From contig NZ_LGAK01000029.1 in the NCBI RefSeq assembly GCF_001292705.1, positions 1 through 64,000 on the forward strand: a stretch of DNA of 64,000 nt, in the 5' to 3' direction. The notes beneath the pieces are model-generated. The model worked only from the letters and a program-made list of their open reading frames with translations. It had not been told where the DNA came from and searched no databases. The DNA is from Marinagarivorans algicola (GTDB lineage: Bacteria; Pseudomonadota; Gammaproteobacteria; Pseudomonadales; Cellvibrionaceae). Position numbers and translations under genes: made by a program. Shown here one piece after another: positions 1 through 64,000 of the stretch. Each line of letters begins with the position of its first letter. Position 1 is the first letter of the stretch.

Positions 1-2
1 GG

Positions 3-134
3 TATTCATTAATTGAAACGGCCAAAGCCAATGGTCTCGACTGCTATGCCTATTTAGAGCATTTACTCACTGAGCTGCCGAGAAATAATTGCGATATTGA
101 AGCGCTGATGCCTTGGTGCTTTAAGCAAGCATAA
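3..134 (+). CDS. IS66 transposase TnpC, C-terminal fragment (cut by window edge)
   Basis: The open frame from base 3 to the stop at 132-134 reads YSLIETAKANGLDCYAYLEH and continues LLTELP... IEALMPW. This is the conserved C-terminal element of IS66 large transposases (SLIETAKANG...YAYL...ELP...IEALLPW). Only 43 residues lie in the window, so the catalytic DDE domain is outside it and whether the gene is functional cannot be told. The small helper ORFs tnpA and tnpB would lie further left. Identification rests on the motif alone but is quite specific. Confidence 0.8.
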   Translation, partial: YSLIETAKANGLDCYAYLEHLLTELPRNNCDIEALMPWCFKQA

Positions 135-143
135 TTGCGCTAG

Positions 144-165
144 GTGTGGTTGGCTGGACGCTTAC
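144..165. repeat. Probable IS66 terminal inverted repeat (right end)
   Basis: The segment ending in GGCTGGACGCTTAC matches, in reverse complement, the GTAAGCGTCCAGCC start expected for an IS66 terminal repeat. It lies about 10 bases after the transposase stop. The left copy is outside the window, so the repeat length is not fixed. Confidence 0.6.
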
Positions 166-394
166 CATCTTTTCATGCATTATCGGTGGCTCAACTATGA
201 TTTCTAAAATATTCTCAAAATACTGCTTATCATCAACATTCCGTTTATTCATAATTTTGTACAGAGAACGCTCAAGTCAGTACCAATCTACCGCGTGCGC
301 TTCCTGTATCTTTATCATCACTCTAAGCATCAAAGTCATGCTATGAAAAAAATCGTAGCTTGGCCTCCATCATGAATGCTACAAACATATTTAT

Positions 395-556
395 ACCACT
401 CACCCCCACCCTATTGATCGAGGCGTGTAAGAGACCTCGCTCGAAAGCGGCAATGTTATTGTTGGTGAGCACTATCAAGGCCTATCAATGAATATTCGTC
501 ACAATGCCGATGACTCATTCTTAGTTTACAAACGCATTCAAGTGAGCAAGCTTTAG
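395..556 (+). pseudogene. Decayed 3' remnant of an unidentified gene next to the IS
   Basis: One frame reads TTHPHPIDRGV, then a TAA, then ETSLESGNVIVGEHYQGL and on to ...DDSFLVYKRIQVSKL and a stop at 554-556. The composition looks like real protein, but the frame has an in-frame stop and no start with a ribosome site. It is best explained as the tail of a host gene disrupted near the IS66 insertion. I do not recognise the family. It could be chance, since it is only about 54 codons long. Confidence 0.3.
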
Positions 557-574
557 TGTGCCTACATGCTGCAA

Positions 575-1966
575 TTACTGCACATTGGCAATCCACAATG
601 CTTTTAAGTGCAGGGGGGGGGTAGGTTGGTGAATGCGCTCTAGGCGCTCTAGGCCTTTTTTAAGCTTAAAGGCTTCATCACTATCGCATGGAGTACTCAG
701 AAACAGTTCAATTTGATCATGCAACTTACCTATGTGGTAAATCACTTCTTGCATCATCAAAAAAACATCTTCTACTTCGCGATACGCATGCGTTAGCGCT
801 TCGGTTTCGACTTGGTCTAGCCAGCGCATATATGCCGAATTAATGATTCCTGATTGTGTAATTGAAATATTAATGTGAATAATACTGTTTTGTAGCGCAA
901 ATACTCGCTGGTCACCGTGCCTAAAGCCAACGTCTTTGGCGAGCTGATCGATCACATCAACACAACCGCCAATGTAGGTATTGCGCTCGCGTACGGCTTC
1001 AATTAATAGTGGCATTAAGCTATCAGGGACCGCACGCACCTGCGAGGTGGGCAAGGCTTGGAGCCATTTAATGCACTTTTTACCCAGCACCCCAAAGCGA
1101 CTATGCCCATTCATTTGAATCATAGGGATAAGGTCGCGCAATGGTCGCTTACCGGGCTTTAAACGCTTGATATACATCGCGTTGATAGCATCTAAAAAAA
1201 TTAAACACTGCCCCAACCGACTAATCGTATTACCCACCTTGCCCGCGGGGTAACCGGTGCCGTCGAGGTTTTCGTGATGTTCGGCAACTGCACGCAATAC
1301 ATCATCGGGCAAGCTGGCTACGCGCTTTAACACATAAAAGCCCACTACACTGTGCGTACGCAACACCCGTAACTGCCGATAATTAAAGTGTCTATCGCTT
1401 TTCACATAATCCATAGGAATATGTAAAAGGCCTATATCATGGCTCATAGCGGCAATAAAAATATTGAGCACATCGCTTGCGCCACGTTTAAGTAGCCCCA
1501 TCAATGTAGCACCTAGCCAAGCACCAAATAACGCTTGCTGATACACCGCCGGCAACTGCTGCTTAAGCACCGTCAGCTGCAACATTAAGCCGCTCATTGA
1601 CGCGACCTGCGCAATGCAGCGCTTAAGCTCAGCCCAATCACCGTATCTGTCGGCAAATTCGGCAATTGCAGGGTCATCGTCGATCAATGTACTAAAGTCT
1701 ATCTGTATAAGCTCGGCACTGAGCGGTCGCGCTAATGTAATCGCATCCAGATAATCAACGGGCGCCTCACCAGTGCATAGACTATTGACCACATTCACAT
1801 CAAAGCGCTGACCCGCCCTCATCATCGCTTTGCCATTAACTACTACGGGGCGCTTGAAAGTCACCGGACTATGCTCATTAAATTGCACAAGGTGCTCAGC
1901 AAAATAGGTAAGGTGACTGTGCGAGCCACCCGAAAACTCAGACATAGAAGCATTAACTGTAGACAT
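575..1966 (-). CDS. HD-GYP domain protein, probable cyclic-di-GMP phosphodiesterase
   Basis: A 463-residue cytoplasmic protein with an HD-GYP domain in the middle: HDIG at about residues 176-179, a conserved His around 205, and HHENLDGTGYP at about 230-240. The family hydrolyses c-di-GMP through a di- or tri-iron centre. The usual HDIGK reads HDIGL here, but the metal ligands H and D and the GYP loop are kept, so activity is plausible. There is no transmembrane segment and no recognisable receiver domain. The first 150 residues and last 150 (helical, after about 310) are not assigned. Near the 3' end the coding strand has nine consecutive C, so a slip would change the last dozen residues. It stands alone, with the IS66 remnant downstream. 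Confidence 0.85.
   Translation of the reverse strand: MSTVNASMSEFSGGSHSHLTYFAEHLVQFNEHSPVTFKRPVVVNGKAMMRAGQRFDVNVVNSLCTGEAPVDYLDAITLARPLSAELIQIDFSTLIDDDPAIAEFADRYGDWAELKRCIAQVASMSGLMLQLTVLKQQLPAVYQQALFGAWLGATLMGLLKRGASDVLNIFIAAMSHDIGLLHIPMDYVKSDRHFNYRQLRVLRTHSVVGFYVLKRVASLPDDVLRAVAEHHENLDGTGYPAGKVGNTISRLGQCLIFLDAINAMYIKRLKPGKRPLRDLIPMIQMNGHSRFGVLGKKCIKWLQALPTSQVRAVPDSLMPLLIEAVRERNTYIGGCVDVIDQLAKDVGFRHGDQRVFALQNSIIHINISITQSGIINSAYMRWLDQVETEALTHAYREVEDVFLMMQEVIYHIGKLHDQIELFLSTPCDSDEAFKLKKGLERLERIHQPTPPLHLKALWIANVQ
613..621. repeat. Nine-G homopolymer at the 3' end of the HD-GYP gene
   Basis: Nine G in a row on the plus strand encode part of the Pro-Thr-Pro-Pro stretch close to the C-terminus of the HD-GYP protein. 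Tracts of this length are prone to slippage in replication and also to sequencing error. A one-base change would alter the last 11-12 residues but leave the catalytic domain intact. Confidence 0.9.
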
Positions 1967-2661
1967 AAATTACCTTTGTAGACATAAGCGGCCTTACATG
2001 CTGGGGGCGTTTAAAATGGTCATCGGTAATACAGTAAAAAGTACCACTGCCAGTCAGTATAGACCGCACTAGCCTTGTCGGCGCCCCTCTCATCATTTAT
2101 TTAGCCGCCATACTTTTCGCCAGCACAGCCTTTGTGCGCAACAATACAAACATCCACGGCACAACGACCCGAGCCAACGCTGTGATCATAAGGCCAGCAG
2201 TATCAAAAGGATCTCAATATGTTGTCATCTTGGTTGGCACAAACAGCATGTTAACTGCCATAGCGGTCATTATTTTACTCAGGCCGCACTTGTATGTGGT
2301 ACTGGCTGGGGGTAAAGCGCTTAATACATCCTCAAGAGCGCCCCAGCAAAGTCCTAAAATTCGCTTTAAAGTAGCACCCGCTAGGCATGTCGCCGGCGCG
2401 CGACTCACATGCGCATCGACGTGCGGGAGCAGGCAGCGTAGAATACTACCAGCCCTTAAACCGATGTTTTTATAGGCAAAAAGACTTGATTTCATAAAAA
2501 TAATGACAATTCGCATAAAATTGCGCGTTTTTCACCCTTAGTGCTTGGCTATAAGCTCAACTTAAGGCAGAATTGCGCGCTCCGACAAAACCGCCTATAG
2601 CGGTTGAGGTAGCGGCGCAGTCTCATAGCGCCAATTAGCGATTAATAGAGGACTCCGCCGA
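1967..2661. other. 695-bp stretch between the HD-GYP gene and infA, no assigned gene
   Basis: Two overlapping frames on opposite strands (plus about 2134-2475, minus 2214-2516) exclude each other, and neither is a family I recognise. The plus frame reads back without a stop to about 2047 and includes a hydrophobic run (PLIIYLAAILFASTAFV), so it could be a decayed membrane-protein fragment. It has no convincing start or ribosome site. The last 150 bases should contain the infA promoter and leader. The AGAGGA about 9 bases before the infA ATG is its ribosome site. Confidence 0.5.
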
Positions 2662-2880
2662 ATGGCAAAAGAAGAAAATTTTGAACTAGAAGGTGAAGTG
2701 GTTGATACCCTTCCCAATACCATGTTCCGCGTTAAGCTCGAAAACGATCACGTGGTAACCGCTCATATTTCTGGAAAAATGCGTAAAAACTACATTCGCA
2801 TTTTGACCGGCGACAAAGTCAAAGTAGAAATGACACCTTACGACCTAAGCAAAGGCCGTATTACCTACCGCGCTCGCTAG
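2662..2880 (+). CDS. infA: Translation initiation factor IF-1
   Basis: A 72-residue protein, the standard length for IF-1. It is a single OB-fold (S1-like) domain that binds the A site of the 30S subunit during initiation with IF-2 and IF-3. [13 protein letters not shown], the central [20 protein letters not shown] and the ending [16 protein letters not shown] are near-invariant in gammaproteobacteria. AGAGGA lies just upstream. It is convergent with clpA and separated from it by a bidirectional terminator; infA next to clpA is common in gammaproteobacteria. Confidence 0.98.
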
Positions 2881-2968
2881 TACGTAAAATGCGCCAGTCA
2901 TCACTACGAATTGCGACCGACTGGCCGCCCTACGTACCGAGGTAATACCTGACTTGAGTTTTACCCCC

Positions 2969-2997
2969 AAAAAAGGGCGCTTTACGCGCCCTTTTTT
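2969..2997. terminator. Bidirectional rho-independent terminator between infA and clpA
   Basis: The stem GGGCGC / GCGCCC (2975-2980 with 2986-2991) has loop TTTAC. It is preceded by six A and followed by six T, so it can stop transcription from both strands. It lies about 90 bases after infA and about 105 bases beyond the clpA stop. Confidence 0.9.
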
Positions 2998-3048
2998 ATA
3001 TGACTATTCTCGGTGCTTTACCCCCCTCCCAAGTTTACCGGTAAAGAT

Positions 3049-3096
3049 TAATTGAACACCGACTTGACTGAACACAGGCTTGATTGAACATCGACT
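3049..3096. repeat. Three imperfect 16-bp tandem repeats downstream of clpA
   Basis: Three head-to-tail units, TAATTGAACACCGACT, TGACTGAACACAGGCT and TGATTGAACATCGACT, share the core TGAACA at 16-bp spacing. They fill the gap between the terminator and the clpA stop at 3102. No function is evident. They may be a small minisatellite. Confidence 0.7.
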
Positions 3097-3101
3097 TATT
3101 T

Positions 3102-5390
3102 TTAAGCCGGCTCTAGTGCTTTATCTGTATCAAGGACAATTGCACCATCTTTCATATCCGCATGTACGACCCCGCCTTTATCAGAGAGCTTACCAAAAAG
3201 CACCATTTCAGCTAAAGGCTTTTTAATTTGCTCTTGAATAATTCTAGCCATTGGCCGAGCACCCATTTTCTCATCATACCCATTAAGCGCCAACCACTTA
3301 CGCGCTTCGTCGCTTACAATCAACGATACTTTTTTATCATCAAGTTGCGTTTGTAGCTCGACCAAAAATTTATCAACCACCGTCTCAATAACATCTAAAC
3401 TGAGCGCACCAAACTGAATAATTGCATCCAAACGGTTTCTAAATTCAGGCGAAAAACCTTTTTTAATCGCCTCCATCGCGTCGGTTGTATGATCTTGATG
3501 AGAGAAACCAATCGATGCACGACTGGCTACTTCAGCCCCGGCATTCGTAGTCATGATCACAATTACATTGCGAAAATCCGCTGAGCGCCCATTATTATCG
3601 GTCAAAGTACCATGATCCATTACCTGCAACAGCAAGTTAAAAACATCAGGGTGCGCTTTTTCGATCTCATCCAATAGCACAACACAATAAGGGTGTTTCG
3701 TGACTGCATCGGTTAACAAACCACCTTGATCAAAGCCCACATAGCCAGGCGGTGCACCAATCAAGCGCGATACGGTATGACGCTCCATATACTCGGACAT
3801 GTCAAAACGCAATAACTCAACGCCTAGCGCCTTAGCTAACTGCTTACACAATTCGGTTTTACCAACGCCGGTAGGGCCTGCAAACAAGAAAGAACCAACA
3901 GGTTTATCACCTGACACCAGCCCTGCACGCGATAGCTTAATTGCCGATGATACAGCGTCTACCGCATCAGATTGGCCAAATACCGTCATGCGTAAATTAT
4001 CTTCAAGCTTGCGCAAAACGTCCTTATCTGAAGAGGAAACCGTCTTGGGCGGTATGCGCGCAATTTTAGCGATCACATCTTCAACATCTTTTACGCCAAT
4101 TTGCTTTTTGCGCTTGCTCGGTGCCAATAATTGCTGATAAGCACCGGCTTCATCAATTACATCAATCGCTTTATCGGGCATAAAGCGATCTGTAATGTAT
4201 TTACTCGCCAGCTCAGAGGCTGCGCGCAAAGCAGCGTCAGTGTATTTAAGGTGATGATGATCTTCAAATCGACTTTTTAAGCCTTTTAAGATTTTGTACG
4301 TGTCATCGACAGAAGGCTCTTCAACATCAATTTTTTGGAAGCGACGCGACAGTGCGCGATCTTTATCAAAAATGCCACGGTACTCTTGGAAGGTCGTCGA
4401 ACCGATACACCGCAAGTCGCCATTAGTTAACAATGGCTTAAGGAGGTTTGAAGCATCCATAACACCGCCCGAAGCAGCACCCGCGCCAATAATGGTATGA
4501 ATCTCATCAATAAATAATACCGCATTATCGCGTTTTTTAAGCTCGGCAAGCAGCGCTTTAAAACGCTTTTCAAAATCACCGCGGTATTTAGTTCCGGCTA
4601 ATAACGCACCCAAATCGAGTGAATATACCACGCTATTGGCCAACACCTCTGGTACTTCTCCATCGATAATTTTTTTGGCTAAACCTTCGGCAATTGCCGT
4701 TTTACCCACACCACTCTCACCCACTAATAACGGATTATTTTTGCGGCGACGCGATAGCACTTGCACTACGCGCTCAACTTCTTGATCGCGCCCAACAAGC
4801 GGGTCAATTCGGCCATTGCGCGCTTGCTCGTTTAAGTTCGTCGAGTAAGAGTCGAGCGGATCCGTTGCCGCCCCTTCACCAGTTGCTCCCATGGTTTCAT
4901 CATCTTGATGCTCCTGATGGCCTTCTCCACTGTGGTCAGACTGCCCCCCACCGGAAACTTTGGTAATACCATGAGTGATGTAATTCACCACATCAATACG
5001 CGCAATGCTTTGCTGCTTAAGATAGTAGACCGCTTGACTTTCTTGCTCGCTAAAAATTGCCACCAGCACGTTGGCACCGGTCACTTCATTTTTACCCGAA
5101 GATTGCACATGAAATACAGCGCGCTGAAGCACACGCTGAAAACCTAAGGTAGGCTGCGTTTCACGCTGGTCATCCGTTTCGGGAATTAGAGGCGTTGTTG
5201 AGTCTACAAATTCGAGCAGCTCCTGCCGCAATATATTTAAATTAGCGCCACAAGAGCGCAAAACCGCAGCCGCTGACTCGTTATCGAGTAACGCTAGTAA
5301 TAAGTGTTCGACGGTCATAAATTCGTGCCGCTTAGAGCGTGCGCCCTTAAAAGCCGTATTTAACGTCATTTCCAGTTCTTTGCTCAACAT
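3102..5390 (-). CDS. clpA: ATP-dependent Clp protease ATPase subunit ClpA
   Basis: A 762-residue AAA+ unfoldase, the usual length for ClpA. It forms hexamers that unfold substrates and feed them to ClpP. Domains in order: the Clp-N repeat region (1-145, with the [11 protein letters not shown] motif), an acidic, His-containing linker (about 146-180), the first AAA domain with Walker A GESGVGKT at about 224-231 and Walker B VLFIDEIH, and the second AAA domain with GPTGVGKTE and [13 protein letters not shown]. The absence of a long middle coiled coil separates it from ClpB. clpS lies 19 bases upstream on the same strand, so the two are co-transcribed and the adaptor is made with its unfoldase. 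Confidence 0.98.
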
Positions 5391-5409
5391 AATCGCTCTA
5401 CCTTATGTT

Positions 5410-5796
5410 CTAAGGATCACCATCCTCTACAACGTCTATTTCGCACAGCAGCGGGTGCTGATTTTCCCGTGCATATTTGTTCACCATCATGGCTTTAGTT
5501 TCTGCCACATCTTTCGAAAAGATGCCGCAACACGCTTTGCCTTCGGTATGTACAGTTAACATAATGCGAGTCGCCTTTTCTGAGTCCATCCCAAAAAAAA
5601 GCGCCAGTACCTCGACCACAAAGTCCATGGGCGTATAATCATCATTGAGCATGAGTACGCGATACATTGGAGGACGCTTAAGCTTCGGTTTTTCTAATTC
5701 AACCGCAACATCACCGTCTTGACCTTCGTGATCTAAAGCTGCCTTTATTTCACACCTTCTACCTAATGGTAGCTGAAGTATTTCTAGATTACCCAT
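5410..5796 (-). CDS. clpS: ATP-dependent Clp protease adaptor ClpS
   Basis: This small adaptor binds the ClpA N-domain and delivers N-degron substrates. The 128-residue frame contains the core [25 protein letters not shown], the [19 protein letters not shown] stretch and the C-terminal [10 protein letters not shown]. The LNDDYTPM segment forms part of the N-degron pocket. It is about 20 residues longer than the E. coli protein at the N-terminus, in the disordered tail that enters the ClpA pore. No clear ribosome site marks the ATG at 5796, so the exact start is less certain than the identity. It is followed directly by clpA. Confidence 0.95.
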
Positions 5797-5890
5797 GATT
5801 CACACACGTCTTAATTAAGAAAAAACGTTGTCAATATTACCTCAGTTCTCATCAAGTTGTGCATCTACAAACGAATTTAACAACGAAAAC

Positions 5891-5919
5891 TTGACAGTTA
5901 CAGTGAAGTTGATTACAAA
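5891..5919 (+). promoter_or_regulatory. Candidate sigma-70 promoter for cspD
   Basis: TTGACA (5891-5896) and TACAAA (5914-5919) are separated by exactly 17 bases, pointing at cspD. Initiation near 5926 would give a leader of about 120 nt, long as is usual for cold-shock-domain genes. Called by consensus match only. Confidence 0.5.
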
Positions 5920-6003
5920 ACGTACAGACATTACCTGTTTCGATAATTACAAATAATTTTTCGTGATGGCAATGCATAAAATAATAAAAAAATGTCGCAT
6001 CTG

Positions 6004-6026
6004 TTGTGCCGTGCAATACCGCACAA
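6004..6026 (+). other. Short hairpin in the cspD leader
   Basis: TTGTGC (6004-6009) and GCACAA (6021-6026) can pair across an 11-base loop, ending a few bases before the AAAAGG ribosome site of cspD. It could influence ribosome access. No uridine run follows, so it is not a terminator. Confidence 0.4.
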
Positions 6027-6045
6027 ATAACCAAAAGGTCTCAAA

Positions 6046-6408
6046 ATGCCAAAAGGTATAGTGAAGTGGTTTAATAATGCCAAGGGCTTTGGCTTTATTG
6101 TGAGTGAAGACGCTCCCGTTGATATATTTGCACACTACTCGGCTATCAATATGGACGGGTTTCGTACGCTAAAAACAGGACAACAGGTTGAATTTGAACT
6201 TGAGTCGGGTGATAAAGGCTGGCACGCTTTGAATATTCGAATACCTAATGATACCCAACACTCGATGCCAGCCACCCCAGTCCAGCCCAGCAATAACGCA
6301 CAAAACAGCATTGAGCAGCGCCTTCAGAGCCGCCTCTCAACCAATGAGCCCGCCCATTACGCGTCGACGGCCAAGCATCAAATTCACACCGAAACCGAGC
6401 CTGTTTAG
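6046..6408 (+). CDS. cspD: CspD-like cold-shock domain protein
   Basis: Residues 1-67 form a cold-shock domain with the RNA-binding motifs KGFGFI (about 13-18) and DIFAHYSAI. The order cspD next to, and divergent from, clpS-clpA is the usual gammaproteobacterial arrangement for cspD, whose product binds single-stranded DNA and slows replication in stationary phase. At 120 residues it is much longer than CspD (about 74); the extra 50 residues are a polar, Gln/Ser/Pro-rich tail with no recognisable fold. The ATG at 6046 follows AAAAGG with good spacing. Confidence 0.88.
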   Translation: MPKGIVKWFNNAKGFGFIVSEDAPVDIFAHYSAINMDGFRTLKTGQQVEFELESGDKGWHALNIRIPNDTQHSMPATPVQPSNNAQNSIEQRLQSRLSTNEPAHYASTAKHQIHTETEPV

Positions 6409-6500
6409 CCTACAACAGCTCACAGGCACGGCCATTTAATTTTTTGGCACTGGCACTATTGCCCGCTACAATAGTGCCAAATTTCTTATGCGCCTTATTT

Positions 6501-7304
6501 ATGCCCATCTTGCTACTAGTTAATAAACCTTTCCAAACCCTATGCCAATTTACCGACAACGAAGGCCGCGCCACCTTGAGCCATATTGTCGATACTCGGC
6601 GATATCCCAAGTTTTATACCGCCGGGCGCCTAGATTATGACTCTGAAGGCCTGCTGGCACTCACCAATAACGGCCGCTTGCAAAATCAACTGGCCAACCC
6701 ACAATTTAAGCTCCCTAAAACCTATTGGGTACAGGTTGAAGGAGCGCCTAACCCCGAGGCTATTGCACAGCTAGCGCAAGGGATCACATTAAAAGACGGC
6801 CCCACTAAACCTTGCACAGCCAAAATTATTGATGAGCCCAATATTTGGGCGCGTACCCCCCCTATTCGCCAGCGCGAAAACAGCCCAACACATTGGCTAG
6901 AAATTGTATTAAAAGAAGGTCGTAACCGCCAAGTACGCCGAATGACTGCCGCCGTAGGCCTACCCACATTACGACTGATACGCAGTCAAATTGGCCCTTG
7001 GGGATTGGAGCATTTAACGCCGGGGCAAAGCCGCGAAGTACAGGTAAATGTTACCCACGAGGCACCAAACAAAAACCGTAAACCCAAAGGCAAAGCAAGT
7101 GCGGGCGCCAAAACAGCCTCTAGGCGCCACAGCGCATCCAATGAAGGTACATCTAAGAAAGGTGCATATAAAGGTACACCTGATAAAAGCACGCCTCACA
7201 AAAACGCATCCCGCACAAGTACGCCAGCCAACACCACAGGCCGTACAAAATCGCCCAGCTATCAAAAGCCTACCGCAAGACTGGCAAAAAAGAGGCCTCG
7301 CTAA
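6501..7304 (+). CDS. rluE: 23S rRNA pseudouridine(2457) synthase RluE
   Basis: An RsuA/RluE-family pseudouridine synthase that converts U2457 of 23S rRNA. Visible motifs are LVNKPFQTLCQFTDNEGR, the catalytic AGRLDYDSEGLLALTNNG (the Asp in GRLD is the nucleophile), the KTYWVQVEG strand and EGRNRQVRRMTAAVG. There is no S4 domain, as in RluE. The frame is open back to 6444, but homology begins at the ILLLVNKP stretch, so I chose the ATG at 6501. After about residue 195 comes a 70-residue, strongly basic Lys/Thr/Ser/Pro-rich tail absent from E. coli RluE and probably an RNA-binding extension. Its stop overlaps the nudJ start (TAATG), so the two are translationally coupled. Confidence 0.9.
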   Translation: MPILLLVNKPFQTLCQFTDNEGRATLSHIVDTRRYPKFYTAGRLDYDSEGLLALTNNGRLQNQLANPQFKLPKTYWVQVEGAPNPEAIAQLAQGITLKDGPTKPCTAKIIDEPNIWARTPPIRQRENSPTHWLEIVLKEGRNRQVRRMTAAVGLPTLRLIRSQIGPWGLEHLTPGQSREVQVNVTHEAPNKNRKPKGKASAGAKTASRRHSASNEGTSKKGAYKGTPDKSTPHKNASRTSTPANTTGRTKSPSYQKPTARLAKKRPR

Positions 7305-7765
7305 TGTCATTTGCACCGCATGTTACCGTTGCAACCATTGTGACCCAGCCATCAGCCAACCATGAAACCTTGTATCTTTTCGTCAAAGAGCACGCAGAAG
7401 GTCGCGTGGTGTACAACCAGCCCGCTGGGCATTTAGAAAACAACGAAACCCTGATGCAGGCCGCCATCCGCGAAACATTAGAAGAAACTGGCTGCCATAT
7501 TGCCATTGATGCCTTGCTAGGCATAAGCCATTATGTCGCACCGAGCAATGCACAAACTTATATCCGATTTACCTTTATTGGCACTTTACTTAAGCAAAAC
7601 CTGACGGCAAAGCTTGATCAAGGTATTATTGCCGCCCAGTGGTTAACCAAAGCGCAAGCCATCGCTAAGCAAGATGCTCTACGCAGCCCGCTAATTCTTA
7701 ACGATATTGCTCGTTACGAGCAGGGCGAAACCTTACCTTTACATACGATTTACAACCATTTATAA
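7304..7765 (+). CDS. nudJ: Nudix hydrolase NudJ (phosphatase)
   Basis: A 153-residue Nudix protein with a complete box: G-HLENN-E-TLMQAAI-RE-TL-EE-TG fits GX5EX7REUXEEXGU, the metal and pyrophosphate site. The length, the N-terminus FAPHVTVATIV and its place between rluE and mnmA match NudJ, reported in E. coli to hydrolyse thiamine pyrophosphate precursors and nucleoside di- and triphosphates. The start codon overlaps the rluE stop. Substrate is inferred from orthology only. Confidence 0.9.
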   Translation: MSFAPHVTVATIVTQPSANHETLYLFVKEHAEGRVVYNQPAGHLENNETLMQAAIRETLEETGCHIAIDALLGISHYVAPSNAQTYIRFTFIGTLLKQNLTAKLDQGIIAAQWLTKAQAIAKQDALRSPLILNDIARYEQGETLPLHTIYNHL

Positions 7766-7808
7766 GCTGCGCGTTTGCAGCCTCCTAACATTGCGAGCCT
7801 AATATTTA

Positions 7809-8957
7809 ATGAGCACCACAGCCACCTCTCGTTCAAACACTAAAGTCATTGTCGGTATGTCTGGCGGTGTTGACTCCTCTGTATCGGCCCTACTGCTTCA
7901 GCAGCAAGGCTTTGATGTGGAAGGGCTGTTTATGAAAAACTGGGATGAAGATGATGGCACCGAGTATTGCACCGCCAAAGAAGATTTGGTCGATGCGCAA
8001 GCTGTATGCGACAAGCTCGGTATTACCCTACATACCGCCAACTTTGCGGCCGAATACTGGGATAATGTCTTTGAATATTTTTTAACCGAGTACAAAGCCG
8101 GCCGAACCCCTAACCCCGACATTCTATGTAACCGCGAAATCAAATTTAAAGTGTTTTTGCAATATGCCGAGGCTCTAGGCGCTAACCATATTGCCACCGG
8201 CCACTATGCCAAAACACACACCGTAGGTGGACATACGCAATTACTCAAAGGGCTAGACCCCAACAAAGACCAGTCGTATTTTTTACATGCAGTTGCAGGC
8301 CAAGAATTTGCCAAAACGCTATTCCCTATTGGCGACATCGAAAAACCACTGGTGCGCGCACTGGCTGAGCAACACGGTCTAATTACTCATAATAAAAAAG
8401 ACAGTACTGGCATTTGCTTTATTGGCGAACGTCGCTTTAAAGATTTTTTAGCCCAGTATTTGCCGGCACAGCCAGGCGCCATTGTCACCGAAGATGGTCG
8501 CGTTATTGGTGAGCACCAAGGCTTGATGTACCACACCATTGGCCAACGCCAAGGCCTGGGTATTGGCGGCGTGGCCGGCGCCCCCGAAGAGCCTTGGTAT
8601 GTCGCTGTTAAAGACCTCGACAACAATCAACTGGTTGTTGTGCAAGGTAAGTATCACCCCCTATTAATGGCCGACACGCTGTATACCGAACAGTGTCACT
8701 GGATCAACCCCCTCGAAACCGTTGGCGGCATTGACCTAATCCAAGGTTTACGCTGCCACGCCAAAACCCGCTACCGCCAGCCCGATCAAGCCTGCACCAT
8801 CACACAGCACAACCAAGGCTTAAAAGTTGTGTTTGATGAACCTCAACGCGCCATTACACCCGGTCAATACGCCGTCTTTTACTTACAAGACCACTGCCTA
8901 GGCGGGGCCATTATTAACCGCGCTTGCAATAGCCAGCCAGGATTGGAAGCCATGTAG
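7809..8957 (+). CDS. mnmA: tRNA-specific 2-thiouridylase MnmA
   Basis: This enzyme installs the 2-thio group on U34 of tRNA-Lys, tRNA-Glu and tRNA-Gln, using ATP and sulfur relayed by the Tus proteins. The 382-residue protein is standard length. Visible are the PP-loop GMSGGVDSS at 16-24, the catalytic Cys in [12 protein letters not shown] (about 105), the persulfide-bearing Cys in [13 protein letters not shown] (about 205), and the C-terminal beta-barrel with [14 protein letters not shown]. It lies 43 bases after nudJ in the conserved rluE-nudJ-mnmA-hflD order. Confidence 0.97.
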
Positions 8958-9061
8958 CAAGATTGGAAGCACGGTAATAAGCGCAGGGCTAATAAGTCCA
9001 CAATGCTAACGCACATCAAAATAACAGCGATAACGTTAATCGCATTAAAAAAGCATACCGC

Positions 9062-9778
9062 ATGAGCACACACAGTAATAACAATGACCACAACAATAAC
9101 ACTGGCCACAACAATAACAACAATAGTACAGGAGCCAACTTTAACAGTATTCAAAATCAAGCGATTGCCTTAGCTGGCACACTACAAGCTGTCGATTTGG
9201 TCAAAGAGCTAGCGACAACAGGCTACCTTAACAGTCATGATTTTGAAGCCTGTATAAACAGTTTGTTTGTCACCAACCCAACTAATACGTTAGAGGTTTA
9301 TGGTAGCCTTGGGCATATTGAGCGAGGACTAACTCGCTTAGATTCACTACTAAGCAGTAAAATCAACAGCCAGCATAAAAGTATTATTCCCTACGCTGTT
9401 GGAGTCAACAACTTAGCGGCGCAGCTCAATAAAAATGGTGCCATGCTCAATACCATCGCCAAAAAGCTCGAGGCCTGCCAGCACCAAATTGGACATTTTG
9501 GTTTATCCCACGACAATGTCATTGCGAGTATTGCCGAGTGTTACACCCAAACAATCAGCACGCTTAGCTATCGCATTCAAGTAAAAGGCGAATACACGTA
9601 CTTACAGCAAAAGCGTGTTGCCAATCAAATACGCAGCTTATTACTCAGCGGTATTCGGGCCAGCATTTTATGGCGCCAGAACGGGGGCGGTGTTTTTAAA
9701 TTATTATTTAGCCGTACCAAGCTACACAGTGAAACACATAAGCTGCTCACACTCAGTAAACACGAAAACAACCCTTAG
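9062..9778 (+). CDS. hflD: High-frequency lysogenization protein HflD homolog
   Basis: The region from about residue 30 matches HflD: IALAGTLQAVDLVKELATTG, the GSLGHIERGLTRL segment, and the C-terminal SGIRASILWRQNGGGVFKLLFSR. In E. coli the peripheral membrane protein binds lambda CII. Its wider role is unclear, and it nearly always follows mnmA as here. The first 25 residues are an Asn-rich low-complexity run encoded by AAC/AAT repeats and absent from typical homologs (about 210 aa). purB, the usual next gene, is missing; a hairpin and a tRNA follow instead. Confidence 0.92.
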   Translation: MSTHSNNNDHNNNTGHNNNNNSTGANFNSIQNQAIALAGTLQAVDLVKELATTGYLNSHDFEACINSLFVTNPTNTLEVYGSLGHIERGLTRLDSLLSSKINSQHKSIIPYAVGVNNLAAQLNKNGAMLNTIAKKLEACQHQIGHFGLSHDNVIASIAECYTQTISTLSYRIQVKGEYTYLQQKRVANQIRSLLLSGIRASILWRQNGGGVFKLLFSRTKLHSETHKLLTLSKHENNP

Positions 9779-9800
9779 AATTGCCAATTACTGCATGTTT

Positions 9801-9822
9801 CGTTTGGCGAACACGCCAAACG
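9801..9822. other. Perfect 9-bp inverted repeat after hflD
   Basis: CGTTTGGCG and CGCCAAACG flank a 4-base loop AACA, starting 22 bases after the hflD stop. It would form a strong hairpin, but only TTGG follows rather than a T run, so it is a weak intrinsic terminator at best. It may protect the 3' end of the transcript or be a protein-binding palindrome. Confidence 0.65.
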
Positions 9823-9895
9823 TTGGTAAACTTACGTACTCAAATAAGCCACTCACATTAGCCGAGCACTGTATCGCACAAAGGCTTATACCTAC

Positions 9896-9970
9896 GTCCC
9901 CATAGTTTAATGGATAAAACGAGGCCCTCCTAAGGCTTAGATGTTGGTTCGATTCCAGCTGGGGACGCCA
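9896..9970 (+). tRNA. tRNA-Arg (anticodon CCT)
   Basis: A 75-nt cloverleaf with acceptor GTCCCCA / TGGGGAC, discriminator G and encoded CCA at 9968-9970. The D arm is GTTT...AAAC, and the anticodon stem AGGCC / GGCTT has loop CTCCTAA, giving anticodon CCT, which reads AGG. The T arm contains GGTTCGATTCC. It is the only tRNA I found in the window. It lies where purB is expected after hflD and just before the cobalamin region. Confidence 0.95.
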
Positions 9971-10121
9971 TAGCTTGACCATAGAGGTGTAAGCCACACC
10001 GCCTAAAAAACCTCCCACGCCACTCAATCAAACTCACCAACTCTTCACTTAGCCAACTTAGCCACTATCATTGAGCGAAATATCATTGAATAATGGCCGA
10101 CGCACGCTGATAACATACTAT

Positions 10122-10790
10122 TTATTTGTCACTTGACTTATGACCGTACACCCATTTGTTTTCAAACAACATCTGCGCCAGTGGCTTCTCTTGCGCCCAA
10201 CCCTCTGACACTAGCATCGACTTTTCATAAAACGCATCCACAGGACCGATGCACAAAATAGCCACCGGATGGCTGTGCTTTGGCATACGCAATAACACCT
10301 TAATATCTTCAGGATCAAACAAAGACACCCAGCCCATGCCAACACCCTCAACTCTTGCCGCCAACCACATATTTTGAATCGCGCACGACAAAGAAGCCAA
10401 ATCCATTTCAGGCATCGTTCGACGGCCAAAAATATGTTGATCGCGTTTATCAGGCAGTGCAGCAACCAACAACTCCGAGCACTGCATTACGCCTTCCACT
10501 TTAAGCTTTAAAAAAGCTGCCTTTTGCTCCCCCAAAGCTTCAGCCGTTAAGCCACGCTCTTTTTCAACAATAGCGTAAAGGTCGCGCCGAATATCATAAT
10601 CGGTTATGCGTATAAAACGCCATGGCTGCATGAGCCCTACACTTGGTGCTCTGTGCGCAGCCGATAAAATACGCTGTAAAATAGCGGCATCTAACGCCCG
10701 CCCATTAAAGTGACGCATGTCGCGCCGCTGCGCTATCGCTTTATAAACAGCGCGCTTTTCTGCCTCAGTAAAACTATACGATTCGTTCAT
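10122..10790 (-). CDS. bluB: 5,6-dimethylbenzimidazole synthase BluB
   Basis: A flavin-destroying nitroreductase-fold enzyme that turns FMNH2 and oxygen into 5,6-dimethylbenzimidazole, the lower ligand of B12. Characteristic stretches are RRDMRHFNGRALD, AAHRAPSVGLMQPWRF, the DLASLSCAIQNMWLAARVEGVGMGWVSLFDP segment and HPVAILCIGPVDAFY. The frame is open to 10853, but family homology begins at MNESYSF, so the ATG at 10790 is chosen. It lies after cobN on the same strand with a 250-base gap. Oxygen dependence shows the host makes its lower ligand aerobically. Confidence 0.95.
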   Translation of the reverse strand: MNESYSFTEAEKRAVYKAIAQRRDMRHFNGRALDAAILQRILSAAHRAPSVGLMQPWRFIRITDYDIRRDLYAIVEKERGLTAEALGEQKAAFLKLKVEGVMQCSELLVAALPDKRDQHIFGRRTMPEMDLASLSCAIQNMWLAARVEGVGMGWVSLFDPEDIKVLLRMPKHSHPVAILCIGPVDAFYEKSMLVSEGWAQEKPLAQMLFENKWVYGHKSSDK

Positions 10791-11039
10791 TAACTTTTTA
10801 TTCCATACTGTTTTGATCAACCACCCCCCCTTACAAAATGCCTTCAAGCACACTTTCTCTCACTATTTTTGCGCTAAACCCCACTCCAGTGACTTTCCTC
10901 ATGACCCAATTCATCTCGAACAGTAGATGTAGATAATGATAACAAAGCTTGGGCAGGATTGGATTGGATTGGGCAGAGTACAATAAAGACAATTACGTCA
11001 GCGCTCTTTAAATTCATCGCTCTGGGTCATCAGTATTCA
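10791..11039. other. Gap between bluB and cobN with short GGATT repeats
   Basis: The gap contains a GGATT-type direct repeat (about 10957-10972) and no open frame of note. I looked for a cobalamin riboswitch upstream of bluB on the minus strand and saw none of its conserved boxes. bluB may be read from the cobW-cobN transcript. Confidence 0.4.
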
Positions 11040-14000
11040 CTAACACTCTTGTGATGCATCAATGTCTAACAATAAATTTTGCAGGCGGCCTGCATATTCG
11101 CCGGGTTCTTGCCATAGGCCACGTTGCGCGGCTTCTAGTAGTCGCTCGGCCATTTCTTCTAGGGCAGCTCGATTGTGCTGTGTCATAAAGGCTTGATTGG
11201 CGGGGTCAAAAACTAAAGCCTCGGCAACGCTGGCGTATTGGTAATCGTCAATTAAGTTGGTGGTGGCATCGTAGGCAAACAAATAATCGACACTGGCGGC
11301 CATTTCGAAAGCGCCTTTATAGCCATGCTCTTGCATACCGGCAATCCATTTGGGGTTTAATACTCGTGAGCGAATAACACGATTAAGCTCTTCTTTGAGC
11401 AGCCTTATTTTAGGTTGCGAAGGGTTGGAATGGTCGTTGTGATAAACCACCGGCTCGCTGCCAGAAAACGTTGCAATAGCGTTGGTCATACCCCCTTGAA
11501 ACTGATAATAATCATCGGAGTCTAGTAGATCATGTTCGCGGTTATCTTGGTTTTGCACCACAGTTTCAAGATGGCTTAAACGATATTGGAAACTTGCTTT
11601 AGCTTGCTTACCCTCTTGCGAGTCTTTATCTGCCCCGTAAGCATAACCGCCCCAATTTAAATACGCTTCGGCGAGGTCATCGCGACTCTCCCAGCAGCGC
11701 TCATCAATGAGGCCTTGCAAACCGGCACCATAGGCGCCGGGCTTACTGCCAAAAACACGGTAGCTTGCCTCGCGCTTTGCGGTTTGCTCATCTATGCCTT
11801 GGGCCAATAATTCGCGCTGACGACATCGAATATTCTGCCTAATGGTATTGCCATTACCCGGCTCTTCATAATCGGCAATGGCTTGTACGGCAGTATCGTA
11901 TAAGCGCATGACATTGGGAAAGGCATCACGAAAGAAACCGGACACCCGTAAAGTCACATCGACTCGCGGGCGGTTTAATAACATGGTGGGCACAATTTCA
12001 AAATCAATAACGCGATGTGAACCAATTGCCCACAAAGGCTTAATGCCCATTAACGAAAAGGCTTGGGCAATATCGTCGCCACCTGTACGCATGGTGGCCG
12101 TGCCCCATACCGATAAACCCAGTTGCTTAGGGTAATCGCCGTGCTCTTGCAAGTGCCGCTCAATTAATGCATTAGCCGAGCGCTCGCCAATGGCCCAAGC
12201 CGCAGGCGAAGGAATAGAACGACTATCGACCGAATAAAAATTGCGCCCTGTAGGCAAGGTATCTAAACGGCCACGCGTCGGTGCACCGCTTGGACCAGGC
12301 TCTACAAATAAACCCGATAAGCCTCGCATTAAGGATTGAATTTCGAGGACTACGCTTTTTTGTAAGGCCATGTGTATAACGGTTTTGGCATACGCACATT
12401 GCTCGGCTGTTTTAGGAAAGCGCTGACTAAACACGGTAGGTATTGTACCGCTAATAATATATTGCTCGATCCATTGCATGGCCAATAGCTCTAACCGCTC
12501 GCGGGTATCGGCGGTGGTGCGCCACGGGCGAGAGTCGACAGCCTTTAATTCAGGAGGCTGTGCGCCTTGCCATTGCTCTATAGGCTCTTGCAGTGGATCG
12601 AATATTTGACCCTTATGCAGCAAAGCCATATCGGCTGCTAAATTATGCAAAATGCCTTGCTCGGTGACAGCCGAGCCTCGCGGCAAACGCAACAAGGCGA
12701 CTAAAGTATCGCTGAGTTTATCGGCTTCGGGCAGCATCCCCAATATATGGAGACCATGACGAATTTGGGCTTCTTTAATATCACAAAGATAGCTGTCGAT
12801 ATCGTTGAGTAAGACCTCATCGGTGTTGGCCGGGTTAATACTGGCAGCCCCAGTATTATTATGTGGCGTTTTGTTAGCACCTTGGGATGAACGGGCGAGT
12901 TCTTGCAAAATATTGGTGCGCTTAACGTGCTCTAATATTTGCTCTTTGAGCCAAGTTTCGCGGCGTATATCCATGCCCATTGCTTGATAATATTCATCCA
13001 CTAATCCTTCAAGTTCGGCTAAATCACCGTACACCTCGGCACGTGTCATAGGCGGCATAAGGTGATCAATAATCACCGCTTGGGTGCGGCGCTTTGCCTG
13101 CGCACCTTCGCCGGGATCATTGACAATAAACGGGTAAAAATGCGGCGTGGGCCCAAGGGCAATATCGGACCAGCAGCATTCACTTAATGCCGAACCTTTG
13201 CCGGGCAACCACTCTAAGTTGCCATGTTTGCCGACATGTACAATGGCATCTACGCCATACTCAAAGCGCATCCAAAAGTAAAAGGCTAAATAACTGTGCG
13301 GCGGAATTAAATCGGGGTCGTGATAGTTAGCGGCTAGATCCATATTAAAACCACGCGCAGGTTGAATACCCACAAAAGTTTCGCCCAAACGAATACCTGC
13401 CAGCATAATGCGTCCATTACGGCACTTAGGATCTTGCCATGGGTCGCCCCAGCGCTCGCGTATGGCTTTTTGGTTGGCCTGTGGTAAGCGGGCAAAGTGG
13501 CGCTGGTAATTTTCAAGGCTAATACTTTGCCAGCACGGCAAGTGATGCAGGGTATTGGGGTTGTTGGTAACCGCGCCTAATAACGCGTGAATTAACGCGG
13601 TGCCATCGGCGGGTAAATCGCCTACCGGATAATTATTATCGGCTAAGGCCTGTAAAATATTTAAGGTGGACGCTGGTGTATCTAACCCTACCCCATTACC
13701 AATACGACCGTCTTTTGTTGGGTAATTAGCCAGTATTAATGCTAGGCGCTTTTGTGAATTGGGCTTAAATGACAGCTGAATATAGCGTGCAGCCAACTGC
13801 GCAACAAAGCTTGCACGCTCTTGATGTAAGGTATAACACACCACTGCTATTTGGCAGCGCTCACTCCAAAAAGCTTCGGCTTTAAAGCTGACGGCACGGG
13901 TAATAATGCGACCGTCCATTTCGGGTAATACCACTTGCATGGCAATATCACGAGCACGTAAACCTTGGCTATAACTTTGCCAATCGTTTTGGGTACTACT

Positions 14001-15020
14001 GGATAAAACTAACTGAAACACTGGAATGGCGCGGTAAAACGGTGAAATAAAATCAGTCGGTTGCGAGGCCAAATCGGGGCTAGATACAGTATTGCACGCA
14101 AAACCTGTAGTATTGATAATTAACTTAGCATCGGTCCTATCAATTAATGCATTAACTAACGCCAATGATTCGGCATCTTTTAACGAGGCGATAGCAATGG
14201 GCAGCGGCTGTAAGCCCTCGCGCTCTAAAGTGGCAATGAGTTGATCAAACATGCCGGTATTAGCGCTTTGTAAATGACTACGATAAAACAAGACAACACA
14301 CACTTTTAGGTGTATTGCACTGCCCTGATCAACTGTATTTTCCTTAGCGGTGTTGCCCTTAACTGCACCGCTGTCGCGCGGCATAATTTGTGAGGGTAAG
14401 TTGGGTGTTGTATTACGCCATCGCTGCTGCCAGTCACTCAAGCTCGCTTGTGAATGTTTGAGTGACGAGTCAGGCATATACATCATGCAATGCGGTAAAG
14501 GCTGAGGCTCATGCCACGGATAAGACTGTCCAAAATAGTGTGCGGCTAAAAATGTGAGTAACTGGCGGTTATTGAGCGCACCGCCTTGGCGTAAATAACG
14601 CCAAACACGAGTGGCCTCATCAAAAGGCACACTTGAGCACTGCATTAATGCTTTATCTTCAGTATCGTCGCCAGGCACTAAAATTAATGTGCGGCCAGCA
14701 CCTTGTGCTTGCCACTCAATTAATTGATCAAAACCATATTGCCAATAGCTTGCGCCACCGAGCATCGATACCACAACCACTTTTGCATGATCTAAGGTTT
14801 TGTCGCGGTATAAATCAAAGGCGGCTGGTTTTAATACGTTCATCCAATTGGCGAGACGAAGAGTGGGAAAGGTGCTGGGCAAAGCATCGGCGCTTGTAGC
14901 AAGTGCTGCTAAAGCGCTGTCAGCGGCCGATAGTATAACGATATTACCCGGCGACTGATCGAGATCAACAATCCCTTCATCATCAGTAAAACCACCGGGT
15001 TGTGCTGCGAATAAATGCAT
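11040..15020 (-). CDS. cobN: Cobaltochelatase subunit CobN
   Basis: The large subunit (1326 aa) of the ATP-dependent aerobic-type cobaltochelatase, which inserts Co2+ into hydrogenobyrinic acid a,c-diamide. It belongs to the CobN/BchH/ChlH family. Recognisable stretches include HVGKHGNLEWLPGKG, the SECCWSDIALGP segment, RVDVTLRVSGFFRDAFPN and the C-terminal RVLNPKWIAGMQEHGYKGAFEMAASVDYL region (given here in pieces). The length fits CobN. Its ATPase partner is probably the ChlI/ChlD fusion encoded 13 kb away, because no cobS or cobT is seen. It is preceded by cobW with a 25-base gap. A late-insertion chelatase is unexpected beside CbiX, CbiG and CbiD. Confidence 0.95.
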   Translation of the reverse strand: MHLFAAQPGGFTDDEGIVDLDQSPGNIVILSAADSALAALATSADALPSTFPTLRLANWMNVLKPAAFDLYRDKTLDHAKVVVVSMLGGASYWQYGFDQLIEWQAQGAGRTLILVPGDDTEDKALMQCSSVPFDEATRVWRYLRQGGALNNRQLLTFLAAHYFGQSYPWHEPQPLPHCMMYMPDSSLKHSQASLSDWQQRWRNTTPNLPSQIMPRDSGAVKGNTAKENTVDQGSAIHLKVCVVLFYRSHLQSANTGMFDQLIATLEREGLQPLPIAIASLKDAESLALVNALIDRTDAKLIINTTGFACNTVSSPDLASQPTDFISPFYRAIPVFQLVLSSSTQNDWQSYSQGLRARDIAMQVVLPEMDGRIITRAVSFKAEAFWSERCQIAVVCYTLHQERASFVAQLAARYIQLSFKPNSQKRLALILANYPTKDGRIGNGVGLDTPASTLNILQALADNNYPVGDLPADGTALIHALLGAVTNNPNTLHHLPCWQSISLENYQRHFARLPQANQKAIRERWGDPWQDPKCRNGRIMLAGIRLGETFVGIQPARGFNMDLAANYHDPDLIPPHSYLAFYFWMRFEYGVDAIVHVGKHGNLEWLPGKGSALSECCWSDIALGPTPHFYPFIVNDPGEGAQAKRRTQAVIIDHLMPPMTRAEVYGDLAELEGLVDEYYQAMGMDIRRETWLKEQILEHVKRTNILQELARSSQGANKTPHNNTGAASINPANTDEVLLNDIDSYLCDIKEAQIRHGLHILGMLPEADKLSDTLVALLRLPRGSAVTEQGILHNLAADMALLHKGQIFDPLQEPIEQWQGAQPPELKAVDSRPWRTTADTRERLELLAMQWIEQYIISGTIPTVFSQRFPKTAEQCAYAKTVIHMALQKSVVLEIQSLMRGLSGLFVEPGPSGAPTRGRLDTLPTGRNFYSVDSRSIPSPAAWAIGERSANALIERHLQEHGDYPKQLGLSVWGTATMRTGGDDIAQAFSLMGIKPLWAIGSHRVIDFEIVPTMLLNRPRVDVTLRVSGFFRDAFPNVMRLYDTAVQAIADYEEPGNGNTIRQNIRCRQRELLAQGIDEQTAKREASYRVFGSKPGAYGAGLQGLIDERCWESRDDLAEAYLNWGGYAYGADKDSQEGKQAKASFQYRLSHLETVVQNQDNREHDLLDSDDYYQFQGGMTNAIATFSGSEPVVYHNDHSNPSQPKIRLLKEELNRVIRSRVLNPKWIAGMQEHGYKGAFEMAASVDYLFAYDATTNLIDDYQYASVAEALVFDPANQAFMTQHNRAALEEMAERLLEAAQRGLWQEPGEYAGRLQNLLLDIDASQEC

Positions 15021-15045
15021 AATAAACCATTGCCGACAATAAAAT

Positions 15046-16137
15046 TTAAGCGGTGGCCCGTTCGGCTTCTTTTAAGGCTGTGGTGATTTGAGTTTGAGTA
15101 ATCCCTTTGCCAATAAACACCAAGTGTGTTTGGCGTACATCATCGGCTTGCCATAATCGATCAAAATGTACATCTAAACGTTTGCCTACCGCTTGCAATA
15201 CTTGCCTCATAGGTTTGTCTGGTAATGCAGCAAAACCTTTTGCACGGAATATATTGTATTGCGCCAGTAAATTTTTAAGGATATTTTGTAATTTATCCCC
15301 ATCGACCTCACCCAAAGTAATAACAAAAGAGTCAAAGTGATCGTGGGCATGGTCGTGATGGTGACCATGCACATGGTGGTGGTCATGATGATTATGCACA
15401 TCATCAATGCTATCTTCTGCCGCAGATTGGATACCCATTAACACATCAAGTTCGGCTTTGCCGTTATCAATATATGTGGTTTTAACCGCGGCGGGGACTT
15501 TAGCATCGATAATGGCTTTAACTTTGTCGCGCGAGGCCCGGTCCAGTAAATCATTTTTACTCACGACAACTAAGTCGGCCGCGCTTAATTGATCTTCTAG
15601 TAGCTCTTGTAAACTAGGGTCGTGATCTAGGCTGTCATCAGCCAAACGCTGCGCTTCAATGTGCGCTTCGTTATCGGCAAAGCGGCCTGCGGCAACAGCC
15701 GGCCCATCAATGACGGTAATAACGGCATCAACGGTGCAATATTGTTTGATTTCTGGCCAATTAAAGGCCTGCACTAATGGCTTAGGTAACGCGAGGCCCG
15801 ATGTTTCAATTAAAATATGGTCAATGTCATCGCGGCGCGCAACGAGTTCTTTCATGACGGGTAAAAATTCTTCTTCTACGGTGCAGCAAATACACCCATT
15901 AGCCAATTCATAAATACCGTTTTGACTCTCGGCAACGGTTGTCGCTTGCTCACCCTCTTCGCAATCTAGCGGGCAACTGCGCAACAAATCGGCATCAATA
16001 TCTAATTCACCAAACTCATTCACAATAACAGCAATACGCTTACCCGCCGCTTGCTTTAAAACATTAGACAATAGCGTCGTTTTACCGCTACCTAAAAAGC
16101 CGGTAACTATTGTGGCAGGAATTTTATTCAGTTGCAT
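15046..16137 (-). CDS. cobW: CobW-type G3E GTPase metallochaperone
   Basis: A COG0523/CobW GTPase with P-loop GFLGSGKT at residues 13-20, the metal-binding CxCC motif in [19 protein letters not shown] as G4, and a His-rich stretch ([23 protein letters not shown] in part) before the CobW C-terminal domain. CobW is thought to deliver cobalt to CobN; its position directly upstream of cobN supports that. The frame is open to 16170, but family homology begins at [14 protein letters not shown], so the ATG at 16137 is used, with AAGG upstream. Relatives serve zinc, so metal identity is inferred from context. Confidence 0.93.
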
Positions 16138-16522
16138 GAAATATGCCTTAAAAATACAAATAAGGAGCAAGGCTCCATTGAGGTTAAAAATGATTGATGA
16201 TTACCATACGCTGTGTGCATAAAAAACCGGATGCCAAGCGAGTGCTTAAAGTGTACCTCAGCCAAACTCACTGCTAACTAACATCCTGTAATTTTTGTGT
16301 GCCAAGTGTATTAAAACAACCACCAACATAAGATAGCACTGAGTATACAGACTCAATAGCCGCGCTTAAACCTGCTATTGCCATCGTAAAACAAGGTATT
16401 TCTTATTGACGATAAAAAAAGCGCAAACCTTATCAACATTTGTTAGTCTTTTTCACGGAAATAAGCCTCGCATGTAGTCTCGCTACTTTCACAGATTTGT
16501 TAAATCCGCGATAATAACCGGC
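16138..16522. promoter_or_regulatory. Divergent promoter region between cobW and the lipoprotein-cbiX genes
   Basis: 385 bases with start codons facing outwards on both sides, so at least two promoters must lie here. A small GGAGC / GCTCC hairpin (16164-16176) is close to the cobW start. I searched both strands for cobalamin riboswitch boxes and found none, so B12 control by riboswitch seems absent here. No confident Zur or other operator was seen. Confidence 0.5.
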
Positions 16523-17023
16523 ATGAAAATTAAACATTGTTATAACATATTAAGTTTTTTATCTCTTGCAGCCACATTAAGCGCCTGCCGAAATACCGAC
16601 GGTAGTTTGACTGCCGCACAAATGAATACAACCATTAATACAGCCTCCTCAAGCATGCACGACCATAGCCAACACAAACATGGCAATGTGGATATCACTG
16701 ATTTTGGTGCCGATGCTGCGGTACCGTCCATTAGCTTCACCATTAAAGCCGATAGCATGAGTGGCTGGAACATACAGATACACACACAAAACTTTACCTT
16801 TACACCCGAAAAGATCAATACTCCAGCAACATTAGGTGAAGGGCATGCTCATATTTTTGTGGATGGCTATAAAATAGCGCGTATTTACAGCCATTGGTTT
16901 CACCTTAAAGCATTAACACCGGGCAACCACGAAGTGCGCATTAACCTTAATTCTAATAGTCACGAAAACTGGAGTCATGAACAAAAAATAATTAGCGCCA
17001 CACACCCTATTATTCAGCATTAA
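16523..17023 (+). CDS. Histidine-containing periplasmic lipoprotein, likely metal-binding
   Basis: A 166-residue protein with a lipoprotein signal (hydrophobic run, then LSAC with Cys at 22). Next comes a His/Met-containing segment (SSMHDHSQHKHGN) and a small beta-rich domain with FTIKADSMSGWNIQI and GEGHAHIFVDGYKIARIYSHWFHL, which resembles cupredoxin-like metal-binding folds. It is 23 bases upstream of cbiX and divergent from cobW-cobN, suggesting a periplasmic cobalt- or other metal-binding function feeding this pathway. I do not recognise a named family, and function is inferred from composition and context. An unrelated copper or zinc chaperone is the main alternative. Confidence 0.8.
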   Translation: MKIKHCYNILSFLSLAATLSACRNTDGSLTAAQMNTTINTASSSMHDHSQHKHGNVDITDFGADAAVPSISFTIKADSMSGWNIQIHTQNFTFTPEKINTPATLGEGHAHIFVDGYKIARIYSHWFHLKALTPGNHEVRINLNSNSHENWSHEQKIISATHPIIQH

Positions 17024-17046
17024 CACATCACACTGCGGTACATAAG

Positions 17047-18207
17047 ATGAGCACACTCGAACAATTGCCAGATAACGCTGGCGTACTAATTTGCGGGCAC
17101 GGTAGCCGTGCAAAAATTGCTGAAAGAGAATTCAGCTTATTAGCTAAAGGGCTACGCGATCGCCATCCATCACTCAAAGTAGAGTATGGATTTCTAGAAT
17201 ACTCTTCACCCAATATGCATATGGCTTTAGACCGCTTAATGGCACAAGGTGTGGAAAAAATTTACGCGGTACCAGGCATGTTATTTGCGGCCACTCACGC
17301 ACAAAATGATATCCCCTCGGTATTGACCACCTATCAAGAAAAACACCTAGGTTTAACGATCGAGTATGGCCAAGAGCTTGGCTTACACACCGAAATGGTT
17401 CAAGCTTTTCAAATACGTATACTAGAAGCGCTAGGCCTAGAGCATGTACATGACGGCGACCTTTACGACACGATGTTAGTAGTTGTAGGCCGTGGAACGT
17501 CGGTCAGCGAAGCCAATGCGGAGGCGGCTAAGCTTACCCGTATCGTCTCAGAAAATTTAGGCTTTGGCTGGTCAGAGACTGTGTACTCGGGTGTCACTTA
17601 CCCCTCGGTGGGCCGCGGTTTAGAGATGGCCGTAAAGTTAGGCTTTAAAAAAATTGTGGTTGCGCCCTACTTTTTATTTGGAGGCAAGCTTATTGATCGC
17701 ATTTATGCTTACACCGATAAAGTTGCCGCCGAAAACCCCGATATTACTTTTATGAAAGCCGGTTATTTAAAAGACCAGGCACATGTAATTAATACCTTTA
17801 CACAGCGCATAGAAGAAACCATTGCAGGCCCTGCACCGGCATTAAACTTAATGCAAAACTTTAAGCGGCGCTTAGCATTGGGCGAGGTGGATGTACATCA
17901 CCATCATGCCGAGTTCCAACCAGAATCTGCAGCCGAGGCACATAAGCACGCCGATGAAAAACACGAGCATGCACATCCTCACGAACATAAGCATGAAGGC
18001 GGTCATGAGCACGGCCATGGTCATTCACACAGCCATGGACACTCACATGCACCGTATAAACATATAGGGCATCCGCATGGCCCTAGAACGATGATTCATG
18101 AAAATGTATGCTGTTGTTTTATGGGGCAATTCCCGCAGCATATTATTGACGAAGAAATGGCCAATAAAGTAGAAATACCCGGCACACCTAGCTGCAAGAA
18201 AAACTAA
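17047..18207 (+). CDS. cbiX: Sirohydrochlorin cobaltochelatase CbiX, long form with His-rich tail
   Basis: This class II, ATP-independent chelatase inserts Co2+ into sirohydrochlorin, the committed step of the early-cobalt route. It has two tandem CbiX halves: the first with catalytic His in ICGHGSR (His18), the second with VVVGRGTS in the equivalent place, as in long CbiX forms. VAPYFLFGGKLIDRI is also conserved. After about residue 280 comes a very His-rich stretch (about 290-345), then NVCCCFMGQF, whose Cys cluster is common in this subgroup and may bind metal or an iron-sulfur centre. It is probably in an operon with the lipoprotein upstream and convergent with cobM. Confidence 0.93.
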   Translation: MSTLEQLPDNAGVLICGHGSRAKIAEREFSLLAKGLRDRHPSLKVEYGFLEYSSPNMHMALDRLMAQGVEKIYAVPGMLFAATHAQNDIPSVLTTYQEKHLGLTIEYGQELGLHTEMVQAFQIRILEALGLEHVHDGDLYDTMLVVVGRGTSVSEANAEAAKLTRIVSENLGFGWSETVYSGVTYPSVGRGLEMAVKLGFKKIVVAPYFLFGGKLIDRIYAYTDKVAAENPDITFMKAGYLKDQAHVINTFTQRIEETIAGPAPALNLMQNFKRRLALGEVDVHHHHAEFQPESAAEAHKHADEKHEHAHPHEHKHEGGHEHGHGHSHSHGHSHAPYKHIGHPHGPRTMIHENVCCCFMGQFPQHIIDEEMANKVEIPGTPSCKKN

Positions 18208-18220
18208 CCGCTGTACTAAT

Positions 18221-18293
18221 ACTCTCAATATTGAATGACTGATACTCATGCTGCATTGTTTATTTAAATGCTGTTTATTTAAATATTGAGGGT
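18221..18293. repeat. Inverted repeat and direct repeats in the cbiX/cobM gap
   Basis: Arms 18221-18232 and 18282-18293 pair over 12 positions (one G-T), enclosing a 49-base loop. Inside and overlapping are two direct copies of GTTTATTTAAAT (18258-18269 and 18273-18284). The element sits between convergent stops and may serve as a weak two-way termination or 3'-end structure, though no T run is present. Confidence 0.5.
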
Positions 18294-18300
18294 GTTATCT

Positions 18301-19116
18301 TTATTGATGCAACGGCGGATGTGCTATTGCTGTATCAACACTTCTGGATTTTTCGCTTTTGACTTTAGGCCGATACACATGGGCTTGCGCTTCGTCGTAC
18401 AAATACGAGTCACGGAAATTATCGGCACCTAATACATGCCCCACTAAAATTAACGACGTTCGTGTGAATTTTTTTGCGCGCACTTTGGCGACAATATCGC
18501 TAAGCGTTCCAATGACTTTATCTTGATCGGGCCATGATGTGCGGTAGCATACCGCAACTGGGCAGTCTTCACCATAATGCGGAATGAGCTCTTCCACAAT
18601 TTTATGAATGCGTGTAACACCCAAATGAATCGCTAAGGTTGCACCACTGGCCGCCAATGCTGGCAAGCGCTCGCGCTCAGGAAACGGCGTTTTACCTTCA
18701 TAGCGTGTCATAATAATGGTTTGCGACACTCCCGATAACGTCAACTCTTTACCTAACCAAGCCGCTGAAGCAGAGGTTGCGGTGACGCCAGCAACAATTT
18801 CAAAATCAATACTCAGCGCATCTAAACGCCGTATTTGCTCGCCAATTGCACCATATAATGACGGGTCACCAGAGTGCACGCGCGCTACATCTTTGCCAGC
18901 TTTATGTGCGTCATTAATATGCGCCATAATTTGCTCTAAGTCGAGAGAGGCTGTGTCGATGATTTTTTCGGCACTACCCTCTACCTCGGCAAATATTTCA
19001 CGGGGCACCAATGAGCCCGCATATAAAATAATGGGACATTGCTTAATATATTTAAGCGCTTTGACAGTAATGAGTTCTGGATCGCCTGGGCCTGCGCCAA
19101 TAAAATATACAGTCAT
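18301..19116 (-). CDS. cobM: Precorrin-4 / cobalt-precorrin-4 C11-methyltransferase
   Basis: A SAM-dependent tetrapyrrole methylase (CobM/CbiF) that methylates C-11 of the corrin precursor. The 271-residue protein begins MTVYFIGAGPGDPELITVKA, the family SAM-binding start. Also seen are ILYAGSLVPREIF, HSGDPSLYGAIGEQIRRL, VAGVTATSASAAWLGKELT and a C-terminal LILVGHVLGA. Its start overlaps the cobJ stop by four bases, so it is the last gene of the riboswitch-led operon. Confidence 0.95.
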   Translation of the reverse strand: MTVYFIGAGPGDPELITVKALKYIKQCPIILYAGSLVPREIFAEVEGSAEKIIDTASLDLEQIMAHINDAHKAGKDVARVHSGDPSLYGAIGEQIRRLDALSIDFEIVAGVTATSASAAWLGKELTLSGVSQTIIMTRYEGKTPFPERERLPALAASGATLAIHLGVTRIHKIVEELIPHYGEDCPVAVCYRTSWPDQDKVIGTLSDIVAKVRAKKFTRTSLILVGHVLGADNFRDSYLYDEAQAHVYRPKVKSEKSRSVDTAIAHPPLHQ

Positions 19117-19889
19117 AATTTTTTACTGTAACCTCTGGGAGTATAAACCCATTGCTTATCGTTATTCATAATATGGCGTGACTCGCTGTTACCTACCGAC
19201 ACTAACGTAAACATATCGACATCGTCACTGTGTAGCTTATCGAGTGTGGTGATAGTCACGCTCTCGTCTTCGCGGGTTAATTGGCGCCCTAATAATACCG
19301 GCGTAGAGTGTGGGCGATATTGCAAAAGAATATCGCGTGCAGTATTAATTTGCCAATCACGTTTTTTGGAGCGTGGATTATAAAACGATACGACAAAATC
19401 ACCTTGACCGCAGGCATGCAAACGTTTTTCAATAGTTTGCCAAGGGGTTAATAGATCGGACAGTGATATGGTACAAAAATCATGGCCTAGCATGGCGCCA
19501 ATTTTAGCCGCGCCTGCTTGCATCGCGGAAATACCTGGCACCACTTCGATATCAACCTCTAGCCATTGTGGTGAGTCTTCTTTGCCAGATAATTGTTGAT
19601 CCAGTAATTCAAAGACCAACGTGGCCATTGCATAAATACCAATATCGCCACTGGATACTAATGCGGTTATTTTACCTTGGGCGGCTAAATTTAACGCCAA
19701 TCTTGCACGTTCAATTTCTTCACCCAAGGGTAAGTCGTGGCGGTTTTTACCTTCGCAGACTGAGCCCAATAAATCGAGGTACAAACCATAAGCAACGAGA
19801 TCGGTACTTAGCTTGATCGCTTCGATAGCGCGGGGGGCAACTAAGTCCATTGCACCGGGTCCGGTACCAACTACATATAATTGTTTCAT
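19113..19889 (-). CDS. cobJ: Precorrin-3B C17-methyltransferase / cobalt-factor III methyltransferase
   Basis: A 258-residue CobJ/CbiH methylase that methylates C-17 and drives ring contraction. Motifs are YVVGTGPGAMDLVAPRA, VSSGDIGIYAMATLVFEL, VEVVPGISAMQAGAAKIGAMLGHDFCTISLSD (in pieces) and VVSFYNPRSKKRDWQ. With CbiG downstream in the pathway and no CobG or CobZ, it probably works on cobalt-factor III (CbiH role). It overlaps cobM by four bases, and cbiG ends just before its start. Confidence 0.95.
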   Translation of the reverse strand: MKQLYVVGTGPGAMDLVAPRAIEAIKLSTDLVAYGLYLDLLGSVCEGKNRHDLPLGEEIERARLALNLAAQGKITALVSSGDIGIYAMATLVFELLDQQLSGKEDSPQWLEVDIEVVPGISAMQAGAAKIGAMLGHDFCTISLSDLLTPWQTIEKRLHACGQGDFVVSFYNPRSKKRDWQINTARDILLQYRPHSTPVLLGRQLTREDESVTITTLDKLHSDDVDMFTLVSVGNSESRHIMNNDKQWVYTPRGYSKKL

Positions 19890-19890
19890 A

Positions 19891-20694
19891 TTATTTATTT
19901 ATCAATGAGTTTAATGGCAGTTTGGGGCCTGCCGGATATGAACGCGCAATGGCACAGGTCGCCTTTGCCGTTTTTATTTTATTTAACACTAGCTCCGGTG
20001 CTTGCCCGGTGTGTTGTTGCGCTGCCCACAGCGCGGCCGATTCGGCAACGCCGTATACGCCCACCACACCAAACACATACTCTGATTTAGTACTGAGCAA
20101 ATGCTCCATTTTACCCAATGCAACAGTCCCGTAAGTGCCGTAGGGTTTATCTTTGGCCTGCGCTAATGCTATTAAACCTTGTTCATCCGCTTTTATGTCG
20201 ATGCTATTAATACTGTGTATTTGTGCTTCGGTGAGGCCCGTTTGCTGTAACGCTTGGGCGAATAAAGCGGCTAACTCTTGTTGCGGGCAATATCGCTCAC
20301 ACCCCATGCCCACGGTATACACCGGTTTTAAATAAGGCTTAGCTGTCGTCATGACTAGTTGCGCCTGCAAATAAGCGGCAATAGTATGCGCCCAATTATT
20401 TGCCCCGCCTTCGTGACCCGATAATAAAGGAATAACGTACTCGCCAAGTTCATCGAGTACGAGCACGGGCGGGTCACTGTGTTTTGTATTGAGCACCGGC
20501 GCCAAACTACGCACAGCAATCCCTGTGGCACAAATCATAATGAGCGCATCGCCCTGGGTAAAAGCCTGCTGCACACTTTGGCTAAAGGGCTTAGGTTTAA
20601 AGTGCACCGTTGCAACAGGCATAAAGTGCTGTAACCTTGTCGCAAGGCGCAAGCCTGCATCAGTGAGTGCAATAATTCGTATGGGTTTATTCAT
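19891..20694 (-). CDS. cbiG: Cobalt-precorrin-5A hydrolase CbiG
   Basis: CbiG opens the delta-lactone of cobalt-precorrin-5A and releases acetaldehyde, a reaction specific to the early-cobalt route. The 267-residue protein shows IIALTDAGLRLATRL, MICATGIAVRSLAPVL, VLVLDELGEYVIPLLSGHEGGANNWA and a C-terminal VGMGCERYCPQQELAALF with the ending typical of the CbiG C-domain. It lies between cobI and cobJ with gaps of 6 and 1 bases. Its presence is the strongest marker that ring contraction is oxygen-independent here. Confidence 0.93.
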   Translation of the reverse strand: MNKPIRIIALTDAGLRLATRLQHFMPVATVHFKPKPFSQSVQQAFTQGDALIMICATGIAVRSLAPVLNTKHSDPPVLVLDELGEYVIPLLSGHEGGANNWAHTIAAYLQAQLVMTTAKPYLKPVYTVGMGCERYCPQQELAALFAQALQQTGLTEAQIHSINSIDIKADEQGLIALAQAKDKPYGTYGTVALGKMEHLLSTKSEYVFGVVGVYGVAESAALWAAQQHTGQAPELVLNKIKTAKATCAIARSYPAGPKLPLNSLINK

Positions 20695-20700
20695 ACCTAA

Positions 20701-21417
20701 TTATTGGCCCCGGCCTTGTGTTGTTTTAGTAATGATAAACAATGAAAAGTACGGCCCAGCTTCGCCTTCTAAAGCGCAAATATCTCGCTGTATTTTTTGG
20801 TTATCGCGGCTAATGTACTCTAAGTAATTAGCATCATCCGTACGGTTTGCCGCACTAATGGCATCTAAAATAGATTGCCGCGAGCGCCCTGCTTTAAGAA
20901 TAACAACCGAGTCATGATTATTGAGTGTATCGATCATTTTTTGTTGGCTATGGCGCCCGCTAATAACTGCAAAAGATTCTTTTTGCATGGTTAGCGGTAA
21001 TTGTAAAGCAGATGAGGCGGCATGTACCGACGAAATACCGGGTACAACTTCACAGATCACCAAGCCTTGCAAGCGTTCTAACAAGTAAGCAAACGAGCCA
21101 AAAAATAATGGATCACCTTCACACAAAAACACAACGGTTAAACCAGCCTGTAACGATTGTCCAATACTCGCAGCTGCCGCATCATAAGCCTTGTTTGCAA
21201 TATACCGGTCTTCGCTCATGGGCATAATAACGGGTATTTCTTGTGTTGATTTGCGTCGTAATAGCGCCTCGCGCGCGATGGTTTTGGCTTGCGATACGCC
21301 TTTAGCGTTCGCAATATAGCTAATAATATCGGCCTGCTCGATATAACGCGCCGCCTTTAATGTCATTAGCTCTGGATCGCCGGGTCCAACACCCACACCG
21401 ATAAATGTCGCCTTCAT
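20701..21417 (-). CDS. cobI: Precorrin-2 / cobalt-factor II C20-methyltransferase
   Basis: A CobI/CbiL tetrapyrrole methylase (238 aa) that methylates C-20. Motifs are FIGVGVGPGDPELMTLKA, VVFLCEGDPLFFGSFAYLLERL, CEVVPGISSVHAASSALQLPL and ESFAVISG. Its start overlaps the cbiET stop by four bases (ATGA). Sequence alone does not settle whether it prefers the metal-free (CobI) or cobalt-bound (CbiL) substrate; the neighbouring CbiG and CbiD suggest cobalt-bound. Confidence 0.94.
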   Translation of the reverse strand: MKATFIGVGVGPGDPELMTLKAARYIEQADIISYIANAKGVSQAKTIAREALLRRKSTQEIPVIMPMSEDRYIANKAYDAAAASIGQSLQAGLTVVFLCEGDPLFFGSFAYLLERLQGLVICEVVPGISSVHAASSALQLPLTMQKESFAVISGRHSQQKMIDTLNNHDSVVILKAGRSRQSILDAISAANRTDDANYLEYISRDNQKIQRDICALEGEAGPYFSLFIITKTTQGRGQ

Positions 21418-22907
21418 CGCTCACCTGTTTTTTTTGTAAATTTAAAAATTTCTATTGGCAGCTTTGCGACATATTGCATACGGCCATCGACTTTTTCACC
21501 ACGCTTTACACCCAGCTCAATACTTTCGACTTGCGATGCAACTGATGACTTGGGACTCTTAACTGGCGCACTGTTAATTTGAGCATTCAAAATATCATCG
21601 GCAAAGCGCTGTAATATATGCTTGGTTCTCTCAATGACGCCACTAGCCACCAACACACCGTGATCTGGTAATACTGCCCAGGCGCTATGTAATAAAGCTT
21701 CGAGCTCGCCATCACTACCACCAATAAATACTTTATTAGGGGCGGGTAAATTGACTAAAACTGCCGGCGCGCGCCCAGCAATAACATGTAGGTTTTGCAC
21801 AACACCAAAGTGCTGTTGGTTTTGCCGCAAAAAAGCTAGTCGCTGGGTGTGGCACTCTATGGCGTAAATATTGGCCTGCTCATTCCATAGCGCCAATTCA
21901 ATCGCCACACCGCCACAGCCTGCACCGATATCCCACACAACATCTTGTGCACACACGCCCATCATCGATAGTATGGCCAACCGCACTTCGCGCTTACTGA
22001 TCATACCCTTGCCTGGCGCGGCGCCAGTTTGGAAGTGGTGATCGGGAATACCCGGAAACTCCGGTAAAACCCCGCCATGACCGCGCACGTGTAAATGAGT
22101 AACGTGTAAGTCAGAAAACACTTGCGTACTATTGGCCAGCGCTTGGGCCGGCCAAGTACTCACGCGCTCTTGTTTGCACTGTATATTATCCGGGGCTTGG
22201 TTTTGAGAGCTTGTTTTTTTTGAACTTGTCTCTTTATTTGTTAAGTCGTTATTATCTATGTCGTTACAACCTATGTCGTTATAACCTAAGTTCTCACAGA
22301 TCGATATTTGTGTGTCTGGGTAGTTAGCCGCTAAGCACTCTTGCGCTAAGCGCTGAGGGTGGCTGTTTTTATCGGTCAGTATTAATAAGTGTTTATTAGC
22401 TTTAAGTTTAGTGCGCAGCTTTTCGACGGGGCGGCCGTGTAAACTCAGGACTTCGACATCTTGCAGAGCCAAGCCTAAACGGTGGCATGCCGCCTGCACA
22501 CTGGATACCGCGGGGTAAAATCGTAATTGCACCGCAGCAAAACGCTGCGTAAACCAACGGCCAATACCGTAATACAATGGATCGCCAGAGGCCAATACCA
22601 CCACGTTGCCCGCTAAAGATTCGATGAGCGCTGTAAGCTCACAAAGCCTAGGTAACTCGATACAGCGAGGCTTTTTATCATTAATAACATGGCCCACAGT
22701 CGCCAGCTGACGTGCAGCACCAATGACCGTGTTAGCAGTGCGCAAGGCCTGTATAGCGGTGGTATTTAAAACGGCCGTTTGCGCGACACCTAAGCCTATG
22801 ATGTGGATAGTGATATTTATCGACGTATTTTCATCAGCGCCATAATGACTGCTTACAGTATGCGAGATATTAATAATATTCACCCATATTACAGCGTAAT
22901 AACGCAT
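21414..22907 (-). CDS. cobL: CbiE-CbiT fusion, precorrin-6Y C5,15-methyltransferase (CobL type)
   Basis: A fused enzyme carrying out C5 and C15 methylation and C12 decarboxylation. The N-terminal CbiE methylase has HIIGLGVAQ, NTVIGAARQL and VVLASGDPLYYGIGRW; the C-terminal CbiT has GMISKREVRLAILSMM and the SAM site VVWDIGAGCGGVAIELAL. The linker holds an in-frame tandem repeat of a five-residue unit (NDI core) and a Ser/Lys/Asn-rich stretch. The start is uncertain: the frame is open to 22943, I use the ATG at 22907 (overlapping cobH by 38 bases), and a GTG at 22883 is possible; homology begins only about 40 residues later. No good ribosome site is seen. Confidence 0.92.
   Translation of the reverse strand: MRYYAVIWVNIINISHTVSSHYGADENTSINITIHIIGLGVAQTAVLNTTAIQALRTANTVIGAARQLATVGHVINDKKPRCIELPRLCELTALIESLAGNVVVLASGDPLYYGIGRWFTQRFAAVQLRFYPAVSSVQAACHRLGLALQDVEVLSLHGRPVEKLRTKLKANKHLLILTDKNSHPQRLAQECLAANYPDTQISICENLGYNDIGCNDIDNNDLTNKETSSKKTSSQNQAPDNIQCKQERVSTWPAQALANSTQVFSDLHVTHLHVRGHGGVLPEFPGIPDHHFQTGAAPGKGMISKREVRLAILSMMGVCAQDVVWDIGAGCGGVAIELALWNEQANIYAIECHTQRLAFLRQNQQHFGVVQNLHVIAGRAPAVLVNLPAPNKVFIGGSDGELEALLHSAWAVLPDHGVLVASGVIERTKHILQRFADDILNAQINSAPVKSPKSSVASQVESIELGVKRGEKVDGRMQYVAKLPIEIFKFTKKTGER
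22241..22285. repeat. Three 15-bp in-frame tandem repeats in the CbiE-CbiT linker
   Basis: Units TTAAGTCGTTATTAT, CTATGTCGTTACAAC and CTATGTCGTTATAAC (plus strand) encode, on the minus strand, consecutive five-residue units with an Asn-Asp-Ile/Leu core. The repeat length keeps the frame, so copy number can vary without breaking the gene. Confidence 0.75.
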
Positions 22908-23511
22908 TACAGCTGGCCGCCGATACCGCACTACCGCCTTCACGACCCAGCAAGGTAATGCACTCTATGCCTAGTGCCGCATGGTTATCCCATAAGGCTT
23001 GCTTAGATTCGGCTGCGCCTACAAAACCTACCGGCATACCGATGATTAAGGCGGGTTTGTCGGCACCTGTTTCGAGTATTTCTAATAATCGGTATAACGC
23101 CGTTGGTGCATTACCAATGACAACGACACTCCCTTTTAGCTGCGACTGCCATAGCGATACGGCAGCCATAGAGCGTGTTTGGGCATGTTGTTTGGCTAGG
23201 CTTTGTGTGCGTTCATCATTTAAAAAACACAACGGATTTTTTTGGATCATGCGCTTGGTAATGCCTTGCTTGACCATCTCGACATCGCACAAAATATTAG
23301 CGTTATGGGCTAATGCCTGCATGCCTGCAGTACATGCATTTTGACTAAAGTGCACCTGCTCCGATAAATGTGGTAAACCTAAGCTGTGCACAATACGCAT
23401 GACAACTTGCTGTTGATATTGATCAAAACGCGATAAATCGGTTAACGCGCGAATTTGGCGAAAGCTTTCTTGCTCGATCGCTTGCGGGTCAATAACATAA
23501 TCAAAGGGCAT
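22870..23511 (-). CDS. cobH: Precorrin-8X / cobalt-precorrin-8 methylmutase
   Basis: CobH/CbiC moves the C-11 methyl to C-12 to form (hydrogeno)byrinic acid. MPFDYVIDPQAIEQESFRQI, RIVHSLG (with the conserved catalytic His), ILCDVEMVKQGITKRM and VVIGNAPTALYRLLEIL, followed by GMPVGFVGAAESKQAL, are all family signatures. The open frame reaches 23586, but the ATG at 23511 follows AAGG at good spacing and matches the family N-terminus, so it is chosen. It lies 10 bases after cobK. Confidence 0.95.
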   Translation of the reverse strand: MPFDYVIDPQAIEQESFRQIRALTDLSRFDQYQQQVVMRIVHSLGLPHLSEQVHFSQNACTAGMQALAHNANILCDVEMVKQGITKRMIQKNPLCFLNDERTQSLAKQHAQTRSMAAVSLWQSQLKGSVVVIGNAPTALYRLLEILETGADKPALIIGMPVGFVGAAESKQALWDNHAALGIECITLLGREGGSAVSAASCNALLRCNMGEYY

Positions 23512-23521
23512 GGCTGTCACC

Positions 23522-24265
23522 TTACGAGCTAAAAACGGATAACACATGAATAAGGCAATCATCCTGTGTACTAAATTGATGGACAACAGCCGGTAGCTTG
23601 GGGCGTGTTAACATAAAAACCGGAATATTCAATTCGCGTGCAACAAACAACTTAGCAACAGTAGAGTTGCCCCCGCTATTTTTACTGACGACGACATCAA
23701 TATGATACTTATGCATCACTTCGCACTCGCCCTCTAAGGTAAACGGGCCAATTGCTTTAATCCATCGTATATTAGGTGGCAAGTGATACTTGGGCTGTAC
23801 GGCTGTGCGCAATACTATTTGTTGTTGTGTATTGGCTGCCAAATCATTGATTTGCTGTTGGTTAATTTGGCCACAGGTTAAAAACACCGAGCGATACCCA
23901 CTAAGCGCGGTGGCCAATGACTCCCAAGTATTAAATAACTGCCAGCGGTCATCTGTACTTTGGCGCCATGCTGGCCTGTGAAAACGCCAACAAGGAATCA
24001 AACACTGCGCTGCGGCATTCACCGCTTTGGCGCTCATAGTAGCGGCATAAGGGTGAGTGACATCTAAAATAGCACTAATGCTGTTGCGCTGAATAAACGT
24101 CGGCAAACCGCCAAAGCGTGTAAAGCCACCACTGATAATTTGACAATCAATCTTTGGCATACGCACAAGGCCCGCCACACTGTAAATAACCGTGATGCCC
24201 CGTGCATGTAAACGCGCCGCCAGTTTACGGCCATCGGCCGTGCCGCCCAAAATTAATAAGCGCAT
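23522..24265 (-). CDS. cobK: Precorrin-6A / cobalt-precorrin-6A reductase
   Basis: CobK/CbiJ reduces the macrocycle with NAD(P)H. The 247-residue protein starts [20 protein letters not shown], the family nucleotide-binding motif, with [18 protein letters not shown] and the C-terminal [28 protein letters not shown] (in pieces) also conserved. It overlaps the end of cbiD by 13 bases, so translation is coupled. The electron donor (NADH or NADPH) cannot be read from sequence. Confidence 0.94.
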
Positions 24266-25545
24266 AAATGTTTATCCAACCTATGCGTATTTGTATTTTT
24301 ATTTGAAACGCTGGTGGCTGCTGTATCGACAGAAGCCTTTGAGACTCGCTCTAAAACAACACCGGCATGACCTATAAAGTCACCTTGGCGATTAGTCGCT
24401 AATACTTCCATATGCACACTTGCAGGCACCACTCTACGCGCAACCGCCAAGGCCCTCTGGCACATGGCGTGGGCGAGTGGAACCCCTTGTTGCATACAAA
24501 ACTTTAATGCCTCAATGCTGGTATTGGCCGTTTTTATCGCCGTTTGTAAAGAGAGATCAGCGCCGGCAGCGCCGGCAACTTCTGCGATATGGTCAAAGTC
24601 CATAGTCGATACTCGACTATTTAAATCCATATGGCCATTGGCTAGCTTGGTGATTTTACCAAACCCACCACATAAGCTTAGTATTGCGATGGGGTGTTTT
24701 TTGATATGCTTTAATACCGCACCGGCAAAATCACCCATTTCTATTAATGCAATATCGTCAAGTTGGTATTTGGCTTGTATAGCCTGCTCGCTGCGGTTGC
24801 CCGTACTCGCGGCAATATGCTCAATACCATTGGCTTTTGCGACATCAATGCTTTGATGGATAGAGGCGATCCACGCGGCACATGAAAAGGGCCGCACAAT
24901 ACCGGTGGTACCCAAAATGGATAACCCTCCTACAATACCTAATCGTGCGTTCATGGTTTTTTGTGCAATGACTTCGCCTTTTTCGACACCTATGGTGACT
25001 TTAAAGCCGCCGTGGTAATTAAGCTCTTGCGCAAGGGCTAATAAATTATCAGTCATCATTTGGCGTGGTACCGGATTAATAGCGGGCTCACCTACCGATA
25101 AAACCAAGCCCTCTCGCGTTACCGTACCCACACCAGTGCCGGCACAAAATACAATGCCTTGAGCCTCTTGCAAAACAACATCGGCAAACACTGTTGCGCC
25201 GTGCGTCACATCAGGGTCATCGCCAGCATCTTTAATGGTTGTCGAACGTACGCCGGTTAATAATTGGGCTTTATCACCCAGCGGATAACTCACTACCTTT
25301 AACTCAACTGTTTTGCCTTTAGGGAGTGTGACACTCACCACCGAAGAGGTTTGTGCACACGGTGTTTGAGCCGCTTGATCGCGGCTTTTTTTGACCGACG
25401 ATGCACATAAGGGCGTATTAGCGGCGGCTGTAACCCGGTACGACAATAAATAACGCGCCGATGCGAGTGTACAGGCCGTAGCGCACGTACCTGTCGTTAA
25501 CCCTGTGCGAAGAGGCTTTGGTTTTTCTGTGCTCTCTTCCCACAT
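24253..25545 (-). CDS. cbiD: Cobalt-precorrin-5B C1-methyltransferase CbiD
   Basis: CbiD methylates C-1 in the early-cobalt pathway, replacing the unrelated CobF of the aerobic route. [19 protein letters not shown] near the N-terminus is the family signature; [43 protein letters not shown] and [13 protein letters not shown] are also visible. At 430 residues it is longer than many homologs because of a polar insert at about 45-65. It begins three bases after the NiCoT-type gene stop and overlaps cobK. Confidence 0.95.
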
Positions 25546-25548
25546 GAT

Positions 25549-26220
25549 TCAACTTGCCTGCAATAACCAATAACTGCCCAATGCGATAGACGACAGCGCT
25601 AAGCCATGACGACTTAACTGAAAGATCACATGAGAGCGACGACTTAAAAATTGTTGAATATGCGCAAACCCTAAACCAAAAAATAACATAGACAGCATCA
25701 CGCCCAATGAAAAAATAACAAGGTACAGCATAGCTGGCATAAACTGGCCATTTGCCACAGCAGGAATCAACGCCAACGCCGGTGCACTGCCTGCCAAACC
25801 ATGTAACATACCTACAAATACGGGTTTGTGACTGTGCTTGGTAGTATGCGCATGAGTATTTTCGTACCAATGAGCATGCACAATATCGCCGTGACTGTGT
25901 CGCTCAAAGGTGAGCTTGTCTTTGCGGATACGTATAACGCACATCACCCCCAATACAATTAACAAGACACCCACGCTCATTTCGGCCGTTTTTTGTATGC
26001 TCTCGGGAATGGGCACCCCCACACCAAACAGTAATATACCGCAGCACAAGAGCATGCCACCATGCCCCAGCGCCCAGCGGCCGCTTTGCACCAAGGTTCG
26101 TTTAATACTGGTTTTTTGGCTGTTTAAAACCGATACCGCCATAATATGATCGGCATCTAGTGCGTGCATTAGCCCCAAACCAAAACCCACCAATAATAAT
26201 AAAAAAGTATCAATTGACAT
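25549..26220 (-). CDS. NiCoT/UreH-like nickel-cobalt transporter
   Basis: A polytopic membrane protein (223 aa, about six hydrophobic segments) with HALDADH at about residues 20-26, the HX4DH signature of nickel/cobalt transporters, in its first membrane segment. A GRWALGHGGM motif follows. A His-rich cytoplasmic loop (HSHGDIVHAH...HTTKHSH, about 108-130) may hold metal. It lies between cobB and cbiD in the B12 operon, so cobalt is the likely substrate. It is shorter than classical HoxN/NixA and closer to the UreH-like branch. Import rather than export is inferred from context. Confidence 0.82.
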   Translation of the reverse strand: MSIDTFLLLLVGFGLGLMHALDADHIMAVSVLNSQKTSIKRTLVQSGRWALGHGGMLLCCGILLFGVGVPIPESIQKTAEMSVGVLLIVLGVMCVIRIRKDKLTFERHSHGDIVHAHWYENTHAHTTKHSHKPVFVGMLHGLAGSAPALALIPAVANGQFMPAMLYLVIFSLGVMLSMLFFGLGFAHIQQFLSRRSHVIFQLSRHGLALSSIALGSYWLLQAS

Positions 26221-26223
26221 AAC

Positions 26224-27552
26224 TCACCCCGCTTGGCCTAAAAAGAGATCCGCGATGGCTTTCGCATTAGACGGAAAAAATAAATGTAAGTAACTTGCGG
26301 TTAATTGCCGCTCGCGGTAAATAGCTTCGCCTGGGGCTGGGTGTCGTTGGCGCACACCATGTGCAATAGGCACTGGGGTTTGAGCGCTCCGTGAACGATG
26401 ATGCGCATGACCACGGATATCCCCTTCGGGCAAAGGGGCCACTTGCATGCCTTGGCAACCGCGCTTACCGCGCATAACGCCCTGCCCTGCGATTAAACCT
26501 GCCATAACATGGCTGTCACCGTTTAAGTCGCTCAAGGTTTGCAGGCAATATAAAAAGCCCCCGCATTCGGCTAAAATAGGTTTATTAGCGATATAAAAGG
26601 CTTTAACATCTGCAATCATCGCGTGATTTTCGGCCAATTTTTTAGCGTGTAACTCGGGGTAGCCGCCAGGCAACCATAGGGCATCCGCGACAGGTAAGTG
26701 TTGGTCATGCAAAGGTGAAAAATACACGATTGTGGCGCCCATGGTTTCGAGCAGGGCAACATTGGCCTCATAAATAAAAGTAAAAGCTTCATCTTTTGCA
26801 AGGGCAACTGTTGTACCTGTAAGCCATTGTGCCGGTATGCCTTGCGTGCTTTGATCGACGGTAATTGCCTCAAAGTTAACCGGTGTTATATAACGAAGAA
26901 TATCGATAAAACCTGCCGCATCGAGTGCATCAGCGCCAGCTTCAAAACGTTTTTCTAGCTCATCGCGTACTTCGTGCGCTTGCACCAAACCCAAATGCCG
27001 CTCGGGTAATGCAATGGCTTCTGAGCGCGCCACATTCGCGAGCATAGGCAGCGAAGGCGGTAACGCACCTTCAATAAGTTGACGGTGCCGCTCAGAGCCG
27101 CAATTGTTGGCAATTAAACCGATGACGTTAATATCTTCGCGAAAAGATGCTAAACCTACTGCAATGGCAGCAGCAGTTTGCGCCATACCTTTCACATCCA
27201 TCACTATTGCCAGCGGTATATTAAAACGCGTAGCCAAATCGGCGCTGGATGGCTCGCCATCAAACATCCCCATTGCACCTTCAACTAAAATTAAATCGGC
27301 CTGTTGTGCCGCCAGATAAAACTGATGCTGGCACCATGGGTCACCGGCCATCCATAAATCGATTTGCACCACCGGTTGACCTGAGGCTTGCGCTAAAATT
27401 TGCGGGTCTAAATAATCAGGGCCTGTTTTGAAAATACGAACGTCTTTGCCTTGGCGCTTAAGCAGGCGCGCAAAGGCTGCGGTGACAGTTGTTTTACCTT
27501 GGCCTGAGGCAGGCGCTGTTAAAAATAAGGCTGGGCACGCAATGTTAGTCAT
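26224..27552 (-). CDS. cobB: Cobyrinic acid a,c-diamide synthase
   Basis: CobB/CbiA amidates the a and c side chains using glutamine and ATP. The N-terminal dethiobiotin-synthetase-like domain has the P-loop APASGQGKTTVTAAFARLL and LVEGAMGMFDG; the C-terminal class I glutamine amidotransferase domain has LAECGGFLYCLQTL with the nucleophilic Cys. At 442 residues it is normal length. Its ATG overlaps the cobO stop (TAATG). Whether the substrate is cobyrinic or hydrogenobyrinic acid is the key question raised by the co-existing CobN. Confidence 0.94.
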   Translation of the reverse strand: MTNIACPALFLTAPASGQGKTTVTAAFARLLKRQGKDVRIFKTGPDYLDPQILAQASGQPVVQIDLWMAGDPWCQHQFYLAAQQADLILVEGAMGMFDGEPSSADLATRFNIPLAIVMDVKGMAQTAAAIAVGLASFREDINVIGLIANNCGSERHRQLIEGALPPSLPMLANVARSEAIALPERHLGLVQAHEVRDELEKRFEAGADALDAAGFIDILRYITPVNFEAITVDQSTQGIPAQWLTGTTVALAKDEAFTFIYEANVALLETMGATIVYFSPLHDQHLPVADALWLPGGYPELHAKKLAENHAMIADVKAFYIANKPILAECGGFLYCLQTLSDLNGDSHVMAGLIAGQGVMRGKRGCQGMQVAPLPEGDIRGHAHHRSRSAQTPVPIAHGVRQRHPAPGEAIYRERQLTASYLHLFFPSNAKAIADLFLGQAG

Positions 27553-28151
27553 TAAAACTCAATACCCGCTTGTGCTTTTACGCCTTGCCTAAACGCATGG
27601 CGCTCATCTTGTACCGACGAAATAGTATCGGCGATTTCTTGTAATGGTAGCGCCATGGTTCTGCCTGTAATTATGACATTTTGCATCGCTGGGCGCTTTT
27701 TAAGTGCCGCAACAACAGGCTCAACGTCAAGGTACTGATATTTAAACATGTAACTTAATTCATCAAACACTAACATGTCATAGCGCTCATTTTGTAAAAG
27801 CTCTTCGGCTAATGCCCACGCTTTTTGGGCGGCAATAATATCCAGTGATTTATTTTGTGTCTCCCAAGTAAAGCCATGCCCCATCACGTGCCAATCTATT
27901 AAAGGGTGATCTTTAAAGAATTTAAATTCACCCGTCTCCATCCGGCCTTTAATAAACTGGATAACAGCGCAGCGTTTACCGTGCCCAACCGAACGCGTCA
28001 TGGTCCCAAAAGCAGAGCTGCTTTTACCTTTGCCATTACCTTTCAACAAAATAAGTACACCGCGCTCTTGGGTGGCCTTGGCAATTTTGGCATCTACCGC
28101 GGCTTTTTTATTGGCCATACGGGTTTTATGTATTGAGTCAGTCATTATCAT
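27552..28151 (-). CDS. cobO: Cob(I)yrinic acid a,c-diamide adenosyltransferase (CobO/BtuR)
   Basis: Transfers the 5'-deoxyadenosyl group from ATP to cob(I)alamin or cob(I)yrinate. The P-loop GNGKGKSSSAFGTMTRSVGHG, the VIQFIKGRMETGEF stretch, LVFDELSYMFKYQYLD and IITGRTMALPLQ are family marks. The 199-residue size fits. The start could also be the ATG two codons later (28145). It lies between the ChlI/ChlD fusion (adjacent) and cobB (overlapping). Confidence 0.95.
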   Translation of the reverse strand: MIMTDSIHKTRMANKKAAVDAKIAKATQERGVLILLKGNGKGKSSSAFGTMTRSVGHGKRCAVIQFIKGRMETGEFKFFKDHPLIDWHVMGHGFTWETQNKSLDIIAAQKAWALAEELLQNERYDMLVFDELSYMFKYQYLDVEPVVAALKKRPAMQNVIITGRTMALPLQEIADTISSVQDERHAFRQGVKAQAGIEF

Positions 28152-30125
28152 TCACACCATTAAGGGAAGATATTGCGCATTAAATAAGGCTGCAATATGC
28201 TTGGCTTTGCCGCGCTTGACTTGCGATTGTTCGATATCCACCACAATCACCTCACCGCTTAGTTGCTGTGTGCACTCAAAATGACGGATTCGGCCATCGG
28301 TGAAAATATAATTCTTGAAGATAACCGATGGGTTTTTTTTGAGTTGTGCGCGCTGTATTTTAGCGGCCTCATCAATAGCACTATGCAAGGGTGTGCCGCC
28401 GCCTGCCGTAATAGCATCTAATACATCACCCATAGCCTTAGGTGCGCGGCGTAAGCCCATAACAGTACGCACTTGCTCAGCGCCAAAACCCAACAAAGAA
28501 AATTGCTCGCGATGCAAATAAGCCTGCTCGGCAATTTGAAGAATAAGCCCCTTGGCTTTGGCGAAACCTTGATTCGCCAAAATCGAGCCCGATGTATCGA
28601 GTAAAACCAAATGAATAATACTTTGCCGCCGCTTAGGCTGACAAAAGCGCAAGGTTTTTAAAGGCCATTGCCCAAGGTTTACCATGAGCGTATTGACCCA
28701 GTGGATTTTTGTATTGGCGCCCTGACAAAATGCCCGCCCATTAACAAAGGCACTCGTCGCTTGGTGAGCATTGCGTGTGTGAGGGGGTGAGTATTGAGTA
28801 GCTGCGCCGTATTGCGCTAAAGCCCCTGGCAGCCAAGCAATCGGCTTAATGGGCACTGTTTTTTTAAAACGAGGGGCTAAAGCGATTGATATTAATTGTG
28901 TTTGTTGGCGTTGCGCCGGCATCGCCCCCCAATCACCTTGCCCGCTATTGCCCTTAGTGTTTTGCTGCTGGCCTGCGTTTGCTGCCGTTGGGTCACTGGT
29001 ATTTGGGTTATTATTATCGGGGCTATTAGTACCCGAACTATTAGCCTCCGAATAATTAGCCCGTGTATTATCGGGTCGGGTAAAAGGCTTTTGGCTTTGC
29101 AACTCAGTCGGTTGATTAGCGCAGCCGCCATTGCCTGAGTCCTTGCTATTATTATTATCGTTATGGTCATTATTCGGCGAATTGCTCGTACTGTTATTGC
29201 GCCTGTGGCCTAATACTAATTCCTCTACCGCGAATACATCCTCACGGGTAACACAAGTTCGTTGCGCAAGGGCAGCATGGGCTAAAGCCGCTTGAATCCA
29301 GACAATATCGGCGCGCAAACCATCAACATAGGCAGCGCTGGCACGCTCGGCAATTAACCGGCGGCATATCATAGGACACTCAACACGAGGTAATAACGCT
29401 TGGGCTTGGGCGATAGATATCATTAACAGCTGTTGCTGTTTGGCATAATGCTGCACAAAAGCGGCGGGGTTTTTATCAAACTGCTCACGCCGTTGAACAA
29501 TTTCTATGCGCTCATCTAAATCATACTGATTAGTTAACGAGACAAACAAACCAAAGCGGTCAGTCAACTGTTCTCGCAACTCCCCCTCGTCTGGGTTCAT
29601 TGTACCCAGTAAGATAAAGTTGGCCAAATGCTGATGACTAATTCCATCGCGCTCTACAGTATTAACACCACTAGCAGCGACATCTAAAAGTTGGTCTACT
29701 AAATTATCGGGTAACAGATTCACTTCATCTATATACAGTACACCGTTATGTGCTTTCGCGAGTAAACCCGGCTGAAACTCGACAGTTTTTTCGTTTAATA
29801 CTTGCTGCAAATTCAGTGAGCCTATGAGCATCTCTTCGGAGGCACCTAATGGCAAAGTAACAAACGGGGGGGCTTGGCAGCGGCCTAATTGATCATCTTG
29901 GAGCTCAGCCTTATTTACTGCATTAACTGATCTCGGCAAAATATCAATCAAACCTTTCGCAAGAGTCGATTTAGCAGAGCCTCTCGGCCCACTAATTAAT
30001 ACCCCACCCACTAAAGGATTAACAGCGACTAATCGTAACGCCAACTTAAAAGAGGCTTGCGATGCAACAGCCGAAAAAGGGAAATTGTACGCAATGCTAG
30101 GCATCTGTAGAGACCGCTTAATCAT
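28152..30125 (-). CDS. Fused ChlI-ChlD type chelatase ATPase, probable CobN partner
   Basis: A 657-residue protein combining a BchI/ChlI AAA+ domain with a ChlD-like von Willebrand A domain. The Walker A region is GPRGSAKSTLAKG (about 44-56), Walker B is VLYIDEVNLLPDNLVDQLLD, and the MIDAS motif is DTSGS in LVLLDTSGSILANQGF, followed by GGGTPLHSAID. Between them (about 320-400) is a low-complexity Asn/Ser/Thr/Gln-rich linker. Such fusions are annotated as putative cobaltochelatase ATPase subunits that work with CobN where CobS and CobT are absent, which is the case here. It overlaps the end of cbtA. A magnesium-chelatase role is unlikely: no other bacteriochlorophyll gene is present. Confidence 0.88.
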   Translation of the reverse strand: MIKRSLQMPSIAYNFPFSAVASQASFKLALRLVAVNPLVGGVLISGPRGSAKSTLAKGLIDILPRSVNAVNKAELQDDQLGRCQAPPFVTLPLGASEEMLIGSLNLQQVLNEKTVEFQPGLLAKAHNGVLYIDEVNLLPDNLVDQLLDVAASGVNTVERDGISHQHLANFILLGTMNPDEGELREQLTDRFGLFVSLTNQYDLDERIEIVQRREQFDKNPAAFVQHYAKQQQLLMISIAQAQALLPRVECPMICRRLIAERASAAYVDGLRADIVWIQAALAHAALAQRTCVTREDVFAVEELVLGHRRNNSTSNSPNNDHNDNNNSKDSGNGGCANQPTELQSQKPFTRPDNTRANYSEANSSGTNSPDNNNPNTSDPTAANAGQQQNTKGNSGQGDWGAMPAQRQQTQLISIALAPRFKKTVPIKPIAWLPGALAQYGAATQYSPPHTRNAHQATSAFVNGRAFCQGANTKIHWVNTLMVNLGQWPLKTLRFCQPKRRQSIIHLVLLDTSGSILANQGFAKAKGLILQIAEQAYLHREQFSLLGFGAEQVRTVMGLRRAPKAMGDVLDAITAGGGTPLHSAIDEAAKIQRAQLKKNPSVIFKNYIFTDGRIRHFECTQQLSGEVIVVDIEQSQVKRGKAKHIAALFNAQYLPLMV

Positions 30126-30888
30126 GCTTTACAGGCTTTAATGCGGCGTTCAACACGGCAGCTTTTAATACCCAGCCATTCAAAGCCCAAGCCGAGCACA
30201 CGCCAAGCGCCAGCCAAAAAGCTAGGTTGCTCAAGCCACTTGCCATAATAAACTGTTGGTGTAATTGGGTAAGCGCAATAACAGACTCAGGGTCAGGATG
30301 GGTAAACATGGGGCCATCATGATGAGTGATAGTCACAGTATAAGGCAGTACAGTCAGTGCAATGCCGGCCAACTTATATTTAAGCCGTGCAAAACTCAAT
30401 ACCATTAACCCTAGCCCCACACAAACAACTGCGAGTATCCACCAAGCTTGCCTATTATTGATAGGCGCCGCTTCAACACCGGGGATTTCTGGTGGTAAAC
30501 CAATGGCTGGCGCCACAAAAAATGCGATAAAACCCGCAGCGCCCCACATAACACCTGTTAAAGCGTTAATACGGGCGGCGCCTTGCTGTTGCAACTGCGA
30601 CATGACCGACAGCAACATAGCGGCGAAACCAATACCCACCAGTACATTAGCCGCTATGGTATAACCTGTACGCTCGGAGCCATCTTGCGGTGCCCACGGC
30701 TCACCATACTCATTATCGAATAACCCACTCTCGTGTTGATGAGTGGCATGATCATGAGGGGCGTCAACTTCAAAGGCTTCTGCAGCAAAAATAATAGGAT
30801 TAACCGATAAAACTTGCGCCAAACTCAAGACAAGCCCAGCAGCCAGCCCTACTAATAAGGCGGCAATAATCGTGCGTCTAAATAGCAT
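30118..30888 (-). CDS. cbtA: Cobalt transporter subunit CbtA
   Basis: A membrane protein of about 256 residues with some six hydrophobic segments, a His-containing periplasmic stretch (APHDHATHQHESG, about 42-54) and the family segments FRRTIIAALLVGLAAGL, GEPWAPQDGSERTGYT and APAIGLPPEIPGVEAAPI. CbtA and CbtB are predicted cobalt importers typically found behind B12 riboswitches, exactly as here. The frame is open to 30936, but the family N-terminus is at MLFRRTI, so the ATG at 30888 is chosen. Confidence 0.92.
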   Translation of the reverse strand: MLFRRTIIAALLVGLAAGLVLSLAQVLSVNPIIFAAEAFEVDAPHDHATHQHESGLFDNEYGEPWAPQDGSERTGYTIAANVLVGIGFAAMLLSVMSQLQQQGAARINALTGVMWGAAGFIAFFVAPAIGLPPEIPGVEAAPINNRQAWWILAVVCVGLGLMVLSFARLKYKLAGIALTVLPYTVTITHHDGPMFTHPDPESVIALTQLHQQFIMASGLSNLAFWLALGVCSAWALNGWVLKAAVLNAALKPVKHD

Positions 30889-30984
30889 AATAATTAATTT
30901 CTTAATGTGCAGGCAACACAGTACAGGGACAGCCAAAAAAGGCGGTACCCTATATTTTTATATTATAAAATGGGACGCGAAAGC

Positions 30985-31170
30985 TTAGTGGCAAGGAAAT
31001 GCCAATGCGTGCCGAGTATCGTGCGCAGCATTGTGTGCAGCACTCATTGGCATAAAGCCAACCGCCAGCACCATGATGGCGCCAAATGTAAAAACGGCGG
31101 CATTTTGTATTAGTACTGCAGTAATGGGCTTACTGTAAACTTGTGAATCAACTATTGTATGCATTGTCAT
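30985..31170 (-). CDS. cbtB: Cobalt transporter subunit CbtB
   Basis: A 61-residue protein with one membrane segment (ITAVLIQNAAVFTFGAIMVLAVGF in part) and the invariant ending SAAHNAAHDTRHALAFPCH, a metal-ligand-rich tail diagnostic of CbtB. The ATG at 31170 has AGGA eight bases upstream. An apparent longer frame runs into the riboswitch and is not used. It is the first gene of the operon and the one directly controlled by the riboswitch. Confidence 0.93.
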   Translation of the reverse strand: MTMHTIVDSQVYSKPITAVLIQNAAVFTFGAIMVLAVGFMPMSAAHNAAHDTRHALAFPCH

Positions 31171-31172
31171 AA

Positions 31173-31202
31173 ATATTCCTAAATATGCACCCACCGTGCA
31201 TA
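31173..31202 (-). promoter_or_regulatory. Hairpin and ribosome site of cbtB, likely riboswitch output
   Basis: TATGCAC and GTGCATA (31184-31190 and 31196-31202) form a 7-bp stem with a 5-base loop immediately before the AGGA ribosome site (31177-31180). No T run follows, so control is more likely at translation than by termination. This is inferred from position only. Confidence 0.5.
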
Positions 31203-31212
31203 ATATATGAAA

Positions 31213-31400
31213 GAATTGACAGGCCGGTATTCGGGCTCCGAGAGGGCAAAGGGTATTTGCCATCGTTTACACCTTCCCAGCAATAAGCTATCGCCAGTGG
31301 TCGTAAACTACTCTTTTTACCGATGCGGGGGCAGCGATGGGGTCGACCATACTTCCCGATTATCTCTACGGATTTACACCGCAAAGCACCTGATTCGAAC
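31213..31400 (-). ncRNA. Cobalamin (AdoCbl-type) riboswitch
   Basis: Read on the minus strand, the element has in order GGTGC, the TAAATCCG and AATCGGGAAG segments, GCTGCCCCCGCA, the CCACTGG core, GGGAAGG, and the B12-box variant GAGCCCGAATACCGGCCTGTC at its 3' end (31218-31238). The flanks GAATCAGGT and GCCTGTCAATTC can form an imperfect P1. It sits about 45 bases before cbtB and should shut down the 14-gene cobalamin operon when B12 is abundant. The ends are approximate. Confidence 0.93.
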
Positions 31401-31441
31401 CGCGATACTATCAGTATCTTGCCCAAAAAGAAACGCATAAA

Positions 31442-31753
31442 CTACATAGATAACAAGCGAATAAGCTGATAGGTATTGGTATCTATATGCCCCTTGGATT
31501 GCCGTACTTCTATTTTATAACCTAAAATTGCTAGCTTTTGATTTAGTGTGCTTTTGTAAACTGCACAGCGAAATTCGGGGTAATCCATCGCAACCTCGGC
31601 TTTAACCCATTCAAATAATTGCTCAAGTGTAAACACACAATAGCCCTCAGCAATAGTAAGACACCCGTAAATGCTGCATTGTAAAGTGCCTTGCAAGTGA
31701 GGATCTTGGCGAATAAGTTGATTAAACTTGCTTAGTAAAACAGCTTCTATCAT
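31442..31753 (-). CDS. Uncharacterised 103-aa protein upstream of the B12 riboswitch
   Basis: A small soluble protein of alternating helices, with no signal or membrane segment. The C-terminal half (DYPEFRCAVYKSTLNQKLAI, then LGYKIEVRQSKGHIDTN) has the look of a winged-helix domain, but I cannot assign a family. It is on the same strand as the cobalamin operon and stops only about 40 bases before the riboswitch, so the riboswitch promoter either lies inside this gene or the transcript runs through both. The ribosome site (GAAC) is weak. It is divergent from ppnP. Confidence 0.6.
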   Translation of the reverse strand: MIEAVLLSKFNQLIRQDPHLQGTLQCSIYGCLTIAEGYCVFTLEQLFEWVKAEVAMDYPEFRCAVYKSTLNQKLAILGYKIEVRQSKGHIDTNTYQLIRLLSM

Positions 31754-31941
31754 TAGTTCTTTTATTATGTGAATAAATCAGTATCGCCTCATAGAGCGGT
31801 GGCGGATGATTGACCGAGCATATGAGCACCTAATCGTAAAAAATTGCAAAATTTGGCTGCCCAGGGCAAATTGTTAAATATTTTTATAACAGCACATGGC
31901 ATATGCAAACTGCAGTATTACAGCCTATTTGTGGGTCATTA

Positions 31942-31970
31942 TTGGACTCGCAATGCAATTATTCTACAAT
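31942..31970 (+). promoter_or_regulatory. Sigma-70 promoter for ppnP
   Basis: TTGGAC (31942-31947) and TACAAT (31965-31970) are separated by 17 bases, ending 23 bases before the ppnP start. It is a strong consensus match in the right place. Confidence 0.7.
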
Positions 31971-31993
31971 AGATTATTTACTAGGAAAAACTT

Positions 31994-32278
31994 ATGATTA
32001 CAATCAATGAATATTTCGATGGTCAAGTAAAATCTATGGCCATTAACTCAGGTGTACTGCCCGCTACTATAGGCGTAATGCTCGCTGGTGATTATACCTT
32101 TGGTACCGATAAACGAGAGGTCATGACCGTTGTACAGGGTGAGCTTATAGTTAAGCTACCCGGCGAAAATATCAAACAAACCTTTAAAAATGGACAAGTT
32201 TTTGAGGTGCCCGCAAACTCAAAATTTGATGTCACAGTGGTTATTGATACTGCCTACTTATGCCAATACTGTGAATAA
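31994..32278 (+). CDS. ppnP: Pyrimidine/purine nucleoside phosphorylase PpnP
   Basis: A 94-residue single-cupin protein (formerly DUF1255, YaiE). NEYFDGQVKSM, the GVMLAGDYTFGTDKREVMTVVQGELIV core and the ending TAYLCQYCE are conserved. Family members phosphorolyse several nucleosides to base and ribose-1-phosphate. The ATG follows AGGAAAAACTT. It is monocistronic behind its own promoter and convergent with the flagellar operon end. Confidence 0.95.
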   Translation: MITINEYFDGQVKSMAINSGVLPATIGVMLAGDYTFGTDKREVMTVVQGELIVKLPGENIKQTFKNGQVFEVPANSKFDVTVVIDTAYLCQYCE

Positions 32279-32455
32279 AGCACATAACGATTGTCACAAC
32301 TAGAATATCGCAGGGTCAGGATACCTCAAAAACAAGCGCTAAATCCGCAGTCTCTTCACTCATAGACGACTGGTTTAGCCTGTTAAAACTGCACGTTATG
32401 GTGATCGACGATATTCTTTTTTGAGTTAGCCGTTATTAAAATGGTCACTACGTAC

Positions 32456-33589
32456 TTAGTCATATCGCATATCGCGAGGTACGTTAATATTATTAGGCCG
32501 CGATGGTCGCTCACCTCGACCACTGCGGTATTCTCGCAACTGAAAAATATAAGCCAATATTTGTGCAACAGCAACATACAAACCCGAAGGAATTTCTTCA
32601 CTTAAGCCGGTCGTATGATAAATAGCCCGCGTTAATGCCGGCGCCTGGACAAGCTCAACATGATGTGCGCGAGCAATTTCGCGAATTTTCATCGCAGAAA
32701 AATCAACCCCTTTCGCCACACAAATCGGTGTTGCCATATTGGTAGGGTCATACTTTAATGCCACCGAATAATGTGTAGGGTTAGTAATCACAACATCCGC
32801 ATTAGGGACTTCTGCCATCATTCTTTTTTGTGACATTTCTCTTTGTAACTGCCTTATGCGCCCTTTTACCTCGGGCTTACCTTCACTATCTTTCATCTCA
32901 TCTTTGATGTCTTGCATTGACATTTTTAGCTTTTTAACATGCGCATAAATTTGATAGGGAATATCAATAGCAGCAACAATTAAGGTAGAGGCGCAAATAA
33001 TTAATGTTGCAATAGCGCTTAAATACGCGGCATTATAAATTGCCTCATCTATCGGCTGATTAACCAATGCTAACACATCATTACGCATATAACTCAATGT
33101 GAAATACGCCGAAAAAACGACGACCAGCACCTTGGCGATCGATTTGAATAACTCGACCAAAGCATTCATCGAAAACATGCGCTTTAGCCCTGCTAATGGA
33201 TCCATGCGATTAAGCTTGGGTGCCAAAGCTTTAGTACTCCACAAAAATCCACCTAAAGCTGTTGGGCCAGCAATGCAAGCAAAGAGCACTGTTGCAAAAA
33301 AAGGAATTAAAGCATAAAAAGACTCATAAATTGCAGAAGTAAATAAACCTAGTAACTTTTGAGCATCAAAAACTACCTCCCTAGAAGCACCAAAACAAGC
33401 CACCATTACCCTCATTATGGTCGCAGAAATATGACCGCCAGTAACCATCAATGCAATAGTGCCTAAAATCAATAGCGCACTGGTTGTTAATTCTTTTGAG
33501 CGCGGAACAGTACCATCTTCACGTGCTTTTTCTAGACGCTTAGATGTGGGTTCCTCCGTTTTTTCTTGTGCGCTATCATTAGCTGACAT
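32456..33589 (-). CDS. flhB: Flagellar export gate protein FlhB
   Basis: FlhB sets export specificity of the flagellar type III apparatus. Four hydrophobic segments (about 35-205) are followed by a cytoplasmic domain with the self-cleaving NPTH at residues 270-273. The start (SAQEKTEEPTSKRLEKAREDG) and FSAMKIREIARAHHV are typical. At 377 residues it is standard length. It is the last gene of the fliK-to-flhB run, 16 bases after fliR. flhA is not in the window. Confidence 0.97.
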   Translation of the reverse strand: MSANDSAQEKTEEPTSKRLEKAREDGTVPRSKELTTSALLILGTIALMVTGGHISATIMRVMVACFGASREVVFDAQKLLGLFTSAIYESFYALIPFFATVLFACIAGPTALGGFLWSTKALAPKLNRMDPLAGLKRMFSMNALVELFKSIAKVLVVVFSAYFTLSYMRNDVLALVNQPIDEAIYNAAYLSAIATLIICASTLIVAAIDIPYQIYAHVKKLKMSMQDIKDEMKDSEGKPEVKGRIRQLQREMSQKRMMAEVPNADVVITNPTHYSVALKYDPTNMATPICVAKGVDFSAMKIREIARAHHVELVQAPALTRAIYHTTGLSEEIPSGLYVAVAQILAYIFQLREYRSGRGERPSRPNNINVPRDMRYD

Positions 33590-33605
33590 AGGAAAATACT
33601 CTTTA

Positions 33606-34370
33606 TCACCCTATTAAATTTCTTACAAACATAAAACCATCACTTGCAATACGCTCGAAGTAAGCCAGCATACTATCTAAGCCTATAAAAATTAAAATCA
33701 TGCCTAGCGTCAAAGTAAAAGGAAAACCCACAGCAAATATATTTAGTTGTGGTGCAGCACGGCTCATCACACCAAAAGCTAAATTAACTAACAGCAAGGC
33801 GGTCAATAGCGATACACACATCAGTAATGCAGTTGTAAAAAGCCATGAACCTAACCCTACTACTGCATTAAATTCAATTGCTGAATAATCACCAAATGGA
33901 ATACGCCAAAAACTTTCTACAACTAACTCTATCAATACTAAATGGCCATCATAGACAATAAATAGCAAGGTCGCAGCTACCAAATAAAATTGCGATATAA
34001 TGGTTGTTTGCACACCATTCACTGGATCATTCATTGAGGCAAAACCCAAACCAATTTTTACTGCAATGATTTGCCCCGCCAAAACAAAGCACTGGAAAAC
34101 AATTTGAAAAACAAAACCGACCGTACCGCCGATTAACAGTTCAGCGCCAATAGTGCCTAGCATGGGTAAAGAAAGTAAATCAGGCGCAGACTGTATAGGC
34201 ACAACAGAGGCAATAACACAAGTCACTAAAAAGGCTGCAATAATTCGAACTCGCGCAGGCACTACGCGAGTTCCAATAACGGGCATAGTTAAAAAAAAAG
34301 CCCCTATTCTAAAAAACGGCATCAATAACGATTGAAAATATTCGCTAATTTCAAAAAAAGAGAACTCCAT
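33606..34370 (-). CDS. fliR: Flagellar export apparatus protein FliR
   Basis: A 254-residue membrane protein with about six hydrophobic segments, forming the FliPQR core of the export channel. FFRIGAFFLTMPVIGTRVVPARVRI, the GLGFASMNDPVNG motif and APQLNIFAVGFPFTLTLGM are conserved (quoted in pieces). It lies two bases after fliQ and 16 before flhB in the standard order. Confidence 0.97.
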   Translation of the reverse strand: MEFSFFEISEYFQSLLMPFFRIGAFFLTMPVIGTRVVPARVRIIAAFLVTCVIASVVPIQSAPDLLSLPMLGTIGAELLIGGTVGFVFQIVFQCFVLAGQIIAVKIGLGFASMNDPVNGVQTTIISQFYLVAATLLFIVYDGHLVLIELVVESFWRIPFGDYSAIEFNAVVGLGSWLFTTALLMCVSLLTALLLVNLAFGVMSRAAPQLNIFAVGFPFTLTLGMILIFIGLDSMLAYFERIASDGFMFVRNLIG

Positions 34371-34372
34371 AA

Positions 34373-34642
34373 TTATCCGATTATATGAGGAATATCATAA
34401 ATCAAACGATTAAAGAGATCCGTTAGCTGGCTTAACAACCAAGGTCCTGTCAACATAATTGTCGTCAACGTCATCACCAAGCGAGGTAAAAAACTTAATG
34501 TTTGCTCGTTAATTTGTGTCGCCGCCTGAAAAACACTCACAATTAACCCAACCGCCAAGCTAGGACCAACAATAACTAAAACAATGGTGATAGTAAGAAA
34601 AAAGGCATTACCCAAAATATCTAAAACGACTTGCGGCGTCAT
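34373..34642 (-). CDS. fliQ: Flagellar export apparatus protein FliQ
   Basis: An 89-residue protein with two membrane helices. MTPQVVLDI, GLIVSVFQAATQINEQTLSF and PRLVMTLTTIMLTGPWLL are family marks. The frame is open to 34684, but the ATG at 34642 has GAGG at the right distance and gives the standard FliQ N-terminus. It lies between fliP and fliR and forms the FliPQR channel with them. Confidence 0.97.
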   Translation of the reverse strand: MTPQVVLDILGNAFFLTITIVLVIVGPSLAVGLIVSVFQAATQINEQTLSFLPRLVMTLTTIMLTGPWLLSQLTDLFNRLIYDIPHIIG

Positions 34643-34673
34643 AATATACCTCAATGGTACGTAAATAAAAAAT

Positions 34674-35570
34674 TTAAACCCCAAAACTAGCAGCTAAAGT
34701 ACCAATAATTAATGCCCAGCCATCGACTAAAACAAACAACATTATTTTAAAAGGCAATGAAATAATTAAAGGCGACAACATCATCATTCCCATTGCCATT
34801 AAAATACTCGCCACTACAATATCAATTACGAGGAAAGGAATGAATATAACAAAGCCTATCTGGAATGCTGTTTTAAGTTCTGAAGTAATGAATGCAGGCA
34901 TTAGTATAGATAAAGGTATCTCATCAGCACTTGCTACACTATCGCGCTTAGATATTCGGAAAAACAAAGCTAGATCCGACTCTCTGGTTTGCCCAATCAT
35001 AAAATCCCGAATGGGGGCTTGGGCTATAGTTAAGGCTTCAGGCGCGGTGATTTGCTCATGAGCATAAGGTAAATAAGCTTCTTTATAAATTTTTTCTAAA
35101 ATAGGACTCATAATAAAAAAAGTTAGAAATAATGCTAAACCTATTAAAATTTGATTTGAAGGTGATTGCTGCAGCCCTAAGGCTTGCCTAAGTATTGAAA
35201 ATACAATAATAATACGTGTGAAGGATGTCATGGTCATAAGCATGGCCGGCAAAAAGGATAATGCCGTCATCAACATCAACACCTGCAAGGTCACGCTATA
35301 GTCTTGCGTACCATTTTGCATTTCAGTAACGGTCAATATTGGCATTGCTGGTAGTGGTGCAAAACCTTGCGGGGCCGTGGGGCGTGTTAACTCATCCATG
35401 CGCTGTACTGTATCCGATGACGAAGCTAGGTCACTATTTTTTGTCGTAATATTTTCTTCTAATACTTGAGCTTCAGCCTGATAAGCACCCCAAAATAATA
35501 TTGCAATTAATAAAAACCCAAAAATCGTAACGCCTTGCTGTCTAATAAAATGCCAACAGCGCAAAGGCAT
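34674..35570 (-). CDS. fliP: Flagellar export apparatus protein FliP
   Basis: A 298-residue channel protein with an N-terminal signal segment (about 13-33) and the conserved [54 protein letters not shown] and [15 protein letters not shown] longer than usual polar stretch (about 35-75) precedes the core. Its ATG overlaps the fliO stop by one base, so translation is coupled. Confidence 0.97.
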
Positions 35571-36292
35571 TATGACTGTCCTCCTTTGAGTAAAAACGAA
35601 TTTAATTTATGCTGAAAATCCAATGCATTATTCGCTCCTAGTGAGGTTTTTACGGATTCTGCTTTTGCTGTAGGTAGTTCAGGTATACTTTTTATTAGTG
35701 TAATACGCCCCCCACCTACACCCAACAATAAACTTTCACCAGCAAAATCAACCAATATTAATTTTTCTTTATTCGATAAATTAACACTTTCACGCAAGCA
35801 AATTTTTTTATGATTAGCTAAGCGATAAATACCAGTTTTTTTAGACAGCCAAGCAAGTAATCCAATAACCCCCAACACAAACACTAAACCTAAAACGACC
35901 TTCATTAAAAGCTCTGCTTTTGATATCGATGCATAAGATTCCCTGCGAGAATAGCCAACATGACCACCCGAATGACTGCCCGAAAGAGAAGAGTCACTCG
36001 CGCTTGTACTGTCAATACTCGCATTAGAAGATGTGGGAGCAACAGAAGATATTGGTGTAGGCGCTACAGTTTGAAGATTGGCTATTGGCTGGCTAATGTA
36101 CTTCGATTGGAGCATCGGAACAAGCTGAGTCGATTTTATCGTCTGATTAAATACTGTATCTGGAGTCGTTATTGCAGCATCATCCAGCGATGTCGAATGA
36201 TCTTGCGCCAACATTAATGGACTGACTACCAGGCAATAAAAATTAAAAAAATAGCCCATGCTATATGTGAAAACTGATTTTTTGGAACTCAT
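35570..36292 (-). CDS. fliO: Flagellar biosynthetic protein FliO
   Basis: FliO is a poorly conserved membrane protein that helps assemble the FliP ring. Identity rests on position between fliN and fliP and on the C-terminal domain: one membrane helix (about 130-150), then [46 protein letters not shown] (quoted as its key pattern: charged strand, KLILVDF, LLLGV). At 240 residues it is long, with a signal-like start and a Ser/Thr-rich periplasmic segment of about 90 residues before the helix. Confidence 0.88.
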
Positions 36293-36296
36293 CGCT

Positions 36297-36731
36297 TTAT
36301 CTCAATTTTTTAATTCTTTCAGAAGGGCTAATCACATCTGTCATTCGAATACCAAATTTTTCATTGACAACCACAACCTCGCCATGAGCAATAAGCGTCC
36401 CATTGACTAAAACATCTAACGGTTCACCAGCAAGTCTATCCAACTCAATCACTGAACCTTGATTAAGCTGTAATAAATTGCGAATAGTAATGGCTGTAGA
36501 GCCTACCTCCATAGAGATACTCACAGGAATATCTAAAATAACATCCAAATCAGGACGACCTTCAACCCCCGTGGGGATAGCCTCTCCAGTTTCACCAAAA
36601 TCTTCTAAATCAATAGGTGCTGCCTCCCCTCCTGCTTCTGAAGATTCCTCGGTGACTTGCTCTTCCATGGCTGCCGCCCACTCGTCAGCCATATTGCCTT
36701 GGTCAACATTATCATTATCATCATCACTCAT
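36297..36731 (-). CDS. fliN: Flagellar motor switch protein FliN
   Basis: A C-ring protein of 144 residues. The first 70 are acidic and variable; the SpoA domain follows with LDVILDIPVSISMEVGSTAI, IRNLLQLNQGSVIELDRLAGEPLDVLVNG (in pieces) and FGIRMTDVISPSERIKKL. It works with FliM to set rotation and export docking. It overlaps fliM by 8 bases and is 4 bases before fliO. Confidence 0.97.
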   Translation of the reverse strand: MSDDDNDNVDQGNMADEWAAAMEEQVTEESSEAGGEAAPIDLEDFGETGEAIPTGVEGRPDLDVILDIPVSISMEVGSTAITIRNLLQLNQGSVIELDRLAGEPLDVLVNGTLIAHGEVVVVNEKFGIRMTDVISPSERIKKLR

Positions 36732-37725
36732 TTTTTTCTCCTGCTGTCGCGGAGGTATTAGTCATCGGTCGTGCTATTTTCTCACAGACTTTTAACGCCA
36801 AGTGCTCTTCGCGCTGCCCGAGTATTGTCTTAAACATAGGGACGCCATTGGCCGTTAATATTTGATACTCTGATAAGTTAATTGGAATAATATCACCAGG
36901 GCGTAACTCGACGATATCCCTCAAACTCACTTCACGTCGTGCAACATCGCACTCCAATTCAACCTCTGCATCCATAACATCTTCACGCAAAGCATTAATC
37001 CAGCGGTCATCTCTTTCATCGGTGTCTGATTGCAAACCAGCATCTAAAATTTCACGAATCGGCTCAACCATCGAATATGGCATTGTGATATGTAACTCGC
37101 CACCACCACCATCAAGCTCGACATGAAAAGTGCTCACTACCACTACCTCACTAGGGCTTACAATATTAGCCATTGAGGGGTTGACCTCGGAATTAACAAA
37201 CTCAAATTCAATGGGCTTTATTGCACGCCAAGCTTCGCGTAAATCGATAAATGCCTGCTCTAAGACCATTTGCACAACACGCAATTCTGTTGGTGTAAAT
37301 TCACGCCCTTCAATTTTTGCGTGTCTCCCATCGCCTCCAAAAAAATTATCTACCAGCTTAAAAACCAATTTAGCATCTAAAATAACCAGCCCTGTACCAC
37401 GCAAGGGCCGAAATTTCACCATGTTCAAACTGGTTGGAACATACAGCGTGTGAACATACTCACCGAATTTTTGAATTTGTATTCCACCTACTGATACATC
37501 GGCAGTACGACGCAATAAGTTAAACATGCTAATCCGGGTATAGCGGGCAAAACGCTCATTAATCATTTCCAGCGTAGGCATTCGCCCGCGTACAATACGA
37601 TCTTGACTAGTTAAATCATAATTACTAACCGCCAGCGGATCACTGTCATCTTCAGTATCAACATCACCATCATCAACGCCATGCAATAGCGCATCAATTT
37701 CGTCCTGCGAAAGTAAATCTTGCAT
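36724..37725 (-). CDS. fliM: Flagellar motor switch protein FliM
   Basis: A 333-residue C-ring protein with an N-terminal CheY-P binding motif (LLSQDEIDALLHGV), a CheC-like middle domain (GGDGRHAKIEGREFTPTE) and a C-terminal SpoA domain (LRPGDIIPINLSEYQ). Interaction with phosphorylated CheY switches rotation. It lies 14 bases after fliL and overlaps fliN. Confidence 0.97.
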   Translation of the reverse strand: MQDLLSQDEIDALLHGVDDGDVDTEDDSDPLAVSNYDLTSQDRIVRGRMPTLEMINERFARYTRISMFNLLRRTADVSVGGIQIQKFGEYVHTLYVPTSLNMVKFRPLRGTGLVILDAKLVFKLVDNFFGGDGRHAKIEGREFTPTELRVVQMVLEQAFIDLREAWRAIKPIEFEFVNSEVNPSMANIVSPSEVVVVSTFHVELDGGGGELHITMPYSMVEPIREILDAGLQSDTDERDDRWINALREDVMDAEVELECDVARREVSLRDIVELRPGDIIPINLSEYQILTANGVPMFKTILGQREEHLALKVCEKIARPMTNTSATAGEKNE

Positions 37726-37739
37726 GTTTATTCCTAATA

Positions 37740-38252
37740 TTACTGCATGACAAAATTAGTAAAAAGAACTTGCTCTACACCGACACTACCGACTTCCTCT
37801 TCCAATATTTTTTGAATTTCCTGCAAGCACTCTTGGCGCAATAATTCTTTTCCTTCGGCGGTTTGCACCTCTTCATAGTTTTGCCCTCCAATCGTCAATA
37901 CCAAAGCATTCGCAATGGTAGGGGCATGTAATTCGATAGCTGACACAATAGCTGGATCACGAATCAATAATGTGACATCAACTTGAGCATAACGCTGGCG
38001 ACCTTTATGATCATAATTAACTACAACAGAGGGTTTTATAGGGTAGTAAATAGCGGGCGCCTTGACTTCTTCGACCGCTTCTTCAATAGCCTCACTATCG
38101 ACAGCTTCAGGGGGAGGCGACAACACTTTAAGTGCCACAATCGTTCCACCAACCGATAAGCCAACTAAAACTACAGCTAAGATTATTAAAAAAATTAACT
38201 TTTTTTTACCTCCGCCAGAACCTTCTTCTACTGGCGCATCATCTTCTGCCAT
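37740..38252 (-). CDS. fliL: Flagellar basal-body protein FliL
   Basis: A 170-residue inner-membrane protein with one N-terminal helix (about 18-42, LIFLIILAVVLVGLSVGGTI) and a periplasmic domain with YYPIKPSVVVNYDHKGRQRYAQVDVTLLIRD (key pattern) and VEQVLFTNFVMQ at the end. FliL supports stator function. A Glu/Ala-rich spacer follows the membrane helix. It lies 128 bases after fliK and 14 before fliM. Confidence 0.95.
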   Translation of the reverse strand: MAEDDAPVEEGSGGGKKKLIFLIILAVVLVGLSVGGTIVALKVLSPPPEAVDSEAIEEAVEEVKAPAIYYPIKPSVVVNYDHKGRQRYAQVDVTLLIRDPAIVSAIELHAPTIANALVLTIGGQNYEEVQTAEGKELLRQECLQEIQKILEEEVGSVGVEQVLFTNFVMQ

Positions 38253-38380
38253 GTCAATATTCCGTCAATGTTAAGACTAAACAACCTTGAAGAAAAAAAT
38301 TGCAAAATAAATGCCATAAGACCCTTAGATAAAATATAAGCACAAATAAAAATGTCATGACAAAGGCGTAATCATTCAGG

Positions 38381-39841
38381 CTAAGCAAATTGATCAATAC
38401 CTGACGATGGTAGTGCTATCTCGATCGTTTGAGTATCTATATCATCAGATATCTCATCGGCCACTATTGGCGTGTGCTCATCATGATTTTGAGAGTCTTG
38501 ATCAGGCGCTGCCTGTTGATCATCCACGTCCGCTTGAATCAACGCCATACCCTCGGATTCCAGTGTATCGCGCAAGCGCTGTACACCTTGATCTAAAGCC
38601 TCACGTACACCTGCATTTTGTGCCGAAAAGATCACAGCAACCTGATCTTGATTGACAGATATTTTGATATTGATCGGGCCCATTTCTTGTGGATTTAATT
38701 GAATTTCAGCCTGCTTAATATTTTGCGACACTAAGCTCGCCGTGCGCTCAGCAATTTGATCTGCCCAGCCAGGCATCCCCACACGCATCTGCGCCGTTAG
38801 CGTGACTTTCTCAGCACCGGAGGCCAATGTTTTTGGCTCCGTACGCTCGATCGCTAGCGTACTTACAGATTTTATATCAAGATGAGCATCCGCTTCTGTA
38901 AGTGTCTCTTGCGCTGACGTATCTATTATTGTGCTCTCGGATACACTGCGCCCGAGCATGTTATTGAGCTGAAAATTAATTTTTTGATGGGTCAATACCG
39001 CCTCACCTTGCCCGTGAGAGGCTGCGAGTTTTCCAGCCGAATTCATCGCCAGCTGGGCAATCGATTTATCGCTTGGCATGGCTGATCCGAGATCGACCTC
39101 AGGTCCTTTAACTGTAACGTTCGCACTCTCGCGACCCGTAGCGGTAATAGCCGCCATTGCTTGGCTAAGTTTTGCGCTGGCACCGCGGGCATCGAGCGTG
39201 TCATTGCTTTGCGCTAATACTGAAGTACTCGAATATTTCACCTCAACAACTGGCAGCCCTCCAGTCATCATCCCTGTCTTATTAATCTCGTCAGTACTCA
39301 TTTGAAGCGTACTGGCTGTTAACGCTTTTTCATGCTTAGCGTTAAATTCGAATCGGCCCAACAACGCACCACCACCAAAGTTATCACTATTGGTATCTGA
39401 TGGTAATAGTTTCAAAGCGTCATCACCAAAAGCGCTGCCTTCAAGCATTGCGCCACTCATGCCAACGTTTGGTGTTAGTGCGATTTCTTGACTGACCAAT
39501 ATTAAGCCCTGCTCATTAGCAGAGACATCGATTGCCTGATCAATATGACTCGCAACCACGCTTAATGCCGCTTCCGATAATAACGCACTCTCGTCATCAG
39601 CGATTAATATTTGCTTATGCTCTAGCTCATGACTCTGAGGACTTTTTTCGGCATCAGATACCTTATGGCTAATAGCCTGCCCTTTGGCTTTTACTGACGA
39701 CTCGTCAAAAGATGCCTTAAAAGGTTTTTCTCTAGGGGCTTCTTGAGTTGAGCGGTCAACTATTTGGCGTGCTTTGTGAGCCTGCTTAATTGTAGATTTG
39801 CTAGAGGGGATATCGAGACTTGAAGGGGATTCTGACCGCAT
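38381..39841 (-). CDS. fliK: Flagellar hook-length control protein FliK
   Basis: A 486-residue hook ruler. The long N-terminal part is polar, low in complexity and weakly conserved, as expected. The C-terminal FliK domain (about 360-450) has ADQIAERTASLVSQNIKQAEIQLNPQEMGPINIKISVNQDQV (key pattern QAEIQLNPQEMGPI) and VREALDQGVQRLRDTLESEG. It is the first gene of the fliKLMNOPQR-flhB run, with a sigma-54 promoter candidate 57 bases upstream. Confidence 0.93.
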   Translation of the reverse strand: MRSESPSSLDIPSSKSTIKQAHKARQIVDRSTQEAPREKPFKASFDESSVKAKGQAISHKVSDAEKSPQSHELEHKQILIADDESALLSEAALSVVASHIDQAIDVSANEQGLILVSQEIALTPNVGMSGAMLEGSAFGDDALKLLPSDTNSDNFGGGALLGRFEFNAKHEKALTASTLQMSTDEINKTGMMTGGLPVVEVKYSSTSVLAQSNDTLDARGASAKLSQAMAAITATGRESANVTVKGPEVDLGSAMPSDKSIAQLAMNSAGKLAASHGQGEAVLTHQKINFQLNNMLGRSVSESTIIDTSAQETLTEADAHLDIKSVSTLAIERTEPKTLASGAEKVTLTAQMRVGMPGWADQIAERTASLVSQNIKQAEIQLNPQEMGPINIKISVNQDQVAVIFSAQNAGVREALDQGVQRLRDTLESEGMALIQADVDDQQAAPDQDSQNHDEHTPIVADEISDDIDTQTIEIALPSSGIDQFA

Positions 39842-40117
39842 AATTCACCTGTAATTTAAATAACAACAGCCAAGCTGTCTAGATCAAGTGTTTTATGTAG
39901 CAGGTTTTAAGCCAACCAGGCAAAGGGGGATCACGTTAAATCACGGCGATAATTTCATCATGAATATCTATGCTCAATTACATCATCGATGAGTATCAGG
40001 CCAGCCTATATAGGCTTTAAGTTATCAAGTACAAGTCAATGAACTAATTAGTGTGGGATATTACTAATACCGAATCTCTGTGATTTTTTTATTTTTCAAC
40101 GATGATTAAATCATTAC
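39842..40117. other. Leader gap between the Hpt gene and fliK
   Basis: 276 bases with no open frame. The part next to fliK holds the sigma-54 promoter candidate described separately. The rest is AT-rich and unassigned. Confidence 0.6.
39898..39915 (-). promoter_or_regulatory. Candidate sigma-54 promoter for the fliK operon
   Basis: Read on the minus strand, TTGGCTTAAAACCTGCTA has GG and GC separated exactly as in -24/-12 promoters (consensus TGGCAC-N5-TTGC). Transcription would start near 39887, about 45 bases before the fliK ATG. RpoN control of mid-to-late flagellar genes is known in Pseudomonas and Vibrio. Consensus match only. Confidence 0.55.
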
Positions 40118-40450
40118 TTAGTGATCAATAATGACTTGGCAAGCAGCGGAAAACTCTGTCTTTAAAGCGGCAACAATTGTCTCTGCAGCGGTTAAGTCAT
40201 TCGCATGTCCCATTGCCTCTAACTGCCCACAAAGATCAGCTAAAGGGCCAGCCCCTATATTGCGACTACTGCCTTTTAAGCCATGCGCTTCGGTATACAG
40301 CAATTGTGGATTTTGTTCTTCAAGGGCTAATAATATTTTATCTACGCGCTCTTGGCCATCCGCCACAAATCGTTCAACCAACAATGGAAAACCATCGTCT
40401 AATAGCTCTTTAAGCTCATCTAAAACATCTAAATTTACTGCTTCGCTCAT
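40118..40450 (-). CDS. hptB: HptB-like histidine phosphotransfer protein
   Basis: A 110-residue single Hpt domain with phospho-acceptor His56 in TEAHGLKGSSRNIGA. It is a helical bundle that relays phosphate between hybrid sensor kinases and receivers. Gene order Hpt - receiver/PP2C - STAS beside flagellar genes matches hptB-hsbR-hsbA of Pseudomonas aeruginosa, which controls swarming and biofilm formation. A TTG at 40453 is possible, but the ATG at 40450 follows GAGGG and is chosen. It lies 115 bases after the hsbR-like gene. Confidence 0.85.
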   Translation of the reverse strand: MSEAVNLDVLDELKELLDDGFPLLVERFVADGQERVDKILLALEEQNPQLLYTEAHGLKGSSRNIGAGPLADLCGQLEAMGHANDLTAAETIVAALKTEFSAACQVIIDH

Positions 40451-40565
40451 CAATTAACCCTCATCGCTATTAAATGTATAGGCTTTAATATGATCTCTTT
40501 CGGCGTATAAAATCAGACAAATTATTGCTGACGTTTTATCGATACTAGAGCGTATCGGTGTCACA

Positions 40566-42314
40566 TTAATCATCGGTACTCCACCTAAAAATAGCTTCCA
40601 CTTTGTTACCTGGCACATTGATGGTTAATTTTTCACAAATAGATTCTATGAGCTGTAATCCACGACCATAATAATTAGGGTGTAAATTACCATCGGCAGT
40701 ACGCTCAATGTCATTTTCTTTAACAAAGCCACTACCACTATCGGTAAAGCGAATAGTTAACACGCCACCATCTGCACACGCCTCTAGCTGGTGCTCAAAG
40801 TCAATAGTCACCCAACCCTCAACTAGTTCAGCTAGCCCCTCTTTACGTAAGCGATAATATTCCACAAACCCCTCTGGCGATGATTTAAGCTGTGATGATA
40901 AATTCAATACGCCGTGTTCCACCGCATTATTAAATAGCTCAGACAATACCGTATATAACACAGAACTACTTTGACGCAGGTGTGGAACTTCAGAAATCAC
41001 ATTTAGCAATAAAGGTAAAGGGTCAAAGGTTTTTAATGACGAGGTATTTAGCCGCAATGTCATTGCCCAATCTGCCAAACTACCTCTTGACTTGGGAGCA
41101 TTCAATAATATTTTTTGAGCAATACTGTCATCGGGCATCGCCAAAGACACCATAGAAACATCGTCATCACCATCACTATCGCCGATATGCTCTTGGACCT
41201 GCTTTAATATGTTACCAAACACATCGGCCACAGGGCTCTGAGCATTCAATAATGCATTCAGTCGCTCCTCACCAAACATTTCACCTTCGGGCTTTCGGGC
41301 TTCAATAATGCCATCTGACCACAAAAATAATTCATCACCCTCATGCATTTCGTACCGTGTAGGCGTATGGTTAAACTCCCGATTCGATAATACACCTAGC
41401 GGTAAATTACCTGATTTAAGCATATCAAAACGCTGGGACGCTGCCCGATAAATTCCACCTTCAGGTAATCCACCCGACCATATTAAGGCCCGCTTTTTAT
41501 GGAAACTGAGATCGACGGCTGTAGCACAACAAAACAAACCAACAGGCAAGGTATGATAAAGCTTACCGTTGATCTCACGAATAATATCACCAATACTAAA
41601 GCCCTTTCTCGCCATTCCATGAAATATAGAAGCCAATGGCATAGAACCAATAGCCGCTGGCAGACCATGACCTGTAAAATCCCCCAAAAGCATTAATAAG
41701 CTACCTGTAGGACTAAGGTCAGCCAACAAAACATCCCCATTAAATACCGCCAGTGCCGACATGTAATATTTAATAATGGGCAAATCTAAGGTACCTGCAT
41801 GAGTGATTTTATCAAATACCTGCTTAGCAACTTCTTGCTCTTGCATGAGATGCTTATTATTTAATTCAATTTGATCTCGCTGACGCACCATGGTTTGGTT
41901 CATCTCACGCATACGATAAAAAGCTTTTATTTTAGCTTCAATAATAATGGCGTTATAAGGCTTCGGTAAAAAATCATCGCCACCAGATTCAAGACAGGTT
42001 ACTAACGATTCGGTATCGGCCAGCGAAGTCAAAAAGACAATTGGAGTAAATAAATCTCCCGATAACGCCCGTATTTTTTTAGCCGCTTCCATGCCATTGA
42101 GGTTCGGCATCAGTACATCCAAAAAAACAAGGTCAGGATTTTCTTGCTCAAATTTTTCGACTGCCTCAACGCCGTCTTCTGCTAATATTACGTTGTAACC
42201 ATCTTTTTTTAGCATGCACTCTAAAATCATACGGTCAACAGCAGAGTCTTCTGCCACCAATATTTTTATTTTAGATTTACTAATAATAGCCTCTGTAGTT
42301 TTCACAGAATTCAT
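40566..42314 (-). CDS. hsbR: HsbR-like response regulator with PP2C phosphatase and anti-sigma kinase domains
   Basis: A 582-residue partner-switch regulator. Residues 17-130 form a receiver (acceptor Asp66 in LVFLDVLMPN). About 190-395 is a SpoIIE/PP2C phosphatase (LADLSPTGSLLMLLGDFTGHGLPAAIGSMP in pieces, LWSDGIIEARKPEGEMFG, GDDDVSMVSLA). The C-terminus (about 430-580) is an HATPase_c anti-sigma-kinase-like domain (ELFNNAVEHGVL, FTDSGSGF, YYGRGLQLIESICEKL). This is the P. aeruginosa HsbR layout: phosphate from HptB would switch it between kinase and phosphatase action on the STAS protein encoded just upstream. Confidence 0.88.
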   Translation of the reverse strand: MNSVKTTEAIISKSKIKILVAEDSAVDRMILECMLKKDGYNVILAEDGVEAVEKFEQENPDLVFLDVLMPNLNGMEAAKKIRALSGDLFTPIVFLTSLADTESLVTCLESGGDDFLPKPYNAIIIEAKIKAFYRMREMNQTMVRQRDQIELNNKHLMQEQEVAKQVFDKITHAGTLDLPIIKYYMSALAVFNGDVLLADLSPTGSLLMLLGDFTGHGLPAAIGSMPLASIFHGMARKGFSIGDIIREINGKLYHTLPVGLFCCATAVDLSFHKKRALIWSGGLPEGGIYRAASQRFDMLKSGNLPLGVLSNREFNHTPTRYEMHEGDELFLWSDGIIEARKPEGEMFGEERLNALLNAQSPVADVFGNILKQVQEHIGDSDGDDDVSMVSLAMPDDSIAQKILLNAPKSRGSLADWAMTLRLNTSSLKTFDPLPLLLNVISEVPHLRQSSSVLYTVLSELFNNAVEHGVLNLSSQLKSSPEGFVEYYRLRKEGLAELVEGWVTIDFEHQLEACADGGVLTIRFTDSGSGFVKENDIERTADGNLHPNYYGRGLQLIESICEKLTINVPGNKVEAIFRWSTDD

Positions 42315-42463
42315 GCATCAGCCCTTAGATATTTTTATTATAAGGCGGTGATGCATCAAGTGATTGATGCATCACCCTTAAGACATATTGAACATCTAGA
42401 TAGTTAGCAAAGCTCAACTTTGAGCAGATGCTCAGTCATGACGCATCACTTAGAAGGCACTGC

Positions 42464-42769
42464 CTATTGAATACTGAATAATTTTTCAAAACTTGAAATG
42501 GCAAATATCTTTTTCACCTCTGGCGAACAATTTGAAATTGTGATTTCTGCTTTATCTCCGCCAGCATAATCACGTAAAACCAGTAACATGCCTAATGCTG
42601 AGCTATCTAAATATTCGGCTTTACGTAAATTCACCTCATAACCTGCCAGCGCACTTTGCCCGCTTTCGTAGCAACTGCGAAACTCATCTAAAGAACTTGC
42701 ATCAAAGCGACCGTCAACTTCAATCATTAATGTTTTACCGTCACCAGAAACAGAAGAATTTATTGCCAT
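42464..42769 (-). CDS. hsbA: HsbA-like STAS anti-anti-sigma factor
   Basis: A 101-residue STAS-domain protein with VDGRFDASSLDEFRSCYE and the phosphorylation motif AEYLDSSALGMLLVLRDYAG (Ser56/57). In the P. aeruginosa system HsbA is phosphorylated and dephosphorylated by HsbR and binds either FlgM or a diguanylate cyclase. Gene order and domain match make the same role likely. It is the first of three co-directed genes. Confidence 0.87.
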   Translation of the reverse strand: MAINSSVSGDGKTLMIEVDGRFDASSLDEFRSCYESGQSALAGYEVNLRKAEYLDSSALGMLLVLRDYAGGDKAEITISNCSPEVKKIFAISSFEKLFSIQ

Positions 42770-43041
42770 GAGTTATATCCACCTTTAAAGACTCAATCAA
42801 AAAATGTAATGACTTGATTCAACAATACATGGGCACTGATTCGGCGAAAACCGCCTTTCAATGAACCCGCCTGTTGCGCCATAAAACAAGAATAGCCCAA
42901 AACCTACTTTGCGCGAGAGAATGCTTGAACTTTTGATGAGCAATGAAATAGATCCGACAAAATGACGCCTAAAGCAACATTTGGGTGAGCTCTGGTAATT
43001 TGGTATGCTCTACCTTTTAACGCAACCAGCGAGAGACCTTT

Positions 43042-43779
43042 ATGATTGCTACAGATAAAAGCCCAGATTTTAGTGAGCTCGACACGCAACTCCAAAGCAA
43101 AAGCCCGCGTCAAATTATTGAATATGCTTTTTCACAACACGAAAATATCGCTATCTCTTTTAGTGGCGCCGAAGACGTCGCATTGATTGATATAGCCAGT
43201 AAACTGCGCCCAGATGTGCAGGTTTTTACCCTAGATACTGGTCGCCTGCACCCCGAAACCTACCAATTTATTGATCGCGTACGCGATCACTATAAAATCA
43301 ATATCGACGTACTTGCACCACAAGCTGCTGCGGTACAAGCACTCACCACCGAAAAAGGCTTTTTTAGCTTTTATCAGGACAACCATCAGGAGTGTTGCGG
43401 TATTCGAAAAATAGAACCACTCAAGCGAAAACTCGCGAATATGGATGCTTGGATAACAGGCCAGCGCAAAGATCAAAGCCCAGGAACACGCCTAGGAATC
43501 CCAGTGATTCAAACCGATGAGAATTTTGCAGGACCCAAACGCACGCTAACCAAATACAACCCACTCGCCAACTGGTCTTCGGATGATGTATGGACACACA
43601 TTCGCGCACTAGAAGTACCTTATAATACACTGCATGACCAAGGCTTTATTTCAATCGGTTGCCAGCCGTGCACTCGCCCTGTAGGGCCCAACCAGCATGA
43701 GCGCGAGGGTCGCTGGTGGTGGGAAGATGCCACCAAAAAAGAATGCGGATTGCACAATACCAACCTCAATGGCGGATAA
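43042..43779 (+). CDS. cysH: Adenosine 5'-phosphosulfate (APS) reductase CysH
   Basis: Reduces activated sulfate to sulfite with thioredoxin. The 245-residue protein has the PP-loop-like [33 protein letters not shown], the Cys pair in [13 protein letters not shown], a second CxxC in [10 protein letters not shown], and the catalytic Cys in KKECGLH at the C-terminus. The two Cys pairs bind a 4Fe-4S cluster and mark an APS reductase rather than the cluster-free PAPS reductase of E. coli. GAGAGACCTTT precedes the ATG. It is a single gene, convergent with ilvA. Confidence 0.95.
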
Positions 43780-43872
43780 GTAAACCGCAGGGCATGCTGA
43801 TTTTTGCCCACATCACCTGATGTTTATCAGCGACCTAACCCTCAGGCATCAATATAACCCCGCATGCCATAC

Positions 43873-45402
43873 TTATTGATTAAGTGACGCCAGGAATTGT
43901 TGGTACGCGGGGTTATTCGTCTCTTCCCAAAAAGCATAATTTAGCGCTTTTAGGGCTTTTTCTACATCGGGACGCTGCAATGGGGCAACTTGCAAACCAA
44001 TCAATACCCGACCATAAGCTGCGCCATGGTTGCGATAGTGGAAAAGCGATATATTCCAGCGATTGGCTAATAAAGTTAAAAACTTTAACAGTGCGCCTGG
44101 TCGCTCAGGAAATTCAAAACGATAGACAACTTCATCTTTTAAAGTCGCTGGCGCATGCCCGCCAACAAGATGGCGAATATGCAATTTAGCCATTTCATTA
44201 TCGGTCATATCGATAACGCCATAACCTTGGCGCGTCAACAGTGCCAGTAACGCCTCTTTATCGTCACTCGCAGGTGTGATTTGCAAGCCCACAAAAATCG
44301 TTGCCTTAGCGCCACCTGCATAGCGATAGTTAAACTCTGTAATATTGCGCTTACCCAGCAATTCACAAAATTTGAGGTAGGCTCCGGGCTTTTCAGGGAT
44401 GGTTACAAGTAGGACCGCCTCTCGGCGTTCACCAATTTCGGTTCGCTCAGAGATATAACGTAACCGATCAAAGTTAGTATTGGCGCCACTGTGTACAGCA
44501 ATCAGGGTTTCGTTTTCACAACCGCTCTCTTGTGCGTATTTTTTGAGGCCTGCAAGTGCGCACGCCCCAGCAGGCTCAGCAATTGATCGAGTATCTTCAA
44601 AAATATCTTTAATGGCCGCACAAATTTCATCGGTGGTTACTGTAATCACGCCATCAATGGTATCTTTTAAAACTCGATAATTTTCTTCCCCTATTTGCGC
44701 CACGGCAACGCCATCGGCAAAAATCCCCACTTGCGGTAAAATAGCGCGTTTTTTTTGCTTGATGGCCAACTTAAGGCAAGCGGCATCTTCGGGCTCTACC
44801 GCATACACTTTGATTTCAGGGCGAACATATTTAATATAAGCGGCCATACCGGCGCACAATCCACCCCCACCTACGGGGATAAAAACAGCATGAATATCGG
44901 AGGTATGCTGGCGCAACAGTTCCATAGCAACTGTTCCTTGGCCTGCGATCACATCTGGGTCATCATACGGAGCAATATACGTCAGTGCTTTTTCCTTAAC
45001 TAACTGCTTGGCTAAATTAGAGGCCTCATCATAAGTATCACCATGCAATACAACATTCGCACCATGGCGCTTAACAGCACTCACCTTAATAGCGGGCGTT
45101 GTTTGCGGCATCACAATGGTCGCAGGTACGCCCATATGACGGGCCGAGTAAGCCAAACCTTGAGCATGATTACCCGCCGATGCCGCAATAACACCGCGCT
45201 CGCGCAGCGATTTGGGTAGCTTAAGTAGCTTGTTATATGCACCACGAAGCTTAAACGAGAAAACAGGTTGTAGATCTTCACGCTTCAAATACACTTTATT
45301 ACGTGTTTTTTCACACAACAAGGGTGCGTAATCGAGCGGGGTTTCTACGGCAAGATCATAAATACGCGCATCTAATATGCGCTTGATATAAGACTGTGGC
45401 AT
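43873..45402 (-). CDS. ilvA: Threonine ammonia-lyase, biosynthetic IlvA
   Basis: A PLP enzyme that deaminates threonine to 2-oxobutanoate, the first step of isoleucine synthesis. It has 509 residues. The PLP lysine is K51 in FSFKLRGAYNK, followed by AASAGNHAQGLAYSA and the phosphate loop PVGGGGLCAG. The C-terminus (about 325-505) carries two ACT-like regulatory domains (REAVLLVTIPEKPGAYLKF and VVYRFEFPERPGALLKF), so feedback inhibition by isoleucine is expected. It is single, downstream of a terminator that closes the FKBP gene. Confidence 0.97.
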   Translation of the reverse strand: MPQSYIKRILDARIYDLAVETPLDYAPLLCEKTRNKVYLKREDLQPVFSFKLRGAYNKLLKLPKSLRERGVIAASAGNHAQGLAYSARHMGVPATIVMPQTTPAIKVSAVKRHGANVVLHGDTYDEASNLAKQLVKEKALTYIAPYDDPDVIAGQGTVAMELLRQHTSDIHAVFIPVGGGGLCAGMAAYIKYVRPEIKVYAVEPEDAACLKLAIKQKKRAILPQVGIFADGVAVAQIGEENYRVLKDTIDGVITVTTDEICAAIKDIFEDTRSIAEPAGACALAGLKKYAQESGCENETLIAVHSGANTNFDRLRYISERTEIGERREAVLLVTIPEKPGAYLKFCELLGKRNITEFNYRYAGGAKATIFVGLQITPASDDKEALLALLTRQGYGVIDMTDNEMAKLHIRHLVGGHAPATLKDEVVYRFEFPERPGALLKFLTLLANRWNISLFHYRNHGAAYGRVLIGLQVAPLQRPDVEKALKALNYAFWEETNNPAYQQFLASLNQ

Positions 45403-45483
45403 AAAACAGGATGACTTAAAGTGAAAACCCTCATACTACTGGATGAGCGCTGCTAAGTCATGGGCTACAAAATAGACACGCAT

Positions 45484-45511
45484 AAAAAAGCCCGATAAAT
45501 CGGGCTTTTTT
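45484..45511. terminator. Rho-independent terminator after the FKBP gene
   Basis: AAAAAAGCCCGA and TCGGGCTTTTTT form a perfect 12-base inverted repeat around loop TAAA, lying 15 bases beyond the FKBP stop on the minus strand. Its symmetry makes it bidirectional. Confidence 0.93.
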
Positions 45512-45525
45512 ATTGACTGAGTCTC

Positions 45526-46329
45526 TTAGTGGGCGTGTGGATCATCACCACCGTGCGCTGCGCCATGAGCACCGCCATGACCCGCAGGTGCTTCTGGGTT
45601 GATTTCTAACAATTCAACTTCAAACACCAATGCTGAATTAGGACCAATAGGACCTGTACCATTTTCGCCATAGGCAAGCTCAGCTGGAATATAAAGCTCA
45701 AATTTTTCACCTACCTTCATCAACTGTAAGCCTTCAACCCAGCCCTGAATAACACCTGAAACAGGGAAGCTAACAGGCTCGCCGCGATCTTTAGAGCTAT
45801 CAAAAACAGTGCCGTCTATTAAGGTACCATGGTAATGTACTTTTACAGTATCTTCCGCTTTAGGTGAAGCTGCGCCTTCTTCGGCTGCGCTAATCACTTT
45901 GTATTGCAAGCCAGACTCTGTGACTTTAACGCCATCTTTCTTGGCATTTGCGTCCAAGAAGGCTTTACCTTTCGCTAAGTTTTCTGCACCAAGCTTCTTC
46001 GCTTCAGCAGCACGCTTTTCTTCTTGCTGAGTCTGGAACTCCATCATGATTTTTTGTTGCTCTTCTTGAGCAATGCGAGGTTCTTTCTCGCTAGCCACAT
46101 CTTGAATTGCCATGCCCATGACGGTTTTATCCAACGCAAACTCACCTTGCTGAGCTTGCTTAGCCATGCGGTAGCCCACAATGTATGTTACTTTTTGCTC
46201 AATAGTCGTGAGTTCAACTTCTGAGGGGGCAGCAGCTTGCGCAGCAGGCTTATTACAACCGGTGGTAATTAATGCAGCCGATACCGCCGCCGCAAGGAGG
46301 GTGTTCTTGCAAGAAAACAACGTCTTCAT
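45526..46329 (-). CDS. FKBP-type peptidyl-prolyl isomerase lipoprotein
   Basis: A 267-residue envelope folding catalyst. The signal ends in a lipobox (ITTGC, Cys about 25). An FkpA-like N-terminal dimerisation region (KVTYIVGYRMAKQAQQGEF, FQTQQEEKRAAEAKKLGAEN) follows, then the FKBP domain (about 140-245) with YHGTLIDGTVFDSSKDRGEP, VIQGWVEGLQLMKVGEKFELYIP and AYGENGTGPIGPNSALVFEVEL. The last 20 residues (GHGGAHGAAHGGDDPHAH) are His/Gly-rich and unusual for FkpA, and could bind metal as in SlyD. It has its own terminator. Confidence 0.92.
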   Translation of the reverse strand: MKTLFSCKNTLLAAAVSAALITTGCNKPAAQAAAPSEVELTTIEQKVTYIVGYRMAKQAQQGEFALDKTVMGMAIQDVASEKEPRIAQEEQQKIMMEFQTQQEEKRAAEAKKLGAENLAKGKAFLDANAKKDGVKVTESGLQYKVISAAEEGAASPKAEDTVKVHYHGTLIDGTVFDSSKDRGEPVSFPVSGVIQGWVEGLQLMKVGEKFELYIPAELAYGENGTGPIGPNSALVFEVELLEINPEAPAGHGGAHGAAHGGDDPHAH

Positions 46330-46625
46330 AAATCTATCCTGTATTTTATTAACATTACTAACTGGCTGTTAAACCAAATTAAAAATAAGTGAACTCAATT
46401 AAAACAACATCTAATATAAAAAATCACTATTGAGCCAACAATGTCACCCAATAGAAGGCTAACGAATGACTTGAGCATCCAGTCAAGATTCATAAGACCC
46501 ACTTTAGGCATCTTTGAATCGTGGCTATGCTGTGCATCGTTAGCACAATGCATAATTGGTAATTGCGCGGCATATTAACGCATTAAGTGGCCGCACTGCC
46601 AACCCTTACGCGCAATAAATATCAA
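46330..46625. other. Gap upstream of the FKBP gene
   Basis: 296 bases without an open frame of interest. It must hold the FKBP promoter on the minus strand. No other structure was recognised. Confidence 0.5.
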
Positions 46626-47090
46626 TCATTGTGTGATACATGCCAAAGCGTTAGCATACAAAAACTGTGCACTTCGGTCAGCCTCTGGCACCTGATGCTG
46701 ACGCAAATAATCCAACAACCCAAAGGCAGCGGAATCAGGAGTTAGTTCCTGCAACTGAATATATGACTCTAATCGCTCCAAAATTGCCTTTTCTAGCAAT
46801 ATTTCAGCGGCTAATATGTGACTTTTGATGGCAGCACCGTCAGCCAGCGCAGATGATTTTAATATCTTTCGCACGCTACGCAGTTGCTCAATCATGCCGT
46901 GATCAGCCCCTAGGAACTCACGCTTAGCGATAGCAAAGGTCGCCTCATTCAAAAAACGACCATATGCCGCATGCCAACATAGCCAAATCACTAAGCCCAC
47001 ACAAATATTATGGTTATCTTGCAACTGCAAGCATAAAGCTTCTACGGGCTTACGACTATAGAAGCGCTCACAAAAGGGCCAAAGTTTCAT
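46626..47090 (-). CDS. TIGR02444 / DUF2390 family protein
   Basis: A 154-residue soluble helical protein. FCERFYSRKPVEALCLQLQDNHNICVGLVIWLCWHA (key pattern FY-x3-VEALCLxLQD) is the signature of this proteobacterial family of unknown function, found mostly in gammaproteobacteria. The position in the genome offers no clue to function. No signal peptide. It lies alone between the FKBP and OmpA genes. Confidence 0.8.
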   Translation of the reverse strand: MKLWPFCERFYSRKPVEALCLQLQDNHNICVGLVIWLCWHAAYGRFLNEATFAIAKREFLGADHGMIEQLRSVRKILKSSALADGAAIKSHILAAEILLEKAILERLESYIQLQELTPDSAAFGLLDYLRQHQVPEADRSAQFLYANALACITQ

Positions 47091-47280
47091 AATTTACCGA
47101 TTTCATCATTTACCCGCCCATTGTTCTTGCAATGGGCGCTGCAATCACGAAGAGCTTATTGCACAACTCATGCGCGCGCAGGACCATACAGATAGGCACC
47201 CTAATCACCAGCCAAGCAAGCTCGCCTGTAAGATAACACTATCCATCTGAAACAACAGGCGTAGATAATCCACAGAGACA

Positions 47281-47305
47281 AAAAAGGCGCTTAAAAAGCG
47301 CCTTT
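47281..47305 (-). terminator. Rho-independent terminator of the OmpA-family gene
   Basis: AAAGGCGCTT / AAGCGCCTTT form a perfect 10-bp stem with loop AAA. Read on the minus strand it ends in TTTTT, 38 bases beyond the OmpA-family stop. Confidence 0.9.
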
Positions 47306-47343
47306 GGTGGATTCTACTTATTCAGAGCTTATATAGTGCTGAA

Positions 47344-48453
47344 TTATTTAACTTCAAGCACTTCTTTTTTAGCGCTGACTTTTGCAACAACACGACGGTT
47401 AGTGGCTTGATCGGCTTTTGAGTTTTCAGCAACAAGCGGTTGCTCTTCACCATAACCCATCGCCTTCACTCGATGAGACTCAATACCGTACTGCTCAACA
47501 ATAAGCGCCGCAACTGCATCTGCACGTTTTTGCGAGAGTTTTTTGTTGAAGGCTGCAGAACCGCTGGTATCAGTATGACCTTCAATGACAACCTCGCTAT
47601 TTTCGTACTGCTCCATAAAGCGCGCTACACCACGAATTTCATTAAAGTACGCCGCATCAACAACATCGCTACCACTCGAGAATTTAACACTCAAATCAAT
47701 AGAAACATCTTCGCTTAATACAACAGGGCAACCGACAGCATCTACTTTAAGTTTTTTGTCGGTATCCGCACAGTTATCTAAATGATCAGCAACGCCGTCA
47801 CGGTCAGTATCCAATGCACAACCTTTTGCGTCAACATTAACACCCGCTGGGGTATTGGCACACATATCGGCTGAGTCTTCTACACCATCTTTATCATTAT
47901 CGGTAAACTCAGCAGCAACAATTTTAGGCGCCGGTGTAGAAGCACCAAAGACATAGCCTAAACCTAGGGTAATCACACTGTGGTTGGAATGCGAATCTAG
48001 ACCGTGTAACCAGCGGCCGTCGATACGCGCACGAATGCGCTGACTTAAATGTGTTTTTACACCTAAACCAAAGTTAACGGTCTCTTCGTCTTCAGCATCA
48101 AAGCCATCGACTTCAGTTTCGAGCATACCTACACCAAAGGCGGCATAAGGTAAAATTTTGCCTTCGTTGGCCAAGTACCACAAACCATCCAAACGCAAAT
48201 CAGCAACGTCTGTATCGATGCCGTTAATATCCGTCGCCACTTGAGAATAAGAAAGCTCTAAACCAAAAGGCTTATTAAAACGGTAGCCAGCATTGAGGTT
48301 AACGCCGACTTTATCTTCTAAGTTAAGCTCTTTATCAAAACCGTAGTAAGGCGCGCCAATACCAATTTCAAAATCGCTTGCAACAGCAACATGGCTCATT
48401 GCACCTAAAGTCACTGCTGATACGGCAGCTTTTAACATACTCATTTTTTTCAT
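47344..48453 (-). CDS. OmpA-family outer membrane porin (OprF-like)
   Basis: A 369-residue outer membrane protein: signal peptide (MKKMSMLKAAVSAVTLGAMS..., cleaved near 25), an eight-strand beta-barrel (about 26-180, ending in GLGYVFG), two thrombospondin type 3-like Asp-rich calcium repeats (DNDKDGVEDSADMC, DTDRDGVADHLDNC, about 192-240), and an OmpA C-terminal peptidoglycan-binding domain (VVIEGHTDTSGSAAFNKKLSQKRADAV in part, GYGEEQPL). It anchors the outer membrane to the wall. A strong AGGAGT ribosome site precedes the ATG, fitting high expression. Confidence 0.95.
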   Translation of the reverse strand: MKKMSMLKAAVSAVTLGAMSHVAVASDFEIGIGAPYYGFDKELNLEDKVGVNLNAGYRFNKPFGLELSYSQVATDINGIDTDVADLRLDGLWYLANEGKILPYAAFGVGMLETEVDGFDAEDEETVNFGLGVKTHLSQRIRARIDGRWLHGLDSHSNHSVITLGLGYVFGASTPAPKIVAAEFTDNDKDGVEDSADMCANTPAGVNVDAKGCALDTDRDGVADHLDNCADTDKKLKVDAVGCPVVLSEDVSIDLSVKFSSGSDVVDAAYFNEIRGVARFMEQYENSEVVIEGHTDTSGSAAFNKKLSQKRADAVAALIVEQYGIESHRVKAMGYGEEQPLVAENSKADQATNRRVVAKVSAKKEVLEVK

Positions 48454-48900
48454 GGTTGACTCCTAATCGTCCTATCGGATCTTTAAATTATCATTTTTAA
48501 AATTCAACAAAAAGATGAACACGGTGTTGAGCCGTCACTTACTGAGTCGCCACGCATTTAAAGTCGAAACGACCATCTTCACGGCTGCATTATAGGAGCC
48601 AAGCGCCTGAATAAAGGCTTAACGGCGCGCCAGAAAAAATAAACACATTAGAGATTCAAAAAAAAACCGAATAAGGCACAAAAAAGAAACCAATAAGACA
48701 CACAGAAATATTCTAAATCTAGGTTATTACATTAAGGCAATACCTAACAATGCCTATAAAATGATTTAAGTGCCTTATTTAAGAGGTAACGTAAGATGTA
48801 ACGATTGAGCCAAGCTGTAAAATTTTACATGATAAGGTGTGATGGATTATTTCTGGGCCACGAAACTTGAGTACCTCTGAGTAGTCACTTTAACGTCAAA
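48454..48900. other. 447-bp gap upstream of the OmpA-family gene
   Basis: AT-rich and without a credible open frame. It should carry the promoter and long leader of the OmpA-family gene on the minus strand. I saw no clear terminator after the FimT/GspH gene's neighbour region and no recognisable RNA element. Confidence 0.5.
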
Positions 48901-49482
48901 TTAAAAAGCCGCAATTATCATTGCTTTATCGGCATTGGTTGGATCTTTTATATCGACAACTTGTAACTGATTGGTCGTCGCACAACGATTAGGTTGTGGA
49001 CAATGACTAGCTATCACTGTGCCGCGACTATCGAAAAACAAGTAGCTCAGCACCTGCGCGCCAGCGATATGTCGCAGTTGGGCTTTTGGACTGTAATGGG
49101 TTGCCCATAATTTATCGTCATCATTAGTCAGCGTACAAGGGTCAACATTAGGTGCCAAACCTTTCGGAATCTGCCTGACTGTGAGCTCAGGTTTACCTTG
49201 ACTGTCGCTACCGGCGCAGACCACTGCCACGGGTAACGATTGCGCAATGCCTTTAGGGTTTTGCATCGCTCGCGATTTCGCAATGCTCATTGCTTGGCGC
49301 AATCGACTTTGTGTTTGCTCAATGTCTGTACGAGTCACCCATTCGCTAGTAAAAGGTAGCGCCACCAGTAGCAAAAGTCCTACCAGTACAACGGTGACAA
49401 GTAATTCAATCAATGTAAACCCGCGTGATTTTTTTGAATATAACGCAGATTTCATGTGTCGATAAGAAAGGGGATAGGACAT
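48901..49482 (-). CDS. FimT/GspH-type pseudopilin
   Basis: A 193-residue protein with a class III prepilin signal: KKSRGFTLIELLVTVVLVGL, cut after Gly by prepilin peptidase, then a single hydrophobic helix. The C-terminal domain has Cys residues (CAGSD, DPCTL, HCPQPNRC) and a GspH-like layout (LSYLFFDSRGTVIASH). It is probably a minor pseudopilin of a type IV pilus or type II secretion system encoded elsewhere. The start could also be the ATG at 49455, which gives a shorter leader. It stands alone, as fimT genes often do. Confidence 0.85.
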   Translation of the reverse strand: MSYPLSYRHMKSALYSKKSRGFTLIELLVTVVLVGLLLLVALPFTSEWVTRTDIEQTQSRLRQAMSIAKSRAMQNPKGIAQSLPVAVVCAGSDSQGKPELTVRQIPKGLAPNVDPCTLTNDDDKLWATHYSPKAQLRHIAGAQVLSYLFFDSRGTVIASHCPQPNRCATTNQLQVVDIKDPTNADKAMIIAAF

Positions 49483-49710
49483 ATTTTGCTCTTTTTATTA
49501 TGATGAATCGATACTTATTAGCGGCCGTCTTATCTGAGCACTTATCGAAGCACTTTGCCGACTAAAGATAAATACCACAAACAAGCCCGTCAAGGAAGCC
49601 TCTCACCAAAGGTGCCAACCCATTAGCGCACAAAAAAGCACACGTCCCCTGCCAAAAGGACTTTAGCCGACCGTTTTGACGGGTATTACTACAGGTTTGA
49701 CCGGTATGAC

Positions 49711-51438
49711 CTACAGGCTCATTTTAGATTTAGGCAGTGCATCATAATTATTGCGCCGAATAACCTCCATGCACGCATTCGCCTCTTCGCGCGGCAAGCC
49801 CAATGCACACAAGACATGCCCACTCAACTGTAAGCTGGCCTCTAGTGCTTCGGGCACCACACTTGTGGCTCCTGAGGCTATTAAGTTATGAGAATGCACT
49901 GCATCGCGAGCTCGCACCAAAATAGATAACGCTGGCCACTGCGCATGCACCCGCTTAACCATTGTTTCAGATGTCGTAACGTCACCGGTTGTGATTAACA
50001 GTGCTGATGCGACAGCGATCCCGGCACGCTCTAGCACATCGACTTTACTGCCGTCACCAAAAAAGACCGGCTCGCCCTTAAGTCGCATGGCTTTAACCAG
50101 CTGGGTATTGGCATCAAAGGCAATATAGGGTATGCCCTGACTCGCCAATACCGAAGCCACCGACTGTCCGACGCGGCCAAAGCCCAAAATCACCACGTGA
50201 CCGTGTATCCTACCGGCATCTTCTTGTGCGACTTCAAGAGCCGGCTCTTGTGTTTGTAATCCCTCTTCAACTTTTTGCCCTAGCCAAGCAAGTACGGGGG
50301 TTAACGCCATTGATATACCGGCAACCACCACCATAAATTGACCCACATCAGCAGGCATCAGGCTGTAAGTTAATGTGGCTTGGCCAATCACCACAAACGC
50401 AAACTCGCCAGCTTCAGCTAAAATTAAACCGGTGCGCATGCTCGCCCCCCAAGTAGGCAAAAATAATCGCGCAATACAGCTGGCAATAACCGCTTTAATG
50501 CCCAGCAAACCCAACACCGACAACAGCACCCAAATGCCTTTATCAAAGGCCATCACAAAGTCGATATTCATACCAACACCCATAAAAAATAGGCCTAGTA
50601 ACAAACCTTTGAAGGGCTCAATTTCACTTTCTATTTGGTGTCTGAACTCGGTTTCGGCCAGTAATAAACCCGCCAAAAAAGCCCCTAGTGCCATCGATAA
50701 GCCAGCCATACCCGTTGCCACCGAGGTAGCCAATACTGCAAGCAAAATCATAGCCGTAAACACATCCACACTCCGGGTTGCTGACGCCACGCGGAATAAG
50801 TAGCGCAGTACATACCGGCCAATAATCACAATCACCGCAACCACTAACACAGCTTTGCCCAACGCCAAACCAACATTCACCCACAAACTATCGCCTGAAT
50901 CACCTCCAAAAACGCCCAATAAAATCAGGATCGGCACAACCGCCAAATCTTGGAACAGTAACGCGGCAAAGGAGGTGCGGCCATGCACGGTAGCGTTTTC
51001 GCCTCGCTCGGCTAATAATTGCATCACCATCGCCGTACTCGACAGCGCCAAACACAAGCCAATAATAATGGCCACTTGCACGCTATTGCCCCAAGTCCAG
51101 GCCGCCACTGCAATAACAATCGCAGTCAACCCCACTTGTAGCGAACCAAACCCAAAAATAAGCTTACTGTAAGCGCGCAAACGCTCAAACGACAACTCTA
51201 AGCCAATGGTAAAGAGTAAAAAAATCACTCCAAGCTCGGCAACATGCTGCACCCCCGCCACATCACTGACCCACCCCAACGCATAAGGGCCAATAATCGC
51301 GCCTACCGCCAAATACCCTAATACAGGGCTGACCTTAATGCGCTTCATCATGGGTACCAACACAACAACTGTCACCAAAAAAGCAACAATTTCTAAGACG
51401 TAGGGCACAGCGACAATAGGGTGGGCTTCAGTGCTCAT
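49711..51438 (-). CDS. CPA2 monovalent cation:proton antiporter, KefB-like, with TrkA-N domain
   Basis: A membrane transporter (about 575 aa) with some 12-13 helices (VSPVLGYLAVGAIIGPYALG, ELGVIFLLFTIGLELS, ALLFQDLAVVPIL, GLFFMGVGMNIDF) and a C-terminal Rossmann RCK/TrkA-N domain (HVVILGFGRVGQSVASVLAS). It probably exchanges K+ or Na+ for H+, regulated by nucleotide binding; sequence does not settle ion or regulator. The frame is open to 51468, but AGGATC precedes the ATG at 51438, the chosen start. Confidence 0.92.
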   Translation of the reverse strand: MSTEAHPIVAVPYVLEIVAFLVTVVVLVPMMKRIKVSPVLGYLAVGAIIGPYALGWVSDVAGVQHVAELGVIFLLFTIGLELSFERLRAYSKLIFGFGSLQVGLTAIVIAVAAWTWGNSVQVAIIIGLCLALSSTAMVMQLLAERGENATVHGRTSFAALLFQDLAVVPILILLGVFGGDSGDSLWVNVGLALGKAVLVVAVIVIIGRYVLRYLFRVASATRSVDVFTAMILLAVLATSVATGMAGLSMALGAFLAGLLLAETEFRHQIESEIEPFKGLLLGLFFMGVGMNIDFVMAFDKGIWVLLSVLGLLGIKAVIASCIARLFLPTWGASMRTGLILAEAGEFAFVVIGQATLTYSLMPADVGQFMVVVAGISMALTPVLAWLGQKVEEGLQTQEPALEVAQEDAGRIHGHVVILGFGRVGQSVASVLASQGIPYIAFDANTQLVKAMRLKGEPVFFGDGSKVDVLERAGIAVASALLITTGDVTTSETMVKRVHAQWPALSILVRARDAVHSHNLIASGATSVVPEALEASLQLSGHVLCALGLPREEANACMEVIRRNNYDALPKSKMSL

Positions 51439-51503
51439 AAACAAGATCCTAAGAGTAAGCGTTTTCAATAACCGATTGAGCCGATATGGAATCGATAGCG
51501 ATG

Positions 51504-51794
51504 TTAAGTTTTTGCGTTACCCGATTCATTACCCCAGTGTAGGTTAAACACTTTCATACCTAAAATAGGTAACGCGAATAGCTCAGTGCAAATATTGGCC
51601 ACGATAATAACCCAATCTTTAATAATGATGCCGTAAAGCAACCAGAAAAAAACTCCCACAACAAACATGCTATACATGACAAGCGACAACGTTTTAGTAT
51701 CGCGCGTTCTCAGGGTGAGCACAGCCTGCGGCGCAAAGGAGCAGGTCGTCAAACATGCCGCCAAGTAACCTATCGTGTCGGGCGCTATAGTCAT
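51504..51794 (-). CDS. SemiSWEET sugar transporter
   Basis: A 96-residue protein with three membrane helices and the PQ-loop motif CSFAPQAVLTLRTRDTKTLS, characteristic of bacterial SemiSWEET (MtN3 half-transporters), which dimerise to move small sugars. It lies 4 bases after prmB and 65 before the antiporter. Which sugar it carries is unknown. Confidence 0.92.
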   Translation of the reverse strand: MTIAPDTIGYLAACLTTCSFAPQAVLTLRTRDTKTLSLVMYSMFVVGVFFWLLYGIIIKDWVIIVANICTELFALPILGMKVFNLHWGNESGNAKT

Positions 51795-51798
51795 AAAG

Positions 51799-52722
51799 TC
51801 ACTCGCCCATCATATCTAAATCGGCGGCTGTCAACATAAAGACACCATGGCCGCCGTGCTCAAATTCAATCCAAGTAAACGGCACTTCAGCAAAGGCATT
51901 TTCGAGTGCATTCCAGCTATTTCCCACCTCGACAATAAGCACACCCTCATCGGTCAAATAATTGCGCGCCTCATGTAACAAACGACGGGTAAAGTCTAAG
52001 CCATCGCTGCCCGAACCCAATGCCAGCGCAGGCTCGTGCTGAAACTCAGCTGGCATAGTGCTTAGATCGCCCTCATCCACATAAGGCGGGTTACTCATAA
52101 TTAAGTCATAACGCTTGCCTTGCAAGCCGGCAAACAAATCGGACTCTATCGCGCTTACGCGCTCGCCCAATTGATAACGATCAATATTGCGCTGCGCAAT
52201 CACCAGTGCCGGTGCCGATATATCGCTTAAGTCCACTTCTGCCTCTTCAAATAACAGCGCAGCGGCAATACCAATACAGCCACTGCCGGTACACAAATCA
52301 AGCACACTCAACGGCGCTTGCGTTAACCACGGCTGAAATCCATTTTCAATCAACTCAGCAAAAGGCGAACGAGGAATCAAGGTATCTTGGCTCACCTCAA
52401 AAGGCAGCTCGGCAAAATATGCTTGCCCGGTAATATACGGTAACGGCATGCGCTCGGTAATACGCTTGGTTAGTGCCTCGCATAAAGCACTGCGCTCACT
52501 TTCGATGAGCTTGGCCGCGATCACTTGCTCATGCTTACCCCAGGGAATACCCGCTTGCCACAGCACCAGCTGCACCGCTTCATCCCACGCATTGTCGGTG
52601 CCATGACCATAAAACAGATCGGCCTCAGCGAGTAACTTAGCGCTAAAGCGCAGCCAGTCTTGCAAGGTGAATAATTCAGTTTTTGCTTGCGCTAAGCGCG
52701 ATAAAAGGGTGTCTTTTTGCAT
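51799..52722 (-). CDS. prmB: 50S ribosomal protein L3 N5-glutamine methyltransferase PrmB
   Basis: Methylates Gln150 of ribosomal protein L3 with SAM. The 307-residue protein has the PrmB N-terminal domain (TLQDWLRFSAKLLAEADLFYGHGTDNAWDEA in pieces), the LPYITGQAYFAEL stretch, SAM motif VLDLCTGSGCIGIAAA and the catalytic NPPY in LIMSNPPYVDEGDL. RSPFAELIE is PrmB rather than PrmC. It is divergent from the DUF2868 gene and close to semiSWEET. Confidence 0.96.
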   Translation of the reverse strand: MQKDTLLSRLAQAKTELFTLQDWLRFSAKLLAEADLFYGHGTDNAWDEAVQLVLWQAGIPWGKHEQVIAAKLIESERSALCEALTKRITERMPLPYITGQAYFAELPFEVSQDTLIPRSPFAELIENGFQPWLTQAPLSVLDLCTGSGCIGIAAALLFEEAEVDLSDISAPALVIAQRNIDRYQLGERVSAIESDLFAGLQGKRYDLIMSNPPYVDEGDLSTMPAEFQHEPALALGSGSDGLDFTRRLLHEARNYLTDEGVLIVEVGNSWNALENAFAEVPFTWIEFEHGGHGVFMLTAADLDMMGE

Positions 52723-52857
52723 GTGAACTCACAACGATAAAATGAAAAGTATTGATAATGCGCGCTAGCTTAATAACCCTGCCGCATAAGTCCAGCATTC
52801 ATCCATAGCCAGCGGGCAAAATCGCGTTAAAATAGCCCGATAAACCAAGGAAATATC

Positions 52858-54246
52858 ATGGATAACACCCCCGCGGCAACCTTTAAACAATACCCGATAG
52901 GCCTAGGTTATACCCTTTGGCTAGCCTTTATTGCTTCGCTGCACGGCAGCCGTTGGCAGGCGCAGGCGCAGCTCCACGGCAATGCGCCCTTCTCACAATG
53001 GCTCGATCGGCACACTCAAACCCCTCATGGTTTGTGGCTGCACATGCCTCAAGTATTGGGCTTTGTGCTGGGCATAGTGAGTATGGCAGGCGCCCTCACC
53101 TACAGTGGTACCAAACCTGTCAATATTTGGCTTATGCTGGGTGTTTTTTGTGCGCTACCATTAATCACTATGCTATGGACCGTTAAACACGTGCTGGCAG
53201 GCCCGCACAATCGCGCGCAGTCTTGGTGGGTAAAATATTTTAACCATTCAATGATTAAGCACTTTGGTCTAAGCTCGCCACTGCCTCATACACCGACCCT
53301 GGCTCCTTGGCTCATGTGGCGTCTACAGCTTGGCGCAGCTAGCTTTCACATTGCCGCCATGCTCACTTTTAGCCTTATTTTATTATTTAACGATGTTGCC
53401 TTTGGCTGGTCATCAACACTGATTAGCGACCCCGCGGCCATTCATGGCTTTTTTAATATAATCAGTCTGCCGTGGCAAGGTCTGATCCTCTCGCCCTCTT
53501 TAGCGCTATTAGAGCAAACTCAGTTTTTTTACAGTCAAGAGGCCAGCCCAAGCGCCAGCAGCGAGCACTGGTGGCCACATCTATTATTTGCCCTATTTTT
53601 TTATGGGTTAGCGCCCCGCTTGGCTTTATGTGCTTGGCTTAAGCATCGTGCGCAACGCGCCTTTCGCCTAGAACTCGACCATAACCTTCACATTCAGCGC
53701 TTTTTACGTGCCTGCCATCAAGTCACTAGCCATAACGCTAAAAGTGCTGGCGCCCTAGAAGCCAACCCGCACACATCAACGCCTGTTTTATCCGGCACAT
53801 CCTATGCCCCCACTCATTCGCCCACTCATGCACAAACTCACGACACTGAGCCTAACGCCGTGTTTACGCTGCCACAAAATGCGCACTTATTAGTCTGGCA
53901 GCGCACGCTGAAGCTCACAGGCCTTAGTAGCAAAACGCTAGGCACACAAAGCTGGCAGCATGATGAGCAATGGCTTAGCCAACAAGATTTTAATACGGCT
54001 TCCTTGAAAGACTCTGGCATGAGCACACCGATTATTATCGTCGTACACGCCGAACAAACACCCACCGCCGAGCTGAGCGACCTAATCGCGTTAATTAAAA
54101 CACCACCACAACTGCTCTTACTCTGCGGTGCAGCTCAGGCTTCTCAACTCAAAAGCTGGCAATACTTTGCTCGCGAACACCACCTTACCCTTCAGGTCGC
54201 CAGTCACATCGCAAGCGGCCCAACGCCACCCGAGCCTCAGCTATGA
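52858..54246 (+). CDS. DUF2868 membrane protein
   Basis: A 462-residue protein with about four hydrophobic segments (roughly 65-120, 165-185, 195-215, 235-260) and a soluble C-terminal half. It matches the DUF2868 pattern in the layout of membrane segments and the RLALCAWLKHRAQRAF region. Its stop overlaps the start of the DUF3482 GTPase by four bases, a pairing found widely in proteobacteria, so the two should act as a unit at the inner membrane. Function is unknown. A polar His/Thr/Ser-rich spacer (about 300-335) is weakly conserved. Confidence 0.8.
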   Translation: MDNTPAATFKQYPIGLGYTLWLAFIASLHGSRWQAQAQLHGNAPFSQWLDRHTQTPHGLWLHMPQVLGFVLGIVSMAGALTYSGTKPVNIWLMLGVFCALPLITMLWTVKHVLAGPHNRAQSWWVKYFNHSMIKHFGLSSPLPHTPTLAPWLMWRLQLGAASFHIAAMLTFSLILLFNDVAFGWSSTLISDPAAIHGFFNIISLPWQGLILSPSLALLEQTQFFYSQEASPSASSEHWWPHLLFALFFYGLAPRLALCAWLKHRAQRAFRLELDHNLHIQRFLRACHQVTSHNAKSAGALEANPHTSTPVLSGTSYAPTHSPTHAQTHDTEPNAVFTLPQNAHLLVWQRTLKLTGLSSKTLGTQSWQHDEQWLSQQDFNTASLKDSGMSTPIIIVVHAEQTPTAELSDLIALIKTPPQLLLLCGAAQASQLKSWQYFAREHHLTLQVASHIASGPTPPEPQL

Positions 54247-55700
54247 ATGTCTTACCCCGCTTTGCCATTGTCGGCCACCCCAATAAGGGGAAATCCAGTA
54301 TTGTGGCCGCCCTGACCCAACAAGGCCAGGTGGCTATTTCTGAATTGTCTGGTACCACGACACAATCGCAGGCGTTTGAGTTGCGCATACAAGGTGATGC
54401 ACTTTATAGCCTAACCGATACTCCCGGCTTCCAAAGGCCTAGACAAATGCTCGAGTGGCTACAACAGCAAACCCCCAATGCCGCCGAGCGCTTAGCAGCT
54501 ATTGAGCACTTTATTACCACCTTTACACCCGTGGCCACTCAGTCGGGCCGCTTTAAAGATGAAATAGAGCTTTTAAAGCCGATATTAGCGGGCGCCAATA
54601 TTATTTACGTGGTGGATGGCTCGGTGCCCTATAGTCCAGAGTACGAAGCCGAAATGACAATACTACAGTGGACCGGCCAGCCTCGTATGGCGCTAATCAA
54701 CCCGATTAATGGCGATCACTATATCGATGATTGGCGCAACGCGCTGGGGCAATTTTTTAGCGTGGTACAAGTCTTTAACCCCATGCAAACCGCCATGCAG
54801 GAGCAGCTGCGTATACTGCAGGCGTTTGCGCTACTCAACCCACTGTGGCAACCCGCATTGCAAGCCGCCAGCAAAGCCATCAAAAACCAAAACCAACAAC
54901 AAAAGCAACAAGCTGGCGCCTTAATTGCCCGCTACTTAGCCACTATTTTAGCGTACCAACACAGCATCCCCTTGATTGACAAATCACTCAAAAGTGTTAC
55001 GCAAAATAGCCTAAGCCAACACTATAGCGCCTACCTCACCAACCAAGAGCAACAGCTTCAACAAGACCTACATAGCCTGTATGCCCACAACAATCTTGAT
55101 GCATATAACACCCCCATTGATACCAACTACCCCGATCTGCTCGACCAAAGCTACTGGTATTTATTTGGCTTAAGCCGCACCAAACTGATTGCACTATCGG
55201 CCTCAGCCGGTGCTGCTGCGGGGGCGCTACTGGATTTGGGAGTCGGCGGCGCCTCACTCATGGCAGGCTCCTTGTTAGGCGGTATTAGTAGTGCAGCCGC
55301 CACCACATGGCTTACCGAAAACCCCGAGAAAGTTCGCATTAAGAACCTGCCTATCGGCGGCAAGCAATTGCAAATCGGTCCGGTTACACACTTGCAATTT
55401 GCCTTTGTGCTACTGGGCCGCGCACTCAACTATCAGCATGCACTCGCCACTCATTCACACGCCAACCGCAATGCCTTGCATGTTAACGATAACACCGAGC
55501 ATTGGCTTAACGGACTCAATAAAACCCAGCAGCTCAAGCTCACCCAAATACTGCAAAAGGCACACAAAAGATTAACCGACGCCGATATCAGTCAATGCCA
55601 AATGCTAGTTACGCAACTTATCAGCGATGCAAGCGATAATATCAATGCCAACACTCATAACCGCCCCCATGGCAACAACCCCAAAGAGCAAGACCACTAA
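54243..55700 (+). CDS. DUF3482-type GTPase, partner of the DUF2868 protein
   Basis: A 485-residue GTPase with G1 VGHPNKGKSSIV (about 10-21), switch G2 Thr in SGTTTQSQ and G3 DTPGFQRP at about 59-66. The usual NKxD is replaced by something close to NPINGDHY, so the G4 site is atypical. The C-terminal part has a Gly/Ala-rich hydrophobic pair of segments (about 320-355), probably membrane-associated, typical of DUF3482. It overlaps the DUF2868 gene (ATGA). It may couple GTP hydrolysis to membrane state, but no biochemical role is established. Confidence 0.82.
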   Translation: MNVLPRFAIVGHPNKGKSSIVAALTQQGQVAISELSGTTTQSQAFELRIQGDALYSLTDTPGFQRPRQMLEWLQQQTPNAAERLAAIEHFITTFTPVATQSGRFKDEIELLKPILAGANIIYVVDGSVPYSPEYEAEMTILQWTGQPRMALINPINGDHYIDDWRNALGQFFSVVQVFNPMQTAMQEQLRILQAFALLNPLWQPALQAASKAIKNQNQQQKQQAGALIARYLATILAYQHSIPLIDKSLKSVTQNSLSQHYSAYLTNQEQQLQQDLHSLYAHNNLDAYNTPIDTNYPDLLDQSYWYLFGLSRTKLIALSASAGAAAGALLDLGVGGASLMAGSLLGGISSAAATTWLTENPEKVRIKNLPIGGKQLQIGPVTHLQFAFVLLGRALNYQHALATHSHANRNALHVNDNTEHWLNGLNKTQQLKLTQILQKAHKRLTDADISQCQMLVTQLISDASDNINANTHNRPHGNNPKEQDH

Positions 55701-55757
55701 AAACGCATAGCCACAAAATACACAACAACACAGACGCCGTAAAAGCGGCACTAGGGC

Positions 55758-56435
55758 TTAGTCTATGGTGTAAAAAGCACCGTTACCAAAGCCCCATAAA
55801 GCCTGACCACTGGCGGCATATTTTTTTTCGAATAAAGTCAGGGCTTTGCGGGGGTGTATTTCGGCTATTGTGCCTTTTTGGCCTGTCAGCAATTGCCAAG
55901 CAGCCGCAAACTCTTCAATGTAAATCAGCCAATTACTGCGCACCTCAATCACAGGCGCCAATGCATTAAGTAATGGAAAGGCCGCATGCCCATGCCAACG
56001 CCGCTGAAAATGCTTCGCTTTTGGGTAAGGGTTGGGGTACAAAATAGAGTGCTTATCAAAGGTAATGCCATGCTCAACACACAGCCGCCAAAAGTCTTCA
56101 CAGTTGGCCCTAAGCAACAGGCAATTGGCGGGTAAATTGTGTAAATGCTCAGTGTCGCGGGTTAAGCGACTTTGCGATTGATCGAGCCCTACCACCAGCT
56201 TATTGGGGTTAGCGCAGGCCAGTCGGTAACTACTTAGGCCGGTGCCACAACAAGAATCTAACAGCATGCCCTCGAGATTGAGTCGCTGCTTGACTTGCAA
56301 AAAAGCCTCAAACGCTTGCTGATTATGCAACTGTACAGGCTTTTGAAAGGGGTGCGCCATATGCTTAAGCACAATAGACTCAAGATGCTCATGTAGCCCT
56401 TGTTGCGAAGAACTGATTTCGCGTGATTGATTCAT
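55758..56435 (-). CDS. TrmB-like SAM-dependent methyltransferase
   Basis: A 225-residue class I methyltransferase with SAM motif LLDSCCGTGLSSYRLA, the acidic end VVGLDQSQSRL, and YPNPYPKAKHFQRRWHGH, which resembles the FPDPWPKKRHHKRR motif of tRNA (guanine-N7) methylase TrmB. The changes in that motif and in the SAM loop suggest a diverged paralog rather than the main TrmB. Substrate is unknown. It is convergent with the DUF3482 gene and upstream of nothing it clearly works with. Confidence 0.75.
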   Translation of the reverse strand: MNQSREISSSQQGLHEHLESIVLKHMAHPFQKPVQLHNQQAFEAFLQVKQRLNLEGMLLDSCCGTGLSSYRLACANPNKLVVGLDQSQSRLTRDTEHLHNLPANCLLLRANCEDFWRLCVEHGITFDKHSILYPNPYPKAKHFQRRWHGHAAFPLLNALAPVIEVRSNWLIYIEEFAAAWQLLTGQKGTIAEIHPRKALTLFEKKYAASGQALWGFGNGAFYTID

Positions 56436-56677
56436 AGTATGACTCTAAAACAGGTAGTATGGCTGTGCAATCAGTCGTGTGACTCCGCAATAAGCAGTAT
56501 GATTTTAAAACAAATAGCATAAAGCCAAAAATACAATCATACTGCAACATTCAAGCTATTGAAGCGGGTTTTTCTACAAGCGCACAGCGCTGTATAACCG
56601 CCTTAGGTAGCTCCTGCCACGGGCAGACTCATAAACACAGCCTACGGGCCGCCTGTCTCGGCCAGTAACATCGTCAC

Positions 56678-57697
56678 TTAAGGGAACTGGTAACCACGCC
56701 AGCCTGGCATCTCATTTAGAATCAACACGCGCTCAGAAAAATAGGTTTGTTGAATTTTTTCATTTGAGTTGGTTTCAAACGTCAGCTCTGACCACGGCAT
56801 CATAAAGGTCCACAAAGGCTGGCTGGCCAACACATTAGGTGACGGTAAATCTTCACACTCGCTAATCGCAATAGGTTTACCTGCGGCTTTTTTCACAATC
56901 GCGTTATACTTTTTTTGCGTATAACCTGTTCCGTCGCTCCAGTACATATCCATTGTTAACATGTCCCAGTATTGAGCGCCTGGGTCGTAGCTTTGCAAAT
57001 CAGCTTCTAGAGTGGCAAAATCTTGTAAATTCCACAGCCAAATAATATTGCTCAGGCCTTTTTTGTGGGTTAGGTAATCATGGGTGATTTGGTACAACCT
57101 TGCTGTGCCCTTAGGGCCTGGACGCCCGCCCCACCAAAAAATATCTTGATTCATTTCATGCAGAGGCCTAAATAAAACCTCTACGCCAGCATTTTTCATT
57201 TGCAAAAGATGGACCGCAATATCATCCATCATCGACTTCCACTTTTTATTAATTGGCGTACCATCGGTAATCAATTGATTCCATTGCGCATCGGTCATAG
57301 CGCTAAGTACACCCTCTTTATTCCACTGGCAAGGAGTGCTTTTAGCGGGGTTGCATGCGTGCCACATAAGGTGAACCATGGCACCATTATTCCACTCAGT
57401 GATCACCTGATCAGTCATGCGCTGGCGCTGAGCAATCTCTTGGGGCTCAAATTGAAAGTCACTGCTGTACATGCCTGGCCACTGTCCGGTCACTCGATTA
57501 AACCACCGGCTGTAATAATTGGGGTCGGCGTTGGGCTGGCGATTATGCATGGCGCCAATGGTGTGCCGGCCTTCAATTGACTTTAAAAAATCCAGTGTTT
57601 CATAAGACAGTGCCGCATGGCTAACAGGCAAAAGTAACAGTAAAACCCAGGCGAATAGCCTTTTTGAGAGATAGGAAAATTGTTTGTCATGACTCAT
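56678..57697 (-). CDS. Secreted GH26 beta-mannanase
   Basis: A 339-residue glycoside hydrolase family 26 protein that cleaves beta-1,4-mannan. A signal peptide (about 14-29, ending in SHA) is followed by a single TIM barrel. Acid/base Glu is in RPLHEMN followed by FWWGG, and the nucleophile Glu in ISECED. HTIGAMHNRQ and VHLMWHACNP line the cleft. There is no carbohydrate-binding module, so it is a short, single-domain type. AAGG precedes the ATG. It stands alone with no polysaccharide-utilisation locus around it. Confidence 0.93.
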   Translation of the reverse strand: MSHDKQFSYLSKRLFAWVLLLLLPVSHAALSYETLDFLKSIEGRHTIGAMHNRQPNADPNYYSRWFNRVTGQWPGMYSSDFQFEPQEIAQRQRMTDQVITEWNNGAMVHLMWHACNPAKSTPCQWNKEGVLSAMTDAQWNQLITDGTPINKKWKSMMDDIAVHLLQMKNAGVEVLFRPLHEMNQDIFWWGGRPGPKGTARLYQITHDYLTHKKGLSNIIWLWNLQDFATLEADLQSYDPGAQYWDMLTMDMYWSDGTGYTQKKYNAIVKKAAGKPIAISECEDLPSPNVLASQPLWTFMMPWSELTFETNSNEKIQQTYFSERVLILNEMPGWRGYQFP

Positions 57698-58497
57698 TAA
57701 ATATACCTTATTTAATTATTTTTATTGTACAGTGCCTAGCCCAAAACTGAGCAAGCGCTCTATGAATGCCGAATAACAGCCGTTAAAGGCGGTGGCAGCC
57801 AAGCTTTCAAAATACCGATTTTTAAGTATGAAAAAAACGTGTTTTTATTCTATTGTTTATTTCTATGATGGACATTCAAAAAAACAACATGGCGCACACA
57901 AAGGCAGAACCATTAGTCGAATAGGCCATTACATTGCTGTCTTGTCAGCCCTATGGGTAGAATGTAACCCGCACTGAATTCATACACCAAAGTTATGATT
58001 TTCATAAAGATAACACCTGTTAATTGTATCCTGCCCCAAACTAGTACCTAACAAGAAGTGAATGATATATGCCGTATTACGCGGGCTGAGCGAGCGTAGG
58101 CTACCACGAGCCGTATGTAACGGGGCCGAATAACAAGAGTTGAATCAAAAAGCCGAGAAAAAGGCCCTCAACCGTCAGTCAAAAACAGTTTTTAAGGCAT
58201 ATATTTTTGGGTGAGAAATTGTCGCTATAGCGTGAATTTCGCCGCGGCATTGTAGCTTAGCGTGTTATGAAAACGCATGGCAATTCAAGCACATAAGATG
58301 TCTTAAGCGTGCATACACATCAAAAAAGACGTTACTTGACGGAACACTGGCATTTATATGCACACCGCGCAGTCATTTATTCGGGCCAGACATTACAAGC
58401 GTTGCTGTGCTTTAGGCCAAAATTAAGGTAGCATGCGTCTGTTTTTTTCCGTGTAACACGCTTTTTTATTTAGCCCTCACCAATAAGTCCATTTTTT
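57698..58497. other. 800-bp gap between the GH26 gene and pyrC, nothing recognised
   Basis: The longest gene-free stretch of the window. It holds the promoters of the divergent GH26 gene and pyrC. A slightly GC-richer patch (58075-58130, around GCGGGCTGAGCGAGCG) is unlike the AT-rich surroundings. I saw no RNA family, repeat or credible open frame. A 61-codon frame near 57792 has no coding character. Confidence 0.5.
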
Positions 58498-59529
58498 ATG
58501 CAAAGCTTAACCATTACCGCACCCGATGACTGGCACATTCACCTTCGCGATGGCGATGCCCTAGCCCGTACTGTTGGCGATGCCGCCAGCCAATTTAAGC
58601 GCGCCATTATCATGCCCAACCTCGTGCCACCGGTAATGAATGCCGAGCAAGCTTTAAACTACAAGCAACGCATTCAGGCGCATATTCCTGAAGGCGCTCA
58701 TTTTGAACCCCTCATGGTGTTGTATTTAACCGATAACACCACGGTAAATGATATTGCAGTCGCCAAGGCCGCGGGCGTAGTGGCCTGTAAGCTGTATCCT
58801 GCTGGCGCCACCACTAACTCAGACTCCGGTGTCACCAATATTACCCGGCTTTACCCTGTACTAGAAGCCATGGCCAAGCATGACGTTAAGCTATTGATTC
58901 ATGGCGAAGTGACCGATAATCACATCGATATTTTTGATCGTGAAGCCTTATTTTTGGAGCGCACACTCACACCGCTCATTCAAAGCGTGAGTGGCTTAAA
59001 AATTGTGCTCGAGCATATAACAACCGCCAACGCGGTTGATTTTGTTAACGCCGCCGATAGCCACTTGGCCGCAACCATTACTGCGCATCATTTGTTGTTT
59101 AACCGCAACCATATGCTTGCCGGCGGTATTCGTCCGCACTTTTATTGCCTACCTATTCTTAAACGCGGCGAGCACCAAAACGCACTAATTAGCGCCGCCA
59201 CCAGTGGCAGCCCTAAATTCTTTTTAGGCACAGACTCAGCGCCGCACACCACAGACAAAAAAGAAGCCGCTTGCGGCTGTGCCGGAGCCTACACAGCAAA
59301 CGCCGCCTTATCGCTATACGCACAAGCTTTTGAAGAAGCCAACGCCCTCGATAAACTCGAAGGCTTTGCCAGTCACTTTGGGCCTGATTACTATGGTTTA
59401 GCGCGTAATAGCAGCACCATCACACTGATTAAGCAGCCATGGCAAAACCCTGAGACACTCAGTTTGGGTAAAAGCAGCCTCACGCCATTATTAGCGGGCC
59501 AAACGCTCAACTGGGCCGTACAAGCTTAA
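58498..59529 (+). CDS. pyrC: Dihydroorotase PyrC
   Basis: Closes carbamoyl-aspartate to dihydroorotate in pyrimidine synthesis. The 343-residue protein is the class II (E. coli) type: metal-binding DWHIHLRDG, the carbamylated Lys in [22 protein letters not shown], the EHITT His, and GTDSAPH with the catalytic Asp. Single gene with ATG at 58498. Confidence 0.97.
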
Positions 59530-59630
59530 GCAACATGATTATGACATCTAAGGTAACTATTCAGAGGCACCGAAGAAATTGGGCACTAATGAATCATTGT
59601 CTGGGCCGCTCAAGCCATCTATGGGCACCA

Positions 59631-59743
59631 TATAAGCACTCCCAGCGCTTAAACGCTCAGAAAATAATCCATCAGTACCCTATCAGGTGAACTTTTTCAG
59701 CTTGGCTGAATAGTTACCATTTAAGATACTATAAGCACTCCCA
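59631..59743. repeat. Pair of 14-bp direct repeats upstream of rnt
   Basis: TATAAGCACTCCCA occurs at 59631-59644 and again at 59730-59743, 99 bases apart, in the gap before rnt. The second copy is 20 bases before the rnt start. It may be a duplication or a pair of regulatory sites. Confidence 0.7.
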
Positions 59744-59763
59744 CATAATATTAAGGAAACCCC

Positions 59764-60435
59764 GTGAGCGACGATACCGAAGCGAACGAAACCACTGTTT
59801 TTGCCTCCCGCTTTCGCGGTTATATGCCCGTCATTATTGATGTAGAAACCGGTGGCTTTAATTGCGCCACCGACGCGCTGCTTGAGGTTGCTGCAGTCAC
59901 TCTTGATATGGATGATGATGGCATATTGCGCCCCGATGCCACGATTGAATTTAATGTGACACCCTTTGAGGGGGCCAACCTTGAGCAATCGGCCCTTGAC
60001 TTTACCGGCATCAAACCCGACTGCGCATTGCGCAACGCTGTAGAAGAGCGCCAAGCATTAACCGATGTTTTTTCGGTGATTCGCAAAAAGGTCAAGCAAT
60101 ATGACTGCAAGCGCGCCATTATGGTCGGCCATAATGCACATTTCGACTTAGGTTTTGTCAATGCCGCAGCGGCACGTTGCGATATCAAGCGCAACCCGTT
60201 TCACCCGTTTTCTTGCTTTGATACAGCGACGCTCTCTGGCTTGGCCTTTGGTCATACGGTGCTGGCAAAAACCTGCCACATTGCTGGGATAGATTTTTCA
60301 AATCGCGAAGCGCATAGCGCCGCGTACGATGCACAAAAAACGGCAGAGCTTTTTTGCTTAATTGTCAATAAATTTCAGGCATTGGGCGGCTGGCCGATTA
60401 TTCGCGAAGACTTCAACCCGTTTAATATCGATTGA
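59764..60435 (+). CDS. rnt: Ribonuclease T
   Basis: A DEDD-family 3'-5' exoribonuclease that trims tRNA and 5S rRNA ends. The 223-residue protein has Exo I VIIDVETGGFN, the FTGIKPDCALR region, Exo II VGHNAHFDLGFVNAA and Exo III HSAAYDAQKTAEL. It starts at GTG, with AAGGAAACCCC as ribosome site. It lies 234 bases after pyrC and is followed by trmA. Confidence 0.96.
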   Translation: MSDDTEANETTVFASRFRGYMPVIIDVETGGFNCATDALLEVAAVTLDMDDDGILRPDATIEFNVTPFEGANLEQSALDFTGIKPDCALRNAVEERQALTDVFSVIRKKVKQYDCKRAIMVGHNAHFDLGFVNAAAARCDIKRNPFHPFSCFDTATLSGLAFGHTVLAKTCHIAGIDFSNREAHSAAYDAQKTAELFCLIVNKFQALGGWPIIREDFNPFNID

Positions 60436-60524
60436 AAACTCGCTAGAGTCATGCACACTCATAATCCCGCAACACGTACACGATACACCGAAGCAGTCGT
60501 GCGAATTCCCGTAGATGTAACTAT

Positions 60525-61670
60525 ATGACAGCCAACAACACAACACAACACGCACCAGCCCTCGCCCAGACAACCACTCAACCCGTGGCTTTTGACTACA
60601 CCAGTGCAAGCTACTGCGCCCAGCTTGAGCACAAAAAAAACACAACAATTACGCAGTTTTCTGATTTGGGCATACCCGAGCTGGCTGTTTTTGAGTCGCC
60701 GGCTGAGCACTATCGCATGCGGGCTGAGTTCAAAATATGGCATCAAGGCGATCGCTGTGATTACGCAATGTTTCAGCCTGGCACACCCAAAAAAACCTAC
60801 ACACTTGAGCAGTTTCCCGCTGCGTCAGCCACAATCAACGAATTAATGCCTGCATTACTCGCCCAAATAAACGCTAACGAGCTGCTAAAGCGCAAATTAT
60901 TTCAGTGTGAATTTTTATCAACAACAACAGGCGAATGCCTTATTACCCTCATTTACCACAAGCCTTTAACCGATGAATGGCAAGCCCTAGCCGAGACCAT
61001 CGCTGCACAATTAGGCTGTCATATTATTGGCCGTGCTCGCAAACAAAAGCGCGTATTAAGCCGCAACTGGGTACTCGAAGAACTCACGATTAACGAGCAG
61101 GTTTACGCCTACGAGCATGTTGAAGCCAGCTTCACGCAGCCTAACGCTAAAATTTGCGCCGATATGCTCACGTGGGCGCAAGCCTACACGCAACACAACG
61201 GTGGCGACCTGCTCGAGCTATATTGCGGTAACGGCAACTTTACACTGCCTTTGGCTAAAAACTTTGACCGTGTACTCGCCACCGAAATTTCAAAAAGCAG
61301 TGTTGATTCGGCCAAGCGCAATATGGCACGTAATACCGTGGGCAATATCGAATTTGCCCGCCTATCCAGCGAAGAATTTACTCAAGCCTTAGAAGGCGCG
61401 CGAGAATTTAGACGCCTCAAGCACTTAGCGTTAGACAGCTATCATTTTAGTACCGTGTTGGTTGACCCTCCGCGCGCAGGCCTTGACGAAGGCACACTCA
61501 ATCTCATCAACCGCTTTGAGCACATTGTGTATATATCGTGCAACCCCGACACTTTACACCGCGACTTATTGATTTTACGTAATACGCATAGTATTGAACA
61601 ATTTGCCTTATTTGATCAATTCCCATTCACCCATCACCGTGAATGTGGCGTAATATTAAAAAGAAAATAA
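60525..61670 (+). CDS. trmA: tRNA (uracil-5)-methyltransferase TrmA
   Basis: Makes T54 in the T loop of tRNAs (and U341 of tmRNA) with SAM. The 381-residue protein has the N-terminal SHYRMRAEFKIWH-like stretch (EHYRMRAEFKIWHQGD), NSFTQPNA-type motif FTQPNAKIC, SAM site DLLELYCGNGNFTLPLA, and catalytic Cys in YISCNPDTL. LFDQFPFTHHRECGVIL ends it. No fused iron-sulfur motif, so it is TrmA and not RlmD. Confidence 0.96.
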   Translation: MTANNTTQHAPALAQTTTQPVAFDYTSASYCAQLEHKKNTTITQFSDLGIPELAVFESPAEHYRMRAEFKIWHQGDRCDYAMFQPGTPKKTYTLEQFPAASATINELMPALLAQINANELLKRKLFQCEFLSTTTGECLITLIYHKPLTDEWQALAETIAAQLGCHIIGRARKQKRVLSRNWVLEELTINEQVYAYEHVEASFTQPNAKICADMLTWAQAYTQHNGGDLLELYCGNGNFTLPLAKNFDRVLATEISKSSVDSAKRNMARNTVGNIEFARLSSEEFTQALEGAREFRRLKHLALDSYHFSTVLVDPPRAGLDEGTLNLINRFEHIVYISCNPDTLHRDLLILRNTHSIEQFALFDQFPFTHHRECGVILKRK

Positions 61671-61686
61671 TTCACGGAGCCCACCT

Positions 61687-62151
61687 ATGTTTTATGCACA
61701 CACATTCATCAGCACCCTAAAATATGCCATGGTGGCTATTGTATTACTGTGCGTTAATAGGCTGTATGCCGCCGACCTCGATCAAGAGAGCACGCAGGTA
61801 TTTGGCGATTACACTGTACATTACACCGCCTTTAACAGCACCTTTATTCAGCCCGATATTGCCGCGCACTACGGGATTACCCGGGGTAAAAATCAAACAC
61901 TGATTAACATTAGCGTACACGATAAAACAGGCAAAGCCGTTGATGCCAAGCTTGACGCTTATGCACAAAACCTCATGCAACAAAAAAAACCGCTCACTTT
62001 TAAAACCATTACCGAGCAAGCGGCTATTTACAGTATTGCTCCACTGCGTATCACCAACGAAGAAGTATTTAACTTCCACATTACCGTTACCCCGCCGCAG
62101 TCAAAACCCTTTACCCTCAAATTTACTCGTAAGCTTTACGTCGAGCCATAA
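61687..62151 (+). CDS. DUF4426 periplasmic protein
   Basis: A 154-residue secreted protein with an N-terminal signal (hydrophobic 11-28, cleaved near YAA) and a beta-rich domain with FGDYTVHYTAFNSTFIQPDIAAHYGITRGKNQ (key pattern YTVHYxxFNSTF), as in DUF4426. This family typically lies upstream of rdgB in gammaproteobacteria, as here. Function unknown. 17 bases after trmA. Confidence 0.85.
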   Translation: MFYAHTFISTLKYAMVAIVLLCVNRLYAADLDQESTQVFGDYTVHYTAFNSTFIQPDIAAHYGITRGKNQTLINISVHDKTGKAVDAKLDAYAQNLMQQKKPLTFKTITEQAAIYSIAPLRITNEEVFNFHITVTPPQSKPFTLKFTRKLYVEP

Positions 62152-62216
62152 AGCTACATGAACAAGTAAATAATTCGCGATAACATGCAACGTCAAAACA
62201 ACTTCACAGGACTCCC

Positions 62217-62852
62217 ATGAACACAACACAAACCATTGTTTTGGCCAGCGGCAATGCCGGTAAATTACGTGAATTTAATGACTTACTGGCAGGCCTGGGC
62301 TTTAATGTAAAACCACAAAGCGACTACCAAGTACCCGAAGCCATTGAAGATGGCCTTACTTTTGTTGAAAACGCCATTATTAAAGCCCGCAATGCCTGCA
62401 AACATAGTGGCCTACCCTCTATTAGTGATGACTCGGGTATTGAAGTGGACGCACTTAAAGGCGCACCGGGCATTTACTCGGCTCGTTACAGCGGTGTAAA
62501 CGCCACCGACCAAAACAACAATGCCGCGCTACTCGAAGCACTCAAAGAAATACCCGCCCACGAGCGCACTGCACGCTACCAATGCGTATTAGTTTTTATG
62601 CAACACGCACTCGACCCAACCCCTATTATTTGCCAAGGTAGCTGGGAAGGCACTATTCTCACTCAACCCCAAGGTGATGGCGGCTTTGGGTACGACCCTA
62701 TTTTTTGGGTGCCCAGCCACAATGTCGCCTCAGCACAATTGAGCAAAGTAGAAAAAAGTAAAATTAGTCATCGCGCTAAAGCATTAACCGAGCTAGTGCA
62801 AAAGCTAAAAACTACCTGTCATTATCCAACCAAGCTGACAAACCTCACCTGA
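62217..62852 (+). CDS. rdgB: XTP/dITP pyrophosphatase RdgB
   Basis: Removes xanthosine and inosine triphosphates from the nucleotide pool, protecting DNA. The 211-residue Ham1-family protein has LASGNAGKLREFNDLL, SDDSGIEVDALKGAPGIYSARYSG (in pieces), GFGYDPIFWVP and SHRAKAL. ATG follows a GGACTCCC ribosome region. A small hairpin follows the stop. Confidence 0.96.
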   Translation: MNTTQTIVLASGNAGKLREFNDLLAGLGFNVKPQSDYQVPEAIEDGLTFVENAIIKARNACKHSGLPSISDDSGIEVDALKGAPGIYSARYSGVNATDQNNNAALLEALKEIPAHERTARYQCVLVFMQHALDPTPIICQGSWEGTILTQPQGDGGFGYDPIFWVPSHNVASAQLSKVEKSKISHRAKALTELVQKLKTTCHYPTKLTNLT

Positions 62853-62865
62853 CAGAATGCTGATG

Positions 62866-62884
62866 GGCTCTTTTCTGAGCCTTT
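62866..62884 (+). terminator. Weak terminator-like hairpin after rdgB
   Basis: GGCTC and GAGCC enclose a six-base loop TTTTCT and are followed by TTT, 14 bases after the rdgB stop. The stem is short, so termination would be partial. Confidence 0.4.
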
Positions 62885-63094
62885 AAGCGTAGACAGCGCT
62901 TAAATAGTGACCAGCCAATAGCTCATTAGCGCCTAATGTGGCCCTCTCGTGTCGTGACGTTATTTTTCATCTCACACGTAGGCCGTTACATAAACAACAC
63001 AACCTTGTCATAGAAGCATCACTCGTTAGTCACACTTACCCTCTAAGATCCGCCGCTTCATTTATATGATTATTTTACTTGAGGTGTGCGCAAC

Positions 63095-64000
63095 ATGAAA
63101 AAATATCAACTACCCGCTATAGCTTTGACGTGTTCTTTTGCTTTACTGGGGTGTAATTTAAGCGGTGGTGGCTCGAGTAATAAAGCAAAGCCTAACGCCA
63201 GCACTGATCTCCAGGTGAACCCTAAGCCCCCAACGGACACTCAGCCACCTGTCGTGGCCAAACCTCCTGTAGCGACTGAGCCCACCAACCCAACGCCCCC
63301 GGCACCGGTGGTTAAACCCGAGCTACCGAAAGGCCGGTTTTTTTCAGGGGATTTACATACCCATACAGCCATATCTGAAGATGCGCATAACCCTGTGGAT
63401 CGCGTACTTGCGCGCGCCTTTGATGAGCACCAATTAGACTTTGTGTTTTTATCTGATCATTTGCGTATAACTGGGCGTGATGACCAAGATAATCCAGTCG
63501 CCAAAAAGCCAGTGTCAGTGGCGATTGAACAATATCAAAGGCCGTACTTAGCCAAATACCTTGACCAAGGTAAAGTCATTATTAGCGGTACGGAATGGGA
63601 TAATTCAACCTACGAACATACCAATATTTGGATGTACACAGACACTCCAAACTCAGATGATAGCCTTGCTTTACTGCGCCAGTTTGAGTTTTACGCTCAG
63701 GATTATGACGAGAGTGTATTCTCGCCAGAAGAGGTGCAAAAGTGGCTGTCTGAACGTGAACGCTTTAACGCCGATGATGATGGCTTAGAGGCATTAAAAT
63801 GGTTGCAGCAAGTAATCCCCCAAGGCCAAGGTTTAATTCAGCTCAACCACCCCAACCGCAAAGGTGATACTTACACGATTTCAGATTATCGCGATATGCT
63901 CAATGCAGCACCGGGCATGCTGTGTGCGTTTGAAGGCTTGCCCGGTAATCAAGCAACAGATTTGCGTGCTGAATATGAATATGATCGCTTTAATGGCAAC
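63095..64000 (+). CDS. PHP-domain lipoprotein, 3' end beyond the window
   Basis: Open to the window edge for 302 codons. A lipoprotein signal (LLGC, Cys about 20) is followed by a Gly/Ser start, a Pro/Thr-rich spacer (about 30-80), and then a PHP metal-hydrolase domain: FSGDLHTHTAISEDAHNPVDRVL (key GDLHTH), DFVFLSDHLRITG, SGTEWDNSTYEHTNIW and QLNHPNRKG. These motifs match the PHP trinuclear metal site. Cell-surface PHP proteins with such spacers occur in marine polysaccharide degraders, but the substrate is not known. GAGG lies about 11 bases before the ATG. Not a fragment by decay, only cut by the window. Confidence 0.85.
   Translation, partial: MKKYQLPAIALTCSFALLGCNLSGGGSSNKAKPNASTDLQVNPKPPTDTQPPVVAKPPVATEPTNPTPPAPVVKPELPKGRFFSGDLHTHTAISEDAHNPVDRVLARAFDEHQLDFVFLSDHLRITGRDDQDNPVAKKPVSVAIEQYQRPYLAKYLDQGKVIISGTEWDNSTYEHTNIWMYTDTPNSDDSLALLRQFEFYAQDYDESVFSPEEVQKWLSERERFNADDDGLEALKWLQQVIPQGQGLIQLNHPNRKGDTYTISDYRDMLNAAPGMLCAFEGLPGNQATDLRAEYEYDRFNGN

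Follow-up and report, generated by a model that had tools for sequence, protein, structure and literature searches.

The window, that is, the whole stretch of 64,000 nucleotides from Marinagarivorans algicola analysed here, contains a divergent locus with the genes for CobW and CobN on the minus strand and those for a small lipoprotein and CbiX on the plus strand (Table 1). Open reading frames and profile searches agree on this layout, which an earlier note on the sequence had proposed. CobW scored 450.2 bits against NCBIfam TIGR02475 (cut-off 332.1 bits), and CbiX lies downstream of the lipoprotein gene at a spacing of 23 bp. The His run ascribed to CobW is present, as are the long His-rich tail and the Cys cluster ascribed to CbiX. 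We counted 18 His in CobW, 15 in the lipoprotein and 34 in CbiX; 22 of the CbiX His fall within the 66 residues 285-350, and its Cys cluster consists of C355-C357 (CCC) and C383.

A neighbouring cob operon is oriented toward CbiX and, as the note had also stated, has a B12 riboswitch. This element and one tRNA are the only two Rfam matches at the gathering score in the whole window. The riboswitch is followed by a small CbtB-like open reading frame, whose true start is probably internal because its upstream ATG overlaps the riboswitch, and then by CbtA, a homologue of the gene that the lipoprotein family follows in other bacteria. The operon also encodes CbiG, CbiD, a NicO-like transporter and a ChlI/VWA protein.

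Table 1. Features of the divergent locus and of the neighbouring operon in the window.
Feature	Coordinates	Strand	Basis and remarks
CobN, large subunit of late cobaltochelatase	11040..15020	-	ORF; NCBIfam TIGR02257 over cut-off; outside the range of the earlier note (15046-18207)
CobW, cobalt chaperone GTPase, His stretch and CICC motif	15046..16137	-	From its ATG; NCBIfam TIGR02475
Divergent intergenic region, 385 bp, without riboswitch	16138..16522		Rfam search
EGHAH lipoprotein, 166 aa	16523..17023	+	ORF; LSAC lipobox; linker rich in His; domain containing H108, H110, H147 and H53
CbiX, long form, early cobalt chelatase	17047..18207	+	Pfam PF01903 on two stretches; relatives aligned
NicO-like nickel/cobalt transporter, same gene run as CbtA	25549..26220	-	PF03824, PF13386 (both over cut-off)
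CbtA, predicted cobalt transporter subunit	30118..30936	-	PF09490
Small ORF, CbtB-like C-terminus (His-rich, ending PCH)	30985..31263	-	Likeness to an annotated CbtB, by eye
Cobalamin riboswitch heading the neighbouring operon	31205..31405	-	RF00174, 71.1 bits

The lipoprotein had been left without a family name, and our searches agree with this. It matched no Pfam or NCBIfam family over cut-off and no PHROG, and a PDB sequence search with its alignment gave no match. Its only Pfam matches were weak ones below cut-off, to DUF6130 and DUF2846; DUF4399 (PF14347, cut-off 28 bits) did not match it, and a PF14347 search of G000 was also empty. Phage protein families matched neither of the two window proteins tried. 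The cupredoxin-like domain attributed to the lipoprotein was not confirmed, since no cupredoxin family is among the Pfam matches of this protein or of 60 members of its domain. The matches of these 60 members were weak throughout (best E 7.6e-5). PCuAC (PF04314) is absent from the matches of the window lipoprotein at E<=1, and it is not one of the 19 families hit by these 60 members at E<=0.1. We found no description of the family in the literature, in searches that could not query the motif itself. We named it EGHAH, and it is most likely an undescribed, widespread family of small exported proteins with a predicted capacity for metal binding. The window protein shows the features that define its members (conserved G-H-A-H, RxY and distal His, and an exported N-terminus), and a lipobox-like motif was found by pattern in 8/8 members linked to CbiX.

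To define the conserved residues, open reading frames found by profile were pooled and aligned, giving 108 rows including the window protein; same-contig copies (L080, L082, L083, L155, L203, L190) and identical sequences were left out. Every one of the 108 rows has H108, H110, H147, G107 and Y122; H53 occurs in 104 of them and R120 in 106. Since 68 of the rows had been fetched by a motif containing GHAH, we examined separately the 39 other non-window rows, which came from profile or BLAST searches. All five invariant residues are kept in 39/39 of these, so the invariance of the His triad cannot be put down to the way the rows were chosen. In the same rows H53 is found in 36, R120 in 37, E106 in 28 and W125 in 16; these last two residues vary more than the rows fetched by motif would suggest.

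We then determined how widely the family occurs; the genome of the window is included in every count. With a single sequence as query, EGHAH turned up in 5/58 related genomes. Searches with the alignment found it in 23/144 genomes of the host's taxonomic family (two, G086 and G091, marginal only), in 10/293 genomes of the order draw (one marginal) and in 11/398 genomes of the phylum draw. Scanning the genome contig collection with a single protein gave no relatives, whereas the alignment scan gave 359 stretches matching the motif, 343 of which encode relatives; the best 80 of the 343 were kept, and a profile-found open reading frame was present in 73 of them. Relatives span many phyla. On plasmids, 22 records match: PLSDB labels 17 as hypothetical protein and three as PCuAC copper chaperone, one has no listed feature in PLSDB, and one is a short hypothetical match. 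Neighbouring genes were named by Pfam for tested representatives and otherwise by BLAST to window or annotated plasmid proteins. Among the ten phylum-draw matches outside the window's genome, the context was CbtA in three, YHYH in three, PCuAC in one and a DoxX-like protein in one; the other two are divergent members adjoining an unassigned protein.

EGHAH stands directly before a long CbiX gene on the same strand in eight genomes (the window's, G009, G036, G062, G063, NAT4 (L079), Haliea (L081) and G229). These come from at least three taxonomic families (f1, f14, f28), and the distances, measured in seven of the eight, range from -4 to 58 bp. NAT4, Haliea and G229 also share the CobN-CobW / EGHAH-CbiX arrangement of the window. 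In the family draw, the two genes are adjacent in 5/5 genomes that have both. CbiX was matched in 16 family genomes and its long form, at >=72% identity, in ten; five of the ten have EGHAH directly upstream and five have no EGHAH match, indicating that the protein is dispensable. In G001, of the same genus as the window, the sequence aligns on either side, as far as the final codons of the lipoprotein gene, and the body of the gene is gone. G005 retains a C-terminal EGHAH remnant split across two frames (by eye). The long CbiX gene lacks EGHAH in G018, in G083, where it lies in other surroundings, and in G019 (68% complete), where it lies on a short contig.

The second setting is an operon with CbtA. 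EGHAH is the gene directly after CbtA in ten loci, namely L091, L141, L193, L194, L195 and five annotated plasmids; the plasmid loci come from Labrenzia, Pontibrevibacter and Leisingera and have CbtB annotated too. We scanned eight of the ten and found a B12 riboswitch (RF00174) upstream on the same strand in 8/8. None of the CbtA-EGHAH operons behind B12 riboswitches has an evident copper gene. In L091 the order is CbtA, EGHAH and a divergent CbiX, and in L194 it is CbtA, EGHAH and CobW-CobN. L193-L195 belong to the same phylum as the window and to a different class. CbtA was matched in 33 genomes, at least three of which have EGHAH beside it. Three Roseibium plasmids carry EGHAH with DUF1636 and no annotated CbtA in a plasmid gene table that is incomplete. 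Among the five plasmids with CbtA, the EGHAH proteins are identical within the pairs L169/L170 and L172/L189, which are not independent loci. An EGHAH tree (147 columns, 108 rows) is poorly resolved, with 53/105 inner branches open. In it, members linked to CbiX fail to group with those linked to CbtA, and a single cobalt clade was not seen; the link to cobalt may thus have arisen more than once.

Other members have different partners. A PCuAC domain stands in front of EGHAH in three fusions (L140, L151, L197) and a ZIP domain is fused to it in L087, all over cut-off, and these fusions point to metal binding by EGHAH. A same-strand HCxxMCG protein lies <=1.5 kb downstream of EGHAH in 22/73 loci. 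In the contig set, which is mostly cyanobacterial, a DsbD_2-like membrane protein cluster (Pfam on L138 only) lies directly downstream in 25 loci, and the 3.5 kb upstream contain a c-type cytochrome gene in 15 loci, a BlaI-like gene in 9 and a membrane peptidase gene in 10. Pfam on the cluster representatives gave Penicillinase_R and Cytochrome over cut-off. PMC7896320 describes PetR/PetP, of the BlaI/BlaR1 type, as the copper switch for cytochrome c6; the cytochrome, BlaI-like and peptidase genes near EGHAH resemble this switch. The peptidase scored over cut-off with M48 and under it with M56. Several gammaproteobacteria have a YHYH gene next to EGHAH, frequently accompanied by genes for a histidine kinase and a response regulator (Pfam, representatives); YHYH genes also adjoin EGHAH at L191 and L196, at L198, L201, L204 and L205 (these four by BLAST), and on two Loktanella plasmids. 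A DoxX-like membrane protein was found beside EGHAH over cut-off in L206 and below cut-off in L010 and L192.

The gap between cobW and the lipoprotein gene was reported to lack a B12 riboswitch, and indeed no Rfam family matched the region 16000-16650 at E<=5. A degenerate riboswitch was rejected on this result and on the fold of the cobW leader, which is unremarkable (z -0.95). A 17-nt block common to the leaders of the window and G062 was equalled in 1/200 shuffles, does not come out on top in the remaining three leaders, and was not relied on. The gap contains a -10-like GATAAT at 16510-16515(+), and the cobW leader a small terminator-like hairpin at 16164-16176(-), which is at chance level.

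The earlier note had proposed that the locus is regulated by metal rather than by B12. Related loci speak against this: a B12 riboswitch precedes cobW in G062, G036 and Haliea, and in NAT4, where a TonB-dependent receptor gene lies before cobW, it precedes the receptor-cobW-cobN run. The window lineage probably lost its own copy. In the same region no riboswitch reached the gathering score in the window, G001, G009, G018, G063, G005 or G229, and the EGHAH-CbiX arm, scanned in all eight genomes carrying it, has none. On the CobW-CobN tree, whose deeper forks are weakly supported, four changes account for which genomes have the riboswitch and three for which have EGHAH; since riboswitch carriers occur on either side of the tree, it is simpler to assume that an ancestral riboswitch was lost repeatedly.

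We also searched for operators. With a Zur palindrome, the window gave 20 Zur-like matches against a shuffle mean of 28.1, i.e. below chance. The best match close to the gap, at 16538 with 2 mismatches, falls within the lipoprotein gene, the gap itself has one weak match at 16379-16393 (minus strand, 3 mismatches), and its plus strand has none with 10 of 13 letters. Neither the window nor the gap scans, which covered the 16138-16522 interval where a search for Zur or other operators had been suggested, yielded a convincing Zur site. Two FUR-family proteins are encoded in the window's genome, and a COG0523 gene lies close to the weaker one. The sequence preceding the CbiX arm was compared in 10 relatives, with G005 left out. 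The blocks GCGATAAT (-10-like) and GGAACCTA each occur in 4/10 (shuffled maximum 2-3), and longer words with mismatches in up to 5/10 (shuffled maxima 3-6). Where a riboswitch is present, in four loci, GGAACCTA is part of its flanking sequence (by eye). No block occurs in more than 5/10, and no operator common to most relatives was seen.

These results place the family at metal loci: with CbiX and CobW, with CbtA behind riboswitches, in fusions to PCuAC and ZIP, and beside genes resembling a copper switch. The note's link between this lipoprotein and a metal locus is supported, while its replacement of B12 control by metal control is not. The protein belongs to an unnamed exported family with three invariant His, some of whose members adjoin copper proteins or cobalt transporters under B12 control, and it probably carries metal in the periplasm. 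We give slightly better than an even chance to the view that the EGHAH lipoprotein is a metal-binding exported protein which, at this locus, most likely gathers periplasmic Co(II) for uptake and thereby feeds both chelatases. The observations behind it are the sequence conservation, the gene order with CbiX and the B12 riboswitches before EGHAH-CbtA operons elsewhere; from these we infer the probable metal, its affinity and ligands, the direction of transfer and the partner, including any contact with a permease. EGHAH would bind a divalent metal through H108, H110 and H147, helped by H53 or the His-rich linker. The window protein would hold Co(II) on the periplasmic side, so that more of it reaches the CbtA and NicO-like permeases encoded in the adjacent operon with the riboswitch. 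Once in the cytoplasm, Co(II) would pass to the His-tailed CbiX for early insertion and to CobW-CobN for late insertion. A more specific proposal gives EGHAH proteins the part of dedicated periplasmic cobalt chaperones for B12 in two unconnected settings, downstream of CbtA (alphaproteobacteria) and upstream of CbiX (the gammaproteobacterial group of the window), with sister branches carrying copper; it is tentative and falls somewhat short of an even chance.

What counts against a cobalt role is the many members without a cobalt link, including those with YHYH and two-component genes, DoxX-like or copper-switch-like neighbours, or PCuAC fusions. Together with the five of ten long-CbiX family genomes that lack the lipoprotein, they speak against a strict form of the cobalt relay envisaged before. 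That CbiX-linked and CbtA-linked members do not group in the poorly resolved tree weighs on the same side as the members without a cobalt link. EGHAH could instead be primarily a periplasmic copper (or zinc) binder that, beside CbiX, prevents mis-metalation of cobalt insertion or buffers excess Cu/Zn. The PCuAC and ZIP domains, the downstream HCxxMCG proteins and the likeness of the BlaI-like, peptidase and cytochrome neighbours to the PetR/PetP switch favour this reading. We nevertheless regard it as unlikely, though deserving serious weight, as the CbtA operons behind B12 riboswitches have no evident copper gene and adjacency to CbiX is conserved across families.

The lipoprotein might also be a metal-related passenger that owes its place next to CbiX to inheritance of the operon and takes no part in making B12. 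The remnants in G001 and G005 and its absence from G018, G083 and G019, all of which kept CbiX, agree with this; the adjacency kept in eight genomes, at -4 to 58 bp in the seven measured, and the separate link to riboswitch-controlled CbtA operons do not, and we consider it improbable. Still less probable, to the point of being very doubtful, is joint switching of both divergent arms by a metal regulator such as Zur. The gap without a riboswitch, the two FUR-family proteins, one near a COG0523 gene, and the single weak match in the gap would suit it, but Zur-like matches are rarer than chance, the plus-strand gap scan was empty, the CbiX arm has no widely common upstream block, and four related cobW genes keep B12 riboswitches.

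To our knowledge, the periplasmic gathering of cobalt for B12 synthesis is poorly known. The cytoplasmic-side role of CobW was settled only a few years ago, according to PMC7689651. If the preferred reading, a periplasmic Co(II) holder, is true, the third gene of riboswitch-controlled CbtA operons would be a partner of, and a biochemical handle on, the predicted transporter CbtAB. Because the domain is also fused to PCuAC and ZIP, it would provide a working hypothesis for several hundred unnamed proteins (343 stretches).

Compared with known systems, the His-rich CobW and the His-tailed CbiX are ordinary. In PMC2770081, a His stretch is reported for all CobW proteins analysed, and 54/65 cobW genes lie in B12-regulated clusters. 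The window CobW passes the TIGR02475 equivalog cut-off and has the features given there, namely the His stretch, CXCC and a cobN neighbour. CbiXL of Bacillus megaterium, as presented in PMC7689651, carries a His-rich tail, for which metal storage and delivery were proposed, and a 4Fe-4S centre. The window CbiX is like it in its two lobes, His-rich tail and Cys cluster, but reads ENVCCCFM and lacks the MXCXXC 4Fe-4S motif named in the title of a reference of that paper. The 11 aligned relatives of the window CbiX likewise keep the tail and have CCC with a distal Cys, without MXCXXC.

EGHAH proteins, as small exported His-containing putative metal carriers, resemble the PCuAC (PF04314) periplasmic copper chaperones, and three of them carry a PCuAC domain. 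The conserved residues of PCuAC form a His/Met pattern, whereas the conserved residues of EGHAH are His and its contexts are mixed, with both cobalt and copper. DUF4399 (PF14347) and DUF2846 (PF11008), of unknown function, have the GHxH...PGxH...H layout in common with EGHAH. Aligning the EGHAH alignment A3 with five DUF4399 members in hhalign gave E 9.1e-5 (probability 59%), and of the 60 EGHAH members, 16 matched DUF4399 (best E 7.6e-5) and 43 DUF2846 (best E 1.1e-4) at E<=0.1; the EGHAH and RxYxxWxHL motifs of the lipoprotein family nevertheless differ from theirs. PMC2667541 lists CbtC among predicted cobalt transporters. Another predicted transporter, the B12-regulated CbtAB, is associated with EGHAH, which is the next gene after CbtA in ten loci, with a B12 riboswitch in all eight that were scanned. 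CbtA is a permease whereas EGHAH is a small exported or anchored protein; the window's EGHAH gene is paired with CbiX instead, some 13 kb away from CbtA.

The cobalamin cluster of the window contains the early cobalt chelatase CbiX, together with CbiG and CbiD, and also a late chelatase set. In the NAT4 locus (L079), a TonB-dependent receptor gene lies between a B12 riboswitch on one side and cobW-cobN on the other; its product may be the partner that works at the outer membrane when cobalt or B12 is taken up.

We found CbtB-CbtA-EGHAH units on five plasmids (L169-L172, L189), typed as mobilizable or conjugative. Most of these units are close to recombinase or transposase genes, and the unit is perhaps a mobile cobalt-uptake cassette. 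In the sister species (L060), unrelated repeat-bearing sequence replaces the body of the lipoprotein gene between conserved flanks, and the cobW upstream region has about 120 bp of extra sequence. In genome G009 (L008), copies of a unit of about 15 bp, TACTTTGAATCTCAG, were seen by eye immediately 5' of the EGHAH gene.

Contig C46 of the window's genome (G000; L253) carries a second FUR-family gene with a COG0523 gene downstream, and inspection by eye placed a TonB receptor upstream. This second regulator is possibly Zur, and the region may be this genome's zinc locus.

Positions of the features by locus
Feature	Locus	Positions	Remarks
Late chelatase set	window	11040-31405 (cluster, including CbiX, CbiG and CbiD)	CobW, CobN, ChlI/VWA protein
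TonB-dependent receptor gene	L079	5556-7562	
Replaced lipoprotein gene body and extended cobW upstream region	L060	6801-7713	
Repeated unit	L008	9930-10060	
Second FUR-family region	L253	1488-6405	
HAD-family phosphatase gene	L061	8743-9360	HAD by Pfam
HAD-family phosphatase gene	L062	7956-8573	
HAD-family phosphatase gene	L091	5351-5959	

A HAD-family phosphatase gene is present in each of the cobalamin clusters of three loci (L061, L062, L091); by eye, its product resembles ThrH.
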